In this document: one piece after another, positions 1 through 64,000 of the stretch
Numbering within the stretch: the stretch's first letter is position 1
Layout of the letters: each line of letters begins with the position of its first letter
Assembly (NCBI RefSeq): GCF_015709515.1
Contig: NZ_JADNQZ010000059.1
Coordinates: 434,001-498,000 of the forward strand
Reading direction: 5' to 3'
Length of the DNA: 64,000 nucleotides
From: Methylocystis sp. H62
GTDB lineage: Bacteria > Pseudomonadota > Alphaproteobacteria > Rhizobiales > Beijerinckiaceae
Notes under the pieces: generated by a model
Database searches by the model: none
The model's input: the letters and a program-made list of their open reading frames with translations, nothing else
Told to the model about the DNA's origin: nothing
Translations under genes and position numbers: made by a program

Positions 1-346
1 AGGCGCGGTTAAGCGCGACGCGCAGCGCTTCCACGCCGGTAGAGGAGAAATATATGGCGAAGACAGCGCCGAGGGTCAGCAGCCCGCCACGCGGTTGCGT
101 CAGCACATTACGGATTTCCCCGGAAATCGGCCCGGCGACGCTCTCCGGCCATGTTTCGAAAAGCAGTTTTGTGGCCGCGTCCGCTTCTCGTCCCAAGCCG
201 AAGAAGCCGGCGAGCGCCGTCAAAAAAATCAGGAACGGAAACAACGACGTCAGGATTGCGAGGGCGATATAGCTTGTGACCGCCCAACCATCGTCGCGGT
301 CGAACTTGAGATAGGCGTCATAAAAGATTTGAAAAAACTTTCGCAT
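1..346 (-). CDS. YihY/BrkB family inner-membrane protein, N-terminal part (gene runs off the left edge)
   Basis: Only the first 115 or so codons are present. The reading frame begins MRKFFQIFYDAYLKF and continues with a long hydrophobic segment at about residues 25-47 and another near 90-105, then is cut by the window edge. The opening helix with FYDAY, followed by a membrane segment ending in a soluble loop with a GPISGEI element, is typical of the YihY/BrkB family (formerly and wrongly called RNase BN), integral membrane proteins of about 280-320 residues with unknown transport role. The start is the ATG at 344-346; another ATG at 355-357 is out of frame. The Shine-Dalgarno is weak. The family assignment rests on my memory of the N-terminal pattern. 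Confidence 0.75.
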   Translation of the reverse strand, partial: MRKFFQIFYDAYLKFDRDDGWAVTSYIALAILTSLFPFLIFLTALAGFFGLGREADAATKLLFETWPESVAGPISGEIRNVLTQPRGGLLTLGAVFAIYFSSTGVEALRVALNRA

Positions 347-407
347 GGCGGACTCATGATAGCGTGGCGACCGGGAATGGCGATGGCGGAAGGGAGGGAA
401 TTCGTCG

Positions 408-821
408 ATGAGCAGCTTTTCTTTGCGGCGCGCCGCCGCCATCAGCGCGGCTTTTGTCGTTGTGGCGCATTCGACGAGCTGGGCGCTCGCCAGGGACTGC
501 GACGGTCGCGGCTCTCAGACCGACCTCAATCTGTGCGAGGGCGATAATTTCAAACAGGCAGACGCGGAACTCAACGCCTTCTATGCCAAATTGCTAAAAA
601 AGATCAGCGCGGCGGGGCAGTCAAAATTACGGGAGGCGCAAAAATCCTGGATCGCCTACCGGGATGCGCAATGCGCCTTTGAGACTCTGGGGACGATCGA
701 CGGCAGCATTCACAGCATGGTCGTGGCGCAATGCCTCACGGATGTGACCAAGCAGCAGACGAAACGGTTGCAGCATCAGCTCACCTGCGAAGAAGGCGAC
801 GTCTCCTGCGGCGGTCAGTAG
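408..821 (+). CDS. Secreted LprI-like (DUF1311) protein, putative lysozyme inhibitor
   Basis: A 137-residue protein with a Sec signal peptide (residues 1-28, Arg-Arg then an Ala/Val-rich core ending ALA) and a mature part holding six cysteines. The pattern of DC near the start, TDLNLCEG, a helical stretch with KSWIAYRDAQCAFE, and VAQCLTDVTKQQTKRL matches the DUF1311/LprI domain, named after the mycobacterial lipoprotein inhibitor of lysozyme. Many members of this domain are of unknown function, so the inhibitor role is inferred. It is not a lipoprotein here because no lipobox is seen. A purine-rich AGGGAGG lies 10 bases before the ATG. It stands alone, convergent with uvrC, whose stop lies 29 bases downstream. 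Confidence 0.8.
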   Translation: MSSFSLRRAAAISAAFVVVAHSTSWALARDCDGRGSQTDLNLCEGDNFKQADAELNAFYAKLLKKISAAGQSKLREAQKSWIAYRDAQCAFETLGTIDGSIHSMVVAQCLTDVTKQQTKRLQHQLTCEEGDVSCGGQ

Positions 822-849
822 CGCGCTGTTCACGGGCATTCGACTGGCG

Positions 850-2835
850 CTATTCGCGCTGGAAATGCTCATAGACGAGCCGCGCCGTCGTCTTGTTGAC
901 GCCAGGAACCTTTTCTAGGTCCGAAAGCGCCGCCTTCGACACCGCTTTCGCCGACCCAAACGCCAGGAGCAGCGCGCGTTTGCGCGATGGCCCGACGCCG
1001 GCGATCTCATCCAGTGGGTTCTTGGTGAATTCCTTCTTGCGCCGTGCGCGATGCGTGCCGATCGCAAAGCGATGCGCTTCGTCGCGCAGGCGCTGCACAA
1101 AGTAGAGCGCCGGATCGTGCGGCGGCAGGCGAAACGGCTCGCGGCCTTCGACGAAGAATGCTTCGCGCCCGGCGTTGCGGTCGGCGCCCTTGGCGATCGA
1201 CGCGATCGCCACCCCTTCGACTGCGAGTTCGCGCAAGACGTCGCGCGCCACGTCGAATTGGCCGCGTCCGCCGTCGATCAGAATGAGATCGGGCTTTGCC
1301 GGAAACGCCTCGCGATCCTGCTCGGTTTCTCCATCCTTTGCGAGCCGCGCGAACCGGCGCGTGAGCACCTCGCGCATCATGCCGAAGTCGTCCCCCGGCG
1401 TGATCTCCGCGCTTCTGATGTTGAAGGTGCGGTAGTGGGCTTTCATAAATCCTGCGGGGCCCGCGACGATCATCGCGCCGATCGCCTGCGCGCCGCCGAT
1501 GTGGGAATTGTCGTAGACCTCAATGCGCCGCGGCGCCGATACGAGACCAAAGGCCTGGCCGAGCGCCCCGAGCAGGCGCTGCTGGCTTGCGTCTTCGGCG
1601 AGCTTGCGGCCGAGCGCTTGCCGCGCGTTCTGAAGCGCGTGGTCCACGAGTTCGCGCTTCTCGCCCCGCTGCGGCGCGAGCACTTCGACGCGGCGGCCAA
1701 TCCGCGCGGTCAACACTTCTTCAAGCAGCGCGCCGTCCTCGATCGGATGCGAGAGAAAGACGCAGCGCGCCGAAGGGTGCTCCTGATAAAACTGCGCGAG
1801 AAAGGCGTCGAGGACTTCCGCCTCGGACAGCGTCGCGTCGGCGCGCGGGAAGTAGGAGCGATTGCCCCAGTTCTGATAGGCGCGAAAGAAGAACGCCTCG
1901 ACGCAGAAGCGTCCGGCGTCCTTGGCGATGGCGAAGACGTCGGCTTCTTCGACGCTGCGCGGATTGATCCCCTGCGCGCCTTGAACCGCCGAGAGCGCCG
2001 AGATTCGATCGCGCAGCCGCGCCGCGCGCTCGAACTCCAGTCGGTCGGAGGCTTCGGTCATTTCGCGCGCCAGCTGTTCGCGGACGTTGCGACTTTTGCC
2101 GGAGAGGAAATCCCGCGCCTCTCGCACGAGCTCGGCGTAATCGTCCATGGAGATTTCGCCGGTGCACGGGCCCGAGCAGCGTTTGATCTGATAGAGCAGG
2201 CACGGACGCGTGCGATTGTCGAAAAAGCTTTGCGAGCAGGATCGCAAAAGAAATGCGCGTTCCAGCGCGTTCAGCGCTCGATTGACCGCCCAGACGCTGG
2301 CGAAGGGACCGAAATAGTCTCCCTTGCGCGCGCGGGCGCCTCGGTGCTTGAGGATCTGCGGCGCATCATGATCCATAGCGATCAGAATGTAAGGGAAGGA
2401 TTTATCGTCGCGCATCAGCACGTTGAAGCGCGGCTTCAACTGCTTGATGAGATTGGCTTCCAAAAGCAGCGCGTCGGTTTCGGTCTCGACCGAGATGAAC
2501 ACCATCGTCGTCGTCGCCGAGATCATCCGCGCGATGCGATTCACGTGACCTGCAAGACGCGTATAGCTCGCGACGCGCTTGCGCACGTTTTTCGCCTTGC
2601 CGACGTAGAGCACCTCGCCGCTTTCGGCGATCATGCGATAGACGCCGGGCCCGTTCGGCGCGTGCCGCCAATGCTTCTTGATGACGTCGACGCCGCGCTT
2701 GACGCTTTCAGGCGTCTGGGGCGCCTCGGCTCCCGGATCGCACGGCTCCGCCTGCGCCTCCTCGGCGGCGTCGGGCGCATCGAAGACGTCGTCGTCTTCA
2801 GGGGGAAGATCGCGCGGATTTGCGTGAGCGGTCAT
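850..2835 (-). CDS. uvrC: UvrABC excinuclease subunit C
   Basis: Nucleotide excision repair nuclease that makes the 3' and 5' incisions around UvrB-bound damage. At 661 residues it is slightly longer than the usual 600-630 because of an acidic N-terminal extension of about 45 residues rich in Asp, Glu, Ala and Pro. Domains in order: GIY-YIG nuclease (about 58-135, GVYRM...[13 protein letters not shown]), a four-Cys-like segment around [22 protein letters not shown] motif ([11 protein letters not shown], about 265), the RNase H-like C-terminal endonuclease ([10 protein letters not shown] near 520) and two C-terminal helix-hairpin-helix motifs ([25 protein letters not shown]). It is a monocistronic gene facing the LprI-like gene. 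Nothing is missing. Confidence 0.98.
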
Positions 2836-3014
2836 TCAGCTAGATCTATTCGCCGCCGGCCGCGATGGAAAGACTCGCTGGACTCGACCGCCTGGACCAA
2901 AGAGCTGTGTAGAACCTCGAGCCGCCGCGCATTTCCCCTGAGCGCCGCCTTGCGCCCGCCTGTCCGTCTGGCCACAGTCCTGCAAAGCTTGGGCTGCGAC
3001 GATCAGGGGACGGC

Positions 3015-4124
3015 ATGCAGGCGGCGAGGATCACCGTTGGCGCGGTCCTGTTTCCGGCGCTGGCGCTGGGGCTGGCCGGGTTTTTTTTGTTCGGCGAGCG
3101 CTGGATTTCGCAGATTCCAGCGTCCATCGATTTCGTTCCGCCGACTTTCGCGGCGGTATTGTTGATCGGGGCCGTCTTCGCCGCCTTGCAGCACGCCGAA
3201 ATTCTCGGCGCCAAGACGGGCGAACCCTATGGCACGCTCGTGCTCACGATCGCCGTGACATTTATCGAGGTCGCGATCATGGCCTCGATGGTTGAATATG
3301 GCGAAGAAGACCCGACGGAAGCGCGCGAGGCGGTTTTCTCCGCAATCATCATCGTTTGCAATGGTCTCGTCGGCCTCTGCCTTCTGCTCGGCGGCTTCCG
3401 TCACCACGAGCAGGAGATCCAGCCGATGGCGACAAGCGCCTATCTGGCCATCCTGATCGCGCTTTCCGTTCTGACGCTCATTCTGCCCGATTATACCACG
3501 TCGAGCTACGGACCGACTCTGTCGACAACTCAGCTTATTTTTATCAGCGTTCTTTCGGTGCTGCTCTACGGCGCGTTTCTTTTCATTCAGACGGTGCGGC
3601 ATCGATCCTACTTTATCGACGTGCATGCCGCCGCCGTAGGCCACGGCGAGTCGAAGCCTTCGCGCGCGGTGACGATAATCGCAGTTGTGGGACTCGGCGT
3701 CAGCCTGCTTGGCGTCTCGCTTCTCGCGGAGCGCGTCATTCCCGGTCTGGAAGAGGCGCTTCGCTGGGCGGGCGTCGACGACGTGAACCGGGTGACCGGC
3801 GCGGCCGTGGCGATGCTGGTCCTGCTTCCCGAATCGATGAACTCGATCCGCGCGGCGACGCGCAACGCGCTTCAGACAAGCCTCAACGGCGCGCTTGGCT
3901 CGGTCGTCGCCACGATCGGGCTCACGGTTCCCGCCGTGGCGCTGTTGAGCGTCGCGACGAACCGGGAGATCGTCTTCGGTCTCGAAAAACGCGACACCGT
4001 CTTGCTGCTGCTGACATTGCTGCTGAGCGTTGTGAGCTTCGGCGCCGGCCGCACGAATCTCATGACCGGGCTGGTGCACCTTGTCGTTTTCGCGACCTAT
4101 ATTTTTCTGTTGTTCGTGCCCTGA
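3015..4124 (+). CDS. chaA: ChaA-type calcium:proton antiporter
   Basis: A 369-residue integral membrane protein with about ten to eleven hydrophobic segments. It carries the family signature GEPYGTLVLTIAVTFIEVA near residues 75-95, with the acidic residues of the first alpha repeat. The second repeat lies near residues 275-310 (LLPESMNSIRAA, then LNGALGSVVATIGLTVP). This is the CaCA superfamily organisation, exporting Ca2+ (and possibly Na+ or K+) in exchange for protons across the inner membrane. An AGGGGA ribosome site precedes the ATG by 5-6 bases. It is followed 20 bases later by the GST gene on the same strand, so the two may be cotranscribed. Confidence 0.92.
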   Translation: MQAARITVGAVLFPALALGLAGFFLFGERWISQIPASIDFVPPTFAAVLLIGAVFAALQHAEILGAKTGEPYGTLVLTIAVTFIEVAIMASMVEYGEEDPTEAREAVFSAIIIVCNGLVGLCLLLGGFRHHEQEIQPMATSAYLAILIALSVLTLILPDYTTSSYGPTLSTTQLIFISVLSVLLYGAFLFIQTVRHRSYFIDVHAAAVGHGESKPSRAVTIIAVVGLGVSLLGVSLLAERVIPGLEEALRWAGVDDVNRVTGAAVAMLVLLPESMNSIRAATRNALQTSLNGALGSVVATIGLTVPAVALLSVATNREIVFGLEKRDTVLLLLTLLLSVVSFGAGRTNLMTGLVHLVVFATYIFLLFVP

Positions 4125-4144
4125 TTGTCACGCGTGGAGCGCCA

Positions 4145-4798
4145 ATGAACGACGACAATCCGATTTTGTATTACGCGCCGCGCACGCGGGCCTCTAGCGT
4201 GCTGACTCTGCTTGAGGAACTCGACGTTCCCTACGAGCTGCGTGTGTTGAATTTCCAGCTTGGCGAACAGCGCAAGCCGGAATATTTCGCCGTCAATCCG
4301 CTCGGAAAGGTGCCGGCCATCGTTCACAAGGGCGCGCTCGTGACCGAGCTTGGCGCGATTTTCATCTATCTTGCCGACGCCTTTCCGCAGAAAGGCCTCG
4401 CCCCAACTATTGGCGACGCCTTGCGTGGGCCTTATCTGCGCTGGCTCGTGTTTTACGGATCAGCTTTCGAGCCCGCGATCGTCGATCGTTCGATGAAGCG
4501 CGAGCCCGCGCCCGCAAGCAGAAGTCCCTACGGGGATTTCGATGGCGTCATGGCGCTGATCGACGCGCAATTGGCGAAGGGCCCGTATCTTTTCGGCGAG
4601 CGCTTCACCGCCGCCGACATTCTTTGGGGCGGCGCGCTGCGGTGGACAGTCGGTTTCGGCCTTGTTCCCGAAAGCGCGCACATCTCCGCTTATGTCGAGC
4701 GCGTGACGTCGCATCCCTGCTTTGCGCGCGTCGCGCAGACCGACGAAGAGCTGCTCAAGATTCATGAAGCGGCGGCGGCGAAGGCGAAAGGCGGCTGA
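4145..4798 (+). CDS. Glutathione S-transferase family protein
   Basis: A 217-residue two-domain protein. The N-terminal thioredoxin-like domain (1-80) contains YAPRTRASSVLTLLEEL, the conserved cis-proline stretch NPLGKVPAIVHKG and the glutathione-binding TELGAIFIYLAD. The C-terminal helical domain has the GERFTAADI motif with the N-capping Asp near residue 160. A substrate cannot be deduced; soluble cytosolic GSTs of this bacterial type usually act in detoxification or stress. The open frame extends far upstream into chaA, but the ATG at 4145 is chosen because it is preceded by TGGAG and begins at the true domain start. It is 20 bases after chaA. Confidence 0.9.
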   Translation: MNDDNPILYYAPRTRASSVLTLLEELDVPYELRVLNFQLGEQRKPEYFAVNPLGKVPAIVHKGALVTELGAIFIYLADAFPQKGLAPTIGDALRGPYLRWLVFYGSAFEPAIVDRSMKREPAPASRSPYGDFDGVMALIDAQLAKGPYLFGERFTAADILWGGALRWTVGFGLVPESAHISAYVERVTSHPCFARVAQTDEELLKIHEAAAAKAKGG

Positions 4799-4817
4799 TT
4801 ATTTCGCCTTGCGGCAC

Positions 4818-4927
4818 GTCATTCCCGGCAAGCCGAAGGCCTGACCGGGAATCCAGAGCCGATACAAGAATGTCGATATTCTTCTGGACTCCCGCTCGCT
4901 CCGTTATCACGAAGCGTCGAGAATGAC
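4818..4927. repeat. Palindromic element family A, copy 1
   Basis: Fills the space between the GST and ung stop codons. It opens with GTCATTCCCGG and closes with the reverse-complement-like CGAGAATGAC, with internal arms CCGGGAATCCAGA and TCTGGACTCCCG. Copies 2 and 3 are at 11408-11503 and 37388-37496. It separates convergent genes, so it may also act as a weak bidirectional terminator. Confidence 0.8.
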
Positions 4928-4935
4928 ATTGCGCC

Positions 4936-5604
4936 TTACCACTCGATTGGCGTCTCGCCACGCGCGACGAGATAGTCGTTGGCTTTCGAAAAATGCTTGC
5001 AGCCGAAAAAGCCGTTATGGGCGGAAAGCGGCGACGGATGCGCGCATTCGAGCACGAGATGTTTGCGCCGATCGACGCCTCCGCCCTTGCGCCGGGCATA
5101 GGCGCCCCACAGCATGAAGACGACGGCTTCGCGTTCGCGCGATAGCGCGTGAATGGCGGCGTCGGTGAATTGCTCCCAGCCCTTGTTCTGGTGCGAGCCG
5201 GCGGCGTTCTCGCGCACGGTGAGCGTGGCGTTGAGCAGCAGCACGCCTTGTCGCGCCCAGCGCGAAAGATCGGGATCGCGCGAAACGGGACGGCCGAGAT
5301 CGGCTTCGATTTCCTTGAAGATGTTCTGGAGCGAGGGCGGCGGCGGCGTCGTCGCGCCGACGGCGAAGCAAAGGCCGCAGGCCTGGCCGGCGCCGTGATA
5401 GGGGTCTTGCCCGAGAATGACGACTTTCACCGTGTCGAACGGACATTCGTCGAAGGCGCGAAAAATCTGCGACGCCGGCGGATAGATCCGGCCCGCGACA
5501 TATTCGCCGCGCACAAATTCCCGTAGCGCGCGGAAATAGGGCTGGTCGAATTCCGCTGCGAGATGTTTGCGCCAGCTTTCTTCGAGGCGAACGGGTTTGG
5601 TCAT
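4936..5604 (-). CDS. ung: Uracil-DNA glycosylase, family 1
   Basis: Removes uracil from DNA to start base excision repair. The 222-residue length is normal. The water-activating motif GQDPYHGAGQACG (about 65-77) carries the catalytic Asp, and the C-terminal HPSPLSAHNGFFGC (about 188-201) carries the catalytic His and the minor-groove loop; LLLNATLTVR is the uracil-specificity stretch. Its ATG overlaps the stop of hepT by four bases (ATGA), and hepT overlaps mntA by one base. Translation of ung is therefore coupled to the upstream HEPN/nucleotidyltransferase pair, an unusual context for a housekeeping repair enzyme. Confidence 0.97.
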   Translation of the reverse strand: MTKPVRLEESWRKHLAAEFDQPYFRALREFVRGEYVAGRIYPPASQIFRAFDECPFDTVKVVILGQDPYHGAGQACGLCFAVGATTPPPPSLQNIFKEIEADLGRPVSRDPDLSRWARQGVLLLNATLTVRENAAGSHQNKGWEQFTDAAIHALSREREAVVFMLWGAYARRKGGGVDRRKHLVLECAHPSPLSAHNGFFGCKHFSKANDYLVARGETPIEW

Positions 5605-5960
5605 TTTGAAGGGCCGGTCGTATCGAATTTATTCCGAATGTGCGTAATCGCCTCTTTGAGTTTCGGCAATTCGTCGACCACCACATTCCATATGATTTGA
5701 TCGGATAGCCCTTGATATTCGTGACGCAATACATTGCCGATAGCGCGAACGCTCCGCCATGGGATGGTTGGCTGCGTCGCCTTCACTTCGTCTGGAATTG
5801 CGCGGCTTGCTTCAGAAATGATCTCGATTGCGCGTTGAATGGCGTGACGCAGAAGCCATTGTCGTCGATAGTCGGCCAGGCTCTTTCCGCGCGTGGCGTC
5901 CTCAATGCCGGCAATAGCGTCCAAAATGTCGTCGATGGCGTGGAGGAATTCGCGAGCCAT
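5601..5960 (-). CDS. hepT: HepT-like HEPN-domain (DUF86) protein
   Basis: A 119-residue all-helical protein of the DUF86/HepT family, normally the RNase toxin partner of an MntA-type nucleotidyltransferase. The conserved C-terminal half is present: WRSVRAIGNVLRHEYQGL, then IIWNVVVDELPKL. In the canonical HEPN motif an Arg sits five residues before the His (R-x4-H). Here the residue at that place is Gly (GNVLRHEY), although an Arg directly precedes the His, so catalytic competence is uncertain; my recollection is that this GN-x-LRHEY form is common in one DUF86 branch. It overlaps mntA by one base (TAATG) and ung by four. Confidence 0.85.
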   Translation of the reverse strand: MAREFLHAIDDILDAIAGIEDATRGKSLADYRRQWLLRHAIQRAIEIISEASRAIPDEVKATQPTIPWRSVRAIGNVLRHEYQGLSDQIIWNVVVDELPKLKEAITHIRNKFDTTGPSK

Positions 5961-6256
5961 TAAAAAACGCGGACCGCCGATTTCTCGATCGCATGGCGCA
6001 GGCGAGGATGCAGGCCGTCCCGAGTGGTCAAATCCACAGCAGTCTTCAACTCATCCTCGAGAAAAAGTTTAATGCCGACAAGATCAAATGCGTTGAATCG
6101 GCTGGCGGGATCATAGTCGATGAAAAGATCGAGATCGCTATCCGCCGCCGCTTCGTCGCGCGCGGCGGAGCCAAAGAGGAACAACGATGTCGCGCCGCGA
6201 GCCTTGATGGCCGGCGCGCATTCCTGCAGTCGCGTAATGGCTTCGACACGTTTCAT
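5960..6256 (-). CDS. mntA: MntA-like minimal nucleotidyltransferase (antitoxin of HEPN/MNT pair)
   Basis: A 98-residue minimal nucleotidyltransferase. The active-site signature GSAARDEAAADSDLDLFID gives the GS-x10-DxD metal-binding pattern near residues 29-47, followed by a third acidic residue in TAVDLTT. In characterised pairs this protein AMPylates and neutralises the HEPN toxin; that role is family knowledge. Here it overlaps hepT by one base, so the pair is intact. It begins 33 bases after the tolB stop on the same strand, in the place where pal is usually found. The Shine-Dalgarno is poor, which suggests expression by read-through from tolB. Confidence 0.88.
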   Translation of the reverse strand: MKRVEAITRLQECAPAIKARGATSLFLFGSAARDEAAADSDLDLFIDYDPASRFNAFDLVGIKLFLEDELKTAVDLTTRDGLHPRLRHAIEKSAVRVF

Positions 6257-6288
6257 AAAGGCAATCTAATCGAAAAGCGCGCCTTTGC

Positions 6289-7608
6289 TCAATCCTGCAG
6301 CGGGCCCCAGGCGGGATCGCTCGCATAGCCTGGCGTCGGCACCTGAGTCTCCGACCGGCCGAAGACGTCGACCATGTGGATTTTCGGTCCGCCGCCGCCC
6401 GAAGAATCGCGGAAAAACATCAGGAAGAGACCGTTCGGCGCCCAGGTCGGCCCTTCATTGTGAAAGCCCTCGGTAAGAATGCGCTCGCCGGAACCGTCAA
6501 TCTTCATGACGCCGATCGAGAAATTGCCGCCGTTCTGCTTGGTGAAGGCGATGTAGTCGCCCTTGGGCGACCAGACCGGCGTCGAATAGCGCCCGCCGCC
6601 GAATGAAATGCGCTTCGCCTCGCCGCCATGCGCGCCCATGACGTAGATCTGCTGCGAGCCGCCGCGATCGCTCTCGAAGACGATCCGCGCGCCGTCGGGA
6701 GAGTAGGAGGGCGCGGTGTCGATGGCGCCGGTGTCGGTCAGGCGCATCGTCGTGCGCGAGCGCAGATCCATCGTATAAAGATTGGTCGTCGAGCCCTGCG
6801 CCAGCGACATGATGATCTTCTGTCCGTCGGGCGAGAACCGCGGCGAGAAGGTCATGCCCGGAAAATTGCCGACCACTTCGCGCTGGCTGTTCTCGATGTT
6901 CATCAACAAGACTTTCGGGTCGCCGTCGGCGCCAAACGACATGTAGGTGACGTCGAGCGAGTTGGGCGAAAATCGCGGCGTGACGACGAGTTCGTCGCCG
7001 CGCGTCAGATAGCGCACATTCGCGCCGTCCTGATCCATCATGGCGAGGCGCTTGCGGCGCCGGTCCTTTGAGCCGGTTTCATCGACGAAGACGACGCGCG
7101 TGTCGAAGAACCCTTTCTCGCCAGTGATGCGGGAAAAAACCGCGTCGGAGAGAAGATGCGCGACGCGCCGCATATTGGCGGCCTCGGTGACATATTGCTG
7201 GCCCGCGACTTGTTCGCCCGTCGTCACGTCGAAGAGTCGGAACTCCGTTTTCAGCCTGCCGTCGCCGGCGCGTTGGGAGCGACCCGTGAGGACAAATTGC
7301 GCGTTCACCGCCTTGAAGGCGGCGAGGTAGGGCGCGGCGTCCGGCGGTGCGGCGTTCGCGGGCAGGGCGCCGGGGTCGATCGGATTCAAGAACACCGAGC
7401 GCTTGAAGTTATTGAGCGTCACGGAGGTCACGGTGCGCGCGGCGTCGTCGCCGACAAAAGGCGCGACGGCGATATTGACCGGCTGAAAGCCGCCGCCCTT
7501 GAGATCGATGATGCGTCCGGCGCGCGCCAGAGATGCGGGAAGGAAAGGGGCGAACGTCGCGCCGGCGAGGAGGCCGGCGGCGGCGCGGCGGGTGATGCAG
7601 CATGTCAT
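6289..7608 (-). CDS. tolB: Tol-Pal system periplasmic protein TolB
   Basis: Periplasmic component of the Tol-Pal envelope machine that couples TolQRA to peptidoglycan-bound Pal during outer-membrane constriction. The 439 residues begin with a signal peptide containing an RR pair and a core ending SLARA. An N-terminal anticodon-binding-like domain (about 35-165, with [12 protein letters not shown]) precedes a six-bladed WD40-like propeller with repeated segments such as [28 protein letters not shown] and [16 protein letters not shown]. It is the last tol gene here. It is separated from tolA by a family B palindrome, and the next gene is mntA, not pal. Confidence 0.96.
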
Positions 7609-7691
7609 AGGCGATATCTTTCAAGCATCGGCGTGAAGAAAGCGTAGCGCTTTGCGGCGATGGATGGATGTTGTCGGCGAGAGCCCCATCG

Positions 7692-7815
7692 ACCCCCTCC
7701 CCAACCCTCCCCCGCTACGCGGGAGAGGGAGCAGATTTGCGCTTCATACGCATCGCGCAAGCGCCGATCGTTAGCGTCCCCTCTCCCGCGAAGCGGGGGA
7801 GGGACAGGGTGGGGG
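7692..7815. repeat. Palindromic element family B, copy 1 (tolA-tolB spacer)
   Basis: Two C-rich/G-rich arms, CCCCTCCCCAACCCTCCC at the left and a matching GGGGAGGGACAGGGTGGGG at the right, enclose hairpins with CCCGCTACGCGGG and CCCGCGAAGCGGG cores. A related copy lies at 14535-14660. It occupies most of the 238-base gap inside the tol operon and could affect mRNA processing between tolA and tolB. Confidence 0.75.
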
Positions 7816-7846
7816 CGAATCCGTTCACCTTGAACAACGCCGCTCA

Positions 7847-9001
7847 CTAATTCGCATCCTGGAAGCGGATCGTGACGTCGTGTAGCGCCTCTTCGTAATA
7901 GGGCAGGAACTCGGGCGGTATCCGCATCGGGCTGCAGCGGCGCACCGCCTGCATCGCCTGTTCGCCGCGGGCGTGTTCGGTCGGGCTCGCCGAGGCGTTC
8001 AGCAGTTTCGGACGCCCTTCGAGTTCGCCGTCGCGGGAAAGATGGAACTCGACGATCGGCGTATAGCTCTGCCCGCCGAGCGACAATCCAGACGCCCAGC
8101 AGGGATAGTAGTGATCGTGAATATAGGCGGCGATGCGCGCCTCCATCGAAGCCGACATCGTTGCGGCCGCTCCCGTTGGCGCGCCGAGCGCCGCGGCCTG
8201 CGTCGCTCGGCCCGTCGCGGCCTTGCGTTGCGGCGCTTCGTGGCTCAGCAATTTCGAGATGCTGGCGGCGTCGAATTTCGACTTCGGGGCGTTCTCCTCG
8301 CCCGACTTCGGCTTCGACTCCTTGACGGCCTTTTCGGCCAGTTCGCCGATCGATGTCTCAGGCTCAGGCTTGTCTTGCGGCTTCTTGCTGTCGAGCAGCT
8401 TCGCCACCTCGTCGATCTTGAGCCGCTCTTTCGGCTTCTCCGTCGCCGCCGCGTCCTTTGCCGTGTGGTCCGGCTTCGTGCGTGCGGGCGGCTTTGGCTT
8501 CACGACTTCGGCTTCTTCGGGGTCTTTCTTCTCGGGCTCTTTTTTGTCGGGTTCCGGGGCGGCGGCCTTAGGCTTCGCAACCGGCTTGGGCTCGGGTTGT
8601 TTTTCGACGGGCTTTGGCGGCGGCTCCGGCTTTGGCGGGAGAGCGGCGACTCGCTTGGGCGGCGTCGGCGGCGCATCGTCGGCGGTCGGCTGCGGCAGCG
8701 GACGTACGGGCGGCGGCGGCGTCGCTATGTCCTTCTTCGCCTGCGCGAGCGGCGGCTCGGGCTTCGTCTCGGCTTCCGGCGCGACCTTGTCCACGCGCGG
8801 CGTTGGCTTGATCTCGCGTGCGGTTTTCTCGCCCTTCATGATCTGCGTGAGTTCGCTGTCGGTGACGAGGTCGACCGGCACCGTCTCCACCGCATCGTCG
8901 AATTTGCGGGCGTCGGAAAACAGGACGAACGCCGCCAGAAGCACTCCCGCGTGGATCGCCGAGGAGAGAGGAAAACCCGGTTCGGAGCGCGAAATTTTCA
9001 C
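7847..9001 (-). CDS. tolA: TolA-like energy-transducing envelope protein
   Basis: A 384-residue protein with the TolA architecture. It has one N-terminal membrane anchor (about 12-32, SSAIHAGVLLAAFVLF), then a long low-complexity periplasmic region (about 60-280) extremely rich in Pro, Lys, Glu and Ala, and a folded C-terminal domain (about 300-384) with YPCWASGL, FHLSRDGELEG and a C-terminal DVTIRFQ strand, as in TonB/TolA C-terminal domains. It links the TolQR proton-driven motor to TolB/Pal. The start is GTG, 11 bases after tolR. Low-complexity composition makes sequence matching weak, so the call leans on context and architecture. Confidence 0.9.
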   Translation of the reverse strand: MKISRSEPGFPLSSAIHAGVLLAAFVLFSDARKFDDAVETVPVDLVTDSELTQIMKGEKTAREIKPTPRVDKVAPEAETKPEPPLAQAKKDIATPPPPVRPLPQPTADDAPPTPPKRVAALPPKPEPPPKPVEKQPEPKPVAKPKAAAPEPDKKEPEKKDPEEAEVVKPKPPARTKPDHTAKDAAATEKPKERLKIDEVAKLLDSKKPQDKPEPETSIGELAEKAVKESKPKSGEENAPKSKFDAASISKLLSHEAPQRKAATGRATQAAALGAPTGAAATMSASMEARIAAYIHDHYYPCWASGLSLGGQSYTPIVEFHLSRDGELEGRPKLLNASASPTEHARGEQAMQAVRRCSPMRIPPEFLPYYEEALHDVTIRFQDAN

Positions 9002-9012
9002 TTCCGCTCAGC

Positions 9013-9462
9013 TCACTTCTTCTCCTGCTCCGTCACCAGCGCGACCTTCTTGTAGCCGGCGCTAATGACAAGCGACATCACTTCGGCGACGCGGCCGTAG
9101 TTGACCGCCTTGGAGCCGCGCACATAGATGCGTTCGTCGAATCCCTGCTTCACGGCTTCCTTCAGCCTGTCGAGCAGCTGTGTCGTCTCGACCGGCTGAT
9201 CCATCAGGAACACCTGTCCCTTCTCGTCGATGGCGATCGAGACCGGTTTCTGATCGATATTGAGCGCGCCGGCCTTGGTCTGCGGAAGATCGACGGCGAC
9301 GCCGGTGGCGAGCAGCGGCGCCGCCACCATGAAGATGATGAGCAGCACCAGCATGACGTCGATGAACGGCGTCATGTTGATTTCGGCCATGGCGCCGTAG
9401 CGCGGCACGCCGCGTCGACGCCTGCCGCCCTTGCGTCCCGGGGTCGAGAGGGAAGCGCCCAT
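9013..9462 (-). CDS. tolR: Tol system biopolymer transport protein TolR (ExbD family)
   Basis: A 149-residue ExbD/TolR protein with a short cytosolic N-terminus, one transmembrane helix (about 28-50) containing the proton-conducting Asp in NMTPFIDVMLVLLIIFMV, and a periplasmic domain ending in the MSLVISAGYKKVALVTE strand. With TolQ it forms the inner-membrane motor of Tol-Pal. AGGAG precedes the ATG by 6 bases. It sits 9 bases after tolQ and 11 bases before tolA, consistent with a single transcript. Confidence 0.96.
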   Translation of the reverse strand: MGASLSTPGRKGGRRRRGVPRYGAMAEINMTPFIDVMLVLLIIFMVAAPLLATGVAVDLPQTKAGALNIDQKPVSIAIDEKGQVFLMDQPVETTQLLDRLKEAVKQGFDERIYVRGSKAVNYGRVAEVMSLVISAGYKKVALVTEQEKK

Positions 9463-9471
9463 GCGTGCTCC

Positions 9472-10215
9472 TTACGCCGCGCGGTCGCGGTTCGAGGACG
9501 CCGTGTGCTGGTCGATCTGACGCGACAGGATCGCGGAGAACTCGTCGGCGAAGCTTTCCATGCGCGCCTGCGCCTTGGCGACGTCGCCCTGCATCTTGTT
9601 GTAGGCGATGAGCGCCGGGATAGCGGCGAATAGACCGATCGCGGTGGCGAGCAGCGCTTCCGCGATGCCGGGCGCGACGACGGCGAGCGAGGTGTTTTTC
9701 GAGGCCGCGATCGAGCGGAACGACGTCATGATGCCCCACACGGTGCCGAAGAGGCCGACGAAGGGGCCGGCGGACGCCACGGTCGCGAGCACGAGCAGAT
9801 TGGATTCAAGCTTCTCCACCTCGCGGGCGATGGAGACGTCGAGCACCTTCTCGATACGCGCCTGCAGGCCCATGAAGGAGGCGCTGGCGCCCGCCTGGAA
9901 GGAGCGCTTCCATTCCCGCATGGCGGCGACGAACAGCGTCGCCGTGCCGGTCTGTGGCCTCTCGGAGAGCTTGCCGTAAAGCTCCTCGAGCGAATTGCCC
10001 GACCAGAAGCTTTCTTCGAAGCGGTCCATCGCGCGGCGCATGCGCGAAAAGAGCAGCGTCTTGTCGATGATGATCGCCCAGCACCAGACCGAGGCGGCGA
10101 GCAGTCCGACCATGACGATCTTGACGACGATATGGGCGCCCCAGAACATGCTCCAGATCGTGATGTCGGCGGCTGGGGCGGCGAGAGGGCTCGCGGCGAT
10201 CTCGGCTGGATTCAT
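9472..10215 (-). CDS. tolQ: Tol system proton channel protein TolQ (ExbB family)
   Basis: A 247-residue MotA/TolQ/ExbB-family protein. Three transmembrane helices are seen: about 30-52 (WGAHIVVKIVMVGLLAAS), about 145-168 (LLVLATVASAGPFVGLFGTVW) and about 185-208 (APGIAEALLATAIGLFAAIPA). The latter two carry the Thr and small residues lining the proton path. First gene of the tolQRAB run. AAGGA lies 7-8 bases before its ATG. No ybgC precedes it. The 180 bases between it and haoB should hold the tol promoter, but no convincing -35/-10 pair could be chosen. Confidence 0.96.
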   Translation of the reverse strand: MNPAEIAASPLAAPAADITIWSMFWGAHIVVKIVMVGLLAASVWCWAIIIDKTLLFSRMRRAMDRFEESFWSGNSLEELYGKLSERPQTGTATLFVAAMREWKRSFQAGASASFMGLQARIEKVLDVSIAREVEKLESNLLVLATVASAGPFVGLFGTVWGIMTSFRSIAASKNTSLAVVAPGIAEALLATAIGLFAAIPALIAYNKMQGDVAKAQARMESFADEFSAILSRQIDQHTASSNRDRAA

Positions 10216-10395
10216 GATTTGTCCTTGAGTCGGCAGGCGCTCTGCGGCGGCTTGGCTGCGACGCCCGGTCTATCGCCCGCAATTTCGCCAATTGTTGGGC
10301 TGCGATGCGCCGCACAACAAACCATAGGGAGGACTGGTTAACAAGGTGTGAGGGTTAAGCAAAGCTTAGCCAAGCGGATGGGTTCTGGGGGCGGC

Positions 10396-11364
10396 TCAGT
10401 CATTCAGCCGCCAAATCCACCAGCCTTTGTGCTGATAGACAAGGGAAAATCGCGTCAGGGGCGAGGGCAGGGAGGTGGAGAACGGCAATAGCCGTGCAAT
10501 CAGCCTGTCGCCGTCGCTCTTGCGCTGGAAATAATGCAGCCGCGTCGCGCCGCCCATCGGTTCGACGGCGAAGCCGCTTTCGATCTTTTGATCGCGCAGC
10601 CATTGTTGCGCGGATTTGATGAGGCCGTGCGAAACGCCGGTCGCGGCGAAGTCCTTATAGGCGATGGAGAGCTGTTGCGGCCGTGCAGCGGCGAGCATCC
10701 ATGCGTCCGAAATGCGCATGGCGACATAGGCGGGCTTGCCGTCGGCGAGTTTTTTCAACGCCTCGCTCGCGCGCGCCTCATCGGAATCGAGCAACGCATC
10801 GATGAAACGCGTGAAGCTCTTCGCTAAAGTGGCCCCAACTCCCGCGCCCCATCGCGCGCGCTCCGCCGCCCCCGCAACCGACCAGGCGGCCGGCAACAGC
10901 AGTCCGCGCGCTTCTGCGTCGTCGAGCGGCGCGGCGCGCCCGGCGACAAGCCGGATCGCGCGCGACACGTCCCACCACGCCAGCACGACGGCGTCTTGCG
11001 GAACGTGTTCACGGATTGCGCTGAGCACCTTCGCCGTATCGCTCGCCGAAACGTCGGCGAAGAAGATCGGCTCCGTCACCTGATTGCGCCACGTGAGCGG
11101 CGTCAGCCGACCTGCGTCATCGCGGGCGACGACGCCGGTGGCGATAGGGCGGCGCTCGTCCTTCGCCGAGACCTCGATCTGCTGGAGGCGCTCGGGCGTG
11201 AGTCCCAAGCCTTCGACATCCTTCGCCGCTTCCGCCGAGATTGGCGCGAGCCGCGTTTCAAACGGCGCGGTGGGATTGAGCCCGGCGTAGATCGCCCAGC
11301 CGAGCAGGGCGAAGCCGAAGACGATGAGGGCGACGCCGACGATGAACCGAATGCGGGGAGTCAT
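10396..11364 (-). CDS. haoB: HaoB, partner protein encoded with hydroxylamine oxidoreductase
   Basis: A 322-residue protein with an N-terminal membrane anchor (about residues 6-28, FIVGVALIVFGFALLGW) and a periplasmic remainder without heme motifs. It follows haoA on the same strand, and this hao-linked open frame (orf2/haoB) is the constant neighbour of haoA in ammonia oxidisers and in those methanotrophs that have HAO. Recognisable features are VVLAWWDVSRAIRLVAGR and the C-terminal LVYQHKGWWIWRLND. Its biochemical role is not established; proposed roles in HAO maturation are inference. It is separated from haoA by a 150-base gap holding a palindromic element, so its expression may differ from that of haoA. 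Confidence 0.88.
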   Translation of the reverse strand: MTPRIRFIVGVALIVFGFALLGWAIYAGLNPTAPFETRLAPISAEAAKDVEGLGLTPERLQQIEVSAKDERRPIATGVVARDDAGRLTPLTWRNQVTEPIFFADVSASDTAKVLSAIREHVPQDAVVLAWWDVSRAIRLVAGRAAPLDDAEARGLLLPAAWSVAGAAERARWGAGVGATLAKSFTRFIDALLDSDEARASEALKKLADGKPAYVAMRISDAWMLAAARPQQLSIAYKDFAATGVSHGLIKSAQQWLRDQKIESGFAVEPMGGATRLHYFQRKSDGDRLIARLLPFSTSLPSPLTRFSLVYQHKGWWIWRLND

Positions 11365-11407
11365 GTGCGCATAACTACCAGAGTTCCGATTGTTTCAGCA
11401 CCGGATT

Positions 11408-11503
11408 GTCATTCCCGCGAAAGCGGGAATCCAGAGCAACAGCCGAATGTTTCGGAGAAGGCTCCCTGGATTCCCGGTCGCGCCTTCGCGCGCCAGGAAT
11501 GAC
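11408..11503. repeat. Palindromic element family A, copy 2 (haoA-haoB spacer)
   Basis: Begins GTCATTCCCGCGAAAGCGGG and ends CGCCAGGAATGAC, with internal arms AATCCAGAG and CCTGGATTCCCGG. It lies wholly within the gap between the haoA stop and the haoB start. Stable hairpins at this place could protect or attenuate the hao transcript. Confidence 0.85.
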
Positions 11504-11514
11504 AGGCGAACCGT

Positions 11515-13221
11515 TTACCCGCCCTTGCGTTTGCGCATGAGCAGACCGGCGCCGGCAAGCACCGCCAGCAGTCCGAGGCCGCCCGCGAAGGCGCGGCCCG
11601 CCGGCGAGTCGAGATCGAGGTCGCCGCGCTTCTGGCCGGCGATGCGCTTCAGCTCGGCGCGGATTTCCGCGGCTTCGCGCAGCTTCGTGTCCTCGTCGTT
11701 GATCTTCGCCGCCGCGCCGATGAGCTGCGACCAGCCTTCGGTATAGGTGTAGCCGCCGGGGTTCATATGGGCGAGCCCCTTGTAATGCTTGATCTGATGA
11801 TGCTCCCACATGTCGGCGAAGACATATTCGATGGCGCTCGGATTATTGCCCTTTTGCCAGAACAGCTGGAAGAAGCCGCCCGCGTCGTCCTTCTCGGGCG
11901 CCGGCGGCGCCGGACGGTTCGTCGTCTGACCCGGCAGCAGTTTGTCGTTGTAGAGCTTGACCAGGACACTCCGCGCCTGCTCGGTGATGTCGAGGCCGGA
12001 GACGATGCCCTTATCCATGCCGTCGAGATAGGCGCGCGCGAAGCTGTCGGAGTGACAGTTCGAGCAGGTCGATACCCACGATTCCTTGCGCTGCGTGAAC
12101 CAGGGGTGGTTGAGGTTCTCGGCGATCTTCGGCATCGGCACGAAGGCCCAGCGCGACTTGCGCACCATGTTGTGCGTGAACTTGCCTTCATACTCCATGT
12201 GGCAGAAGGCGCAGGTCGGGGCGTTCATGTTGCCCTTTTCCATCGCGTCAGCGAGGCGCACGTTCCAGTCCCATGTGTCGCCGCGCGTCTGATAGATCGT
12301 GCCGTGCTTCGAAAGCATGTAGCCTTCAAATTCATTGTGATCGACGCCATTGTGGCAGATGGCGCAGGCCTGCGGCTTACGCGCTTGCACGGCCGAGAAT
12401 TCGTGGCGCGTGTGGCAGGAGTTACACGTCGTCTGCGGCGTGTGGCAGAAGGTGCAGCCCTCCGCGACTTCGCGCTGCTCCATCGCCGCCCACACCGCGT
12501 TCTCGACATTGGCTTTCATTGACAGCGCGTGTGACGGATGGCCCGGCTTCCATTGATCCTGCGGCCAGGTGAAGGTGTCGCGCTCGGATTCGCGTTCGGA
12601 GAATTGCTGCACATGGCATTGTCCGCAGGCGGCCGCGTCGGGCATGCGCAATTCGGTCTGGTGCTGGCCGTGATCCTTGCCGACTCCCATATGGCAGTCG
12701 ATACAGCCGACCTCCTTCAGCGCCTCGCCGTTCTTGAGCGTTCCCATCGAACGGAGGTTGTTCTCGACCTCCGTGATCATCGCCTTCTTATAGGCGCGCG
12801 CATCCGAGTCCGGCAGATTGCGGATCGCGTCGAGATTGCCATGCACGCTGCCCTTCCAGCTATGCGTCCAGCCGGGCGTCACTTGGCTGTGGCATTCGAC
12901 GCATTGCCCGCGCTGCGCGTCGACGTCGATCGTCTGCGGCGGCTTATAGAAATCATGCGGGTTGAGATATTTCGAGATTGGGATCGGCTCCCAATATTTC
13001 GCGAACGAGCCTTTGCCGGCGCCCAGTGATTCGTCGTAGTAGCGCTTGGTCAGCGCATCGTAGAGCTCCTTGGGCGAGGCGGTCTTCGCAAGACCCAGCG
13101 CCTTGAAGGTTTCATCCGGCGTATCCGCAAGGGCCGGCGCGCAGAGGACAAAGGTCACGGCGAACGCTAGAATCAGCGCGAGGCGAGCCGCGTAATGAGA
13201 AACCCTTATTGAACTCAGCAT
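11515..13221 (-). CDS. haoA: Hydroxylamine oxidoreductase, octaheme c-type cytochrome
   Basis: Periplasmic enzyme that oxidises hydroxylamine to NO/nitrite; in methanotrophs it removes hydroxylamine made when methane monooxygenase oxidises ammonia. Eight CxxCH heme motifs are present: CVECH, CIDCH, CGQCH, CTFCH, CNSCH, CAICH, CAFCH and CSNCH. The segment HYKGLAHMNPGG (Tyr480 in this numbering) corresponds to the region holding the Tyr that cross-links the P460 heme in the Nitrosomonas enzyme, so true HAO activity rather than a reductive relative is likely. The start at 13221 gives 568 residues with a clear signal peptide and GAGGGGAG before the ATG; a longer frame to 13440 adds 73 implausible residues. 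A C-terminal hydrophobic helix followed by MRKRKGG suggests membrane anchoring. Confidence 0.96.
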   Translation of the reverse strand: MLSSIRVSHYAARLALILAFAVTFVLCAPALADTPDETFKALGLAKTASPKELYDALTKRYYDESLGAGKGSFAKYWEPIPISKYLNPHDFYKPPQTIDVDAQRGQCVECHSQVTPGWTHSWKGSVHGNLDAIRNLPDSDARAYKKAMITEVENNLRSMGTLKNGEALKEVGCIDCHMGVGKDHGQHQTELRMPDAAACGQCHVQQFSERESERDTFTWPQDQWKPGHPSHALSMKANVENAVWAAMEQREVAEGCTFCHTPQTTCNSCHTRHEFSAVQARKPQACAICHNGVDHNEFEGYMLSKHGTIYQTRGDTWDWNVRLADAMEKGNMNAPTCAFCHMEYEGKFTHNMVRKSRWAFVPMPKIAENLNHPWFTQRKESWVSTCSNCHSDSFARAYLDGMDKGIVSGLDITEQARSVLVKLYNDKLLPGQTTNRPAPPAPEKDDAGGFFQLFWQKGNNPSAIEYVFADMWEHHQIKHYKGLAHMNPGGYTYTEGWSQLIGAAAKINDEDTKLREAAEIRAELKRIAGQKRGDLDLDSPAGRAFAGGLGLLAVLAGAGLLMRKRKGG

Positions 13222-13378
13222 GCTCCCCTCGCCCCTTCTGCGTCTGGCTGCATTGTCGGGGCCGAGGCGGCCAGAGGAAAGGACCACAGGCTTCTCCGCC
13301 AATGAGGCCACCCCCGGGTCGGCCCTATGGCTCGTCAAAACGCTTCCTGACGATACATGATGGTTTTCTGGAGAAGCC

Positions 13379-14125
13379 ATGACGACGCGTTGGTTCCCCT
13401 CAGCTTTGAAGACCGCCGAGGCGCCGCCCGGCATGCGCATCTACGCGATCGGCGACGTTCACGGCCGCGCCGATCTTCTGCACGTTCTCGCCGAAGCGAT
13501 CGCCGAAGATCTCGCGGCGCGCCGCTGCGAACAGGCCGTCACCGTCTTCGTCGGGGATTATGTCGACCACGGCCTTGGCGCTAACGGCGTGTTGAAGCGT
13601 CTGTGCTCCGGAGACTTTCCGACGCCGATCGTGACGCTGCGCGGCAACCATGAAGAAACGATGCTGCGCTTCATCAATGACGCGGCCGCGCTCGACGATT
13701 GGGTCAGCAGCGGCGCGCTGATGACGCTGCATTCCTATGGCGTCGACGCTGGCGAGGAGGTGGCGAAAGGCGGCGCCTCACAGGTTCGCGTGAAATTTCT
13801 TGCGCATTTCCCGGATGAACATCGCCGCTTCATTGAAGAAACGCGGCTGTGGGCGGAATATGGCGGCTATTTCTTTTGCCACGCCGGCATACGGCGCAGC
13901 GCGCCGCTGCATTTGCAGGCTCCCCACGATCTGATGAACATCCGCGAGGGTTTTCTCGACTGCGGCGAGTCCTTCGGCAAGGTGATCGTGCATGGGCATA
14001 CGCCGCATGCCAACGTCGAGGATTTGCCGAACCGGATCAATCTCGACACGCATGCATTCAAGACCGGCGTGTTGACGGCGGTGGCGCTGGACGGCGCCGA
14101 GCGACGGTTTATTCAAACGGCGTGA
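13379..14125 (+). CDS. PP2A/lambda-type metallophosphoesterase (Ser/Thr protein phosphatase family)
   Basis: A 248-residue calcineurin-like phosphoesterase. The metal-binding motifs appear in order: GDVHGR (about 25), GDYVDHG (about 59), RGNHEETML (about 83) and the later HAGIRRSAPL and VHGHTPHANV (about 205) with the two catalytic histidines. It belongs to the phage-lambda PP/ApaH-like group; substrates may be phosphoproteins or dinucleotides. GGAGAAGCC precedes the ATG. It is transcribed divergently from haoA across 157 bases, so the two may share a regulatory region, but a functional link is not shown. Confidence 0.93.
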   Translation: MTTRWFPSALKTAEAPPGMRIYAIGDVHGRADLLHVLAEAIAEDLAARRCEQAVTVFVGDYVDHGLGANGVLKRLCSGDFPTPIVTLRGNHEETMLRFINDAAALDDWVSSGALMTLHSYGVDAGEEVAKGGASQVRVKFLAHFPDEHRRFIEETRLWAEYGGYFFCHAGIRRSAPLHLQAPHDLMNIREGFLDCGESFGKVIVHGHTPHANVEDLPNRINLDTHAFKTGVLTAVALDGAERRFIQTA

Positions 14126-14129
14126 GGCG

Positions 14130-14510
14130 TCACCCGACGCGCAGCTCGAAGGCGTTTTCGAGATGGCGCGGCAGCCGGCCCGGCGCAACGAAGATCGCGT
14201 CGGCGCGCAGCGTATAATTCATCGCCCAAGGATTCGCGGCGAGCCAGCGGCCCACAGCCTGCGAGAAGCGGCGTTGTTTCTGCGGCGTGATGGCGATGGC
14301 CGCGTTATCAAGATCGCCGCGCGCCTTCACTTCGACGAAGACGATGGTGAGGCCGCGCTTGGCGATAATGTCGATCTCGCCGCCATGCGCGCGAAAATTG
14401 CGCGCCAAGATTTGATAGAGCCGCGCCCGCAGCCACAGCGTCGCCGCCGTCTCGGCGCGAAGGCCGTAGACATAGGCGGCGCGGCGGGCGTCGTGCTTTG
14501 TCTCGCTCAC
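14130..14510 (-). CDS. YraN/UPF0102 family endonuclease-like protein
   Basis: A small restriction-endonuclease-fold protein of UPF0102. It has the conserved core of an aromatic/Arg segment (YQILARNFRAHGGEIDIIAK) and the second strand TIVFVEVKARG, giving the E...D...ExK nuclease signature, followed by Q-rich helix TPQKQRRFSQA. Function is unknown, possibly linked to recombination or competence. A GTG at 14510 gives 126 residues, the family length; an ATG at 14555 would add 15 residues encoded partly by the adjacent family B palindrome. It lies downstream of rsmI, the conserved lpoA/rsmI/yraN neighbourhood. It converges with the phosphatase gene with a 4-base gap. Confidence 0.88.
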   Translation of the reverse strand: MSETKHDARRAAYVYGLRAETAATLWLRARLYQILARNFRAHGGEIDIIAKRGLTIVFVEVKARGDLDNAAIAITPQKQRRFSQAVGRWLAANPWAMNYTLRADAIFVAPGRLPRHLENAFELRVG

Positions 14511-14534
14511 AATGAAACGGGCGCGATCACTATG

Positions 14535-14660
14535 CCCCTCCCTGTCCCTCCCCATCTGAGCGGGAGAGGGGACCCTAACGACGCAGATTATGCGGTTTCA
14601 TTGCAGGCACCCGAGTCGGACTCCCTCTCCCGCGGCAGCGGGGGAGGGTTGGGGAGGGGG
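14535..14660. repeat. Palindromic element family B, copy 2 (rsmI-yraN spacer)
   Basis: CCCCTCCCTGTCCCTCCCC at the left and GGGGGAGGGTTGGGGAGGGG at the right enclose CTGAGCGGGAGAGGGG and CTCTCCCGCGGCAGCGGG hairpins. It resembles the tolA-tolB element in inverted orientation. It may provide a few N-terminal codons to yraN if the upstream ATG is used. Confidence 0.75.
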
Positions 14661-14672
14661 CGCAAGCTCATC

Positions 14673-15587
14673 TTACTTCCCTCGTCCTGCCGCCAGCTCC
14701 AGCGCCCGCGCATAGACCTGGCGGCGCGGCTGGCCGGTCGCCGCCGAAACGACGCTCGCCGCGTCCTTCACCGAATGCGCCGTCAGCGCCTCTTCAATTT
14801 TGGCGTCGAGATCAACGGCTGCGGTCAGCGCCGCGTCCGCTCCCGGCGGGGCGACGAGCAGCACGATCTCACCCCTCGGCGGCTCCTCTTCGGCGAGCGT
14901 CGCCGCCAGCTCATCGAGCGTCCCGCGCCGCACCGATTCGAACATCTTGGTCAGTTCGCGGGCGATCGCCGCGTTGCGCTTGCCGAGAATCGCCGCGCAA
15001 TCGGCGAGCGTTTCGGCCAGCCGCCGCGGGCTTTCGAAGAACACCAGCGTGCCGGGAATCGGCGCGAGTTCGGCGAGCCTTGCACGCCGCGGTCCGCTCT
15101 TGTGGGGGAGAAAGCCTTCGAAAAAGAAGCGGTCGGTCGGCAATCCGGCGACGACCAGCGCCGCCAGCACGGCGGAGGGGCCGGGCACCGACGTCACATG
15201 CACGCCTCTCTCGAGCGCCTCCTGGACGAGCCTGAAGCCCGGATCGGAGACGAGCGGGGTGCCGGCGTCGGAGACGAGGGCGAGCTTCGCTCCCGCCTCG
15301 AGGCGCGCCAGAAGGTGAGGGCGGATCACCCTGGCGTTGTGCTCGTGATAGGCGACGAGCGGCGTCGAAATCCCGTAATGGGCGAGCAGCGTCTTGGTGA
15401 CCCTTGTGTCCTCGGCGACCACCGCATCCGCCGCGGCGAGGGTCGAGAGCGCGCGAAACGAGACGTCCTTCAGATTGCCGATCGGAGTCGCGACAAGGTG
15501 CAGGCCTGGCTCGATTCTCTCGGCTTCGGCGCGCAGGCCAAAGGCGGTGTAGCTCGCAGCAGGCGGAGAAATGGCCTCGATGGTCAT
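14673..15587 (-). CDS. rsmI: 16S rRNA (cytidine-1402-2'-O)-methyltransferase
   Basis: SAM-dependent methyltransferase of the tetrapyrrole-methylase (SAM-type III) fold that modifies C1402 in the ribosomal P site. Family motifs in the 304 residues: GLHLVATPIGNLKDVSFRA (about 27-45), VAEDTRVTKTLL, the SAM-binding VSDAGTPLVSDPG (about 104) and VPGPSAVLAAL (about 130), then FEGFLPHKSGPRR (about 155). The C-terminal helical RsmI extension is present. First gene of the rsmI-yraN pair and divergent from the LpoA-like gene. The ribosome site is weak. Confidence 0.96.
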   Translation of the reverse strand: MTIEAISPPAASYTAFGLRAEAERIEPGLHLVATPIGNLKDVSFRALSTLAAADAVVAEDTRVTKTLLAHYGISTPLVAYHEHNARVIRPHLLARLEAGAKLALVSDAGTPLVSDPGFRLVQEALERGVHVTSVPGPSAVLAALVVAGLPTDRFFFEGFLPHKSGPRRARLAELAPIPGTLVFFESPRRLAETLADCAAILGKRNAAIARELTKMFESVRRGTLDELAATLAEEEPPRGEIVLLVAPPGADAALTAAVDLDAKIEEALTAHSVKDAASVVSAATGQPRRQVYARALELAAGRGK

Positions 15588-15603
15588 GCGCGTCGCCGAT
15601 CTT

Positions 15604-15638
15604 TGTTCGTTTTAAGATATTAGATGTTCGTTTAAGAG
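15604..15638. promoter_or_regulatory. Direct repeat in the rsmI / lpoA-like divergent promoter region
   Basis: Two near-identical units, TGTTCGTTTTAAGA and TGTTCGTTTAAGAG, start 21 bases apart (two helical turns) in an A/T-rich patch just upstream of rsmI and about 130 bases upstream of the divergent gene. The spacing suits a dimeric regulator. No regulator can be named. Confidence 0.35.
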
Positions 15639-15770
15639 GACAAGCGCCAACTGCGCGCCAGCCGCAATTCCTCCAAATGGACCGTCTATTGACTTTCGGC
15701 TAGGGACTCGGACCCTTAGCGCGCAATAGCCGCGCCATGGCGAGAGCCCTCGGCGCCGCAGGGGGTTTTC

Positions 15771-16997
15771 ATGTCGACATTGTCTTCTCGCTCGCGCGCC
15801 GGCGCGTTCACGCGCGGGGCCGTGACGATGCGCGCTGCGCTCGTCGGCCTTGCGGCCACGCTCGCCGCCTGCAGTCCCACGAGCGGGCCCTGGGCGCCTG
15901 GCGCGCGCGATCTAAAGCTCAGCGGCGCGACTCAGACCGCCCCGGCCGAAAGCGAGACGATCGGAACAGGCGCGGTGAAAATCGCGCTGATCGTGCCGCT
16001 GACGGGCCCATCAGGTCCGTCTTCCGTCGGCGCGTCGCTGCTCAACGCCGCAAAGCTCGCCTATGCCGACAGCGGCGCCAATGACGTGACGATCCTCGTC
16101 AAGGACGACCGCTCGACGCCGTCGGGCGCCGCCGCGGCGACTCAGGCCGCGATCAACGAGGGCGCCGAAGTCATTTTGGGGCCGGTGTTTGGCGCCGGCG
16201 TCAAGGAGGCCAGCCGCGTCGCGCGTTCCGCCAACAAGCCGATGATCGCCTTTTCGACGGACTCCTCGGCCGCCGGCCGCGGCAGCTATCTGCTGTCCTT
16301 CCCGGTCGAGGGCTATGTCGATCGGGGCGTCAGCTTCGCGTCGCAGCACGGCAAGAAATCGATCGCGGCGCTCGTTCCCGAAAACGACTATGGCACGCTG
16401 GCGATGGCGCAGTTTCAGCAGAGCGCCGCGACGTACGGCATTCGCGTGCCGGTCATCGAGCGCTACAAGCCGGGCGCGCCCGGCGAGTCCGTGAAGCGTC
16501 TGGCCGCCGCGCGCGATCAGTTCGACGCGCTGTTCATTCCCGAGCAGGCCGAGCAGATGCAGGCCGTTTCGAAAGAACTCGTGGCGAATGGCATCGATTC
16601 CAAGAAGGTGCAGATTTTCGGCACGGGCCTGTGGAACGATGCGCGCACGCTGAGCCTGCCGGCGCTGCAGGGCGCCTGGTTCACGGCCCCGGAGAACGCC
16701 GGCTTCAACGCTTTCGCGCAGCGCTACAAGGCCAAATACGGCTCCGATCCCGCGCGCGTCGCGACGCTCGCCTATGACGCCGTGTCGCTCGCGATCGCGC
16801 TGTCGCGCTCGCAAGGATCGCAGCGCTATTCGGAAAGCGTGCTGACCAACCCTTCCGGCTTCAACGGCGCCGACGGCGTCTTCCGCTTCAAGCCGGACGG
16901 CGGCAATGAACGGGGATTGTCGGTGCTGGAGATCGGCGGCGGTTCGGCGAAGATCATCTCGCCCGCGCCGCGCAATTTCACCGGCAACGGCGCGTAG
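15771..16997 (+). CDS. Penicillin-binding protein activator, LpoA-like lipoprotein (type I periplasmic-binding fold)
   Basis: A 408-residue lipoprotein: the signal peptide ends in the lipobox LAAC near residue 35. The mature part is a Leu/Ile/Val-binding-protein-like domain with KIALIVPLTGPSG (about 68), a Gly-rich AEVILGPVFGAGVKEA and MIAFSTDSSAAG. This C-terminal LpoA-type domain, combined with the neighbouring rsmI and yraN, reproduces the conserved yraM/yraL/yraN locus. LpoA in gammaproteobacteria activates PBP1A; in alphaproteobacteria the partner is less clear. AGGGGG precedes the ATG at 15771. An internal ATG at 15828 would also keep the lipobox. Confidence 0.85.
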   Translation: MSTLSSRSRAGAFTRGAVTMRAALVGLAATLAACSPTSGPWAPGARDLKLSGATQTAPAESETIGTGAVKIALIVPLTGPSGPSSVGASLLNAAKLAYADSGANDVTILVKDDRSTPSGAAAATQAAINEGAEVILGPVFGAGVKEASRVARSANKPMIAFSTDSSAAGRGSYLLSFPVEGYVDRGVSFASQHGKKSIAALVPENDYGTLAMAQFQQSAATYGIRVPVIERYKPGAPGESVKRLAAARDQFDALFIPEQAEQMQAVSKELVANGIDSKKVQIFGTGLWNDARTLSLPALQGAWFTAPENAGFNAFAQRYKAKYGSDPARVATLAYDAVSLAIALSRSQGSQRYSESVLTNPSGFNGADGVFRFKPDGGNERGLSVLEIGGGSAKIISPAPRNFTGNGA

Positions 16998-17092
16998 CGG
17001 TTCGTTTCGCTCATCCTTCTCCACGCGCCATTCCGGCGCTCTAAGTATGAGTAAGCTCAGTCAGCATTCATTGATTTCTAGTGGAGGATATC

Positions 17093-17575
17093 ATGGCGAC
17101 CAACCGCACGAACGTCTATTCGCCCTCCGAGTTTCTGGAACGCCAAAGCGGCGATGCTTGTATGCTGCCGCTGACCGTCGTCGGCGTCTCGAAGCCCGGC
17201 GCGGACAAGAATTCCATTCTGTTCGCTCTGGATGTCGCGCGGGACGTCTGGATTAACGTGCCCATCGCGCTCGTCGAAAACGTCGAAGTTTTGGGAGACG
17301 CGAAATGCGGCGCGGACAGCTATCCGCATGTCCGCCTGCGCATGAAGGATCCGAGTTCGCCCGAAGGTCAGGCCTTCGCCGCCTTCTTCAAAGGGATGGA
17401 GACCGCACTTTTCGCGGTGATGCGCAAGGTGACGCCCATCTTGCAAGCGGCGGGAGAGGCGGGCCTGCGCGACGCGTGTCACGACTGCATTCATGCGTGC
17501 ACGCTGATCGTTCTTCCGCCGGACGATCCCTTCGCGCAGATCACCTGCATGCTGAATTGCAGCGCCTGCCCCTGA
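17093..17575 (+). CDS. Conserved-looking cysteine-rich cytosolic protein, function unknown
   Basis: I do not recognise this 160-residue protein. It has no signal peptide. A strong GGAGG lies 7 bases before the ATG at 17093, arguing for real translation. Residues 1-120 look like a compact alpha/beta domain (LPLTVVGVSKPGADKNSI, then VARDVWINVPIALVENVEV). The C-terminal tail carries two mirrored cysteine triplets: C129-x2-C132-x3-C136 (CHDCIHAC) and C152-x3-C156-x2-C159 (CMLNCSAC), with His130 and His134 between the first three; Cys23 and Cys72 complete eight. Such symmetry suggests a metal or Fe-S site, or paired disulfides. It is followed directly by a large palindrome. Confidence 0.75.
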   Translation: MATNRTNVYSPSEFLERQSGDACMLPLTVVGVSKPGADKNSILFALDVARDVWINVPIALVENVEVLGDAKCGADSYPHVRLRMKDPSSPEGQAFAAFFKGMETALFAVMRKVTPILQAAGEAGLRDACHDCIHACTLIVLPPDDPFAQITCMLNCSACP

Positions 17576-17576
17576 C

Positions 17577-17693
17577 AAGCGCTTAGAGCAGGTTCCGAAA
17601 AAGTTGACAGACTTTTTCGATGAGAACCTGCTCCAATTTGATTTCGAGCGATTTCTTGTCGATCACATGATTCGATGTGATCGATAAGCGCTT
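17577..17693. repeat. Palindromic element family F, filling the gap between two convergent stop codons
   Basis: Outer arms AAGCGCTTA and TAAGCGCTT enclose two hairpins: GAGCAGGTTC...GAACCTGCTC (17586-17633, with an inner GAAAAAGT...ACTTTTTC) and GATCACAT...ATGTGATC (about 17661-17682). It begins one base after the stop of the cysteine-rich gene, and its last base is the first base of the glyS stop. Both hairpins could act as bidirectional terminators. The AGAGCAGGTTC sequence is one I associate with Hyphomicrobiales interspersed repeats. Confidence 0.8.
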
Positions 17694-19996
17694 TAGGCGG
17701 TCGCGCTTTCGCCTGCGATCTTGCCGAAATCGGCGACGCCCATCATCACGCGGCGCAATTCGGCAAGCAGCCGCAACCGGTTCAACCGCAGATCGGCGTT
17801 GTCGGCGTTGACCGTCACATCGTCGAAGAAGACGTCGACCGGCTCGCGAAGTTTTGACAGCGCGCGCATGGCGCCGGCGAAGTCTTCCTTCGTAAGATGC
17901 TCCGCCGTTTCTTCGCGCGCGCGGGCGATGGCGGCGGCAAGTTTGTGCTCCTGCGGCTCGATGCGCAGGTTCGGCGCATGGCGATGCGCATAGGCGTCCG
18001 GCCCGTCCTTCTTCTCTTCGGCTTTCAGAATGTTGCTGGCGCGCTTATAGCCGGCGAGCAGGTTCCTGCCGTCGTCGGTTGAGAGGAATGTGTCGAGCGC
18101 CTCGACTTTACGCGTGATCATGAGCAGATCGTCCTGTAGCGGCGGATTCCCTTCTCCCGCTGGCGGGAGAAGGTGGTCCGGCGAAGCCGGATCGGATGAG
18201 GGCGATAACCCCTCACCCGGCTCGCTCCGCGAGCCACCCTCTCCCGCAAGGGGAGAGGGTAGGGCGCCAAGCGCCGCATCTATCAGATCGTGTCTGGCCC
18301 CCTTGTCGCGCAAGTAGACCTTCAGCCGATCGATAAAAAATTCGAGGAGGTCCGCCGCAACGTCATGCCCGGACTTGTTCCGGGCATCCACGCCGTCACG
18401 TTGCGCGTGGATGGCCGGGACAAGCCCGGCCATGACGCCGTGGAGCGGCAAGCGCAATCCATTCTCCAGCACGATCCTGATGACCCCCAACGCCGCTCTG
18501 CGCAGCGCGTAAGGGTCCTTGCTGCCCGTCGGCTTCTCATTGATCGCCCAAAACCCCACAAGCGTGTCGAGCTTGTCGGCGAGCGCCACGGCGATCGACA
18601 CGGGATCGGTCGGGATGCGGTCGTTCGGCCCCTGCGGCTTGTAATGTTCCTCGATCGCCGCGGCGATGCTGGCGTCCTCGCCTTGCGCGCTGGCGTAATA
18701 GCGCCCCATCAGCCCCTGCAATTCGGGGAACTCGCCGACCATTTCGGAAACGAGATCGGCCTTGCACAAAGTCGCCGCGCGTTCGGCGAGAAAGCAGTCG
18801 GCGCCGACGATCGGCGCAAGCTCTTTCGCCAGCGCCGCGATCCGCTTCACGCGCTCGCCCTGCGTCCCGAGCTTTTCGTGAAAGACGATGGCGTCGAGCT
18901 TCGGCAGACGCTCTTCGAGCCTCGTCTTGAGATCGGTCTCGTAGAAGAATTTCGCGTCCGAGAGACGCGCGGCGATGACGCGCTCATTGCCGGCGACGAC
19001 CGTCGCGCCGCCGTCGGAGGCTTCGATATTCGAGACGAGGATGAAGCGGTTCGTGAGGGCGTCGGCAGTCGGCAGTCGGTCTTCGGTCTTCGACGGCCGA
19101 CCGCCGATCGCCGACTGCCGAAGCACGAAACATTTCTGATTCACGCGGATCGTCGCGCGAATGACTTCCGGCGGGATCGACAGAAAGCTCTCGTCAAACG
19201 CGCCCATGAGCGTCACCGGCCATTCGACAAGGCCCGCGACTTCATCGAGCAGGCCCGGGTCTTCGACAAGCTCCAGTCCTTGCGCGAAGGCGAGATCCTT
19301 TGCGTCATGCAGGATGATGTCGCGGCGGCGCGCTGGATCGATGACGACTTTGGCGCGCTCGAGCGAGAGCGCATAATCTTCGAAGCGCTTCACGCGAATG
19401 GGCTGCGGCGCCAGGAAGCGATGGCCGTGGGTCACATTGCCCGATGCGATTCCGTCGACCTCGAAACGGACGATATCGGGCGTTTCGGTCTCCGGTCCGA
19501 AGGTCGCGACAATGGCATGGAGCGGGCGCACCCAGCGCAGCGAATCCCCGCGCTCGGACGCCGCGCCCCAGCGCATCGACTTCGGCCAGGGAAAGCTCTT
19601 GACGATCGCCGGCAGAAGTTCAGCCAGAACGTCGATCGTCTCCGCGCCGGCGCGCTCGATGACGGCGAGATAAAACTCGGCGCCTTTCTTGTCCTTCGCG
19701 ACCGTCGCCTGATCGAGCGAGGCGAGGCCGGCGCTCTTTAGAAAGCCGGCGACCGCCGCCTCCGGCGCGCCGACGCGCGGACCTTTGCGCTCTTCGCGCA
19801 GATCCGGCTGGCGCGACGGCAGGCCGACCACCTGTAGCGCGAGGCGGCGCGGCGTCGCATAGGCGACGGCGCCTTCATAGGTCAGGCCGCGATCGACGAG
19901 CGCATTGGTGACGAGCCGCTTCAGGTCGTCCGCCGCCTGCCGCTGCATGCGCGCCGGAATTTCTTCGGAGAAAAGTTCGAAAAGGAGATCAGACAT
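17693..19996 (-). CDS. glyS: Glycyl-tRNA synthetase beta subunit, carrying three in-frame palindromic insertions
   Basis: Beta chain of the alpha2beta2 glycyl-tRNA synthetase. The start [16 protein letters not shown], the central NQKCFVLR...[11 protein letters not shown] and the C-terminal DALY-like region ([29 protein letters not shown]) are all in frame. Length is 767 against about 690 for the family. The excess is explained by three segments that are repeat DNA: residues about 291-312 (nt 19061-19123), 520-545 (18361-18437, translated [10 protein letters not shown]...SGHD) and 579-616 (18149-18260, [11 protein letters not shown]...LPPAGEG). The reading frame is open throughout, so the protein is probably functional. 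glyQ is not adjacent; trxB lies upstream after another palindrome. Confidence 0.95.
18149..18260. repeat. Palindromic element family C, copy 1, inside glyS
   Basis: Four hairpins in a row: CCTTCTCCCG..CGGGAGAAGG, TCCGGCGAAGCCGGA, GGCTCGCTCCGCGAGCC and ACCCTCTCCC..GGGAGAGGGT. The same order appears at 36246-36413. It is translated in frame in glyS as about 37 extra residues rich in Pro, Gly, Ser and Glu. Confidence 0.85.
18361..18437. repeat. Palindromic element family G, inside glyS
   Basis: Ends CGTCATG and CATGACG with arms GCCCGGACTTGTTCCGGGC and GGCCGGGACAAGCCCGGCC. It encodes the residue string beginning GLVPAIHA on the glyS strand, which I associate with an abundant Rhizobiales-type repeat. 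It adds about 26 codons in frame. Confidence 0.85.
19061..19123. repeat. Palindromic element family H, inside glyS
   Basis: GTCGGCAGTCGGCAGTCGGT faces CGATCGCCGACTGCCGA, with an internal GACGGCCGACCGCC. Its 63 bases equal 21 codons and interrupt the otherwise standard glyS stretch between KCFVLR and NRFILVSN. Confidence 0.75.
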
Positions 19997-20060
19997 TGCG
20001 CTTTAATGTTCTGCGCCTCATTCCCTCCGCCCGGTGCGGAAGACGTGCGCCTGGGTTACT

Positions 20061-20228
20061 CACCCTCCCCTTGAGGGGGAGGGTCGGACTGCGAAGCAGT
20101 CCGGGGTGGGGTGAAAGCAGCTTTCATTCGACGCTCGTACAGCGCGCCGCATATTGTGTCGAGCGCGCGTGGGGGTCGTCACCCCACCCCGCGCCTTCGG
20201 CGCGACCCTCCCCCTCAAGGGGAGGGTG
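20061..20228. repeat. 168-base palindromic element with perfect 16-base terminal inverted repeats
   Basis: Terminal arms CACCCTCCCCTTGAGG and CCTCAAGGGGAGGGTG are perfect complements. Inside, CGGACTGCGAAGCAGTCCG with GGGGTGGGGTGA pairs with TCACCCCACCCC next to a GCGCCTTCGGCGC hairpin. It occupies most of the 257 bases between trxB and glyS. It carries no open frame and may be a MITE-like relic or a REP variant. Confidence 0.8.
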
Positions 20229-20253
20229 GAGGCGGGCGCTTGTCGGAACTCTC

Positions 20254-21216
20254 TCAGGCGATTTCCTTGACCGCCGTCGTCGGCGCATCGAGGAGAAATT
20301 TCTCGACTTCGAGCGCCGCCATGCAGCCGAGCCCGGCCGCCGTGACCGCCTGACGATAGACCTCGTCGGCGACGTCGCCGGCGGCGTAGACGCCGGGCAT
20401 GCTGGTGCGCGTCGATCCGGGCTCGACGGCGATGTAGCCGGACGGTTTGATCGTCAACTGGCCGCGGAACAGTTCGGACGCCGGAGAATGGCCGATGGCG
20501 ACGAAGACGCCGTCCGCCGCAAGCGTGTGGACCGCGCCGGTCGCGACATTCTTGACCCTCGCCCCAGTGACGCTCAGCGGGTTTTCGTCGCCGACGATCT
20601 CGTCGATGACGTGATTGAAGAGAATCGAGACATTTTCCTGCGCCAGCAGGCGCTTCACCAAAACGCGCTCGCTGCGGAATTCATCGCGGCGGTGGATGAT
20701 CGTCACCTGCGACGCGAGATTCGAAAGATACAGCGCTTCCTCGACGGCGGTGTTGCCGCCGCCGACGACAAGCACTTTCTTGCCGCGAAAGAAAAATCCG
20801 TCGCAGGTCGCGCAGGCGGAGACGCCGAAACCCTTGAACCTTTCCTCGCTCGGCAGTCCCAGCCATTTCGCCTTGGCGCCGGTGGCGATGATGAGCGAGT
20901 CGCATGTGTACGACTTGCCGGAATCCCCGGTGAGCCTGAAGGGCCGCTCGTCGAGATGGGCCTCGACGATATGATCTGAGACGAGCTTCGTCCCGACATG
21001 TTCGGCCTGCAGGCGCATCTGCTCCATGAGCCAGGGTCCCTGAATCGGCTCGGCGAATCCGGGATAGTTTTCGACCTCGGTGGTGATCATGAGCTGACCG
21101 CCCTGTTCGAAGCCGGCGATGAGCACCGGCTCGAGCAACGCGCGGGCGGCGTAGATCGCCGCCGTATAGCCGGCCGGGCCGGAGCCGATGATGATGACGC
21201 GCGCATGCTGCGGCAT
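20254..21216 (-). CDS. trxB: Thioredoxin-disulfide reductase
   Basis: FAD/NADPH flavoenzyme that reduces thioredoxin. The 320-residue length is normal. It has the FAD-binding GSGPAGYTAAIYAARA (about 12-27), the redox-active CATCDGFFF (CxxC about residue 135), the NADPH-binding GGGNTAVEEALYL (about 154-166) and the terminal FAD motif GVYAAGDVADEVYRQA (about 276-291). It reads toward glyS, with a palindromic element between. Nothing unusual in the protein. Confidence 0.97.
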   Translation of the reverse strand: MPQHARVIIIGSGPAGYTAAIYAARALLEPVLIAGFEQGGQLMITTEVENYPGFAEPIQGPWLMEQMRLQAEHVGTKLVSDHIVEAHLDERPFRLTGDSGKSYTCDSLIIATGAKAKWLGLPSEERFKGFGVSACATCDGFFFRGKKVLVVGGGNTAVEEALYLSNLASQVTIIHRRDEFRSERVLVKRLLAQENVSILFNHVIDEIVGDENPLSVTGARVKNVATGAVHTLAADGVFVAIGHSPASELFRGQLTIKPSGYIAVEPGSTRTSMPGVYAAGDVADEVYRQAVTAAGLGCMAALEVEKFLLDAPTTAVKEIA

Positions 21217-21298
21217 GAGGTGGCCTCGCGAGTGACGGAGCCCGCAATCTAGCCATTATCAGCGTCGCCGCAACCGCTCGGGCTGCGCCAATGCGCAA

Positions 21299-21320
21299 CG
21301 CCCTCCCGATACCGGGGGCG
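21299..21320 (-). terminator. Hairpin downstream of the first glycine-rich gene
   Basis: On the minus strand CGCCCCCGGTATCGGGAGGGCG folds with a four-base loop. No T-run follows, so it is a weaker terminator than its sibling at 21767-21795. Both hairpins follow paralogous genes, which suggests the hairpin was duplicated together with the gene. Confidence 0.4.
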
Positions 21321-21344
21321 CTTACCGCCGCGTGGAAGTCCGGC

Positions 21345-21746
21345 TTACCAGCCCCAACCGCCGTCGCCGCCCCAGCCCGGGCAGACGTTGATCCATTGGC
21401 GTCGCCAGCCCCAATGGGTCCACACCCTGCGGATCTGATAGCAGTCGCCATAGCCGGCGTTCGAGTATCCTGGCCAGTCCCCGCCCGAGCTCGAGGCGGG
21501 CAGGTCTGTGCGGTAATAGCTCCAGCCCCAAGGCTCGCCCCAGCCCACCGGCCGGCCCGGGCCGGCGCGACCGCCCCAACGGCCGGCCCAGTGGACGCCG
21601 GGCAGAACCGCGCCGCGGAAGCCGCCGCCGCCCCAGCCGAAGCCATGCCATCCGTCCCATCGCTGCGCCTGCGCGGCGCCGGAATGGGCCATCACGCCAA
21701 TGAGCAGAGCGCCGGTCACAGCCGCCGCTTTAATTGATTTCGACAT
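21345..21746 (-). CDS. Secreted Gly/Trp-rich small protein (paralogue 1)
   Basis: A 133-residue exported protein. The signal peptide MSKSIKAAAVTGALLIGVM ends near AQAQ (about residue 27). The mature part is rich in Gly, Trp, Arg and Tyr, including WDGWHGFGWGGGGFRG. The C-terminal module GYGDCYQIRRVWTHWGW, then NVCPGWGGDGGWGW, holds two Cys that could form a disulfide. The neighbour at 21827-22465 has the same signal peptide style and the same C-terminal module, so the two arose by tandem duplication. Proteins of this look are sometimes labelled sulfur-globule proteins, but nothing here supports a specific role. GGGGAGGAG precedes the ATG at 21746. Confidence 0.8.
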   Translation of the reverse strand: MSKSIKAAAVTGALLIGVMAHSGAAQAQRWDGWHGFGWGGGGFRGAVLPGVHWAGRWGGRAGPGRPVGWGEPWGWSYYRTDLPASSSGGDWPGYSNAGYGDCYQIRRVWTHWGWRRQWINVCPGWGGDGGWGW

Positions 21747-21766
21747 GTCCAGCTCCTCCCCAATGC

Positions 21767-21795
21767 AAAAACGCCCTCCCGAAATCGGAAGGGCG
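21767..21795 (-). terminator. Rho-independent terminator after the second glycine-rich gene
   Basis: Reading the minus strand, CGCCCTTCCGATTTCGGGAGGGCG forms a stem with a short loop and is followed by a run of five T. It lies 32 bases beyond the stop of the gene at 21827-22465 and just upstream of the paralogue, so the two genes are probably transcribed separately. Confidence 0.75.
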
Positions 21796-21826
21796 CTTGG
21801 CGTCAAAAGTTGACGCTCGAGGCCGC

Positions 21827-22465
21827 TTACCAACCCGAACCCCAACCGGTGTTCCAGCCTCCCCAGCCGCCTCCCCAGCCGCCGCAGACGTTCACCCACT
21901 GGGGCCGCCAGCCCCAATTGGTCCACACGTTGCGCAGCTGATAGCAGCCGCCGTAGCCGATGTTGGAATAATAGGACGAACCCCAACCCAGGCCGTATCC
22001 CGCTCCGATCAGGCCCGCGCCATACCACGGCCAGTAAGAACGCGCCCACGGGCGTCGCCAGCCCCAGCCGCCGCCCCAGCCGCCGACCACAGGTCTGCCC
22101 CAGCCGCCGCCGCGCCAGCCGCCGCCCCAGCCCGCGCCGCGCCAGCCGCCGCCCCAGCCGGGCCCGCGCCAGCCGCCGCCGCCCCAGCCGCCTCTAAAGC
22201 CTCCGCCGGGCAGAACCGCGCCACGGAAACCGCCGCCGAATCCGCCGCCCCTGAAGCCGCCAAGTCCGCCGCCGAAGCCGCCGCCCCCGAAGCCTCCGCC
22301 CCTGAACCCGCCACCGCCGAACCCGCCGCCGCCGAAGCCGCCACCGCCGAACCCTCCGCCTCGGCCGCCAAAGCCGCCCCTTTGCGCCTCAGCGATGTCC
22401 GTATGCGCCAGCAACCCGATAACCAACGCGGCCGTCGCGACCGCCGTTTTGATCGATTGAGACAT
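21827..22465 (-). CDS. Secreted glycine-rich repeat protein (paralogue 2)
   Basis: A 212-residue exported protein with the signal peptide MSQSIKTAVATAALVIGLL and cleavage near AEAQ. Residues about 28-135 are an extended low-complexity region built from GGGFGG, GFRGGG and GWRGAGWGG units. The C-terminal 45 residues repeat the module of paralogue 1 (GYGGCYQLRNVWTNWGW, then NVCGGWGG) with two Cys. The start at 22465 is chosen because it matches paralogue 1 and has CAGGAGCTGG upstream; a longer frame adds 18 residues. A surface or envelope structural role is plausible but not shown. The glycine tract is a likely site of slipped-strand length variation. Confidence 0.8.
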   Translation of the reverse strand: MSQSIKTAVATAALVIGLLAHTDIAEAQRGGFGGRGGGFGGGGFGGGGFGGGGFRGGGFGGGGFGGGLGGFRGGGFGGGFRGAVLPGGGFRGGWGGGGWRGPGWGGGWRGAGWGGGWRGGGWGRPVVGGWGGGWGWRRPWARSYWPWYGAGLIGAGYGLGWGSSYYSNIGYGGCYQLRNVWTNWGWRPQWVNVCGGWGGGWGGWNTGWGSGW

Positions 22466-22884
22466 TTTCCAGCTCCTGATCGTGGTCTCAACACTTTTGC
22501 TGGCGGGCGAAAAATTCATGCGCGGTCCTGGCGCGCTGAATATTCGCCGCCAACCCCGCCAACGTCACTAAATCGCGCGCGATGCGCGCACTTCAAGAAG
22601 TGCTGCGCTCTACGTTCGAGCAGGGCAAGGAGCGTCCCGCTGAAAATAGTTCTGGAGTGTTGCGCTTATGTCGCAGTCTTAAAAGACGCGTCTACGCAAA
22701 GCGGTCGCGTTGATCAAAGACAAGAATAAGCAGTAATGGAACAATATTGGTTCGAGTGCGGTTTCATAAACCTCTGAAGTGTTCGGCGGACGGCGTGGTG
22801 ACGCTTCTGATCTCGCCATTGTTTGGTCACGAGCGATTTCTATTGGCGAGAGATCTGTGGAGTCGCCCAGCGTAGGAGCATGTT
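22466..22884. other. Intergenic region, 419 bases, before the RlpA-like gene
   Basis: No credible coding frame. More A/T-rich than its surroundings. It should hold the promoter of the glycine-rich gene (left) and that of the RlpA-like gene (right). A GGAAC at 22738-22742 followed 16 bases later by CGGTT resembles, imperfectly, the EcfG (general stress sigma factor) promoter pattern. Nothing else was recognised. Confidence 0.5.
22738..22764 (+). promoter_or_regulatory. Weak EcfG-like promoter candidate
   Basis: GGAAC, 16 bases, then CGGTT against the expected GGAAC-N16/17-CGTT. It points to the RlpA-like gene about 120 bases downstream. The -10 match is imperfect, so this is only a candidate. 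Confidence 0.2.
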
Positions 22885-23235
22885 GTGAAAAAACATATGT
22901 CGGGAGTTCTGGCCCTCGGGCTCGCGAGCCTATTCGCGTCGACCGCGGCGCAAGCGGGCGAGTGGGTCGGCCAGGCGTCCTATTACGCGCACAGGGGGCG
23001 CACGGCGAGCGGCGCGCATGTCGGCGCGCTTACGGCCGCCCATCGGACATTGCCGTTCGGATCGAAGGTGCGGGTGACCAATTTGCATAACAATCGTTCG
23101 GTCGTCGTCACGGTGAACGATCGCGGACCTTTCACGCGGGGGCGGGTGATCGACGTTTCCGTCGCGGCCGCCGACAGCCTCGGCTTCAGATCGGCGGGCG
23201 TGGCGCATGTCAAGGTAGAGCAGGTCGCCAACTAA
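22885..23235 (+). CDS. RlpA-family double-psi beta-barrel protein, short secreted form
   Basis: A 116-residue exported protein: signal peptide (about 1-24, ending AAQA) plus a single double-psi beta-barrel. The family consensus is clear: [52 protein letters not shown] and AADSLGF. The catalytic-type Asp in NDRGPF and the His in AAHRTLPFG are kept. RlpA proteins are septal lytic transglycosylases acting on denuded glycan. This one lacks a lipobox and a SPOR domain, so it should be free in the periplasm and its septal targeting is doubtful. The start is GTG, with AGGAG 6 bases upstream. Its 3' end overlaps the convergent neighbour by four bases. Confidence 0.9.
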
Positions 23236-24104
23236 TATCGCCACCAGAATGCGCTGATCAGACCGTGCTCGGCGGGCGAGTTGACGCCCCCGATCGCGGC
23301 GATCGCGCCGATCTGCAACGAGAGGGACGCGGTCACGTCATAGACCGCGCTCAGCTGAAATTTCTGTGCGGCGATGACGCCCGCCGGGCCGCCACTCGGC
23401 GCAAAGCCGGAGAAACTTTGGGCGAGAACCAGGATGGCGGGTAGGGGACGCAGGCCGGCGGTGAGGTCGGCGCGGATCTCGTCGCCATTCTGTCCGCGCG
23501 ACCGATAACCCAGCTGGGCGTCGACGAAGGCGGGAAAGCCAAAAAGCTCGAAGGGCCGGCCGACGAGCAGCCGCAGGTCGGCCTGCACGGGATCGCGCAT
23601 GTCGAGGAACCGCCGCGCGGCCGGGGAGGCCGCCCGCACGCCCGCCTGCAGCGAGACGATGTAATCGCCCCAGGTGAAGAGCAGCGTCCGCGCGCCCAGC
23701 GCGCCTAGCCCGAGGCCTTCATAGCGCGCGCCCGGTGGGCCTTGGAGCGACAGCGGCAGGCCGGCCTTGGCTTCCTCGACGAGCAGGTTGAGGTGGTCGT
23801 ATGGCCCGGCAGCGCCGGAGAAATTCATATAGCCGCCTTCGGCGACGATCGTCAGCCAGTCAAAAAGGCCATGCTCGACGTATAGGCGCGTCTCGAACTT
23901 GCGATAGGAGGGCGTTTGGATCAGTCGGCCGTTGGCGTCATAGGCTTTGCGCGCGTCGGCGAAGGTCGTGGTGACGATCGCCTGTCCCTCTCCGGGCGGC
24001 ATGAGCCACGCGCCAGCGAAGGCCGACTGCGCCGCAACGACCCAAAAGCAAAAAACAATAAAAACCGCCAAGACACGCAAGGCGACACGCATGGCGTCAC
24101 GCAC
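23232..24104 (-). CDS. Putative outer-membrane beta-barrel protein, function unknown
   Basis: A 290-residue protein with a long N-terminal hydrophobic signal (about residues 8-30, ending AFAGA). The mature part alternates hydrophobic and polar residues and ends in the aromatic FWWRY, the typical C-terminal strand signal recognised by the Bam complex. Segments such as [20 protein letters not shown] and [15 protein letters not shown] look like paired barrel strands and turns. No enzymatic motif is seen. It converges with the RlpA-like gene with a 4-base overlap and has a good sigma-70-type promoter upstream (24148-24176). Confidence 0.7.
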
Positions 24105-24147
24105 AGGAACCCGCCCGCCGCCGATCCGCCGCAGGCCTTACAATGCG

Positions 24148-24176
24148 ATGCTAGAAGCGATCCGAGCTGTTGACAA
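24148..24176 (-). promoter_or_regulatory. Sigma-70-type promoter for the putative outer-membrane protein
   Basis: On the minus strand TTGTCA (24176-24171) and TAGCAT (24153-24148) are separated by 17 bases. The predicted start would be about 35-40 bases upstream of the ATG at 24104. Confidence 0.5.
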
Positions 24177-24189
24177 CCGACAGTCGCGC

Positions 24190-24762
24190 TTATGCTCCCA
24201 CATGCGCATGAACGTCGCGGCCGCCGTGGCGCTGCATGATCTCCATCGCCGCGCGTTCGCGCTCGTCGTTCCAGACGCGGGCCCAAAGCAGCAGTCCGCC
24301 ATGCTTCAATTGCGACTGCGCCCATTTGGTCTGACGGTCGCCGACGAGCTTGGAAACCAGCAGACCCAAAACCCCGGCGGCGCCGCCGGTCAACAGTCCA
24401 ACCGCGATCGCGCTCGTCAGCGACAGGCCCCAGGCAAGGGCGACTCCGGCGCCAATGAAGACGCCGACGTAGAACAGCACGCCGACGATCGAGGCCTTGC
24501 CGATATTGAGCGACTCGTTGTCGATGTATGGCGTGCGCGGCGCTCTGGGACTGTCTTCAAGCGCGTCGGCGCTCACGTCCGTGTCGCCGAGCTTTTGGCG
24601 CACTGTGTCCTCTTCGGCGAGTAGGCTGATCTCCGAGCGGTCGAAACCGCCCGTGAGAAGATCGTCGATCGCAGACTGCAGCGTGTCGACGGTGTCGAAC
24701 AGGCCGACGACCTCGCGCAGCTCATGGCGTTCTTCGGGCGTGGTGACTCTCTTCGCGTCCAT
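24190..24762 (-). CDS. Membrane protein with a stress-type (YflT-like) N-terminal domain and Gly-rich membrane hairpin
   Basis: A 190-residue protein. Residues about 15-60 (VVGLFDTVDTLQSAIDDLLT, then FDRSEISLL) resemble the general-stress GSP17M/YflT-type domain that senses or binds an unknown ligand. Two hydrophobic Gly/Ala-rich segments follow at about 90-115 and 118-140 (GVALAWGLSLTSAIAVGLL, GGAAGVLGLLVSKLVG), then a cytosolic tail ending with many His and Arg residues. Start at 24762 because AGGAG lies 6-7 bases upstream; a longer frame to 24837 has no such site. A stress role is inference from the domain only. Confidence 0.7.
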   Translation of the reverse strand: MDAKRVTTPEERHELREVVGLFDTVDTLQSAIDDLLTGGFDRSEISLLAEEDTVRQKLGDTDVSADALEDSPRAPRTPYIDNESLNIGKASIVGVLFYVGVFIGAGVALAWGLSLTSAIAVGLLTGGAAGVLGLLVSKLVGDRQTKWAQSQLKHGGLLLWARVWNDERERAAMEIMQRHGGRDVHAHVGA

Positions 24763-24982
24763 GTTTTTGCTCCTGCACGGCGATTTTGGCGCGCGGCCGC
24801 GCTCTTGATTAAACAGAGCGGCGCGGCCGGTCTTCAAGAGGCGGCGGGCAGGGAAAAATCATGGGGGAGGCTCCGAAGAGCGGGGGCGGCCAGAGCGGGG
24901 CGGCGCTGCCGACGCACGCATGGTTGGGGGCCTTGGCTTGCGCAGCGCGCGTGGCGGCGCGCGCGCGGGAGTGACAGAGTGG

Positions 24983-25891
24983 CTAAGCGGCGCGGCGGTG
25001 CGGCGCGCCGCCGAAAAATTCCAGATAGCGCGCGTCGATCTCTGCGACCGGCATCACCACGAAAACATCCGTCGTGTTGAATTTGCGGTCGACGACGGCG
25101 CCGTCGCCAAAACGCGCGCCCAGCCGCAGATAGCCTTTGATCAGCGGCGAGAGCGCGTCGCGCGCCTTGCGCGCATCGAACGCGTCGCGCGCCAGTATTC
25201 GCATTGATGTATGCAGCTCGTCTCGCGCGCTGACGCGCCACGCCTCTTCCGCCGGCGCGTAATGCGCCAGATAGCTCAACGCCTGCGCATGGGCGAGCGG
25301 ATTGGCGCCGTGCAGGCTCGCGCAGCCGAACATCACGTCGATGTCGTGCGCCCGCACATAGGCGAGAAGCCCGCGCCACAGGAGTTCGATCGTCCGCTTG
25401 CTGCGATAGGGCGCGAGCACGCAGGAGCGCCCGAGTTCCAGCGCGCGCTTGCCGGCGTGGCGCACGAGAAGCGGCCCGACGTCATATTCGCTTTCGGAAT
25501 AAAAGCCGCCGGCCTTCTTCGCCATGTCGTCGCGCATCAATCGATAGGCGCCGACGATCTTCGGCCTGATCTTGCCGCGCCGTGTCTGCGCCGCGTGATC
25601 GATGACAATGAGATGATCGCAATATTTGTCGAACCGGTCGGCGTCACGGCGGGTGAAGGCCGTGCGCGCGTCAGGAATGGCGCCGCCTTCCTTGTAGAAG
25701 ACGTCGTAACGCAGCCGCTGCGCCTTGCGCACTTCCCTCTTGCCGCGCGCCAGCCGCACTTCGAGCGCGCCGAGACGGCCGAGCGTTTCACTGAGCGTTT
25801 TCTTGGCCGCTTTCGGTTTTTTTGCATCCGCTTGCGGAAAATTGACGAGGGCGAAGATCGTCTGACCGAAATCCGCGTTGACCGTCCACAT
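24983..25891 (-). CDS. olsB: OlsB-type GNAT acyltransferase (ornithine lipid synthesis, first step)
   Basis: A 302-residue protein of the GNAT branch (formerly hemolysin-like) that transfers a 3-hydroxyacyl group from acyl-ACP to the alpha-amino group of ornithine, giving lyso-ornithine lipid. Supporting segments: RKAQRLRYDVFYKEGG (about 60-75), DRFDKYCDHLIVID (about 92), GAYRLMRDD and ELGRSCVLAPYRSKRTIELLW (about 155-175) and GCASLHGANPLAHA. The start at 25891 fits the family; the open frame extends 29 codons upstream. An acyltransferase of the OlsA/PlsC family lies 6.5 kb away at 32341-33138, so both ornithine-lipid steps may be encoded in this window though not in one operon. Confidence 0.85.
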   Translation of the reverse strand: MWTVNADFGQTIFALVNFPQADAKKPKAAKKTLSETLGRLGALEVRLARGKREVRKAQRLRYDVFYKEGGAIPDARTAFTRRDADRFDKYCDHLIVIDHAAQTRRGKIRPKIVGAYRLMRDDMAKKAGGFYSESEYDVGPLLVRHAGKRALELGRSCVLAPYRSKRTIELLWRGLLAYVRAHDIDVMFGCASLHGANPLAHAQALSYLAHYAPAEEAWRVSARDELHTSMRILARDAFDARKARDALSPLIKGYLRLGARFGDGAVVDRKFNTTDVFVVMPVAEIDARYLEFFGGAPHRRAA

Positions 25892-26020
25892 GTGCGACTC
25901 GCTCCGCTGCGATCTCCCCGCTTGAAGATCACGAGGAGGCGAAGCTTTTGTGACGCGAGAATTGCTGCTGTGACGCACCAGTTGCGGTTTACACTTGAAC
26001 GTCTCGCTCCAGGAGTCCGA

Positions 26021-26578
26021 ATGTTCACATCACATTTGACCGTCAGCGCGGCGATCTGCGCTTTTGTTTTCGCAACGGTCGCGGCGCAGGCGGAGCCGCT
26101 CCCTTCGCTCGGATGTTACGCGCGCGCCTATGACACGGCGCATCTATCCGCCCATAAAAAGCAGATCGTCGACAAAGCGTGGCTGTCGATCGAGACGCGA
26201 AAAGACACGCCGCCCTATCCGTTTTCGGCGACGCTGCAATTTTCGACCAAGGGGCGCGGCAAGGCGACCTTCTCCACCTTCGGCGCCTGCAAGGAGGACC
26301 GCGGCGGCCTTTTGTGCAACGCATCGCTCTCCGCCGAGGAAACGGACCGCTGCAAGGCCAAGAACGACGGCGTGCATCATTGCCGGATCGGCTACAGCGA
26401 GTCCGGCGCGTTCCGGCTCGCCGCGCAGCCCGAGGGCGTGCGCGTGAGCGTCGTCGAGCGGTTGGAAATGCCGGGGCCTGATGCGGGCGGGCGCTCCAGC
26501 TATCTCTATCTGAGCCCCGACAATGCGGAGAACCACGCCTTTTTGCTCCAGCCCGCGGACGCGAAAGCCTGCCAGTAG
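26021..26578 (+). CDS. Secreted protein of unknown function with conserved-looking cysteines
   Basis: A 185-residue protein with a signal peptide (about 1-24, ending AQAE). The mature domain has six Cys (GCYARAYD, FGACKED, LLCNAS, DRCKAKN, HHCRIGY and the penultimate CQ) suggesting disulfides in the periplasm. SAEETDRCKAKNDGVHHC and SSYLYLSPDNAENHAFLL are its most distinctive stretches. I do not recognise a family. AGGAG lies 6 bases before the ATG at 26021. It is divergent from olsB across 129 bases. Confidence 0.7.
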   Translation: MFTSHLTVSAAICAFVFATVAAQAEPLPSLGCYARAYDTAHLSAHKKQIVDKAWLSIETRKDTPPYPFSATLQFSTKGRGKATFSTFGACKEDRGGLLCNASLSAEETDRCKAKNDGVHHCRIGYSESGAFRLAAQPEGVRVSVVERLEMPGPDAGGRSSYLYLSPDNAENHAFLLQPADAKACQ

Positions 26579-26660
26579 CGGCGGAGGACAGTCCTCCTCG
26601 AGCGATTAGGAGCTATCTGCAGTATGCGCGTAAGAGCCGAGCCCGTTTCTGAAGGCGGGC

Positions 26661-26769
26661 AGTCCTCGTCCTTCGAGACGCCGCCTCGATCTCGGGCCTG
26701 CCCGAGATCGACATTAAATTCACAAGTCGGGTAAACCCGACTTGCGGGCGGCTCCTCAGCATGAGGACT
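26661..26769. repeat. Palindromic element family E, expanded copy 1
   Basis: The family core GTCCTTCGAGACGCCGCC...GGCGGCTCCTCAGxATGAGGAC is present, but where other copies have a short tip this one carries two extra hairpins: TCGATCTCGGGCCTGCCCGA (continuing to GATCGA) and CAAGTCGGGTAAACCCGACT (continuing to TG), joined by A/T-rich CATTAAATTCA. Confidence 0.85.
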
Positions 26770-26830
26770 GCTGGCGCACCGTTAATTCAGCGCAATGCGG
26801 ACCCAACCAAACGCAATGTCCACCCAGTGC

Positions 26831-26876
26831 CCTCACCCTGAGGAGCCTGCGATAGCAGGCGTCTCGAAGGGCGAGG
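26831..26876. repeat. Palindromic element family E, copy 2
   Basis: CCTCACCCTGAGGAGCCTGC..GCAGGCGTCTCGAAGGGCGAGG: the same core as other family E copies, inverted relative to the copy at 26661. Confidence 0.8.
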
Positions 26877-26968
26877 GCTGATGCGTGCCGATGCAGCTCC
26901 AAAACTCGCGCTTGCCGAATCTGCGCAGATGCCGGACGCTCGTTCCCGCCTGACTGGAGTTTTCCCCT

Positions 26969-26989
26969 TTATCCACTAACTTATCCACA
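26969..26989 (+). promoter_or_regulatory. Two DnaA boxes upstream of nrdJ
   Basis: TTATCCACT at 26969-26977 and the perfect consensus TTATCCACA at 26981-26989, spaced 12 bases start to start in the same orientation. In E. coli DnaA binding controls nrdAB transcription, so regulation of ribonucleotide reductase by DnaA is the likely meaning. An origin of replication is less likely because only two boxes are seen. Confidence 0.6.
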
Positions 26990-27012
26990 TGTTGTCGCTT
27001 TTTTAATTTTCA

Positions 27013-27028
27013 TCACTATATCTTGACG
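27013..27028 (+). promoter_or_regulatory. NrdR-like half-conserved box
   Basis: TCACTATATCTTGACG matches the left half of the NrdR consensus (ACACTATATATAGTGT) well and the right half poorly. Its position before a ribonucleotide reductase gene is the main support. Confidence 0.3.
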
Positions 27029-27065
27029 TCGTCGCAAGACTCACGCAGTCTGGAGGCAACACGGA

Positions 27066-27302
27066 ATGGCGACGCGGCGAACGATCTCAAGGACGTTCGG
27101 CGAGTTTCGGCGACAGCCGGACGAGAGCGTCGCCTTGCGTGGGCGTGATCCTCGTTTTCGGCGTGCTTTCAATCGCAGCGTATCCATCCGCGAGCGCGGG
27201 GCGCGCGTCTTTCGAGTTCAGAATTGGGCACAAATTGCGTCGCGGGCCAGCGAATGGCTGCGTGCGGGCGGACGCCTGCGCTTTGAGGGGATGAGACGAT
27301 GA
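27066..27302 (+). CDS. Possible small upstream reading frame overlapping nrdJ
   Basis: A 78-codon frame whose stop overlaps the nrdJ start (ATGA), preceded by GGAGG at 27052-27056. The product is very rich in Arg and Ser and resembles no family I know. It might be a translated leader that couples translation to nrdJ, or only a chance frame in GC-rich DNA. The Arg-rich composition favours chance. Confidence 0.25.
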
Positions 27303-30300
27303 AAATTGAGCGGCGCTACACCAAGGCGGGCGAATCTCCTTATGCGAACATTCCGTTCCGCACGACGAAGAGCGAGATCCGCAATCCCGACGGCTCGATT
27401 GTCTTTTCCCTGGACAATATCGACGTCCCCAACCAGTGGAGCCAGGTCGCGGCCGACGTTCTGGCGCAGAAATATTTCCGCAAGGCCGGCGTGCCGGCGC
27501 GCTTGAAGCGCGTCGAGGAGAATGCCGTCCCGTCCTTCCTGTGGCGCTCCGTCGCCGATACGGAAGCGCTCAGCGAACTCCCCAAGGACCAGCGCAACGG
27601 CTCCGAAATTTCGGCCAAGCAGGTCTTCGACCGTCTCGCCGGCGCCTGGACCTATTGGGGATGGAAGGGCGGCTATTTCGACGCCGAGGAAGACGCCCAG
27701 GCGTTCAGCGACGAGCTTCGCTACATGCTCGCCATGCAGATGGCGGCGCCCAATTCGCCGCAATGGTTCAACACCGGCCTGCATTGGGCTTACGGCGTCG
27801 ACGGGCCGAGCCAGGGGCATTTCTACGTCGACTACGCCAATGGCAAGATGGTGAAGTCGAAATCGGCCTATGAGCATCCGCAGCCGCACGCCTGCTTCAT
27901 CCAGTCGATCGCCGACGATCTCGTCAATGACGGCGGCATCATGGATCTGTGGGTGCGCGAGGCGCGGCTATTCAAATATGGCTCCGGCACCGGCACCAAT
28001 TTCTCCAAGCTGCGGGGCGAGAAGGAGAAGCTTTCCGGCGGCGGCTCGTCCTCGGGCCTGATGTCCTTCCTCAAGATCGGCGACCGCGCCGCCGGCGCGA
28101 TCAAATCCGGCGGCACGACGCGGCGCGCGGCGAAAATGGTCGTCGTCGACATCGACCATCCCGACGTCGAAGCCTTCATCGATTGGAAGGTGAAGGAGGA
28201 GGAGAAGGTCGCCTCGCTGGTCACCGGTTCGAAGATCGTCAAGAAGCATCTGAAGGCGATCATGCGCGCCTGCATGAATTGCGAAGGGCCGGGCGACGAC
28301 TGTTTCAACCCCGAGATCAATCCGGCGCTGAAACGCGAGATCAAGCTCGCGCGCAAGAATGAAGTGCCGGACAATTACATCAAGCGCGTCATTCAGTTCG
28401 CCAAGCAGGGCTACAAGGACATTCACTTCGACACCTATGACACGGACTGGGACAGCGAAGCCTATCTCACCGTCTCGGGTCAGAACTCCAACAACTCCGT
28501 GCGCGTCACGGATGCGTTCCTTCAGGCGGTCGAGAAGGACGAGGACTGGAACCTCATCAAGCGCCTCGACGGCAAGACGGCGAAGACGCTGAAAGCCCGC
28601 GATCTGTGGGAGAAGATCGGCTACGCCGCCTGGGCGTCCGCGGATCCCGGAATCCAGTTCCATACGACGATCAACGACTGGCACACCTGCCCGGCCGGCG
28701 GCCCCATTCGCGCGTCCAATCCGTGTTCGGAATATATGTTCCTCGACGACACGGCCTGTAACCTTGCGTCTCTAAACCTGCTTCAGTTCCGCGACCTCGA
28801 GACCAAGCGCATCGACGTCGATTCTTACGAACACGCCGTGCGGCTGTGGACGGTGGTGCTCGAAATCTCGGTGCTGATGGCGCAGTTTCCCTCAAAGGAA
28901 ATCGCGCAGCTGTCCTATGACTACCGCACGCTGGGGCTCGGCTTCGCCAATGTCGGCGGACTCTTGATGTCGTCTGGCGTCGCCTATGACAGCGACGCCG
29001 GCCGCGCCATCGCCGGCGCGCTTTCGGCGATCATGACGGGCGTCTGCTACGCGACCTCCGCCGAAATGGCCAAGGAGCGCGGCCCCTTCGCGCGCTTCAT
29101 GGAGAATCGCGAAGCGATGCTGCGGGTCATCCGCAATCATCGCCGCGCCGCGCATGGCGAACGCGTCGGCTATGAGCAGCTGGCGATCGCGCCGGTGCCG
29201 CTCGACGTCGCGTCCTGCTCCGATCAGCTCTTGGTCGAGCGCGCCGGCGCCGCCTGGGACAAGGCGCTCGCGCAAGGCGAACTCTACGGCTATCGCAATG
29301 CGCAAGTCACCGTCGTCGCGCCGACCGGCACCATCGGCCTGGTGATGGATTGCGACACGACCGGCATCGAGCCCGATTTCGCGCTCGTCAAATTCAAGAA
29401 GCTCGCGGGCGGCGGCTATCTCAAGATCGTCAACCGCGCCGTGCCGGAAGGGCTGCGCTCGCTCGGCTATCGCGAGAGCGACATCGCCGAGATCGAGGCC
29501 TATGCCGTCGGCCACGCCTCGCTCTCCAACGCGCCCGCGATCAACACCACGAGCCTGCGGGCGAAGGGTTTCACCGACGAGAAGATCGCGGCGGTGGAAG
29601 GAGCGCTGCGCAGCGCCTTCGACATCAAATTCGTCTTCAACAAATGGACGCTCGGGCAGGACTTTCTCACCGGCGTGTTGAAAGTTCCGGCGGCCGCGCT
29701 CGACGACAAGAACTTCGATCTGCTGACGCATCTGGGGTTCTCGCGCGCCGACATCGACGCCGCGAATGTCCATATCTGCGGCGCGATGACTCTGGAAGGC
29801 GCGCCGCATTTGAAGCGCGAGCATTATCCGGTGTTCGACTGCGCCAATCCCTGCGGGCGCACCGGCAAGCGCTATCTCCTGGTCGACTCGCATATCCGCA
29901 TGATGGCGGCGGCGCAGCCTTTCATCTCGGGCGCGATCAGCAAGACCATCAACATGCCCAATGACGCCTCGATCGAGGATTGCGAACAGGCCTATCTGCT
30001 GTCGTGGCGCCTCGGGCTCAAGGCCAATGCGCTCTATCGCGACGGCTCGAAGCTCTCGCAGCCGCTCTCGGCGCAGCTCATCGCCGGCGACGACGACATC
30101 GACGCGATGGACGTCGTCGAGGAACTCGTCACCGCCAACATGCCGGCGCGCGCCGCGGCCATCGCCGAACGCATCGTCGAGCGCGTCGTGCATCAGGTGA
30201 TCCGCGAGCGCGAAAAGCTGCCGAACCGGCGCAAGAGCTACATTCAGAAGGCGACGGTCGGCGGCCACAAGGTCTATCTGCACACGGGCGAATATGAAGA

Positions 30301-30937
30301 CGGGCGCTTAGGCGAAATCTTCATCGACATGCACAAGGAAGGCGCGGCCTTCCGAAGCCTGATGAATAATTTCGCCATCGCGATTTCGCTCGGCCTGCAA
30401 TATGGCGTGCCGCTCGAGGAATATGTCGACGCCTTCACCTTCACCCGCTTCGAGCCCGCGGGTCCGGTACAGGGCAATGACGCGATCAAATATGCGACCT
30501 CGATCCTCGACTATGTGTTCCGCGAGCTGGCCGTCTCCTATCTTGGCCGCAACGATCTCGCGCATGTCTCGCCCGAAGACGTCGGCCATGACGTGCTCGG
30601 CAAGGGCCAGCATGAGGGCAAGGCGCCCGAGACGAACTCGGTCGTCTCGCGCGGTCTGCTGCGCTCCAAGACCGACAGGCTGATGGTGGTGCAGGGCGGC
30701 GGGGCGGTCGCTTTACGCGAGACGCCGGAAGTGGCGCATGAGGCTGACGACCCGACCTCGACGCTCGGCTGGACCGAGCCGACGAAGACCGTCACCGGCG
30801 TCGCCGAAAAGCGCGCCGAAGCGCGCATGAAGGGCTATGTCGGCGAAGCCTGCCCCGAGTGCGCGAATTTCACGCTCGTGCGTAACGGCACGTGCCTGAA
30901 GTGCGAGACGTGCGGCGCGACGACGGGGTGTTCGTGA
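27299..30937 (+). CDS. nrdJ: Class II (adenosylcobalamin-dependent) ribonucleoside-diphosphate reductase
   Basis: Makes deoxyribonucleotides with a B12-generated thiyl radical, independent of oxygen. At 1212 residues it is the long alphaproteobacterial NrdJ form. The active-site region is intact: [16 protein letters not shown] (about 155), [14 protein letters not shown], the Gly-rich [20 protein letters not shown] (about 225-245), [19 protein letters not shown] (about 475-493) and CNPCGRT-like [15 protein letters not shown] near 850. The C-terminal tail [21 protein letters not shown] is a four-Cys zinc-ribbon typical of this group and carries cysteines for re-reduction. DnaA boxes lie upstream. 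No class I nrdAB is seen here. Confidence 0.97.
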
Positions 30938-30975
30938 GGTCTGACTCTGGGCTTCAACCGAGAGGCGCTGACCGA

Positions 30976-32250
30976 ATGACCATTGCAGGTTATACACGAC
31001 TCAAATTCGAGACGGCACTAAACCAAGTGCTGTCTCCTACAACGCCCATCAGGAGCATCGAGCACCTGCGGGGGCGGGATAAAAAGTTGGAGGAAATCCG
31101 ACGATCTCTCGTTCAGACTGGTCGCCACATCTTTATCCACGGAGAACGCGGCGTAGGAAAGACGTCGCTGGCGCAGACCGCTGCGTTCGAACATCAGCCT
31201 TCTGGCGCCGAGCCGATCCTTCTCTGCTGCGACCCATCATCAACCTTCTACGGAGTCGCACAGGATATCATCTCCCGCTTGCTGACCTCCGACCCCACCG
31301 TAATCAAAAGGATAACCAATAAAAAGGCAGGCCTCGTTCTTCAGTCGGTGTTGTCACTAGAGTCGCAAGAGATTATCGAGCGTGGACGGGCTCCTGAGTT
31401 ACGTTCGATGAACGAAACGATAGCTACGATCAGTTTTGTTGCCAAACAGCATTCGAAAAAGCCTGTCATCGTGATTGACGAATTTGAACGCATCAAGGAC
31501 TCCAATCAGCGTACTTTGTTTGCAGACCTCATAAAACAGTTAGGGGACCAGTCCGTTCCGGTGGTGATTATATTTTGTGGCGTCGGAAGCTCACTTGAAG
31601 AACTACTTGATGCTCATCATTCGTGTTATCGTTATCTAACCGCTGTCTGCCTGGATCGCTTGGGGTACGACGCGCGCTTACAAATCATTGACGCTGCACT
31701 GGAGCGCGTTGAAATCGACGTCGATGATACCACTCGCTACAGGGTTGCGACCATTAGCGACGGGTTTCCACATTACGTGCACCTCTTGACCGAGAAGCTT
31801 CTCTGGGAAGCGTTTGATGACAATGAAGACGTTAAGGTTATTAACGTGGTCCATTACAAAGATGCTGTTGCGTCTGCCGTGAATGACATCGAACCTCATC
31901 TCAAGGCGATCTACGAGAAAGCGACGCTCAAGTACAACAATGATTATGAGCAGGTGCTCTGGGCTGTTGCAGATGACCATCAACTAAAGCGTAGGAGTGC
32001 TGACATTTTCGAGTGCTATCAGAGGCTGATGCAGTCGGTCGGCGAAAGGGCGCTATCGCGTGAAAAATTCAATGCTCGTATGAACACTCTGAAAAAGCCA
32101 ACGCACGGCGAAATACTAAAAGCCAATCGTCAGGGGTGGTATGAATTTCGGGAACCGATCGTCCGCGGCTATGTCCGCCTTAGGGCGGAACACAGAGGCG
32201 TTGCGTTGGGGAAAGATCACCCCTTAGAAGTGCGGATTCGAGCGTCATAA
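30976..32250 (+). CDS. AAA-superfamily ATPase of Orc1/Cdc6- or STAND-like type, function unknown
   Basis: A 424-residue P-loop ATPase. It opens with LRGRDKKLEEIRRSL, a box VII-like lead-in of Orc/Cdc6-type ATPases. Walker A is GERGVGKTSL (about 60), Walker B VIVIDEFERIKD (about 166-177), and a sensor-1-like strand VVIIFCGVGSSLEELL follows near 200. SDGFPHYVHLLTEKLLWEAF (about 260) resembles the lid-domain GxPHxxxLL of AAA_16/STAND proteins. The C-terminal 130 residues look like a winged-helix module. Base composition and codon use (frequent A/T third positions, ATA, TTA, AGG) are clearly unlike the flanking genes, pointing to horizontal transfer. It stands alone, 38 bases after nrdJ; no effector or mobility gene is adjacent. 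Confidence 0.8.
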   Translation: MTIAGYTRLKFETALNQVLSPTTPIRSIEHLRGRDKKLEEIRRSLVQTGRHIFIHGERGVGKTSLAQTAAFEHQPSGAEPILLCCDPSSTFYGVAQDIISRLLTSDPTVIKRITNKKAGLVLQSVLSLESQEIIERGRAPELRSMNETIATISFVAKQHSKKPVIVIDEFERIKDSNQRTLFADLIKQLGDQSVPVVIIFCGVGSSLEELLDAHHSCYRYLTAVCLDRLGYDARLQIIDAALERVEIDVDDTTRYRVATISDGFPHYVHLLTEKLLWEAFDDNEDVKVINVVHYKDAVASAVNDIEPHLKAIYEKATLKYNNDYEQVLWAVADDHQLKRRSADIFECYQRLMQSVGERALSREKFNARMNTLKKPTHGEILKANRQGWYEFREPIVRGYVRLRAEHRGVALGKDHPLEVRIRAS

Positions 32251-32308
32251 TATTCGTGTTGCGGACTACACTCGGAAAAAGGCCCAATAATAGGCCGTCC
32301 CGCGCGGG

Positions 32309-32352
32309 TCGTCCTTCGAGACGCCGCCTTCGGCGGCTCCTCAGGATGAGGA
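32309..32352. repeat. Palindromic element family E, copy 3 (supplies the acyltransferase stop codon)
   Basis: CGTCCTTCGAGACGCCGCCTTCGGCGGCTCCTCAGGATGAGGAC with the shortest hairpin tip (CCGCCTTCGGCGG). The stop codon of the minus-strand acyltransferase (32341-32343) lies inside it. Confidence 0.85.
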
Positions 32353-33138
32353 CTGCTTATTGCCGTTGCAAGTGGCGCATCCTACTCTCTCGGCTCCAAT
32401 CGACGCCAGCAGCTCCCGCACCCTCGCGCGCGTCTCCGTCGCGAGCGTCTTTCGGTCCTTATCGCTCGTCTCGACCGCCTCGCCGAACACAATGTGACAT
32501 TGCGTGGGGCCGCGCTTCATCAAGCGCCACAGATGAGGCAGGAAGGTCATGTCGCCATACCAGCCGACGTCTATCCTCTCCAACCCGTCTGAATAAGAGA
32601 TCGCCACAGGCGCGAGCGTCGGCGCTTCGCCGCGCGCCGTCATGGCCTCGAGCGGCGCCAAATGCGCCGAGCGAAAGGGCAAAACCGCGGCGCCGTCGCT
32701 CGACGTGCCTTCGGGAAAGACGACGAGATCGCCGCCCGCGCGCAGCACATCGGCGAGCGAATCATTGACGCGCGCAACATCCTGCCTCGCGCCGCGTTCG
32801 ACGAAGATCGTGCCTTGCAGCCGCGCGAGCAATCCGAGCACAGGCCAGCTGGCGACTTCGCTCTTCGCCAGGAAGACGAAGGGATAAAGGCTCGCGAGCG
32901 CGATGATGTCGGTCCATGACACGTGGTTGGCGACGACGAAGCGCGGCGCCGTTGCGGGCAGGGCGCCGCGCGCGTCGACCTTTATGCCAATGACGGCGCA
33001 GACCATGCGGCAGAAGCGCGTCTGGATCGCGTGCTGAATCGGCCAGCCGCGCCGGCGCGCCAGCGCCTGGAGCGGAACAAGAAAGACGAAAGCGCCCGCC
33101 AGCGTGAGGACGAAGGCGAGCGCGCGCAGATAGGCCAT
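32341..33138 (-). CDS. PlsC/OlsA-family 1-acyl-sn-glycerol-3-phosphate (or lyso-ornithine lipid) acyltransferase
   Basis: A 265-residue membrane-associated acyltransferase. An N-terminal hydrophobic anchor (about 5-25) precedes the catalytic HxxxxD motif NHVSWTD (His about 71), the substrate motif GTIFVERGAR (about 108) and FPEGTSSDG (about 142). It could be PlsC making phosphatidic acid or OlsA acylating lyso-ornithine lipid; the presence of olsB in the window makes OlsA possible. The last residues (NKQSSS) and the stop codon are encoded by a palindromic element, so the original C-terminus has been replaced. The start is the ATG at 33136-33138. Confidence 0.85.
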   Translation of the reverse strand: MAYLRALAFVLTLAGAFVFLVPLQALARRRGWPIQHAIQTRFCRMVCAVIGIKVDARGALPATAPRFVVANHVSWTDIIALASLYPFVFLAKSEVASWPVLGLLARLQGTIFVERGARQDVARVNDSLADVLRAGGDLVVFPEGTSSDGAAVLPFRSAHLAPLEAMTARGEAPTLAPVAISYSDGLERIDVGWYGDMTFLPHLWRLMKRGPTQCHIVFGEAVETSDKDRKTLATETRARVRELLASIGAERVGCATCNGNKQSSS

Positions 33139-33186
33139 GGCGCGCAGATGGCGCGCCTCTAAGACAGGCGCATGACAGCGCCTGCG

Positions 33187-34338
33187 CTACCGCGCCGCCG
33201 ATGCATCGGCCAGGAAAAATCGCACCATCTCGCGCGAGGCCTCGGGACCATGGCGATCGGCGAAGGAGCCGTCAGGATTGCCGCCCGACCAGGCGTGGCC
33301 GAGCCCCTCGACGGCCCAATGTTCCAACTGCGGCACGCCGCGCGCGTCCGCGATGACGGTTCGGCTGTAATTGCGCCCGCCCGCCGATCCGGTCTCGCGC
33401 GTTTCGCGCGCGATCGCATCGGCAAGATCGAGCCGAGCCCCTGCGATGATCGTTTCGCCGTTGGTCGGATGCACTTTCTGGTCGGCTTCGCCGTGGAAAA
33501 CTATCGTCCGCACGTAGTCGTCAGACAGCGACCTGCGCGCCGCGCCGAGTTCGAATTTGCCGCCCATCGCCGCGAAGGCGGAGGCGACGTCGCTGGCCGA
33601 GCCATGCGCGAGACCGGAATGTATGCCGACCGCGGCGTAGAGTTCCGGATAGGTCGCGGCCATAGTCGCGGCCATGGCGCCGCCAGCCGACAAACCCGCC
33701 ACATAGACGCGCGACTCATCGACGCGCCATTCCGCCATGATGGCGCGGGTCATGCCGGCGATGAGGCTGGGTTCGCCCTTCTCGCGGGTCTGATCCGCCG
33801 GGTTGAACCAGTTCCAGCAGCCCATCTGATTGGCCGTGGTCGACTGCGCCGGATAGGCGACGATGAAACCATGTTCTTCAGCCAGCTCATTCATGCGCGA
33901 GCCGAGGGCGAAGTCGTCGGGGTTCTGCGCGCAGCCGTGAAGCATCACGATCAACGGCCGTTCTCCGTCTCCCACGCCATTGGGCGCATAGACCTTGTAG
34001 TCGCGGGCGCCGGCCGGGCCGACATAGCTGCGCGAGAGATAGGCGGCGCCCGGCGGAACGTCGATGTTGGGGGCTTTTCGCAGACCGACGAGCGGCGCGC
34101 CGCTTTGATTGAGGCCTGGAAGACCGGCGTGACGCAGCAACTCCACCGTCTCGCCGAGCGGGCGGCGCAGACGAAACGTCGGGGGATGCGGCTCGGCATG
34201 TTCGGCCGGCTGCGGCGTTGGCGTCGCAGCGCCGCCAGCCGTCAGCGCGCCCATCAGCACGCGCGTCGCTTCCGCGAGATTTCGCTCGCGCGTCAATTGC
34301 GTCGCCCGGTTGAAGGCGCTCGTCAGGAGGTTTTTCAT
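33187..34338 (-). CDS. PHB-depolymerase-type alpha/beta hydrolase (extracellular short-chain-length PHA depolymerase-like esterase)
   Basis: A 383-residue esterase of the poly(3-hydroxybutyrate) depolymerase family. The oxyanion-hole segment is VMLHGCAQNPDDFA (about 138), the lipase box is GLSAGGAMA with the nucleophilic Ser near 218, FHGEADQKVHP gives the Asp region and GLGHAWSGG (about 350) the catalytic His. No clear signal peptide is seen, and the first 90 residues are an uncharacterised linker with helical and Pro-rich parts, so cytosolic action is possible. The ATG at 34338 is preferred; an upstream TTG overlaps the stop of the CopG-like gene. The two genes are probably cotranscribed. 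Confidence 0.88.
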   Translation of the reverse strand: MKNLLTSAFNRATQLTRERNLAEATRVLMGALTAGGAATPTPQPAEHAEPHPPTFRLRRPLGETVELLRHAGLPGLNQSGAPLVGLRKAPNIDVPPGAAYLSRSYVGPAGARDYKVYAPNGVGDGERPLIVMLHGCAQNPDDFALGSRMNELAEEHGFIVAYPAQSTTANQMGCWNWFNPADQTREKGEPSLIAGMTRAIMAEWRVDESRVYVAGLSAGGAMAATMAATYPELYAAVGIHSGLAHGSASDVASAFAAMGGKFELGAARRSLSDDYVRTIVFHGEADQKVHPTNGETIIAGARLDLADAIARETRETGSAGGRNYSRTVIADARGVPQLEHWAVEGLGHAWSGGNPDGSFADRHGPEASREMVRFFLADASAAR

Positions 34339-34370
34339 TTTGTCTACGCCTCGCGGGAGAATGGGGGAGG

Positions 34371-34787
34371 TCAACTGATGCGGTCCTGGAGCGCCGCCTT
34401 GACGGACTTGCTCGCTTGCAGCGCGCCGAGCACGGTGATGGATTCGACGGTCTCGCGCGCGAGTTCGGGCGTTACGTCTTCGGCGATGGACGCCAGTCCC
34501 AGGACATGGATGCGCAATCTTCGGCCGGCCGCCTTCACGGCCTCGAGGTCTTCGCGGCTGTAATGGCGCAAGCCGAGTTCCAGCGTATTCCGCACGATGG
34601 ATTGTTTGACCGCGTCCGCATGCGCGCCGAGCTGGTTGCGGATCGCCGTGCGGATGAAGTCGGTGCGGTTGGAGTAGAAGCCCTCGCGCACCAGGAGATC
34701 GATATGGCCGAGATCGACGTAGCCGACATTGATGGTGATTTTCTCGGCCTCCGGCGGCCTTTCGCGCAATTTGTGTAGGTCCGCCAT
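34371..34787 (-). CDS. Ribbon-helix-helix (CopG-like) transcriptional regulator
   Basis: A 138-residue protein. Residues about 13-50 (KITINVGYVDLGHIDLLVRE, then FYSNRTDFIRTAIRNQL) form a strand-helix-helix typical of CopG/ParD proteins. A C-terminal extension with LELGLRHYSREDLEAVKAAGR and a second helical half may sense a ligand or mediate oligomers. It directly precedes the PHB-depolymerase-type gene, so it may regulate PHA turnover; this is inferred from position. GAGAGG lies 6 bases before the chosen ATG at 34787. Tandem ATGGATGG sites just upstream (34809-34827) are a candidate operator for autoregulation. Confidence 0.8.
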   Translation of the reverse strand: MADLHKLRERPPEAEKITINVGYVDLGHIDLLVREGFYSNRTDFIRTAIRNQLGAHADAVKQSIVRNTLELGLRHYSREDLEAVKAAGRRLRIHVLGLASIAEDVTPELARETVESITVLGALQASKSVKAALQDRIS

Positions 34788-34808
34788 GGCCATCCTCTCA
34801 CCATCTGC

Positions 34809-34827
34809 ATGGATGGTATATGGATGG
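34809..34827. promoter_or_regulatory. Tandem ATGGATGG sites, candidate operator of the CopG-like regulator
   Basis: Two identical 8-base units at 34809-34816 and 34820-34827, 11 bases apart and about 20 bases upstream of the regulator start. One-turn spacing is typical for cooperative binding of ribbon-helix-helix dimers. Confidence 0.35.
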
Positions 34828-34995
34828 CCGCGGGTTTGGGCGCAAGTGGGGCGCGCGACCTTTGTGGCCATCGTCGACCTGACGACTTCCTCCGCGGTCG
34901 AGTTCTTGGCTACTCTTGACGCCGCCGCTTGAGGCGCCCTTATGTGCCTGCCCGCCCAACTTGGCGGCCAAGATCAGGCTTTCTGGGAGATCCTA

Positions 34996-35535
34996 ATGAC
35001 GTTTGTGCTTGCGCGCCGCGCATGTGTCGTTGCGGCCCTGTCGCTTCTTTTCGCTGGGTCGGCGCTGGCCCACGGTCCGTCGCGCCAGAAGGTTGTCGAA
35101 AAGATCGAAATCGACGCCCCGGCCGCGAAGGTCTGGGAGATCGTCGGCAATTTCCAGGATTGGAACTGGCATCCCGCTATTGCAAAGACGGAAGGGACGG
35201 GCGGCAACGCCGCCGACGCCAAGCGCAAGCTGACCCTCAAGAACGGCGGCGTCATTGACGAGACGCTGACCAAATATGACGCCGACGGCAAGTCGCTGAG
35301 CTACAAGATCGACGCCGTCGACGTGAAAGTGCTGCCGGTCAACAACTACGCTGCGACGATCAGCGTGAAGGAAGACGGCGGCAAGAGCGTCGTCGAATGG
35401 AAGGGCGCGTTTTATCGCGGCTTCATGAACAATGATCCGCCGCCGGAGCTTTCCGACGAGGCGGGCATTAAGGCGGTGAGCGATATTTACAAGTCGGGTC
35501 TCGCCGCGTTGAAGGCCAAGGCGGAGAGCAAGTAA
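34996..35535 (+). CDS. MxaD-like periplasmic SRPBCC-family protein 1
   Basis: A 179-residue exported protein with a signal peptide (about 1-24, ending ALAHG) and one START/SRPBCC domain: KVVEKIEIDAPAAKVWEIVG, IAKTEGTGGNAADAKRKLTL, GGVIDETLTKYD and FYRGFMNNDPPPELSDEAG. The sequence matches my memory of MxaD, a periplasmic protein that helps methanol dehydrogenase interact with its cytochrome in methylotrophs. No mxa or xox gene is in the window, so the exact partner is unknown. GGGAGA precedes the ATG. A second, related SRPBCC gene and a beta-propeller gene follow on the same strand, suggesting one cassette. Confidence 0.82.
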   Translation: MTFVLARRACVVAALSLLFAGSALAHGPSRQKVVEKIEIDAPAAKVWEIVGNFQDWNWHPAIAKTEGTGGNAADAKRKLTLKNGGVIDETLTKYDADGKSLSYKIDAVDVKVLPVNNYAATISVKEDGGKSVVEWKGAFYRGFMNNDPPPELSDEAGIKAVSDIYKSGLAALKAKAESK

Positions 35536-35607
35536 GCGCCGCGCCATGCGCCAAGCACGGGTCAACATTGCGCCGGTCAATCTCCAGTCGAATTGGATGA
35601 CGGGCGT

Positions 35608-35652
35608 CCTCGTCCTTCGTGACGCGTGCTGCGCACGCTCCTCAGGATGAGG
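35608..35652. repeat. Palindromic element family E, copy 4 (supplies a gene start)
   Basis: CCTCGTCCTTCGTGACGCGTGCTGCGCACGC..CTCAGGATGAGG. The ATG chosen for the second MxaD-like gene (35647) lies in its right arm. Confidence 0.8.
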
Positions 35653-36231
35653 AAGCCCTTCACCCGATCGCCCTGGGTCGATTTCGCCGCAACGCGCCGG
35701 CTCATTCTTGGCGCCGCGGCGGGGCTCTCTGTGTTTCTGCCGATTGCCGCATTCGCGGCGCATGGCGCGTCGCCGCTGAAAGTCGTCGAGACGACGATCG
35801 TGGATGCGCCGCCGGGCAAAGTCTGGGCGGTCGTCTCTGACTTTGCTCACGCCGACTGGCTGCCGGGCGTCGCCCGTATCGAAGCATCGGGAGACGATGT
35901 TCCCGATCAGGCGCGTCGCAGGCTGATCATGGCCGACGGCGGCGTCATCGAGGAACGGCTGACCAAGCGCGACGCCGAGCGGATGCTGCTTGGCGTGCAT
36001 CGCGAAGGCGATGATGTGAAGCGGCAGCCGGCGACCAATTACACCGCGCTGATTACGCTGCGGCCGTCCGAAGACGGCAAGACGCAGGTCGAATGGAAGG
36101 CGCGCTTCTACCGCGGTTATCCCAACAACGACCCGCCGCCGGAATTGAACGACGATGTCGCCATCGCCGCGGTCACGGCGATGCAGCGCGCCTATCTTGC
36201 GGCGTTGAAGGCGAAGGTGGAAGAAAGATGA
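35647..36231 (+). CDS. MxaD-like periplasmic SRPBCC-family protein 2
   Basis: A 194-residue paralogue of the preceding protein. Hydrophobic export signal at about 21-40 (RLILGAAAGLSVFLPIAAFA) followed by AAHG, then the SRPBCC domain with VVETTIVDAPPGKVWAVVSD, GGVIEERLTKRDAERMLL and FYRGYPNNDPPPELND. The domain order and the PPPEL motif match protein 1. The 5' end lies in a palindromic element: ATG 35647 and an in-frame upstream start at 35626 are both repeat-derived, so the native start has been changed. The tail overlaps the beta-propeller gene (ATGA at 36228), implying translational coupling. Confidence 0.82.
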   Translation: MRKPFTRSPWVDFAATRRLILGAAAGLSVFLPIAAFAAHGASPLKVVETTIVDAPPGKVWAVVSDFAHADWLPGVARIEASGDDVPDQARRRLIMADGGVIEERLTKRDAERMLLGVHREGDDVKRQPATNYTALITLRPSEDGKTQVEWKARFYRGYPNNDPPPELNDDVAIAAVTAMQRAYLAALKAKVEER

Positions 36232-37349
36232 AACTGTGGCGCCTTCCTTCTCCCGTTTACGGGAGAAGGTGGCCCGGCGAAGCCGGGTCGGATGAGGGCC
36301 CTCACCCGTCACGCGTTCCGCGCGACACCCTCTCCCGAACTGAAGTCGGCTTTTGCCGACTTCAGCATTGGCTACGCAAACCGGGAGCACCCGGTTTGCG
36401 CCGGGAGAGGGGAGGCGCGAGCATTCTGGTCATCGCTCTCCTTCTTCTCGCCGCGCCCGCGCTCGCCGACGAGGCCTTCGTCACCGCGCAAGGCGCCGAC
36501 GCCCTCTCGATCGTCGATCTTTCCAAGATGCAGACCGTCGCGACGCTGCCGATCGGCGGCAAGCCGGCGGGCGTCGCGGTGTCGCGAGACGGCGCGCGCG
36601 CCTTCATCACCAGCCCCGAAGGCAAGTTTCTCACCGTCATCGACGCGGCGAGCCGCACCATCGAAAAGCGCATTCCGGTCGAAGGCGGGCCGCTCGGCGT
36701 CGCCGCCAGTCCCGACGGCAAGCGCGTCTATGTCGCCGATCTCTATGGCCGGCGCCTCGTCGAGATTGATCTCGCAGGCGGCGCGCAGCGCAGCGTCGGC
36801 GTCGGCGCGATGGCGTCGGGCGTCGCGGTGGCGCCGGACGGCAAGACGATCATCGTCGCCGACCGCGACGACAATGCGCTTTCCATGATTGACGCGGCGA
36901 CGTTTTCACGCGTCGCGACGATACCTGTCGGCAAGCATCCTTTCGGCGTGACGATCGACGCTTCCGGCGCGCGCGCCTATTCAGCCAATGTGGAATCCGA
37001 CGATGTCAGCGTCGTCGACCTCGCTTCCCGCAAAGTCGTCGCGACGCTCAAATGCGGCAGCCGGCCTTACACGGTGGCGCTCGCCAAGGGCCGAATCTTC
37101 GTCGCCAATCAGCATGGCGACAGCGTCAGCATCTTCGACGCGGAGACCTTGGCGCCGCTCGAAACGATAAAGGTCGGCGAATATCCGGAAGGGCTGGCGG
37201 TCAGCGGCGATGGCGCGCGCGTCTATGTCGCCAATTGGTTCTCGAACGAGCTTTGGGCGGTCGACGCGCAGACGCTGAAAGTTCTGGGAAAAGCAGAGAC
37301 CGGCGACGGCCCGCGCGCCTTCGGCGCCTTTATTCGCGGGACGAACTGA
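36228..37349 (+). CDS. YVTN-type beta-propeller protein with a repeat element splitting its signal peptide
   Basis: A secreted seven-bladed YVTN/NHL-type propeller from about residue 80 on, with repeated GVAVSRDGARAFITS, GVAASPDGKRVYVAD, GVAVAPDGKTIIVAD and GLAVSGDGARVYVAN strands. These proteins occur beside PQQ-dependent alcohol-oxidation genes. The ATG at 36228 (coupled to the preceding gene) gives MKLWRLPSP, but the hydrophobic core SILVIALLLLAAPALA comes only after about 57 residues encoded by a family C palindrome. The native signal peptide was probably MKLWR joined directly to that core. A TTG at 36396 with GGGAG 8 bases upstream, both inside the element, would restart a normal signal peptide (MRRERGGAS...). 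Confidence 0.8.
   Translation: MKLWRLPSPVYGRRWPGEAGSDEGPHPSRVPRDTLSRTEVGFCRLQHWLRKPGAPGLRRERGGASILVIALLLLAAPALADEAFVTAQGADALSIVDLSKMQTVATLPIGGKPAGVAVSRDGARAFITSPEGKFLTVIDAASRTIEKRIPVEGGPLGVAASPDGKRVYVADLYGRRLVEIDLAGGAQRSVGVGAMASGVAVAPDGKTIIVADRDDNALSMIDAATFSRVATIPVGKHPFGVTIDASGARAYSANVESDDVSVVDLASRKVVATLKCGSRPYTVALAKGRIFVANQHGDSVSIFDAETLAPLETIKVGEYPEGLAVSGDGARVYVANWFSNELWAVDAQTLKVLGKAETGDGPRAFGAFIRGTN
36246..36413. repeat. Palindromic element family C, copy 2, expanded, inside the beta-propeller gene
   Basis: Same hairpin order as at 18149-18260: CCTTCTCCCGTTTACGGGAG, CCCGGCGAAGCCGGG, GTCACGCGTTCCGCGCGAC, then the last ACCCTCTCCCG..CGGGAGAGG arm, which here is opened by two extra hairpins, TGAAGTCGGCTTTTGCCGAC (continuing to TTCA) and GCAAACCGGGAGCACCCGGT (continuing to TTGC). 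Confidence 0.88.
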
Positions 37350-37387
37350 CGCGGCCGTCATACAGCATCTGCAGGAACAGTTGGGAT

Positions 37388-37496
37388 GTCATTCCCGACG
37401 CGCGCAAAGCGCGCGATCGGGAATCCAAGCTCGCAATTTAACTCAGCGGAATTCGTTCTGGATTCCCGCTCAGGCCGCCGGCCTGCCGGGAATGAT
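37388..37496. repeat. Palindromic element family A, copy 3
   Basis: GTCATTCCCGACGCGCGCAA..GCGCGATCGGGAATCC and TTCTGGATTCCCGCT..CCGGGAATGAT. It lies between the convergent beta-propeller and FAD-monooxygenase genes. The first hairpin tip is extended compared with the other copies. Confidence 0.8.
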
Positions 37497-37528
37497 ACGC
37501 CCAAAGAACGGAGCAGGCGGAATTCGCA

Positions 37529-38743
37529 TCACGGCTGCGTTTCAACATGCTCGGGCCGCACGCCAAGCCCGATGAGCCGCGCTGGCAATCGACGCAGCAG
37601 CGGCACGGCGTTGAGGAGTCGCAGCGCCAGCGGCGCGTCGAAGGGCTTCTCCGCGGCGAGCACACTGCGCACCACGCGATTCTGGATGGCGAGCTGAAGG
37701 GCCTGCGTGACGCGGGTCGGAAACTCCCGCCGGCGCTGCACGGCGCGCACGTCCTCATCGCTCAGCGCATTGTCGCGCAGCTTTGCGGCAAGAAGATTGG
37801 CGGTCGCGACGGCGTCCTGGATCGCCAGGTTCACCCCGACGCCGCCGACGGGCGACATGGCGTGCGCGGCGTCGCCGATGCACAGCAATCCGGGGCGGCT
37901 CCAAATCTTGAGGCGGTTGACCTGAACGGTCAGCAGGCTGACGTCCGTCCAATCCTTGAGCGTGTCGACGCGATCGGCAAGGAAGGGCGTAAGGCCGGCG
38001 ATTGAGTCACGAAACGACTCGATGCCTTTCTCGCGCAATTTTTCGGCGTCGCCTTTCGGAATGACGCAGCCGCATTGCCAATAGGCGCCGCGATCGATCA
38101 TCGCCAGCATGCGCCCCGGCGCGACCCGGCCGAAGCTTTCATCGGGATCGCTCTCCTTGCGCGGCAGTTTGAACCACAGCACGTCCATCGGCGCGCCGAA
38201 GTCCTCGACGGGGAGCTTTGCGTCCTCTCGCATCCGTGAGCTCCGCCCGTCGGCGGCGATGACCAGCTTGGCCTCGATCTTCAATTCTCCTTCCGGGCCT
38301 GTCGCCAAAACGCCGCAGACGCGGTCGCCGTCGAACAGGAGGTCGTCGCCGGCAGTCTTCATCAGAAGGCGGAATTTCGGCAGGGCGCGCGCATGTTCGG
38401 CGATAAAGTCGAGAAAATCCCATTGCGGCATGAAGGCGATGAAATTGCACGCGCCGGGGAGGCTCGAAAAGTCGGCGACCTTGTATTGACGCTTCCCGAT
38501 CCAAGCCGAAAGCTCATAGGTCTTGTGGTGCGGAAGCCGCAGGAATTCGTCGAGAAGGCCGAGTTCGTCCATGATGCGCAGCGTCGATGGGTGAATCGTG
38601 TCGCCGCGAAAATCGCGCAGAAAGTCGGCGTGTTTTTCGAGGACGATGACGTCAACGCCGGCGCGCGCGAGCAGAAATCCGGCCATGAGCCCGGCAGGGC
38701 CGCCGCCGACGACGCAGCATTGGGTCGAAAGTGTCGCGGACAT
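37529..38743 (-). CDS. FAD-dependent monooxygenase (UbiH/PobA-like)
   Basis: A 404-residue flavoprotein monooxygenase. The FAD dinucleotide fold is CCVVGGGPAGLMAGFLLARAG (positions about 8-28), the second fingerprint DG (VIAADGRSSRMRE) lies near 163-175, and the GD motif LLCIGDAAHAMSPVGGVG near 285-302 contacts the FAD ribityl chain. The aromatic substrate is unknown; members hydroxylate aromatic or quinone-like compounds. GGAGGA precedes the ATG at 38743 by 5 bases. It is monocistronic, divergent from NDUFA12. Confidence 0.92.
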   Translation of the reverse strand: MSATLSTQCCVVGGGPAGLMAGFLLARAGVDVIVLEKHADFLRDFRGDTIHPSTLRIMDELGLLDEFLRLPHHKTYELSAWIGKRQYKVADFSSLPGACNFIAFMPQWDFLDFIAEHARALPKFRLLMKTAGDDLLFDGDRVCGVLATGPEGELKIEAKLVIAADGRSSRMREDAKLPVEDFGAPMDVLWFKLPRKESDPDESFGRVAPGRMLAMIDRGAYWQCGCVIPKGDAEKLREKGIESFRDSIAGLTPFLADRVDTLKDWTDVSLLTVQVNRLKIWSRPGLLCIGDAAHAMSPVGGVGVNLAIQDAVATANLLAAKLRDNALSDEDVRAVQRRREFPTRVTQALQLAIQNRVVRSVLAAEKPFDAPLALRLLNAVPLLRRLPARLIGLGVRPEHVETQP

Positions 38744-38869
38744 ACAGTCCTCCGTCTGAGGGCGTCGCAAGCGGAAGCGCGAGCGGCTTCGATTGCGGGG
38801 TTGCGGCAAGGCTGGACATTGGCGCCATCAGACGCAATAAGGGGCCACAAAATCGAGGACGCCAGATAC

Positions 38870-39277
38870 ATGTCCTATATCGTTCGCTTCTTCACCTGGT
38901 GGAACCGCGCCACGCTCAGCACCGGCCTGTGGACGATGCTATACGGCGAACGCGTCGGCGAAGATGAATTCGGCAACGTCTATTACCGTCGGCGCAGCGG
39001 CAAGATCGACTCCGCGCTCGGGTTTGAACGGCGCTGGGTGATCTACAACGGCTATTGCGAGGGTTCGGCCACGCCGCCCGGATGGTACGGCTGGCTGCAC
39101 CACACGGTGGACACGCCGCCAACCGACGAAACCTATCGGCCGCGCGCCTGGGAGCTTCCGCATCAGGCCAATTTGACCGGAACGCCGCAGGCCTATCGGC
39201 CGCCGGGCTCTCAGCTCGCGCTGGGCGAGCGGCCGCCCGCCGGCGGCGACTACGCCCCCTGGCGGCCCGAAGGCTGA
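38870..39277 (+). CDS. NDUFA12-family NADH:ubiquinone oxidoreductase accessory subunit
   Basis: A 135-residue homologue of mitochondrial complex I subunit NDUFA12 (B17.2), a supernumerary subunit found in alphaproteobacteria. Key stretch: LYGERVGEDEFGNVYYRRR (about 24-42), RRWVIYNGYCEGSATPPGWYGWLHHTVDTPP (two halves, about 53-83), then a Pro-rich tail with YRPRAWELPHQANLTGTP. The start MSYIVRFFTWW is at 38870, with GAGG 11 bases upstream. It begins the conserved alphaproteobacterial set with DUF2155, aat, acc and aroQ. Confidence 0.93.
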   Translation: MSYIVRFFTWWNRATLSTGLWTMLYGERVGEDEFGNVYYRRRSGKIDSALGFERRWVIYNGYCEGSATPPGWYGWLHHTVDTPPTDETYRPRAWELPHQANLTGTPQAYRPPGSQLALGERPPAGGDYAPWRPEG

Positions 39278-39363
39278 GCGGCGCTCTCCTTGGAAAGGCC
39301 TTTCTTGCCTGCTTTCGTCCCCGGCTTGTTTTTGAGGCGGACGGAGAATCATGCGGTGATCGG

Positions 39364-40119
39364 ATGAAGTTGCCCTTATCCCTGACGCCAGCGGCAGTCG
39401 GCGCATGGGCTTTTTTTGCGGTCGCCGCGTCAGCCGAGCCGATCCGGCATCCGACCGCGATCTTCGCCGGCCTCGACAAGACGACTGGCCGCATCATCAA
39501 TTTTGACGTCGCGATCGACGAAACGGTGCAGTTCGGCGCCCTTCAGGTGACGCCGCGCGTATGCAACACGCGACCGCAGACCGAAACGCCGCAGACGACG
39601 AGCTTCGTCGAGGTGGACGAACTCATCCTCAAGCCGGAACGCCGGGGCGACCCCAAGCCCGAAGCGGTCAAAACCGACGCTAAACAAGAGGCGAAGCGAA
39701 TCTTCTCGGGCTGGATGTTCGCGGCAAGTCCCGGTCTCCACGGGGTCGAGCATCCCGTCTATGACGTCTGGCTGGTCGACTGCAAAGGCGGCAAGGAGAC
39801 GATCGCGCCGCCCGCTGAGGCGGCCGCGCCGGCGGCTCCGCCTGCCGAGGCCGAGGCGACGGCCCCGTCAGAAGGGACCAGCGGCAAGAAGCGCCGCTCG
39901 CGCAGAGTCGAGCCGACGGCGCCGCCGCCGATGGAAAATCAGCCGATCGGGCCTGTCGATCAGGCCGCTCCGGCGCCCGTCGAGCCTGAGGCGGCGCCTG
40001 CGCCAGCGGAAGATCCTGCCGCGTCAGCGGGCGGACGCAAGAAGAAGAAGCGGCGCGCCGAACAGCCCAGCCCCGCTGCGGCGCCGCCTCCAGCGAGCAA
40101 CCCGCTGTTTCCCTTCTAA
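39364..40119 (+). CDS. DUF2155 domain-containing secreted protein
   Basis: A 251-residue protein with a signal peptide (about 1-24, ending ASAEP) and a DUF2155 domain at about 28-150: [15 protein letters not shown]-like start, [45 protein letters not shown] and [12 protein letters not shown], with two conserved Cys. The last 100 residues are low-complexity Pro/Ala/Glu interrupted by Lys/Arg clusters ([16 protein letters not shown]), an unusual basic tail that may bind the cell wall or lipopolysaccharide. Family function is unknown. It ends 4 bases inside the convergent aat stop. Confidence 0.9.
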
Positions 40120-40784
40120 TCCTCAAGCGCGGCCAGCGCCTGAGCGCCGCTCACGGGCGCGTTCTTGGGCCAGACGTTGAAGTTGGCCTTCTCGGGGAGC
40201 GCCTGTTCAAGCGCGCGATGATATTCCTCGCGCGAAACCTCGATCGCGCCGAGCGAGGCGAGATGCGGCGTAATGAATTGCGTGTCGAGCAGCTGGAAGC
40301 CGCCCGCCCGTAACCGCCCCATCAGGTGGACAAGCGCGACCTTTGAGGCGTCGCGCTCTAGATGGAACATGCTCTCGCCGAAAAAGGCGCTTCCGAGAGC
40401 GACGCCGTAGAGCCCTCCGACGAGACGCCCGTCGAGGCGGCATTCGACCGTATGTGCGAAGCCAATATCGAACAGCTCGCGATAAAGCCGATGAATTTCG
40501 GCGTTGATCCAGGTTCGCTCACGTCGAAACGCGGGAGCCGCGCAGGCGTCGATCACCGCGTCGAAATCGCGATCGACGACGACTTCGAAGCGATCGGACC
40601 TTACGGTCTTGGCCAGGGAGCGCGACACGATGAAGTCATCGAGGGGAAAGATCGCGCGCCGCTCCGGATCGACCCAATAAAGCTGGTCGTCGTCAGCGCT
40701 CTCGGCCATCGGGAAAAGCCCGATGGAATAGGCTCGGAGCAGAAGATGCGGGGTGATTGCATAGGGGGCGTTGAGACGGGACAT
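40116..40784 (-). CDS. aat: Leucyl/phenylalanyl-tRNA--protein transferase
   Basis: N-end rule enzyme that adds Leu or Phe from tRNA to proteins with N-terminal Arg or Lys, marking them for ClpS/ClpAP. The 222-residue sequence has [15 protein letters not shown] (about 13-27), [14 protein letters not shown] (about 37), [19 protein letters not shown] (about 108), [12 protein letters not shown] and [19 protein letters not shown]. It is in the conserved position between DUF2155 and accC. Confidence 0.97.
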
Positions 40785-40854
40785 CTATTGAAGGATAGCG
40801 GCGCGAGAACGCCGCGCCACCCTCGGGCGGCGAGTTTCTTTAAAGAAAGTCGAA

Positions 40855-41175
40855 TTAATTGCGTGTCGAGCAGTTGAGCTTCTTGCCGCGCCATTCGACC
40901 ATCGCGTCGTCGCCCTTGTTCCAGAACTCGATGTTCTTGGCGACGTAGCGCGCGCCGCTCGCGGCCATGGCCTGTTTCGCCATCACGGTCTCGCCTTTAA
41001 AGACAAGTTTGGCGCGATTGGCGTTCGCGCCAAGGAAAGTGACGCTCAGAGCGGCGTTGGCGTCGCCCGAACAAGTGAAGACGAAAGGACCGCGGACGGT
41101 GATTTTTGCGTGGGCGGATGAGAGCGGCGCAGCTGCCGCCAGAAGCGCTGCGACGATGACCAAGGATCGGTTCAT
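40855..41175 (-). CDS. MliC-like secreted protein, putative C-type lysozyme inhibitor
   Basis: A 106-residue exported protein: signal peptide about 1-23 (ending SSAHA) and an MliC-type eight-stranded domain with FTCSGDANAALSVTFLGA, GETVMAKQAMAASGARYVA and EFWNKGDDAMVEW ending with a Cys (LNCSTRN) that pairs with the first. The SGARY and FWxKGD pattern is that of membrane-bound lysozyme inhibitors. It lacks a lipobox Cys at the cleavage site, so it should be soluble periplasmic. Located 18 bases after the accC stop on the same strand, it may be the last gene of the aroQ-accBC transcript. Confidence 0.85.
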   Translation of the reverse strand: MNRSLVIVAALLAAAAPLSSAHAKITVRGPFVFTCSGDANAALSVTFLGANANRAKLVFKGETVMAKQAMAASGARYVAKNIEFWNKGDDAMVEWRGKKLNCSTRN

Positions 41176-41193
41176 CTTCTTCCGCCCTTCGCT

Positions 41194-42552
41194 CTAAAAT
41201 CCGGGCTCGATGCCGCCCGTCGCCAAAAAATGCTCCAACCAATGAATGTCGTAAATTCCGTTTTGAACGTCGGCGTTGCGCACCAGCGTGCGAAACAGCG
41301 GAAGCGTCGTATCGATGCCGTCGACGATAAATTCGTCCAGCGCACGACGTAGTCTCATCAGCGCTTCCGTTCGGTTGCGCCCGTGAACGATCAGTTTTCC
41401 GATGAGCGAATCATAGTTGGAGGGGATCGTATAGCCCTGATAGACGGCTGAATCGACGCGAACGCCGACGCCGCCGGGCGGATGGTAATAAGCGATGCGC
41501 CCCGGTGAGGGCCTGAAGCTCGTGGGGTGCTCGGCGTTCACGCGACATTCGATGGCGTGGCCGTAGAACCACATGTCTTGCTGTCGCAAGGAGAGCGGCG
41601 AGCCTGCCGCGACCCGGATCTGTTCGCAGACGAGATCGACGCCGGTGATCGCCTCCGTCACCGGATGCTCGACCTGAATGCGCGTATTCATCTCGATAAA
41701 ATAGAATTCGCCGTTTTCGTAAAGAAACTCGATTGTGCCGGCGCCGGCGTATTGCATGTCTCGCATGGCGCGCGAGCAGATCTCGCCGATCTCCGAACGC
41801 TGGGCGTCGTTGAGCGCGGGCGAGGGGCTCTCTTCCCAGATCTTCTGGTGGCGGCGCTGCAGCGAACAGTCGCGCTCGCCGAGGTGAACCGCCTGGCCCT
41901 TGCCGTCGCCGAAAATCTGAAACTCGATATGGCGCGGCTTTTCGAGAAATTTCTCGAGGTAGACCGTATCGTCGCCGAACGCGGCCTTCGCCTCGGTGCG
42001 CGCGGTGGCGATCGCGATGGGAAGGTCATGCGCGTCGCGCGCGACCTTCATGCCGCGGCCGCCGCCGCCGGACGCCGCCTTCACCAGAACGGGAAAGCCG
42101 ATCCTTTCGGCGATCTTGAGCGCTTCCTTTTCGCTCAGGATCGGACCGTCGGACCCGGGCACGCAGGGAATGCCGAGCTTCCTTGCCGTCGCCTTGGCTT
42201 CGATCTTGTCGCCCATCAGGCGGATGTGCTCGGATTTCGGGCCGATGAAAGTTATGTTGTGCTCTTCGAGAATCTCCGCGAAGCGCGCGTTCTCTGAAAG
42301 GAAACCGTAGCCCGGATGCACGGCGTCCGCGCCGGTGATCTCGCAGGCGGAGAGCAGGGCAGGAATATTGAGATAGGAATCGCGGGCGGCCGCCGGCCCG
42401 ATGCAAACGGACTCGTCGGCAAGCTTGACATGCATGGCGTCGGCGTCGGCGGTCGAATGCACGGCGACTGTTGCGACGCCCAGTTCTTTGGCCGCGCGCA
42501 GGATGCGCAGCGCGATTTCGCCGCGGTTGGCGATAAGGATCTTGTCGAACAT
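41194..42552 (-). CDS. accC: Acetyl-CoA carboxylase biotin carboxylase subunit
   Basis: ATP-dependent carboxylation of biotin on AccB in fatty acid synthesis. The 452 residues contain [20 protein letters not shown] (about 5-24), [17 protein letters not shown] (about 80), the ATP-grasp Gly-rich [15 protein letters not shown] (about 159-173), [31 protein letters not shown] (about 287-300), and [10 protein letters not shown] near 385. It is 13 bases downstream of accB. Confidence 0.98.
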
Positions 42553-42565
42553 CTCTTACCGCCGC

Positions 42566-43087
42566 CTACTCGATCACGAGGAGAGGTTCGCCGTATTCCA
42601 CTGGCTGGCCGTCCTCGACGAGTATGGCCGTCACAACGCCGGATTTGGTGGCGACGATGTCGTTGAAAGTCTTCATGGCTTCGATCAGCAGGAGCTTATC
42701 GCCGAGCGAAACGCGCGCGCCGATCTCGACGAAAGGCTTCGCGTCGGGATTCGGTCGAAGATAGGCGGTGCCCACCATCGGCGACTTTACCGCGCCCGGG
42801 TGTTCGGCGGGCTCCGCGACGGGCGCAGGGGACGTGACCGGCTTTGCCGTTGGCGGCGGCAGGGGCTGGACCGACGGCGCGACGACGCTCGCGATGGCTG
42901 CGGCAGGCGTGCGCGCCGCGCGGATACGCAAATCGCCCTTCTCCACCTCGAATTCGGTCAAATTGCAGTTTGCGACGAGCTCCGCAATCGTGCGCAGCAG
43001 ATCCGCGTCGATGACGGGCGCGGGCGCGGTGACCGACGCCGGTTTGCGGGAGGAAGCGGTGCGAGGCGGTTGAGCTTTGCGCGCCAT
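42566..43087 (-). CDS. accB: Acetyl-CoA carboxylase biotin carboxyl carrier protein
   Basis: A 173-residue carrier: basic N-terminus, helical segment ([20 protein letters not shown]), a Pro/Ala-rich hinge at about 55-95, and the lipoyl/biotinyl domain at about 98-173 with the biotinylation site EAMKTFND (Lys139). It lies between aroQ (7 bases upstream) and accC (13 bases downstream), the usual alphaproteobacterial operon. Confidence 0.97.
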
Positions 43088-43094
43088 AAGTGTC

Positions 43095-43538
43095 TCAGCT
43101 CTTTCTCAGTTCGTTTTCAAAGACAGCGTCGAGGGCAAGAATGTATGAAAGCGGGCCGAATCCCGCGATCACGCCGCGCGCCGCAGGCGAGATGTAGGAA
43201 TGGCTCCGAAAGCTTTCGCGTGCGTGCACATTGGATAGATGCACTTCGATGACCACGGCTTCCGCGCCCTTGATCGCATCATAGAGCGCGATCGATGTGT
43301 GCGTCAGCGCGCCAGCGTTCAAAATCACAGGCGCTCCCGCGCTGCCGGCTTCATGGATCCAGTCGACGAGATCGCCTTCGTGGTTGGACTGCCGGAAAAC
43401 CAGCGACACGCCACGTTCGGCGCAACGCTTCTCCAGCGTCGCGCGGATATCGTCGAGCGACGCCGTTCCGTATATCGCGGGCTCACGCCTGCCGAGGAGA
43501 TTGAGATTGGGACCGTTAAGCACATGGACGGCTGACAT
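43095..43538 (-). CDS. aroQ: 3-dehydroquinate dehydratase, type II
   Basis: Third step of the shikimate pathway. The 147 residues contain the catalytic Tyr/Arg lid ([17 protein letters not shown]), [17 protein letters not shown] (about 50-66), [17 protein letters not shown] and [18 protein letters not shown] (His near 102). It is a dodecameric type II enzyme by length. First gene of aroQ-accB-accC; the 92 bases upstream toward the DsbA-like gene should hold its promoter. Confidence 0.97.
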
Positions 43539-43630
43539 AGCGCTTCCGAAAACGTTCCCCGAAAAATCTCAAAGGCGGCAGGCCGCCTGTCTTAGCCTCG
43601 TTGTCGCCGCAAAGAAAGCCCGTCTCCGCG

Positions 43631-44392
43631 CTAGCAGACGGTCTTACCGCATTTGCGCAGGTTTTCGATCTTGGCTTTCAGTTGCGCGTAGGGCACGCCG
43701 CCGACGATCGCCTCTTTGCCGATCACCCAGGCGGGCGTTCCATCGAACCGCAGCTCATCGGCCAGCGTCGCGACTTCCTTCAGTGCGGCCTTTGTCTCTG
43801 CGCTCGACATGTCTTTCTCGAGACGGGGCATATCTGCGCCGACGTCCTTCGCCGCCGCAAGCGCCTGCTGCTTGCCGATGTGGCCGCGAGTCGTGAGCAG
43901 CTTGCGATGGAACTCCCAGAACTTCTGGCTGTCGAGCTGCATGCGCGCAGCGGTCGCGACCTGCGCCGCCTCGACGGAGTCGGGGCCGAGAATGGGGAAG
44001 TCCTTGAGCACCACCCGCAACTTGGGGTCCGCCTCGATCAACTTGGCGACCGAAGCCATCGACTGCTTGCAGTAGCCGCAGTTATAGTCAAAGAACTCGA
44101 CGAGCGTGACGTCGCCGCTCGGATTGCCCACGACGGCCTGGTTGGGCGAGTTCACGATTTTATCACCGTGCTGGCCGACGGCTTTTTCGCGTGTGGCGGC
44201 CTCGGCGACTTTCTCGCGCTTTCCAAGTTCGTCAATGGCTTCCCGGACCACTTCCGGGTTCGCAATGAGATAGTCGTGCACGACCTTCTCGATCTCAACC
44301 TTCTGCTTGCCTGAAAGCTCCTCGGCGAAGAGCGGCGTCGCCGCGCCTAGAGCGAGACATGCGCCGGCGGCGAGCGAGATAAAAAAGCTCAT
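43631..44392 (-). CDS. DsbA-like periplasmic thiol:disulfide oxidoreductase
   Basis: A 253-residue exported thioredoxin-fold protein. The signal peptide is about 1-23 (SLAAGACLALGAATPLFA). A helical N-terminal segment (about 25-80, HDYLIANPEVVREAIDEL) is typical of the alphaproteobacterial/Com1-like DsbA group. The active site is FFDYNCGYCKQS (CxxC about 102-105), and the cis-Pro loop is FDGTPAWVIG (about 213). Two further C-terminal cysteines (RKCGKTVC) are an extra feature. AGGAG before the ATG at 44392 decides the start; a frame further upstream is less likely. Its expected redox partner is not in the window. Confidence 0.9.
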   Translation of the reverse strand: MSFFISLAAGACLALGAATPLFAEELSGKQKVEIEKVVHDYLIANPEVVREAIDELGKREKVAEAATREKAVGQHGDKIVNSPNQAVVGNPSGDVTLVEFFDYNCGYCKQSMASVAKLIEADPKLRVVLKDFPILGPDSVEAAQVATAARMQLDSQKFWEFHRKLLTTRGHIGKQQALAAAKDVGADMPRLEKDMSSAETKAALKEVATLADELRFDGTPAWVIGKEAIVGGVPYAQLKAKIENLRKCGKTVC

Positions 44393-44508
44393 TGCATTCT
44401 CCTTTGCGCGACAGCGCATTCGTGTCGGGTCCCTTCGTCGCCGCGCTTTTAGCACAGGGGGCGGCGGGCGTCCTCCCGACGTAAGCATCGAATATTTCTC
44501 GCGAGTAG

Positions 44509-47085
44509 CTAGTGCGGCAGATTGGTCCGAACGCCGTCGTTCACCAGCATCGAACCGACGCCGTAATTGAACTTCGCTTCGCCCAGGGTGCGCAGCTGGA
44601 GCGTGACCATTACCGTCTGGTTGCGCGCCGGCAGGCCCGTGTAGGACTGCGGCTGATAGATCTGCGAATAATTGATCGAAAGCGTCGTGCATTCGTCCTG
44701 ATAGCCGATGCCGCCGCCGAGCGTTGCGACCGAGAACAGGGGCGCCGTGCCGGTGAGATTTGAGCCCGTAATCGTCGTCCCATAGTAGGTGGTCGCTGGA
44801 TTGGTGAGCGAGTTATAGAGGTAGCGGCTCATATCGAAGGTGACGGTGCCCATCAGGAAATAGTTTTTGGTGATGTCGTATTTTCCGGTCGCGGAGAGCC
44901 CCTGACGACGCACGTCAAAGCCAATCGCCGGCTGTGACTCGTAATTCGCGTATTGGAGCTGGAGCGAGATCGGCTCCAGATTCATTGTCGCGAACACGTC
45001 GAGCCGGCGCGCGCGCAAGTTGCCCTTGTCGAACCGGCCCTTGGCGACGAGGCTGAGGACGGACGAAGGCGCAAAAGCGAACCGCCCGACGATGTCCGAC
45101 GCGCGCGAGTCGAGGCCGGAATCGAGGCCGACATTCGCCGCGTCAGCCTGCGCATAGGAATTGGCGCCGGCGATCTGGCGCGACTGGCCGATCATGGCGT
45201 TGATGAAGCCGCCATTGGACAGCGACAGGGTGGCCTGGCCGCCATAGTTGAGGCGCGTGCCGGTCTCGAACCGGTCGTAGCCGGAGAACTTGCTCCACTC
45301 GAACAGCGTTGAATCGTCGAAGACGAGGCTTTGCGCGTCGATGTTCACCAGCGATGGAATTGAAGTCTCGTTGGGACGGGCGATGACCTGCGCGATCGGT
45401 TCGAAGACGATGTCGCCGATGAAGCTTCTGGCGAGGATCGGGTAGCGCCATTCGGCGCCGAAGCCCGGGAGCGCCTGGCCGCGGAAGCGGTTGTCGGCGC
45501 CGTTGAAGAACTGGCCCTGCGCGGCGTTGGGGATCGCCGACAGACTTTGATTATAGATCGGGAACAAGCCTTGCCGGTCGTAATCGAGATAGCTTCCCAC
45601 GAAACGCGCGAATGCGAACGGGGTCCACACGCCGCCGACCGGATCGATGATTTTACGCTTCCAGGCGCCGCTGATCGTCGCGTGCTGGTAATCGCCGCCG
45701 ACGCCGCGCAACAGACAGCCGCTCTGCGCCGGGTCGGTCGCCCGACCGTAAATCTGGCAAACGTTGTACAGGCTATAGATGCGATCGAGCGTTCGGGGCT
45801 GTATGGACTCGAAATTCGCGACGTTGGCGGAAGTGCTCGTCACATTGGCGTCGAGTTCAACCTGGCCGCCAACGCCCGCCGTCGCCGCAGGATCGATGTC
45901 GAAGACGCGGTTATAGTCGATCACCGGATGGACGACCGGCTGCTGCGCCTGCACGTCATTGGGCGACAGCAGCTGGAAATAGTAGCCGCGCATGTCGAAA
46001 TAGCTGCGCGGTCCTTGGCCGGTCAGATAGATCGTCGATGACGCTTCGCGGAAGAAATAGTTCTGCAGGAGATAGTTGTATTGCTGATAGTCCTGCAGGA
46101 AGTAGCGATCGGACAGCGCCGTGATGTCCCAGCCAGCGCGCCAACGGTCGTTGAGCCAGAATTCGCCGAAAGACTGGATGGCGCCGCGCCACTGCTTGTC
46201 GCCGGCGCCCAGCGGGGCTTGCGCGAACGCGCCTGTGTCTCCTACGTGCGTGCCCTGACCGCGGATCGTATATGCGCCATTATCAAAGCGCTGACGGAAT
46301 TCGGCCGTGACGAACGGGCCCTGCCGGGAAAAATAAATCGGCGTTACGGTTAGGTCGTAATCCGGCGCAATCGCCCAGAAGTAAGGCACACCCACGCCGG
46401 CGCCGAGCTGCTGGCGATAGATGAAAACCGGCGACAGAAAGCCGGACTTGCGCTTCACCGACGGGTCCGGCGACGACCAGAACGGCACATAGGCGACGGG
46501 CACGCCAAGAAGTTCGAAAGACGCATCCTCGTAATAGACCATCTTCTCGACGTTGTCGTGAATGATCCGTTTGGCGCGCACCGACCACGTGCGCGGCTTT
46601 GCGGGATCGTTTCGACAGGCCTCGCAGGCGGTGTAGGTGCCCATTTCGAAGGTCGTCGTCTCGCCGGCCCGCTCGGCGCGCGGCGAGGTGAAATGCGTGT
46701 TGTTGACGGTGTCGACCTGCAGGCTCTCGATGAACCCGTTCTTGAAATCGTCCGTGAAGTCGAAACGCTCGGCCCTGGCGATGGAGCCGTCGGTCTCGGT
46801 CAGCGTGGCGTGGCCCTCGGCGAAGACGCGCGAGGTGTTGCGGTCGTAGGTGACGCGGTCGGCTTCGAGCAGCCGGCCCTTGTAATAGATCTGGACGGCC
46901 CCGCGGGCCGTGACGGTGTTCTTTTTCTCGTCATAGACGAGCTCCTTGGCCTCCACGACCATGCGCGCTTCGGCGCCCGCGGCCGGCGGCGCGGCAGCGG
47001 CGGAGCGCATGGCGAAGGCCGCCTCGACGAGAGCGAGCGCGCCCGCAAGAAGGGATAGGCGCCGGGAGGAGCTGGTGAGCGCCAT
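44509..47085 (-). CDS. lptD: LPS-assembly outer-membrane protein LptD
   Basis: Outer-membrane translocon that inserts lipopolysaccharide in the outer leaflet. The 858-residue protein has a signal peptide (about 1-30), an N-terminal OstA/LptA-type jellyroll (about 40-170, KELVYDEKKNTVTARGAVQIYYKG) and a C-terminal barrel (about 200-858) with PVAYVPFWSSPDPSVKRKSG and FGAEWRYP. Cysteines are present in the N-terminal part (CEACRND) and near SGCLLRG, fewer than in E. coli. The ATG at 47085 overlaps the lptG stop by one base. surA, pdxA and rsmA, which usually follow, are absent. Confidence 0.96.
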   Translation of the reverse strand: MALTSSSRRLSLLAGALALVEAAFAMRSAAAAPPAAGAEARMVVEAKELVYDEKKNTVTARGAVQIYYKGRLLEADRVTYDRNTSRVFAEGHATLTETDGSIARAERFDFTDDFKNGFIESLQVDTVNNTHFTSPRAERAGETTTFEMGTYTACEACRNDPAKPRTWSVRAKRIIHDNVEKMVYYEDASFELLGVPVAYVPFWSSPDPSVKRKSGFLSPVFIYRQQLGAGVGVPYFWAIAPDYDLTVTPIYFSRQGPFVTAEFRQRFDNGAYTIRGQGTHVGDTGAFAQAPLGAGDKQWRGAIQSFGEFWLNDRWRAGWDITALSDRYFLQDYQQYNYLLQNYFFREASSTIYLTGQGPRSYFDMRGYYFQLLSPNDVQAQQPVVHPVIDYNRVFDIDPAATAGVGGQVELDANVTSTSANVANFESIQPRTLDRIYSLYNVCQIYGRATDPAQSGCLLRGVGGDYQHATISGAWKRKIIDPVGGVWTPFAFARFVGSYLDYDRQGLFPIYNQSLSAIPNAAQGQFFNGADNRFRGQALPGFGAEWRYPILARSFIGDIVFEPIAQVIARPNETSIPSLVNIDAQSLVFDDSTLFEWSKFSGYDRFETGTRLNYGGQATLSLSNGGFINAMIGQSRQIAGANSYAQADAANVGLDSGLDSRASDIVGRFAFAPSSVLSLVAKGRFDKGNLRARRLDVFATMNLEPISLQLQYANYESQPAIGFDVRRQGLSATGKYDITKNYFLMGTVTFDMSRYLYNSLTNPATTYYGTTITGSNLTGTAPLFSVATLGGGIGYQDECTTLSINYSQIYQPQSYTGLPARNQTVMVTLQLRTLGEAKFNYGVGSMLVNDGVRTNLPH

Positions 47086-48170
47086 CAGCCGTCCTCCGAA
47101 TAGAGCAAAATGACCGTGCCCAACATGCTCCCGACAAGCGCAGGCGACCATGCGGCCACTACAGGGCTGACCATGCCTGCGCCGCCGAGATCCGAGAGGA
47201 CTTTAGTAACGATGTAAAGCACGAAGCCCGCGGCCACGCCACCCGAAAGGGTTTTTGCGACCCCGCCAAATCGAAAGAATCTTAATGAAAAGGAAGCGGC
47301 GACGAGAACCATCGCGACGAGCAGCAGCGGCCGCGCAAGAAGCGTCTGAAACTGCAGCCGATAGCCGGTCGCGTCGAGACCCGCTTCGGCGGTGCGCGCC
47401 GTCATTTCCGGCAGCGACCAGAACGGCGTGCCTTGCGGCGGCGTCGTCGCCGCCGCCACCTGCTCGGGCGTCAGGTCGGTGGCGAGCATGTAGGAGCCGA
47501 CGCTGCGCGCCGGCTCTCCGGGCAGGCTGACCTGCGCGTTTTCGAGCACCCAGACCCCGGGCTCGAGTCGCGCGTGACGCGCTTCGACCCGCTCCAGGAA
47601 TCCGCCGCGCGCCGCGTAAATGTTGACGCTGACCTCGGCGAGCTCCGAGCCGCCATTCGAGGAGTTCATGGCGTGCATGATCGCCAGCCCGTCGACGCCA
47701 TGCTGGCGCAGCCAGACGCCGTGGTCGATGCGCAAACTGCCGGGCACGCCGAAAAGATCCCATTCCATTTGTTCGGAGCGCTGCTTCATAGACGCCGAAA
47801 GCGGGTTGTAAATCGCCACAGACACAACCCCGATGAGCAGGGCGGTGAGCGCCGGCGGCGCAATGAACTGCCAAACAGACATGCCGGCGGCGCGAGCGAC
47901 GATCAATTCAAGCTTCCTGGTGAGGTCGACGAAGGTCGCCATCGACCCGAAGAGAACGGCGAAAGGCAGGATCATCTCGGCGGCGGCCGGAACCCGCATC
48001 GCCGTCATCAGCGCGACGGTCGCCGCGCCGGCCTGCGGATTGTCGCTGGCGCGCCGCAGCATCTCGACGAAAACCACGACGAACATCAGGCAGAAAATCG
48101 TAAAAAAGATCGCCAGAATCGTACGCATAAACCGCAGCGCAAAATAGCGCGTGATCGTCGCCCCGATCAT
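47085..48170 (-). CDS. lptG: LPS export ABC transporter permease LptG
   Basis: A 361-residue YjgP/YjgQ-family permease, one of the two LptB2FG membrane subunits. It has transmembrane helices at about 12-35, 55-75 (MILPFAVLFGSMATFVDLTRK) and 100-120, a periplasmic beta-jellyroll at about 135-260, and a C-terminal helical block (about 275-355) ending GTVILLYSEDG. An AGGAGG lies 12 bases before the ATG. It overlaps lptD by one base (TGATG). In related genomes lptF precedes it, but here the next gene upstream is the divergent pepA, so its partner must be elsewhere. Confidence 0.95.
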   Translation of the reverse strand: MIGATITRYFALRFMRTILAIFFTIFCLMFVVVFVEMLRRASDNPQAGAATVALMTAMRVPAAAEMILPFAVLFGSMATFVDLTRKLELIVARAAGMSVWQFIAPPALTALLIGVVSVAIYNPLSASMKQRSEQMEWDLFGVPGSLRIDHGVWLRQHGVDGLAIMHAMNSSNGGSELAEVSVNIYAARGGFLERVEARHARLEPGVWVLENAQVSLPGEPARSVGSYMLATDLTPEQVAAATTPPQGTPFWSLPEMTARTAEAGLDATGYRLQFQTLLARPLLLVAMVLVAASFSLRFFRFGGVAKTLSGGVAAGFVLYIVTKVLSDLGGAGMVSPVVAAWSPALVGSMLGTVILLYSEDG

Positions 48171-48560
48171 GGCTGCGGCTGTCCTCCTTAGTGTTTTGGC
48201 GCGCCGCTCCAGGCCGGAGCAGCTAAAGCCCTGTTAACGATCGCTAGTCGCTCGCATCTTTGCGCGCAAGCGTTGCGCGGCTCCTCTGAGCCGCCCCGAC
48301 ATATTCAATTCGCGAGCGTTGCTTTTGCGCCACGCCGGATTTCTGCGTAAAGATCGCGGCGATTCCGCGGCGGGATGCGAATCTGGAATAGTTCAAAATA
48401 TGACCAGAGCCGCGATTGACCGCCGCCGCCCGCCGGAAGATATTGCGGGCCGCTCCCGTCAAATTGCGCGCCTGGCGCGCCGCCGGCGCTAACTTTCTCA
48501 AAAACCGACGCATTCGCGCCGGAACGACTTCCGCTTCGGCGGAGGAGGCAAGAGGCCCTG
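48171..48560. other. Intergenic region between lptG and pepA, 390 bases
   Basis: Divergent promoter region. No frame with a recognisable product and no lptF remnant was found. It contains several GC-rich short inverted repeats (GATCGCGGCGATTCCGCGGC area) but no family A-H palindrome. No clear -10/-35 pair could be chosen. Confidence 0.5.
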
Positions 48561-50111
48561 ATGCTCGTCAACGCCAAATATGAACTCCAGTCATTCGACG
48601 CCGCTGAAGCGCTGCTGCGCCAGCCCGAGGACGACGGGCATCCGCGCACGCTCGTGATTTTCGTGGGCCGCGATCTCGCCATGGGCGAGCGCGCCGCGAG
48701 CGTGCTCAAGGATGCGGCCGCGCATCTGTCGCGCGCCGCCGCGGCGGCGAAATTCAAGGGCAAATCGGGAACGTCGCTCGAGGTTCTGGCGGCTCCCGGC
48801 GCGCCTGCGAGCCGGGTGATTCTGATCGGCCTCGGCGCCGCGGAGGAGACCGAGGGCCGCGAAGCCGCCAAGCCGTTCGAGGACTTCTTGGCGCTTGGCG
48901 GACAAACCTCGGCGAAAATAGGCGCGGGGGCGCGGGCGGTCGTGCTGTTCGACCTGCCGGAAGGAATTTCCGCCGCTCACGACTCGGTCGGCCAATTTGC
49001 GCTCGGCGGCTGGCTGCGCGCCTACAAATTCGACCATTACAAGACAAAGAAGAAGGACGAGGCGGATCGCGACGGGCCGATGGAGGTCGTCGTCGCCCTG
49101 GCCGATCCGGACAGCCATAGCGCCGCGATGTCGGATGGCGGCCATTTGGCGGACGCCGTCATGCTCGCCAGGACTCTCGTCAATGAGCCGGCGAACATCC
49201 TGACTCCACCGGAATTCGCCCGCCGCGCGTCGGAGCTGATGAAGCTCGGCGTCGAGGTCGAGGTCCTCGACGAGAAGGCGATGTCCGAACTCGGGATGCG
49301 GGCGCTGCTCGGCGTCGCGCAGGGGTCCGAGGCGGGCGCCCGGCTCGTCGTGCTGCGCTGGAGCGGCGGCGCAGAGGGCGCGGCGCCGCTCGCCTTCGTC
49401 GGCAAGGGCGTCGTTTTCGACTCCGGCGGCATTTCGATCAAGCCCGCCGCCTCGATGGAGGACATGAAAGGCGACATGGCCGGCGCCGCCGCCGTGACCG
49501 GGGCCATGTATGCGATCGCCGCCCGTAAGGCCAAGGCCAATGTCGTCGGCGTGCTCGGCCTCGTCGAGAACATGCCGGACGGCAAGGCGCAGCGGCCGGG
49601 CGACATCGTCAAATCGATGTCGGGCCAGACGATCGAGATCATCAACACCGACGCCGAAGGCCGGCTCGTCCTTGCCGACGCGCTGACTTACGTTATCGAG
49701 AAGCACAATCCCGCGGCGATCGTCGATCTGGCGACGCTCACCGGCGCCATTCTCGTCGCCCTGGGTCAGGAATATGGCGGGCTGTTCTCGAACAATGACG
49801 AACTCGCCGACCGCCTGACCAAAGCCGGCAGCCACATCGGCGAGAAGCTGTGGCGCCTGCCGATGGGGCCCGCCTACGACAAGCTGATCGACTCGAAATT
49901 CGCCGATATGAAGAACACCGGCGGCCGGCATGCCGGCTCGATCACCGCCGCGCATTTCATACAGCGTTTCGTCGGCAAGACGCCTTGGGCGCATCTCGAC
50001 ATCGCCGGCACGGGCATGGGCTCGCCGATGAGCGACACCAACCAGAGCTGGGGCGCCGGCTGGGGCGTGCGGCTGCTCGACCGGCTGGTGCGCGACTATT
50101 ACGAGGGGTAG
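48561..50111 (+). CDS. pepA: Leucyl aminopeptidase (M17 family)
   Basis: Cytosolic di-zinc/manganese aminopeptidase. The 516 residues have an N-terminal ADP-ribose-like domain and a catalytic domain with [24 protein letters not shown] (two halves, about 282-305), the metal ligands in MAGAAAV, and the M17 signature [14 protein letters not shown] (about 353-366). GGAGGAGGCAAGAGG precedes the ATG. It is divergent from lptG, as in many alphaproteobacteria. The holC gene, often directly after pepA, is found 1.3 kb further on. Confidence 0.97.
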
Positions 50112-50429
50112 CTGACGATGCCTCCGTCTGTGCGAGCGACTGGCTCCGCCAGCTGATTCAGCCTGACTGCGGGGTTCTTCTGTAGCTAGGCTCTAGAGTC
50201 TTCACAGTAGAGCGGATTGGGCGCTGTCGTACGATGCGTTCTGAAGTAATGCGAAGAAGTAGGTCGACGATCGACTCAAATTAATTTGCCCTGTTAACGC
50301 CGGGAGTCCTGCTATAGCTTCAGCCTACAGGGGTCAATACGTTATTCTGTCCGCTTTTTAATGGAAAAATCTATCCGCCGCCCGATCTGATGGTCAGTTC
50401 AGTTGGTCCTGGACTGAAAGGAACGCATC
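50112..50429. other. Intergenic region between pepA and the DUF4383 gene, 318 bases
   Basis: More A/T-rich than its surroundings, with no credible coding frame. It should hold the promoter of the DUF4383 gene; GGTCAATACGTTATTC near 50335 and the T-rich GTCCGCTTTTTAATGG near 50352 are noted, but no promoter could be assigned. Confidence 0.5.
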
Positions 50430-50825
50430 ATGATCGAATCTCGATGGAACGCGGATTTTATCGCGACCATTCTCGGCGTCGTGTTCGTGGCGGTTGGCCT
50501 GCTGGGGTTCGTCCCCAATCCGATCGTCTCTGACGGCGGCTACTTCCACGTGAATGCAGCCCACAACTTCGTGCATCTCATCACCGGAGCGCTCTTGCTG
50601 CTCAGCCCCTATTTCGGCGTCCCGGTCCTCATGATTCGCACCGTGGCCATCGTCTATACGGCGATCGCCATCCTCGGCTTCCTTGCGCCAAACGTCGCCG
50701 AGTTCGGCGGGCTGGTGGAGATGAACCACGCCGACCACTGGCTGCATGCATTCCTGGCTGTCGTCCTGCTCGCGATCGGCTTCACGAAGCCCATGGAACG
50801 TTCGGTCACCACGGCCCATATGTAA
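50430..50825 (+). CDS. DUF4383-family membrane protein
   Basis: A 131-residue protein with four hydrophobic helices: about 10-28 (IATILGVVFVAVGLLGFV), 46-64 (FVHLITGALLLLSPYFG), 66-88 (LMIRTVAIVYTAIAILGF) and 105-124 (HAFLAVVLLAIGFTKP). The HNFVHLITG and DHWLHAFLAV pattern is that of DUF4383 proteins, of unknown function and often stress-induced. AAAGGAAC precedes the ATG. A strong hairpin with a TTCG loop follows (50841-50866), then a BON-domain gene. Confidence 0.8.
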   Translation: MIESRWNADFIATILGVVFVAVGLLGFVPNPIVSDGGYFHVNAAHNFVHLITGALLLLSPYFGVPVLMIRTVAIVYTAIAILGFLAPNVAEFGGLVEMNHADHWLHAFLAVVLLAIGFTKPMERSVTTAHM

Positions 50826-50840
50826 GAACTGCAAAGCGCA

Positions 50841-50866
50841 GCGCCGCAGCCTTCGGGCTGCGGCGC
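50841..50866 (+). terminator. Strong TTCG-tetraloop hairpin after the DUF4383 gene
   Basis: GCGCCGCAGCC-TTCG-GGCTGCGGCGC forms an 11-base-pair stem with a stabilising tetraloop, followed by only TTTGG. It may terminate partly or protect the 3' end of the upstream message while allowing read-through to the BON gene. Confidence 0.55.
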
Positions 50867-50883
50867 TTTGGATCGAGGCTGCG

Positions 50884-51195
50884 ATGACCGGTATGGACAC
50901 AGTGGAGCTTCGCGACGCCGTCCGCGAGGCTCTCGACAAAAGCCCTCTGGCGGACGCCAAGTCGATCGCAGTCGAGATCTTCGAGGGAGACGTCGTGCTC
51001 AAGGGCTCCGTCGCCTCGGCGGCTGAGTGGATGGAGGCGGAATACGCCGCTTCGACCGCCGCTTCGCCCCTCAAAGTCAAAAACGCCCTGACCATCAGCG
51101 GGGTTTGGGAGGCGCCCAAAGACGATGTCTACCAGGCCGGCCTTGAATCTTTTCCGGCGAGCGATCCGCCTTCCTGGACGCCGGGCGAGACTTAG
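50884..51195 (+). CDS. Small BON-domain protein
   Basis: A 103-residue cytosolic or peripheral protein with a single BON-like fold: LRDAVREALDKSPL (helix), SIAVEIFEGDVVLKGSVAS (strands) and the second helix AAEWMEAEYAAST, then NALTISGVW. BON domains bind membranes or lipids; no signal peptide is present. The C-terminal acidic and Pro-rich tail (LESFPASDPPSWTPG) is the common SFPASDPPSW ending of small alphaproteobacterial stress proteins. Start at 50884 with ATCGAGG upstream. It follows the DUF4383 gene by 58 bases. Confidence 0.75.
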   Translation: MTGMDTVELRDAVREALDKSPLADAKSIAVEIFEGDVVLKGSVASAAEWMEAEYAASTAASPLKVKNALTISGVWEAPKDDVYQAGLESFPASDPPSWTPGET

Positions 51196-51376
51196 TCGTG
51201 TTCAAGCCTCACAGGCAACCGCTCGCGCTTGCCCAGATTGAGCTTTGTCGCCGTGTCCGGCCCTGGGTCTTGGGCTCTTACTCAAAAATTCACACATTTT
51301 TACCGGGAGTGTATTGACCCTCGAACTTGCGCGAGGGGGAGAGTTCCGACATAGCCGGGGGCGAAAGGCGCCCGCC

Positions 51377-51856
51377 ATGCCCGAGATCGCCTTCTATCAC
51401 CTCATCCGCGCCACCGTGGAGCAGACGCTGCCGACGCTCCTAGAGCGGTCACGCGCGCGCGGCTGGCGCGCCATCGTGCAGGCGATGAGCGAAATGCGCC
51501 TCCAGCGGCTCGACGCCGATCTCTGGTCGTACCGTCCGGAAAGCTTTCTCCCGCATGGGACGAAGGCCGACGGCGCGCCACAGGCGCAGCCGATCTATCT
51601 CACCTGCGAGACCGACAACCCTAATGACGCCGAGGTGCGGTTTTTCATCGAGGGCGCGCGCATCGCCCCGGCGCTCGCCGGCTCTGGCGCGCCGCGCGAA
51701 CGCGCCGCGCTGGTTTTCGACGGGCGCGACGACACCGAACTTGCCGACGCGCGCGCGCAATGGAAAGAACTGCGCGATCTGGGCTATAGCCTCGTCTATC
51801 ACCAGCAGAGCGAGAGCGGCGGATGGGAAGAGAAGGCGCGCGAACCGAAAGCGTAG
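51377..51856 (+). CDS. holC: DNA polymerase III chi subunit
   Basis: Clamp-loader accessory subunit that links polymerase III to single-stranded-DNA-binding protein. The 159 residues contain the family pattern EIAFYHLIRATVEQTLPTLLERS, then LDADLWSYRPESFLPHG (about 49-65), RAALVFDGRDDTELADARAQWK (about 113-134, in two parts) and LGYSLVYHQQ. The ATG at 51377 fits the family start. It opens a run of eight same-strand genes with overlapping ends (holC to hdaA). Confidence 0.92.
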   Translation: MPEIAFYHLIRATVEQTLPTLLERSRARGWRAIVQAMSEMRLQRLDADLWSYRPESFLPHGTKADGAPQAQPIYLTCETDNPNDAEVRFFIEGARIAPALAGSGAPRERAALVFDGRDDTELADARAQWKELRDLGYSLVYHQQSESGGWEEKAREPKA

Positions 51857-52671
51857 ATCACGCCGCATCTGGGCGGGATCGCCAAGATGCGGATGACGTG
51901 ATCGATTCCAAAGGCAAAGAGCGCGCTCCAGACGAAAACCCAATTTCCACTTTTTCGCAGCGCGCTCTGGGCGAAGATTTCGCCGAGCGCCGCGCCAAGG
52001 CGCGCGAAAGGCTCGACGCCGTTGATCCGCATAAACGCGCGGGAGGGATCGAGGCCGATCCCAAGCGCCGGGAATGGTTCGAGGCGGTCTACGCTCTCGC
52101 CGAGGACGATCCGGCCGCAGTGCCCTGGGCGCATCTTGAGCCGCGCCCGCTGCTTGAAGATTGGCTGGCCGCGCGCTCGCTCGTCGGCCGTCGCGCGCTC
52201 GACGTCGGCTGCGGACTGGGCGACAACGCCGAAGCGCTGGCGCGCGCCGGCGCGCATGTCGTCGCCTTTGATCTCGTCGAGCGCGCCGTGCAATGGGCGC
52301 GCGAGCGGTTTCCTCGGAGCAAGGTCGATTATCAAATCGCCGATCTCCTCAATGCGCCATCCGAATGGCGCGGCGCCTTCGATCTCGTGCACGAGCTCTA
52401 TACGCTGCAGGCGCTGCCGGAAGCGCTTCTGCCCGACGCCGCGCGGGCGCTCGCCGCCTTTGTCGCGCCGGACGGAACGCTGCTCATCATCTCGCGGGCG
52501 CGCGATGACAATGAGGAGATGGGCGGCCCGCCATGGCCGCTCGCGCGGAGGGACATCGAGGCGTTCGCCATCGACGGTCTTCGGCTCGTTTCACTGGAAG
52601 ATCTTCCGGCAAGCGGCGGCCTCGCGCGCCACTGGCGCGCCGAGTTTCGTCGCGACGAGGCTGGCGGGTGA
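51823..52671 (+). CDS. Class I SAM-dependent methyltransferase
   Basis: A Rossmann-fold methyltransferase. Motif I is GRRALDVGCGLGDNAEALA (about 122-140), followed by VVAFDLVERAVQWARERF (motif II) and FDLVHELYTLQALP (motif IV region). Substrate unknown. Two starts are possible: ATG 51823 (282 residues, overlapping holC by 34 bases) or GTG 51898 (257 residues). The longer N-terminus is low-complexity and hydrophilic, so the shorter start may be real. Its stop overlaps the next gene start (GTGA). Confidence 0.85.
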   Translation: MGREGARTESVDHAASGRDRQDADDVIDSKGKERAPDENPISTFSQRALGEDFAERRAKARERLDAVDPHKRAGGIEADPKRREWFEAVYALAEDDPAAVPWAHLEPRPLLEDWLAARSLVGRRALDVGCGLGDNAEALARAGAHVVAFDLVERAVQWARERFPRSKVDYQIADLLNAPSEWRGAFDLVHELYTLQALPEALLPDAARALAAFVAPDGTLLIISRARDDNEEMGGPPWPLARRDIEAFAIDGLRLVSLEDLPASGGLARHWRAEFRRDEAGG

Positions 52672-53720
52672 GCGCGCCGCTGCTGTCGGTTAAAAGCGTC
52701 AGCAAAAAGTTCGGCGCGGTCGTTGCGCTCGAGGACGTGTCGCTCGACGTGGGGGCCGGCGAATTCTTCGCGCTGCTTGGCCCGTCGGGCTGCGGCAAAA
52801 CCACGCTAATGCGCTGTATCGCGGGTTTCGAGTCGCCCGACGCCGGAACGATCGCGCTGAATGGCGACGATCTCTCCGGCGTGCCGCCCTATCGGCGACC
52901 GGTGAACATGATGTTCCAGTCCTATGCGCTGTTTCCGCATCTCAACGTGTTCGAGAACATCGCCTTCGGACTGCGCCGGCAGGGCGAGACCAGAGACGCC
53001 ATCGACGCGCGCGTCAACGAATTGCTCGCGATGACGCAGCTTTCGGCTTTTGGCCCTCGGAGAATCGTTGAGCTGTCAGGCGGACAGAAGCAGCGCGTCG
53101 CGCTGGCGCGGGCGCTCGCGCCGCGTCCGAAAATGCTGCTGCTTGACGAGCCGCTCGGCGCGCTCGATCGCAAGCTGCGCGAAGAGACGCAGTTTCAGCT
53201 CAAGGAAATCCAGCGGCTGACGCAGACGAGTTTTCTAATCGTCACGCATGACCAGGACGAAGCGCTGGCGCTCGCCGATCGCATCGCCGTGATGCGGGCG
53301 GGCAGGGTGGAGCAAATTGCTGGGCCGATGGAGATTTACGACCGGCCCGCGACGCGCTTCGTCGCCGGCTTCGTCGGCGAAACGAATTTCATCGAGGGAC
53401 GCCTGGACCGCAATGGCGCTGCGGCGCTCATCACCGAGTATGGACGAATCCCCTGCGAGCCCGGGAATCTTCCGGACGGCGCGCAGGCGACGCTCAGCGT
53501 GCGCCCCGAGCGCATCGGCGTTGCGCGCGACGGCGAGGGGATCGCGGGCGTCGTTGAGAACTTCGTCTTTCGCGGCGAAACGACGCTGCTGCGGGTGCGC
53601 GTCGCCAGCAACATCGTCCTACGGGCGGCGGCAAGCCATGGCGAACGCCACGCGATCGGCGACTCCGTGAGGCTCAGCTTCCCGCCTGGCGCCGGCGCGC
53701 TTCTCGCGGAGGAGAGATAG
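52668..53720 (+). CDS. PotA-like ABC transporter ATP-binding protein (polyamine type)
   Basis: A 350-residue ABC ATPase with a C-terminal TOBE domain. Walker A is GPSGCGKTTL (about 38), the Q-loop NMMFQSYALFPHL, the signature LSGGQKQRVALARAL (about 136) and Walker B LLLDEPLGALDRK. C-terminal TOBE segments TLSVRPERIGV and VVENFVFRGET are those of spermidine/putrescine-type importers. The GTG start overlaps the methyltransferase stop; GAGG lies 7 bases upstream. The two permeases follow. No substrate-binding protein is in the window. Confidence 0.92.
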   Translation: MSAPLLSVKSVSKKFGAVVALEDVSLDVGAGEFFALLGPSGCGKTTLMRCIAGFESPDAGTIALNGDDLSGVPPYRRPVNMMFQSYALFPHLNVFENIAFGLRRQGETRDAIDARVNELLAMTQLSAFGPRRIVELSGGQKQRVALARALAPRPKMLLLDEPLGALDRKLREETQFQLKEIQRLTQTSFLIVTHDQDEALALADRIAVMRAGRVEQIAGPMEIYDRPATRFVAGFVGETNFIEGRLDRNGAAALITEYGRIPCEPGNLPDGAQATLSVRPERIGVARDGEGIAGVVENFVFRGETTLLRVRVASNIVLRAAASHGERHAIGDSVRLSFPPGAGALLAEER

Positions 53721-53759
53721 GGTGAGGTTAACAATGAGTTCGCGGCGCAACGCGGATTT

Positions 53760-53804
53760 CCTCATCTTGAGGAGGCCTCGGAGAGGCCGTCTCGAAGGAC
53801 GAGG
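53760..53804. repeat. Palindromic element family E, copy 5
   Basis: CCTCATCTTGAGGAGGCCTC..GAGGCCGTCTCGAAGGACGAGG. It is inverted relative to copy 6 a few bases on; together they form one large inverted pair in the gap between the ATPase and the first permease. Confidence 0.8.
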
Positions 53805-53830
53805 AAATCCACTCGCGCGAGAAGCCGCGC

Positions 53831-53874
53831 CCTCGTCCTTCGAGACGCCTGCTGCGCAGGCTCCTCAGGATGAG
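53831..53874. repeat. Palindromic element family E, copy 6
   Basis: CCTCGTCCTTCGAGACGCCT..AGGCTCCTCAGGATGAG. Inverted partner of copy 5. The first permease start lies 36 bases further. Confidence 0.8.
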
Positions 53875-53909
53875 CGCGCCCAATGCGCCGCGCGCAGCGA
53901 AGGCGTCAG

Positions 53910-54824
53910 ATGAGCGCGCGCCGCAGACTCTCTCTGGGCGAGCGGCTCGTGATCGCGGCGCCTTATCTGTGGATCGGCGCCTTCTTCCTTGCGCCGATGG
54001 CGCTCATCGCCAAGATCTCCGTTTCGCAGTCGGTGCTGGCGCGCCCGCCCTATCGGCCGATTTTCGAACTTTCCGACAGTCTCGCCGACATCTGGGCCAA
54101 GGCGCAGACCTTTACGCTCGACTCCTATCGCGCCCTCGTCAGCGACACGCTCTATCTCGAATCCTATCTATCCTCGCTTACGATCGCCGCGGTCTCGACG
54201 CTGATCACGCTGGTCATCGCCTATCCTTTCGCGCTCGCCATGGCGCGCGCGCCCGAGCGCCTGCGTCCTATTCTCATCGGCCTTGCCGCGGCCCCGTTTT
54301 GGACGAGCTTTCTCATCCGCGTCTACGCCTGGATCGCGCTTTTGAAGGATGAGGGGCTGATCAACAATGCGCTGATGGCGCTGGGGCTCATTACCGCGCC
54401 GCTGCAAATGTTCGCGACGACGGGCGCTGTCGTCGTCGGCATCGTCTACTCCTATCTGCCCTTCATGCTGTTGCCGCTCTACGCGGCGCTGGAGCGCCAG
54501 GATCCGAGCCTTCGCGAAGCCGCCGGGGATCTTGGCGCGTCGCCGGCGCAAGCGTTCTTGCGCGTGACATTGCCGCTTTCGCGCGAAGGCGTCATTGCGG
54601 GCGCGCTTCTCGTCTTCATTCCGGCGGTCGGCGAATTCGTCATTCCCGATCTCCTCGGCGGCTCCGAGACGCTGATGATCGGGCGAACCCTGTGGAACGA
54701 CTTCTTCTCCAATCACGACTGGCCGGCGGCCTCGGCCGCGGCGATCGTGCTCGTCGCTGTGTTGATGATTCCGCTACTGTTGTGGGAGCGGGCGCGGCTT
54801 GCCGATGAGGACGACGCCGGATGA
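53910..54824 (+). CDS. PotB/PotH-like ABC transporter permease
   Basis: A 304-residue inner-membrane permease with six transmembrane helices. The coupling helix motif EAAGDLGASPAQAFLRVTLPLS (about 203-224, in two parts) is the EAA loop that docks to the ATPase. The first helix region is APYLWIGAFFLAPMALI. It is paired with the following PotC/PotI-like permease. ATG 53910 with AAGG upstream is preferred over an ATG nine codons earlier. The 189-base gap before it is filled by an inverted pair of palindromes, the only break in this operon. Confidence 0.92.
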   Translation: MSARRRLSLGERLVIAAPYLWIGAFFLAPMALIAKISVSQSVLARPPYRPIFELSDSLADIWAKAQTFTLDSYRALVSDTLYLESYLSSLTIAAVSTLITLVIAYPFALAMARAPERLRPILIGLAAAPFWTSFLIRVYAWIALLKDEGLINNALMALGLITAPLQMFATTGAVVVGIVYSYLPFMLLPLYAALERQDPSLREAAGDLGASPAQAFLRVTLPLSREGVIAGALLVFIPAVGEFVIPDLLGGSETLMIGRTLWNDFFSNHDWPAASAAAIVLVAVLMIPLLLWERARLADEDDAG

Positions 54825-55654
54825 GCGCGGTCGTTTCCTGGGCGCGTCGCGCGACTCTCTTTGTCGGCTTCGTCTTCCTTTACGCGCCGATCGTCATTCT
54901 CGCGGTCATGAGCTTCAACGCGTCGCGTCTCGTTTCGGTGTGGGGCGGATTTTCGACGAAGTGGTATGCGGCGCTTCTGGAGAACGAACAGCTTCTCCAT
55001 TCGGCGAAGGTCAGCCTCGCCGCCGCGCTGACCTCGGCCACGATCTCGACTCTGCTGGGCCTGCTGGCGGCCATATCGCTCACGCGTTTCGGCCGCTTTC
55101 GCACGCGTTTCCTGTTTTTTGGCGCCGTGCATGCGCCGCTCGTTCTGCCGGAGGTCGTGCTCGGCCTCGCGCTGCTTACGTGTTTCGTCGCGTTCGGGGT
55201 CGGACGAGGCTTCATCACGCTTGTCATCGGTCATGTGACGCTGACAATGTGTTTCACGACGGTCGCGATTCTCGCGGCGTTGCGTGATCGCGATCCGGCG
55301 CTCGAAGAAGCGGCGATGGATCTTGGGGCGACGCCTTTGGGAGCCTTTGTCCGCGTGGCGTTGCCGCAGATCGCGCCGGCGATCGTCACGGCTTATCTCT
55401 TGGCGTTCACGCTTTCTCTCGACGATCTTGTCATCGCCAGTTTTGCGACGGGCCCTGGCGCGACGACGCTGCCGATGCGCATCTACTCACAAGTGCGTTT
55501 GGGCGTTTCGCCGCAGATCAACGCCATTTCGACGCTGCTTCTCGCGCTCGTCGCCGTAGCGCTCGGACTCGCGGCGCTTGTTTCTTTCAGGCGCGCGCGG
55601 CGCGATGGCCAAGTGGTGACAAGCTTGGCGCGCGCGCCAGATAATGCATCATGA
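54821..55654 (+). CDS. PotC/PotI-like ABC transporter permease
   Basis: A 277-residue permease with six transmembrane helices and the EAA loop EEAAMDLGATPLGAFVRVALP (about 166-186, in two parts). LYAPIVILAVMSFNASR near the N-terminus and FTLSLDDLVIASFATGPGATTLPM near 206-228 are family features of polyamine-type permeases. It overlaps the upstream permease by ATGA and pgsA by ATGA. No periplasmic binding protein was found, so the substrate cannot be named. Confidence 0.92.
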   Translation: MSAVVSWARRATLFVGFVFLYAPIVILAVMSFNASRLVSVWGGFSTKWYAALLENEQLLHSAKVSLAAALTSATISTLLGLLAAISLTRFGRFRTRFLFFGAVHAPLVLPEVVLGLALLTCFVAFGVGRGFITLVIGHVTLTMCFTTVAILAALRDRDPALEEAAMDLGATPLGAFVRVALPQIAPAIVTAYLLAFTLSLDDLVIASFATGPGATTLPMRIYSQVRLGVSPQINAISTLLLALVAVALGLAALVSFRRARRDGQVVTSLARAPDNAS

Positions 55655-56199
55655 CAAAAAATTGGTTCGCTTCTCTTCCGAATTTCATCACCATCGGCCG
55701 TCTCGTGCTGACGCCGGCGGCGATCATCTTGATCGTCGAGCGGCAATGGACCGCCGCCTTCCTGCTGTTCGCCGTCGCCGGCCTGTCCGACGCCCTCGAC
55801 GGTTGGCTGGCCCGGACCTACCATCTCCAATCTGAACTCGGCGCGATTCTCGATCCCATCGCAGACAAGGCGCTGATCGTTTCAATGTACGTCACGCTCG
55901 CCATCGTCGACGCGCTGCCGGCGTGGCTCACAATCATGGTGGTCTTTCGTGATGTCATGATCACTGGCGCGGTGTCGCTGTCCTGGCTCATGGGCCGGCC
56001 GATGAAGGTGCATCCCCACTTTTCTTCCAAGGCGACCACCGCCGCGCAACTGGTGTTCGCGGGCGTCGTTTTGGCCGTTCAGGCATACGGCCTTCATATT
56101 CCGCTGTTAAACGTGACGCTCATCGCCCTCGTCGCCGCATTGACCGTTGCTTCCGCCTGCGTCTATCTGTGGCTTTGGGTCCAGCATATGAGGCTGTGA
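55651..56199 (+). CDS. pgsA: CDP-alcohol phosphatidyltransferase (PgsA-like)
   Basis: A 182-residue membrane enzyme of phospholipid synthesis. The catalytic motif DxxDGxxAR-x8-GxxxDxxxD is complete: DALDGWLART followed by GAILDPIADK (about 48-75). Six hydrophobic helices are predicted. It most likely makes phosphatidylglycerol phosphate from CDP-diacylglycerol and glycerol-3-phosphate, although other CDP-alcohol transferases (cardiolipin synthase type) share the motif. It overlaps the permease by four bases and is followed one base later by the AI-2E-type gene. Confidence 0.88.
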   Translation: MTKNWFASLPNFITIGRLVLTPAAIILIVERQWTAAFLLFAVAGLSDALDGWLARTYHLQSELGAILDPIADKALIVSMYVTLAIVDALPAWLTIMVVFRDVMITGAVSLSWLMGRPMKVHPHFSSKATTAAQLVFAGVVLAVQAYGLHIPLLNVTLIALVAALTVASACVYLWLWVQHMRL

Positions 56200-56200
56200 C

Positions 56201-57421
56201 ATGTCACAGAGAACACCGTCGCTCAGCTCCGATACTGCGCAGCCGGCGGTCATTCCGCCGCCGCCTCTCGAAACAGGCGACGACGCCGAGATGCGGCAGC
56301 TGCAATGGGCAGGGCTGAGCCTCGAAAGGCAGCTTGCGCTCTGGGGCTTAACGCTTCTGGCGCTTGGCCTTTCGCTCTATTTCTTGAGCCCGGTGCTGGC
56401 GCCTTTTGTCGCGGGAACCGCGCTCGGCTATCTGCTCGACCCCGTGGCTGACCGGCTGCAGCGGCTGGGCCTGTCGCGATTGGGCGCTGCGGGTCTCCTG
56501 CTCGTCGTCTTTCTTCTGGTCGTCGGGACCGCGGCGGTTGTTCTGGTTCCGATTCTTTCGCATCAGCTTGCGGGCTTCATCACCTCGCTGCCGGGCTATT
56601 TGCAGACGCTGCATGGCCTCCTGACGCAATGGAGCGAGCGCTTCACCAGCGATTCCATCAATGGCTGGTTGCAGGAATTCGGGCTGGGCGGCGCCGCCGC
56701 GTCTTTCGATGCGCAAAAATATATAAACGATCTCACGAGCCAGGGCGCGACGTTGCTCGGCGATTTCGTAAAATCGCTGTTGTGGCGAGGCTATGCGTTG
56801 ATCAACGTGGTCTCGCTCATCGTGATCACGCCGGTCGTCGCCTTCTATATGCTGGTCGATTGGGATCACATGGTCGCCATCATCGACGATCTGATTCCGC
56901 CGCGCCATCGCGAGGACGTGCGCTCGCTCGCCCGCGACATCGATCGCGCGCTGGCCGGCTTTGTGCGCGGACAGTCGCTCGTCTGCCTGTTCCTTGGCGT
57001 CTGGTATGCGGGCGGGCTTTCGGCGATTGGGCTGAATTTCGGTTTTCTCATCGGGGTCATCGCGGGTTTTCTGAGCTTCGTCCCCTATGTCGGCTCCGTC
57101 ACCGCCTTCGTTCTCTCGATCATCGTCGCGGTCGTTCAGGGCTGGCCGCACATCAATCTGCCGATCGAGGCGGTGGCGATCGTGACGACCGGACTGATTA
57201 TGGACGGCTATGTGCTGTCGCCGCGGCTCGTCGGCGCCTCCGTCGGGCTGCATCCGGTCTGGATCATGTTCGCCTTGCTGGCCTTCGGCGCGTTGTTCGG
57301 CTTTACAGGCCTCATCGTCGCCGTGCCTGTCGCGGCGGCGCTCGGCGCCTTCATGCGCTTTCTTGCGAAGCGCTACCGCGGGAGCGCGCTTTATAAGCAC
57401 CCGATCCCCGATCGCGCATGA
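56201..57421 (+). CDS. AI-2E family (PerM/TqsA-like) membrane permease
   Basis: A 406-residue membrane protein with about eight transmembrane segments. The long periplasmic loop (about 110-190, with LPGYLQTLHGLLTQWSE) between helices 3 and 4 and the C-terminal GLIMDGYVLSPRLVGASVGLHPVWIMFALL segments (about 325-355) are typical of the AI-2E/PurR-regulated permease family. Substrate is unknown. It sits between pgsA and hdaA, as in many alphaproteobacteria, and its stop overlaps the hdaA start by four bases. Confidence 0.92.
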   Translation: MSQRTPSLSSDTAQPAVIPPPPLETGDDAEMRQLQWAGLSLERQLALWGLTLLALGLSLYFLSPVLAPFVAGTALGYLLDPVADRLQRLGLSRLGAAGLLLVVFLLVVGTAAVVLVPILSHQLAGFITSLPGYLQTLHGLLTQWSERFTSDSINGWLQEFGLGGAAASFDAQKYINDLTSQGATLLGDFVKSLLWRGYALINVVSLIVITPVVAFYMLVDWDHMVAIIDDLIPPRHREDVRSLARDIDRALAGFVRGQSLVCLFLGVWYAGGLSAIGLNFGFLIGVIAGFLSFVPYVGSVTAFVLSIIVAVVQGWPHINLPIEAVAIVTTGLIMDGYVLSPRLVGASVGLHPVWIMFALLAFGALFGFTGLIVAVPVAAALGAFMRFLAKRYRGSALYKHPIPDRA

Positions 57422-58113
57422 CAAAAGCCGGCGCGCCGGAGACATGTGAGCCGGGACGTCAGTTGCCGCTCGACCTGCCGACGACGCCGCGTTTCGGACG
57501 CGACGAGTTTCTGCCCGCCGCGTCGAACCTCGCGGCGCTCGACATGATCGAGCGCTGGCCGGATTGGCCGGACCGGGTTCTCGCGCTGATCGGGCCCGCC
57601 GGCGCGGGAAAATCGCACCTCTGCGCCATTTGGGCGGCGCGCGCGGGCGCGCTTGTCGTTGCGCCCGGCGCCCTGCCGACGCTGGAAGTTCTGGTCGCGC
57701 AGGCGCCGCGCGCCATCGTCATCGACGATGTGGACCGGGCGGCTGACGAAACCGCGCTGTTCCACCTCCTGAATTTCGTGAACGAAAGCGGCGCCTTCCT
57801 GCTGATGAGCGCGGCCCGCCCGCCGCGGGCGGAGGACACCCGGCTTCCCGACCTGCTGTCGCGTTTGCGCCGCGCCCCGATCGTCGAAATCGGCGCGCCG
57901 GACGAGGCGTTGATGCGCGCGGTTCTGGTGAAGCTCTTCGCGGATCGGCAGCTCCTCGTCGAGCCGCCGGCGCTGGCCTTCGCCGCGCTGAGGCTGGAGC
58001 GCTCGCTCGCCGCGGCACGCGCCTTCGTCGCCGCTCTCGACCGCGAGGCTTTGGCGCAGGGGCGGCCTGTCACACGGGCGCTCGCGGCCAAGGTTATTGA
58101 GAAGTTCACTTGA
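57418..58113 (+). CDS. hdaA: HdaA, DnaA-related regulatory inactivation ATPase
   Basis: A 231-residue AAA+ protein related to the DnaA ATPase domain but lacking the DNA-binding domain IV. It opens with GRQLPLDLP, a QLPL-type clamp-binding motif of Hda proteins, followed by FGRDEFLPAASN. Walker A is GPAGAGKSHLC (about 59-69), Walker B AIVIDDVDRA (about 100). With the beta clamp, Hda stimulates ATP hydrolysis by DnaA and prevents over-initiation. It closes the overlapping gene run and is followed by ppk after 67 bases. Confidence 0.92.
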   Translation: MTKAGAPETCEPGRQLPLDLPTTPRFGRDEFLPAASNLAALDMIERWPDWPDRVLALIGPAGAGKSHLCAIWAARAGALVVAPGALPTLEVLVAQAPRAIVIDDVDRAADETALFHLLNFVNESGAFLLMSAARPPRAEDTRLPDLLSRLRRAPIVEIGAPDEALMRAVLVKLFADRQLLVEPPALAFAALRLERSLAAARAFVAALDREALAQGRPVTRALAAKVIEKFT

Positions 58114-58180
58114 GGGTTTGATCGAATGATTTCGTCGCCGCACAGGCCTGTGGCATGATGGCTGGGAACCGGAAGTGGAA

Positions 58181-60415
58181 ATGAAACCGCATATTCAGGA
58201 TAAACTCGCAGCCCAGCGCACGGGCGCCGATATCGCCGTTATGGATTGCGCCGACGAGATTCTCGTGGAGGATCCCGCCAAGCTTGCGACCTCTCCACAA
58301 CGTTTCATCAATCGGGAACTGTCCTGGCTGGAATTTAACCGCCGGGTGCTGGAGGAGGCCTCCAACCGCAGCCACCCATTGCTCGAGCAGCTGCGTTTCC
58401 TATCGATCTCGGCCAATAACCTCGACGAATTCTTCATGGTGCGCGTCGCCGGCCTTCGCGGGCAGGTGCGCTCCGGCGTGACGGCGCGCTCCGAGGACGG
58501 CCTGACGCCCGCCGAGCAGCTGACGAAGGTGACCGAACGCGTCACGCTGTTGACGAGCGAGCAATTGCGGCGCTGGCGCGAGCTTCGCGCCGAGATTGAA
58601 GACGTCGGCATTATTATCGTCGAGCCTGCGGACGTGTCCAAGGCCGACCGCGAGTGGCTCGAGGAATATTTCCTCAGCCGCGTGTTTCCGGTGCTGACGC
58701 CGCTGGCGGTCGATCCGGCGCATCCGTTTCCTTTCATCCCCAATCTCGGCTTCACATTGGCGCTCGAACTCGTGCGCCCCGGCGATCGCAAGACGCTGCA
58801 GGCGCTGGTCCGCTTGCCGCCAAAGATCGAGCGCTTCGTGCGCTTGCCGGCGACGGCGGGCGTCGCCGGCCGCGAGCGCTTCATGCTGCTCGAAACGCTG
58901 ATCGCGATGAACGCGCAGCGGCTGTTTCCTGGCTATTTGCTGCGGGCGCAGGGGCTGTTCCGGGTCATCCGCGACAGTGATCTCGAAGTCGAGGAAGAAG
59001 CCGAAGATCTCGTGCTGCTTTTTGAGACCGCGTTGAAGCGGCGTCGGCGCGGTTCGGTGATCCGGCTCGAAGTGGCGGCGGATATGCCGGCGAGCTTGCG
59101 CGCGCTCGTCGCCGAGGAGCTCGACGTCAACGAGCCGGAGACTTTCGAGATCGACGGCATGCTGGCGCTCAACGATCTTTCCGAACTCGTCGCGCTCGAC
59201 CGGCCGGAACTGAAATTCAAGCCCTATAACCCGCGCTTTCCGGAACGGGTGCGCGACAATGGCGGCGACTGTTTCCTCGCGATCAAGCAGAAGGATCTCG
59301 CGGTCCATCACCCTTACGAATCTTTCGACGTCGTCGTGCAGTTCCTGCAACAGGCGGCGCGCGATCCCAATGTCATCGCCATCAAGCAGACGCTCTATCG
59401 CACGTCGAACAACAGCCCGATCGTGCGCGCGCTTGTCGAAGCCGCCGAGGCGGGCAAATCGGTCACCGCGCTGGTCGAATTAAAGGCCCGCTTCGACGAG
59501 GAAGCGAATATTCGCTGGGCGCGCGATCTTGAACGCGCCGGCGCGCAAGTCGTCTTCGGCTTCATTGAGCTCAAGACGCACGCCAAATTGTCGCTCGTCG
59601 TGCGCCGGGAAGGCGGCGGCCTCGTCACCTACTGCCACGTCGGCACCGGCAATTATCATCCGGTGACGGCGCGCATCTATACGGACATTTCGGTGTTCAC
59701 CGCCGATCCGGTGATCGGACGGGATATATCGCGTATCTTCAATTACATCACCGGCTATGCGGAGCCTGCCGGGCTTGAGCGCATGTCGGTGTCGCCGATT
59801 TCGCTCAAGAAGAAGCTTCTCGAACATATCGAGCAGGAAATCGCTTTTGTGAAAGCCGGCAAGCCTGGCGTCATCTGGGGCAAATGCAACGCGCTTGTCG
59901 ATCCGGAAATCATCGACGCCCTTTATGCGGCGTCGCAGGCGGGAGTCTTGGTCGAACTCATCGTGCGCGGCATCTGCTGTTTGCGCCCCGGCGTCCCGGG
60001 ACTTTCCGACAACATACGCGTGAAGTCGATCGTCGGCCGCTTTCTGGAACATGCGCGTGTCTACGCCTTCGGCGGCGGCCATGCGTTGCCGCATCCGCGC
60101 GCGCACGTCTACATTTCTTCCGCCGACCTGATGCAGCGCAATCTCGATCGCAGGGTTGAGGTGATGATGCCGATCGTCAATCCGACGGTGCATCAGCAGG
60201 TGCTCGATCAGATCATGCTCGCCAATCTGATCGACAATGAGCAGAGCTATCGCGTCCTGCCGGACGGCTCGTCGCTGCGCATCGTTCCGCCCGAAGGCGA
60301 GGAGCGATTCAACGCGCATAAATATTTCATGACCAATCCCTCGCTTTCGGGACGCGGCAAGTCGCTCAAGGACTGGCGGCCGCGCTCGCTCTTAAAGCGC
60401 GGCCAAAATGCTTGA
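58181..60415 (+). CDS. ppk: Polyphosphate kinase 1
   Basis: Makes and degrades inorganic polyphosphate with ATP. The 744-residue protein has the N-domain [19 protein letters not shown] (about 45-63), the PLD-fold catalytic domain with the autophosphorylated His in [14 protein letters not shown] (about 462-475) and the second conserved HxK-like segment [19 protein letters not shown] (about 643). The start at 58181 (or the GTG two codons upstream) has GGAAG before it. It overlaps ppx by eight bases, a normal ppk-ppx pair. Confidence 0.97.
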
Positions 60416-61934
60416 GGCGGCGGCGCGCGGCGCGACGCAGCGCTCCGACTCCGCGCCAAAGCCTGTCGCGATCGTCGACATCGGCTCGAATTCGGTGCGT
60501 CTCGTCGCCTATCAGGCGCTCGCGCGCGCGCTGACCCCGATCTTCAACGAAAAGGCGATGTGCGGTCTCGGCAAGGGCGTCGTCACGACAGGTCGACTGC
60601 CCGACGAGGGCGTCGACAAGGCGATGAGGGCGCTGCGCCGCTATCGCGCGCTTTGCGAGACGATGGGCGTCGACGACATCGAGGTGATCGCCACCGCGGC
60701 GGTGCGCGGCGCCAAGAACGGCGATGTTTTTCTCGACGCGGCGCGCGACGCCATTCAGCGCGACATTTCGCTGCTGTCGGGCCGCCGTGAAGCGGAACTT
60801 TCCGCGCTTGGCGTCATTTCGGCGATTCATGAGCCGGACGGCGTCGTGGGCGACCTCGGCGGCGGGTCGCTCGAACTGATCGACGTCCACAAGGAAGCGC
60901 TCGGCAAAGGGATCACCCTGCCGCTCGGCGGCCTCGCGCTGATGGACGCTTCGCGGCGCTCGATGCGCGAGGCGACGCGCATCGCGCGCAAGGCGATCGC
61001 CGACGCGAAGCCGCTCGATCATCTCAAGGGCCGAACCTTTTACGCGGTCGGCGGCACCTGGCGATCGCTCGCCAAACTCCACATGCGTCAGCGCAACTAT
61101 GCGCTCGGCGTCATGCATCATTACCGCATCCAGACGAGCGAAGCCGCCGATTTCGCCGAACTCGTCGAACATATCGACAGCGAGGCGCTTGAGGACATCG
61201 ACTTCGTTTCCGCAGCGCGCCGGCCTCTGCTCGCCTATGGGGCGATCGTGCTTGACGAGATCATCCGCCGCGCCAAGCCTCGTGAGATCGTCATTTCCGC
61301 CGCGGGCGTGCGCGAAGGCTTGTTGTATGAGCGCCTGTCGCCGGCCGAGCGTCGCGTCGATCCCTTGCTCGCGGCGACGCGCGAATTGGAAGCGACTTTC
61401 GCGCGCGCGCCGGGCTATGGCGACGATCTCATCGACTGGACGGACGCCTATATGGAAAAGAGCGGCATAGACGAAACCGACGAGGAGCGCCGGCTGCGCC
61501 ACGCCGCCTGCCTGCTCTCCGACATCGCGTGGCGCGCTCATCCGGAATATCGCGCGCAGCGCGCCATGAACATCGTGACGCAGGGGCCCTTCGTCGCCAT
61601 TGATCATCCGGGCCGCGCCTTCCTGTCGCTTGCAATCGTCTTCCGTCACGAAGGGCTCGACGGCGTGGAAGGGCTTTCGGATTTGCGCACGCTGCTGACG
61701 ACGCGACTGTTCGCGCGCGCGCGCATTCTCGGGGCGCTCATGCGGGTCGCCTATTTATTGTCAGCGTCGATGCCCGGCGTTTTGCCGCGCACACGCTTGC
61801 GTGTCTGCGATCGCGCGGCGACGCTCACTTTGCCTGCCGCTTACGCCGATCTTGCGAGCGAGCGCGTGCTCAATCGTCTGAAGGTGCTCGGCAAGCTCAT
61901 GGGCGCCGACGCGCAGATCGAGGTCGCGCCCTGA
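60408..61934 (+). CDS. ppx: Exopolyphosphatase (Ppx/GppA family)
   Basis: Hydrolyses polyphosphate (or pppGpp) from the end. The 508 residues contain the ASKHA nucleotide-binding stretches [14 protein letters not shown] (about 23-36), [13 protein letters not shown] (about 147-159) and [12 protein letters not shown] (about 217), plus a long C-terminal helical domain from about 310 with [16 protein letters not shown]. It starts eight bases inside the ppk stop, so translation of both is coupled. Confidence 0.95.
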
Positions 61935-61982
61935 ACGCAAAGCGTTTCACTCTCCAACGAACTTATTTGAAAGGAATTCGAG

Positions 61983-63029
61983 ATGGACAGGCAATTCGCA
62001 AAATGGCTTCTGGCCGCCGCCGGTGCGGTCGCATTGATGAGCGCGAGCGCCGAGGCCTGCACGCGCGTGCTCTATGGGACCAGCGACAAGGACTATCTTG
62101 TGGGCCGGACGATGGATTGGGACGTCGATCCGCGAACCAGCCTGTGGTCTTTCCCGCGCGGCATGGCGCGCGACGGCGGCGTTGGTCCGGGGTCGATCAA
62201 ATGGACCTCGAAATATGGTTCGCTCATCGCCGACTTTTACAATGCGGCCACGGCTGAAGGCATGAACGACGCAGGGCTCGCGGTTAATCTTCTCTATCTG
62301 GCCGAGGCGGATTACGGAGACCCGAAGGCCTCCAAGAAGCCGCTTCTGTCCGTTGGCGGCTGGGCGCAATATGTTCTCGACAACTACGCGAACGTCGCTG
62401 ATGCGGTGAAGGCGCTGCAAAAGGAGCCCTTCGCGATCGTCGCGCCCGATCTTCCCGGCGGCGTCAAAGCGGCGAGCCATATGGCGCTGGCCGATCAATC
62501 TGGCGACAGCGCCATACTCGAATATCTCGGCGGCAAGCTCGTCATTCATCACAACCCGAAATACACGGTGATGACCAACTCCCCACCCTTCGATCAGCAG
62601 CTTGCGCTCAACACCTATTGGGTTGAGATCGGGGGGTCGAAATTCCTTCCCGGCACGCATCGCGCGTCCGATCGCTTCGCCCGCGCCAGTTGGAATTTAG
62701 ACGCGACGCCGAAAGTCGACGACAAGCGCGTGGCGATCGCCAGCGTCTTTTCGATCATTCGAAACGTCTCGGTGCCGCTTGGGATATCAACGCCGCAGGA
62801 GCCGAACATCGCCTCGACGCGATGGCGTTCGGTCACCGACATCAAGGATCGGCTCTATTATTTCGAGCCGACGCTGAACCCTTCGATCTTCTGGGTCGAG
62901 CTGACGAAACTGAAGCTCGAACCGGGCGCCAAGCCCGCGAAGCTCGACCTCACGGGCAGCCCGATTCTGGCGGGCGAAGTTTCGGACAAATTCGTTCCCG
63001 CCGAGCCGTTCAAATTCCTGTCGCACTGA
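61983..63029 (+). CDS. Linear amide C-N hydrolase, choloylglycine hydrolase/penicillin V acylase family
   Basis: A 348-residue Ntn-hydrolase of the conjugated-bile-acid-hydrolase superfamily. The signal peptide (about 1-25, ending SASAEA) is removed to expose the catalytic Cys26 (ACTRVLYG). Further family residues: GRTMDWDVDPRTSLW (Arg and Asp of the active site, about 42-56), EGMNDAGLAVNLLYL (about 90), an Asn in VMTNSPPFDQQ (about 197) and RFARASW near 231. The substrate could be an acyl-homoserine lactone, penicillin V or a bile-acid-like amide. AAGGA lies 8 bases before the ATG. It is 48 bases after ppx, possibly on the same transcript. Confidence 0.9.
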   Translation: MDRQFAKWLLAAAGAVALMSASAEACTRVLYGTSDKDYLVGRTMDWDVDPRTSLWSFPRGMARDGGVGPGSIKWTSKYGSLIADFYNAATAEGMNDAGLAVNLLYLAEADYGDPKASKKPLLSVGGWAQYVLDNYANVADAVKALQKEPFAIVAPDLPGGVKAASHMALADQSGDSAILEYLGGKLVIHHNPKYTVMTNSPPFDQQLALNTYWVEIGGSKFLPGTHRASDRFARASWNLDATPKVDDKRVAIASVFSIIRNVSVPLGISTPQEPNIASTRWRSVTDIKDRLYYFEPTLNPSIFWVELTKLKLEPGAKPAKLDLTGSPILAGEVSDKFVPAEPFKFLSH

Positions 63030-63054
63030 CGCGCAGGGCGTTTCTAGGCTTTTG

Positions 63055-63078
63055 GCGGCGCGTCCTAGGACGCGCCGC
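63055..63078. terminator. Perfect 24-base palindrome between convergent genes
   Basis: GCGGCGCGTCCT-AGGACGCGCCGC is a perfect self-complementary sequence lying between the stop codons at 63029 (+) and 63088 (-). It can form the same hairpin from either strand and is a candidate bidirectional terminator, though no T-run flanks it. Confidence 0.5.
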
Positions 63079-63087
63079 TATCTGACG

Positions 63088-63474
63088 CTATTCACCCGGA
63101 GCGCGCGCGACTCGATTGATCTTGTCCACGCGCATGGTCTGTGCGCTAGCGGCGCAATTGAAGCGCAACGACGTGCCGACAGCAGAGTCGAAAAACGCCG
63201 CTTTTCCGTCCGCGACGGTGACGACGAGACGCGTCGCCGGGGTCACGGGCGTCGGATCCTCCTCCAACGCGGAATCGATGACCATCATGGTCAGACGGCA
63301 GCCGTTCTCGCCGCCCACGAAATAGCTCACGACATGCTTGGGGCCAGCGTCAAAGCTCGCCGCCATAAGCGGCTTCATCGTCAGGGAAGCATCAGCGGCG
63401 GACAGGCCCGAGCTTGCTGCAAGGCACAGCGCTCCGCCGAACGCCGCCGCGACAATTCGATTTCCTGTAGTCAT
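63088..63474 (-). CDS. Small secreted protein of unknown function
   Basis: A 128-residue protein with a signal peptide (about 1-27, ending GLSAAD). The mature part has two Cys (NGCRLTMMVID and RFNCAAS) that may form a disulfide and several beta-strand-like segments (KHVVSYFVGGENGC, TRLVVTVADGKAAFF). I recognise no family. Upstream is an unusually A/T-rich region with a 38-base imperfect dyad (63558-63595). Confidence 0.7.
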   Translation of the reverse strand: MTTGNRIVAAAFGGALCLAASSGLSAADASLTMKPLMAASFDAGPKHVVSYFVGGENGCRLTMMVIDSALEEDPTPVTPATRLVVTVADGKAAFFDSAVGTSLRFNCAASAQTMRVDKINRVARAPGE

Positions 63475-63557
63475 ATTTTATCCTTCCGTTTCGGAGCAGG
63501 GCCGGCTTAACGCACAACCGTCGCAGCGAACTGCGCCCCGCTCGAAATGGAAGGTAG

Positions 63558-63595
63558 TTACTGCATTGCAGCACGGCAATATCGCAGTGCAATAA
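63558..63595. promoter_or_regulatory. Imperfect 38-base dyad upstream of the small secreted protein gene
   Basis: Outer arms TTACTGCATTGC and GCAGTGCAATAA match at 10 of 12 positions around a mixed centre. It lies in A/T-rich DNA 84 bases upstream of the start at 63474, a place suited to a dimeric regulator. Confidence 0.35.
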
Positions 63596-63723
63596 CTTAT
63601 CGTAATGTCGCATTAAATATTTGATATTCAATGGTATTTAATGGCGCACAAATATTCGTCAGTCGCTTGCCTGCGCGCAAAAATGGCGCAGCGGCATGCT
63701 GCGCTGCGGCGCAAGCGTGAGGC

Positions 63724-64000
63724 TTATTCGGCGTTCGCGGGTTCCTCCGCCGGCTGCCAGTCAAAGGTGACGACCCGGCCGTTTTCCACCGAGAGCGCCA
63801 GGCGACCGCGCTTCAACTCCAACGCCTTCTCGCCGAAGATCGCGCGGCGCCATCCCTTCAGCGCCTGAACGTCGGCGTGGTCGTCATGCGCGACGGATTC
63901 GAGGTCTTCGACCGTCGCGATCATCTTGGCGGCGACGCCCGTCTCCTCCGACACCTGACGCAGCAACACCTTGAGCAACTCGACCGTCGCGCCGTTTGAG
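63724..64000 (-). CDS. rnd: Ribonuclease D, C-terminal end (gene runs off the right edge)
   Basis: Only the last 91 codons are present; the frame is open to the window edge. [20 protein letters not shown] followed by [37 protein letters not shown] and [14 protein letters not shown] is the typical C-terminal HRDC-type region of alphaproteobacterial RNase D, a 3'-5' exonuclease in tRNA maturation. It would normally lie near ppk-ppx, as it does here, but on the opposite strand. Confidence 0.9.

Follow-up and report, generated by a model that had tools for sequence, protein, structure and literature searches.

Introduction

Short palindromic repeats that are tolerated inside proteins are a known kind of element. 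In Rickettsia, palindromic elements of 105-146 bp lie in frame in conserved proteins as well as between genes (PMC2229807). GTAG REPs with RAYT are small palindromes that are often arranged as dimers and are sometimes intragenic (PMC3733652). The CGTC REPs form a superfamily that includes the Rickettsia elements RPE-4 and RPE-6; they are described mostly as head-head dimers of units with a CGTC tag, 9-bp stems that start with ATG and end with CAT, a loop of 4-5 nt and a CCA tail (PMC3733652). Intragenic CGTC REPs have been reported in uvrA, uvrB, recB, and tRNA synthetases, among others, with loops or linkers considered neutral places for them; insertion at the same site has been reported for recB of two Xanthomonas species, in passages that report no synonymous-site test (PMC3733652). 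The main text of that paper mentions neither glyS nor glycyl nor Methylocystis.

It has long been asked whether REP-like repeats are junk or serve a function, and the synonymous sites of a host gene provide an internal clock for this question. In searches of the open-access literature, we found no description of palindrome insertions in GlyS or of synonymous constraint on REPs. Here, we follow up a sequence-only reading of a 64,000-nt stretch of the Methylocystis sp. H62 genome (the window, to which positions refer unless a contig is named), which had proposed that glyS carries three separate palindromic elements as translated insertions. Our best explanation, held with considerable confidence, is that the three segments are short palindromic repeats of three families inserted in frame, that one of them (element A) probably spread by recombination, and that the stems of another (element B) are apparently constrained at the nucleotide level.

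Results

Three palindromes of different families lie within the glyS reading frame

GlyS is the beta subunit of the heterotetrameric glycyl-tRNA synthetase. We identified glyS (17693..19996, minus strand) from its open reading frame and profile matches (PF02092, E 2.5e-188; TIGR00211, 750 bits). The frame is open across all 767 codons, palindromes included. The source genome (G000) contains one full-length glyS match, plus one weak short match, as well as the partner glyQ (PF02091, E 2.9e-139).

Element A (site 1; 19059..19124, minus strand) is 66 bp long, has 33-nt arms that are 76% complementary, and encodes a 20-letter peptide at residues ~292-312. Element B (site 2; 18361..18437, minus strand), at 77 bp, has 33-nt arms with 88% complementarity and encodes a 25-letter peptide at residues ~520-545. 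Element C (site 3; 18149..18259, minus strand; 111 bp), which encodes a 38-letter peptide, is a composite of two units (18149-18202 and 18210-18259) with a 7-nt spacer between them; its borders were set by reading the sequence, and the inverted-repeat search gave several arms within 18140-18273. Compared with dinucleotide shuffles, RNA folding gave z-scores of -5.03 for A, -8.66 for B, and -7.19 for C, with 0 of 200 shuffles as good for each element. The three belong to different families, and each family is represented by further copies on the 602,452-bp contig. The inverted repeats, shuffle z-scores, open frame, and other contig copies thus bear out the proposal of three in-frame palindromic segments of three families.

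The sequence-only reading had also attributed the extra length of the 767-residue protein to these segments. The arithmetic is fair, as GlyS proteins of the genus measure 697-840 aa with a median of 741 (n = 34, the window's own counted). Site 2 calls for a qualification: many relatives hold a non-palindromic segment of similar or greater length there, so that palindrome B occupies a segment of variable content rather than being a plain addition to a vacant site.

As in Rickettsia, the glyS elements lie in frame in a conserved gene and have intergenic copies. Elements A and B are shorter than the length given for the Rickettsia elements, and C measures 111 bp. The suggested likeness to Rickettsia palindromic elements was right in kind and, for B, extends to a published family, as the CGTC REPs include RPE-4 and RPE-6.

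Other palindromes were seen beside glyS and in glyQ. A family E palindromic element lies directly upstream of glyS, at ~20062-20227, before the next gene; its counterpart in genome G010 is of different length. The 5′ end of the glyQ open frame holds a 61-bp palindrome (contig C59, 194968-195028; ~24 of 30 positions paired, by score) upstream of the start of the family match.

That the segments reflect an assembly or annotation artefact is scarcely credible. Two congeners (G009 and G025) do have runs of N inside the site-1 element, but the same elements, junctions, and frame recur in separate assemblies of several species. The runs of N also account for the apparent glyS splits in these two genomes, which we had considered as frame-breaking insertions. 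Since the N runs (loci L034 and L035) fall within site 1, hairpins may hide more such insertions in assemblies. G009 also contains a second, partial glyS 3′ end (L037; G009:C1:1944500-1946000), with a 95-aa open frame that is 88% identical to residues 679-767.

glyS is the only gene on the contig with more than one element

Using profiles built for eight palindrome families (for three, the seeds came from glyS) and our own simple gene caller, which assigned 88% of contig C59 (602,452 bp) as coding, we located 60 element sites: 44 intergenic, 4 at gene edges, and 12 inside called genes. The 12 intragenic elements are spread over 10 genes; three are in glyS, the only called gene of this contig with more than one. 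In a simulation, the probability that any gene would receive three of 12 elements was 0.002.

Apart from the three in glyS, clearly internal elements occur in UvrA, CobB, and CobN (names by NCBIfam). In UvrA (C59 319867-322902; L128/L129), element A lies in frame at residues 258-278 and encodes a GlyS-like peptide, so both genes apparently read it in the same frame; with stop-to-stop open frames of 995-1095 aa among the UvrA matches in the genus, this site may also be polymorphic. The cobalamin genes cobB (C59 284625-286025) and cobN (C59 291979-295407) carry in-frame palindromic elements at residues 229-270 and 414-448, respectively. The other intragenic elements are within the first 110 residues of their frames. 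At least one of these, at residues 78-107 of TyrS, is probably upstream of the true start, since the family match begins at residue 149.

As a control set, we took ~148 kb around glyS, with 124 genes of ~100 aa or more and 205 orthologue pairs from five congeners (107, 66, 19, 9, and 4 pairs, thin in three of the five). Internal indels of at least 10 aa were present in nine genes. A palindrome score of at least 12 was found in glyS only, the top score elsewhere being 11.

The same three loops of GlyS receive long inserts across the family

We searched for GlyS in 39 genomes of the genus, of which 38 matched, and in a sample of 79 genomes of the family, of which 78 matched; three genomes were common to both sets. 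We examined 107 GlyS loci and obtained 104 complete proteins, having excluded L034 and L035 (runs of N) and L095 (two pieces, at a locus with N); the short extra fragment L037 and genomes with a partial or no GlyS match were not included. The 104 proteins are 688-871 aa long (median 730).

Relative to the family core, insertions of at least 8 aa in these proteins lie mainly at window residues 295-311, 523-543, and 578-619. Such insertions are present in 14 of 104 proteins at site 1, 71 at the main gap of site 2, and 48 at site 3. Residue 357 is a further frequent insertion place (30/104; 9-20 aa), where no clear palindromes were detected in the tested rows of at least 24 residues (z up to 4.1). 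Places 151, 402, and 705 are each used by one or two proteins.

At site 1, seven of eight segments of at least 22 residues were palindromic (z 5.7 to 24.2; the exception, L036, had a z of 0.5), and six further insertions are the shorter element A. Nine of 12 site-3 segments of at least 26 residues were palindromic, with z from 7.5 to 14.1 (exceptions: L039, 2.5; L006, 0.3; L040, -0.9). Among site-2 segments of at least 30 residues, 14 were palindromic (z 7.3 to 15.8), belonging to 12 Methylocystis and to L049 and L038 of two other genera; all remaining tested segments had z <5, and L102 was over the testable length.

A scan of named genomes added at least 80 further GlyS loci; nine of these repeat a protein already in the set, which leaves 175 distinct sequences among 184. 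Among the matches listed, added palindromic cases were found at site 1 in Rhizobium tropici (z 7.1) and at site 3 in one genome each of Bosea (z 27.9), Mesorhizobium (z 17.6), and the Beijerinckiaceae (z 7.7). The scan also revealed segments that were long yet non-palindromic, at site 1 in L217, L232, and L234 and at site 3 in L175 and L232. Like the window organism, Enterovirga aerilata (L225, whose GlyS is the same as that of L038) is palindromic at each of the three sites, but the sequences differ. GlyS is a recurrent acceptor of palindromes, with different sequences at the same three places in several genera.

Relatives that hold the same segments without palindromic DNA would speak for an ancestral GlyS fold that is palindromic by chance. 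We found this in part, at site 2 only: the site is filled in most relatives, most of them non-palindromic, and E. coli GlyS also has residues there. Sites 1 and 3 usually hold short segments, and the medians of 5 and 4 residues, respectively, in 184 sequences speak against an ancestral fold, as do the matches of the segments to dispersed repeats and the presence of other palindromes at these places in sister species. We therefore consider this explanation very improbable and continue to regard the segments as inserted repeats.

Site 2 (window positions 18350-18440, residues ~520-548) is hypervariable in the family, at 5-164 residues (184 sequences; among the relatives concerned are L023, L060, L062, L101, and L102). 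Since it varies without palindromes in most of the family, tolerance at this site does not need a palindrome. Three long non-palindromic site-2 inserts had no Pfam match at E up to 1. The long tested site-2 inserts were mostly non-palindromic, and those of L023 and L101, which are from different genera, look related by eye.

We located the sites on an AlphaFold2 model made from 48 aligned GlyS (mean pLDDT 86.5). In the model, site 1 is the turn of a beta-hairpin with strands 290-294 and 314-322 (pLDDT <50 at 304-309); site 2 is a loop of lower confidence that joins helices 518-530 and 543-564 in the HD region; and site 3 is a disordered linker (pLDDT <50 at 581-617) before helices that match anticodon-binding domains. 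Among solved structures, the model is closest to 7yse (Z 35.6, rmsd 5.5 over 636 residues), which shows E. coli GlyRS with tRNA. In E. coli GlyS, the HD domain comprises residues 341-540, and Arg531 is among the contacts to the tRNA acceptor-stem backbone (PMC8464048, PMC9908026). The alignment places site 2 at E. coli residues ~502-523, with the end of B ~12 residues before the arginine equivalent to Arg531 (window residue 557).

To the question raised by the sequence-only reading, whether GlyS has loops that tolerate insertions, the answer is yes: in the model, all three segments lie in a turn, loop, or linker, and these are the main places of long inserts in relatives. The residues of the segments would presumably be kept in mature GlyS and be neutral for catalysis.

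Element A probably spread by short-tract recombination

The elements are patchily distributed. In the clade of element A, which contains 14 species, six carry A, six are empty, and two have other elements. On a tree of 37 glyS genes with the three sites removed, 10 state changes are required at site 1, 7 at site 3, and 4 for the presence of B. At site 3, L003 and L033 hold a counterpart of 18149-18202 only, and four species hold a different palindrome. With three families and differing patterns of presence and absence, the idea of three separate acquisitions stands.

In each 63-bp flank of the element, the six carriers of A are closer to one another than to the six species without an insert (permutation p 0.009 each), by a test of 11 sequence intervals in which p was uncorrected and the relatedness of species ignored. 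The signal fades to p 0.09 for 129 bp upstream and 0.04 for 129 bp downstream, and there is none further upstream or beyond residue 420. Element A is probably one insertion that passed between Methylocystis species by short-tract homologous recombination. Separate insertions or precise excisions could also produce the patchiness; the flank signal favours recombination over these, not conclusively. As other congeners carry other element families at site 1, several insertions must have occurred there.

A search of the source genome for the RAYT-type transposase Y1_Tnp (PF01797) gave 0 matches at E 0.001; the same search was positive in 5 of 14 control genomes. In this respect, and in the CGTC tag of B, the locus differs from GTAG REPs with RAYT. 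The absence of a PF01797 match agrees with the report that CGTC repeats seemingly have no dedicated transposase (PMC3733652).

We also asked about the inserted peptides. pN/pS was 0.66 in A and 0.84 in B versus 0.06 and 0.11 in the core, and the peptide itself shows no sign of selection in A and B. A stop-free design of the elements was rejected, since 2.8 of 6 frames are open compared to 3.4 of 6 in random stretches, which is not more.

Element B is a dimer of CGTC-tagged REP units

Element B is a head-head heterodimer with the tags outside. Unit 2 (18361..18390, plus strand) consists of a CGTC tag (18361-18364), a first stem arm (18365-18373), a loop (18374-18378), a second stem arm (18379-18387), and a CCA tail (18388-18390). 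Unit 1 (18408..18437, minus strand), a common type in the genus, likewise has a CGTC tag (18434-18437), a 9-bp stem, a 5-nt loop, and a CCA tail. A 17-nt spacer (18391..18407) separates the units. The stems, ATGCCCGGA/TCCGGGCAT and ATGGCCGGG/CCCGGCCAT, are 9 bp long, start with ATG, and end with CAT; in both units the loop is CTTGT and the terminal CGTC tag is unpaired. Unit 1 is multicopy, with 26 matches of at most three mismatches in the source genome and 0 for a reversed control. In all features tested, element B agrees with the published CGTC-tagged REP dimers (PMC3733652).

The stems of element B are frozen at synonymous sites

In the 12 Methylocystis species with complete sequence of element B, 0 of 36 stem positions vary. 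Elsewhere in the element, variable positions number 0 of the 7 counted in the tags, 1 of 10 in the loops, 2 of 6 in the CCA tails, and 12 of 17 in the spacer. Third codon positions are variable at 0 of 12 sites in the stems versus 69 of 96 in core residues 420-515 of the same species (p 1.4e-6), and fourfold sites at 0 of 9 versus 25 of 34 (p 8.6e-5). Each unit alone gives the same picture, with 0 of 6 third positions variable (p 0.0008) and 0 of 5 or 0 of 4 fourfold sites (p 0.003 and 0.01). Along the gene, pS falls from 0.564 over the ten upstream codons to 0.000 in the first arm, rises to 0.425 in the middle, drops again to 0.023 in the second arm, and reaches 0.337 just downstream. Recent arrival of B does not explain these values, as the spacer has diverged to the level of neutral sites although the stems on both sides of it are frozen.

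Gene conversion from other genomic copies, instead of selection, could also keep the stems alike. The glyS copy of unit 1 is identical to copies elsewhere in several genomes (nine further exact copies in G005, for example), leaving this unit open to conversion. For unit 2, conversion is unlikely: among 39 genomes searched, its exact sequence was found at glyS only, in 10 genomes, and a further three have a glyS copy that differs by one mismatch in the loop or tail. Other copies with the outer stem of unit 2 mostly close with C-G. As an A-T closing pair is present in another stem type in some genomes, the argument against conversion rests on the whole of unit 2. Overall, we regard conversion as an improbable cause of the freeze, and nucleotide-level constraint on the B stems appears to be the best reading of the pattern. 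Such constraint would reflect selection on the DNA or RNA sequence.

Frozen stems are also found outside glyS. We chose five intergenic dimer sites by near-match to the unit, a choice biased to intact stems, and then sought three sites by their flanks. At one of these (site 252), a CGTC dimer was present in six of six species with 0 of 36 stem positions variable, whereas the spacer varied in 21 of 44 columns. The constraint may therefore be a property of the repeat and not of glyS. At site 249, the dimer was present in two of six species, which differ in their unit-2 stem type. Site 251 was intact in one of five species, reduced to a single unit in two, and without a unit in two (L279 and L280 were left out).

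We rejected a general freeze of all element families. In a comparison of G000 with G010, six of nine orthologous intergenic elements were not more conserved than both flanks; three (of families G, D, and D) were. Apart from these nine, two elements were absent or short in G010, one had no flank match, and one genic element was unplaced. In glyS, the signals of the other elements are weaker than that of B: element A gave p 0.004 for third positions and 0.06 for fourfold sites, and element C, represented by one species pair, gave p 0.008.

Discussion

The mechanism we propose has three parts. Palindromic repeats of three families inserted in frame into glyS; element A then probably passed between congeners by short-tract homologous recombination; and element B is a CGTC-tagged REP dimer with stems under apparent nucleotide-level constraint. 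Two findings go beyond the known tolerance of proteins for such repeats: palindromes recur in these three GlyS loops in several genera, and the CGTC stems in glyS are frozen at synonymous sites. The sequence-only reading had anticipated neither the recombination signal around A nor the invariant stems of B.

A stronger claim is that the elements are useful as DNA or RNA (as a binding-protein site, or in mRNA processing or translation pausing) and kept for that, not merely tolerated. The low pS of the arms relative to the middle and flanks, the invariant fourfold sites, the confinement of exact unit 2 to glyS, and the frozen stems of the flank-located intergenic dimer all point this way. However, B is missing from site 2 of many congeners and is therefore dispensable, conversion could keep unit 1, and in most of the species looked at, the dimer is missing or degraded at two further sites located by their flanks; at one of these, the two carriers differ in stem type. 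Moreover, A and C give weaker signals, and the glyS stems, being invariant, offer no compensatory pairs, so that a structural role remains putative. We regard usefulness of the elements as a real possibility that falls short of an even chance, and prefer insertion and tolerance of the segments with apparent constraint on the B stems.

Slightly more tentatively still, the stems of CGTC REPs might be functional in their own right, and those in glyS might be under purifying selection at synonymous sites in at least 12 Methylocystis species, as a candidate site for a DNA- or RNA-binding factor. If so, an essential enzyme gene would be host to a repeat under a constraint of its own, and REP copies in coding sequence would supply a neutral clock for proving REP function in general. 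In glyS, that clock indicates that the stems of one repeat family have not drifted. GlyS is also a natural test case: across dozens of species, three fixed loops carry an element, a replacement, or none, which is useful for studying the acceptance of new segments by proteins and the spread of repeats that lack a recognised transposase.
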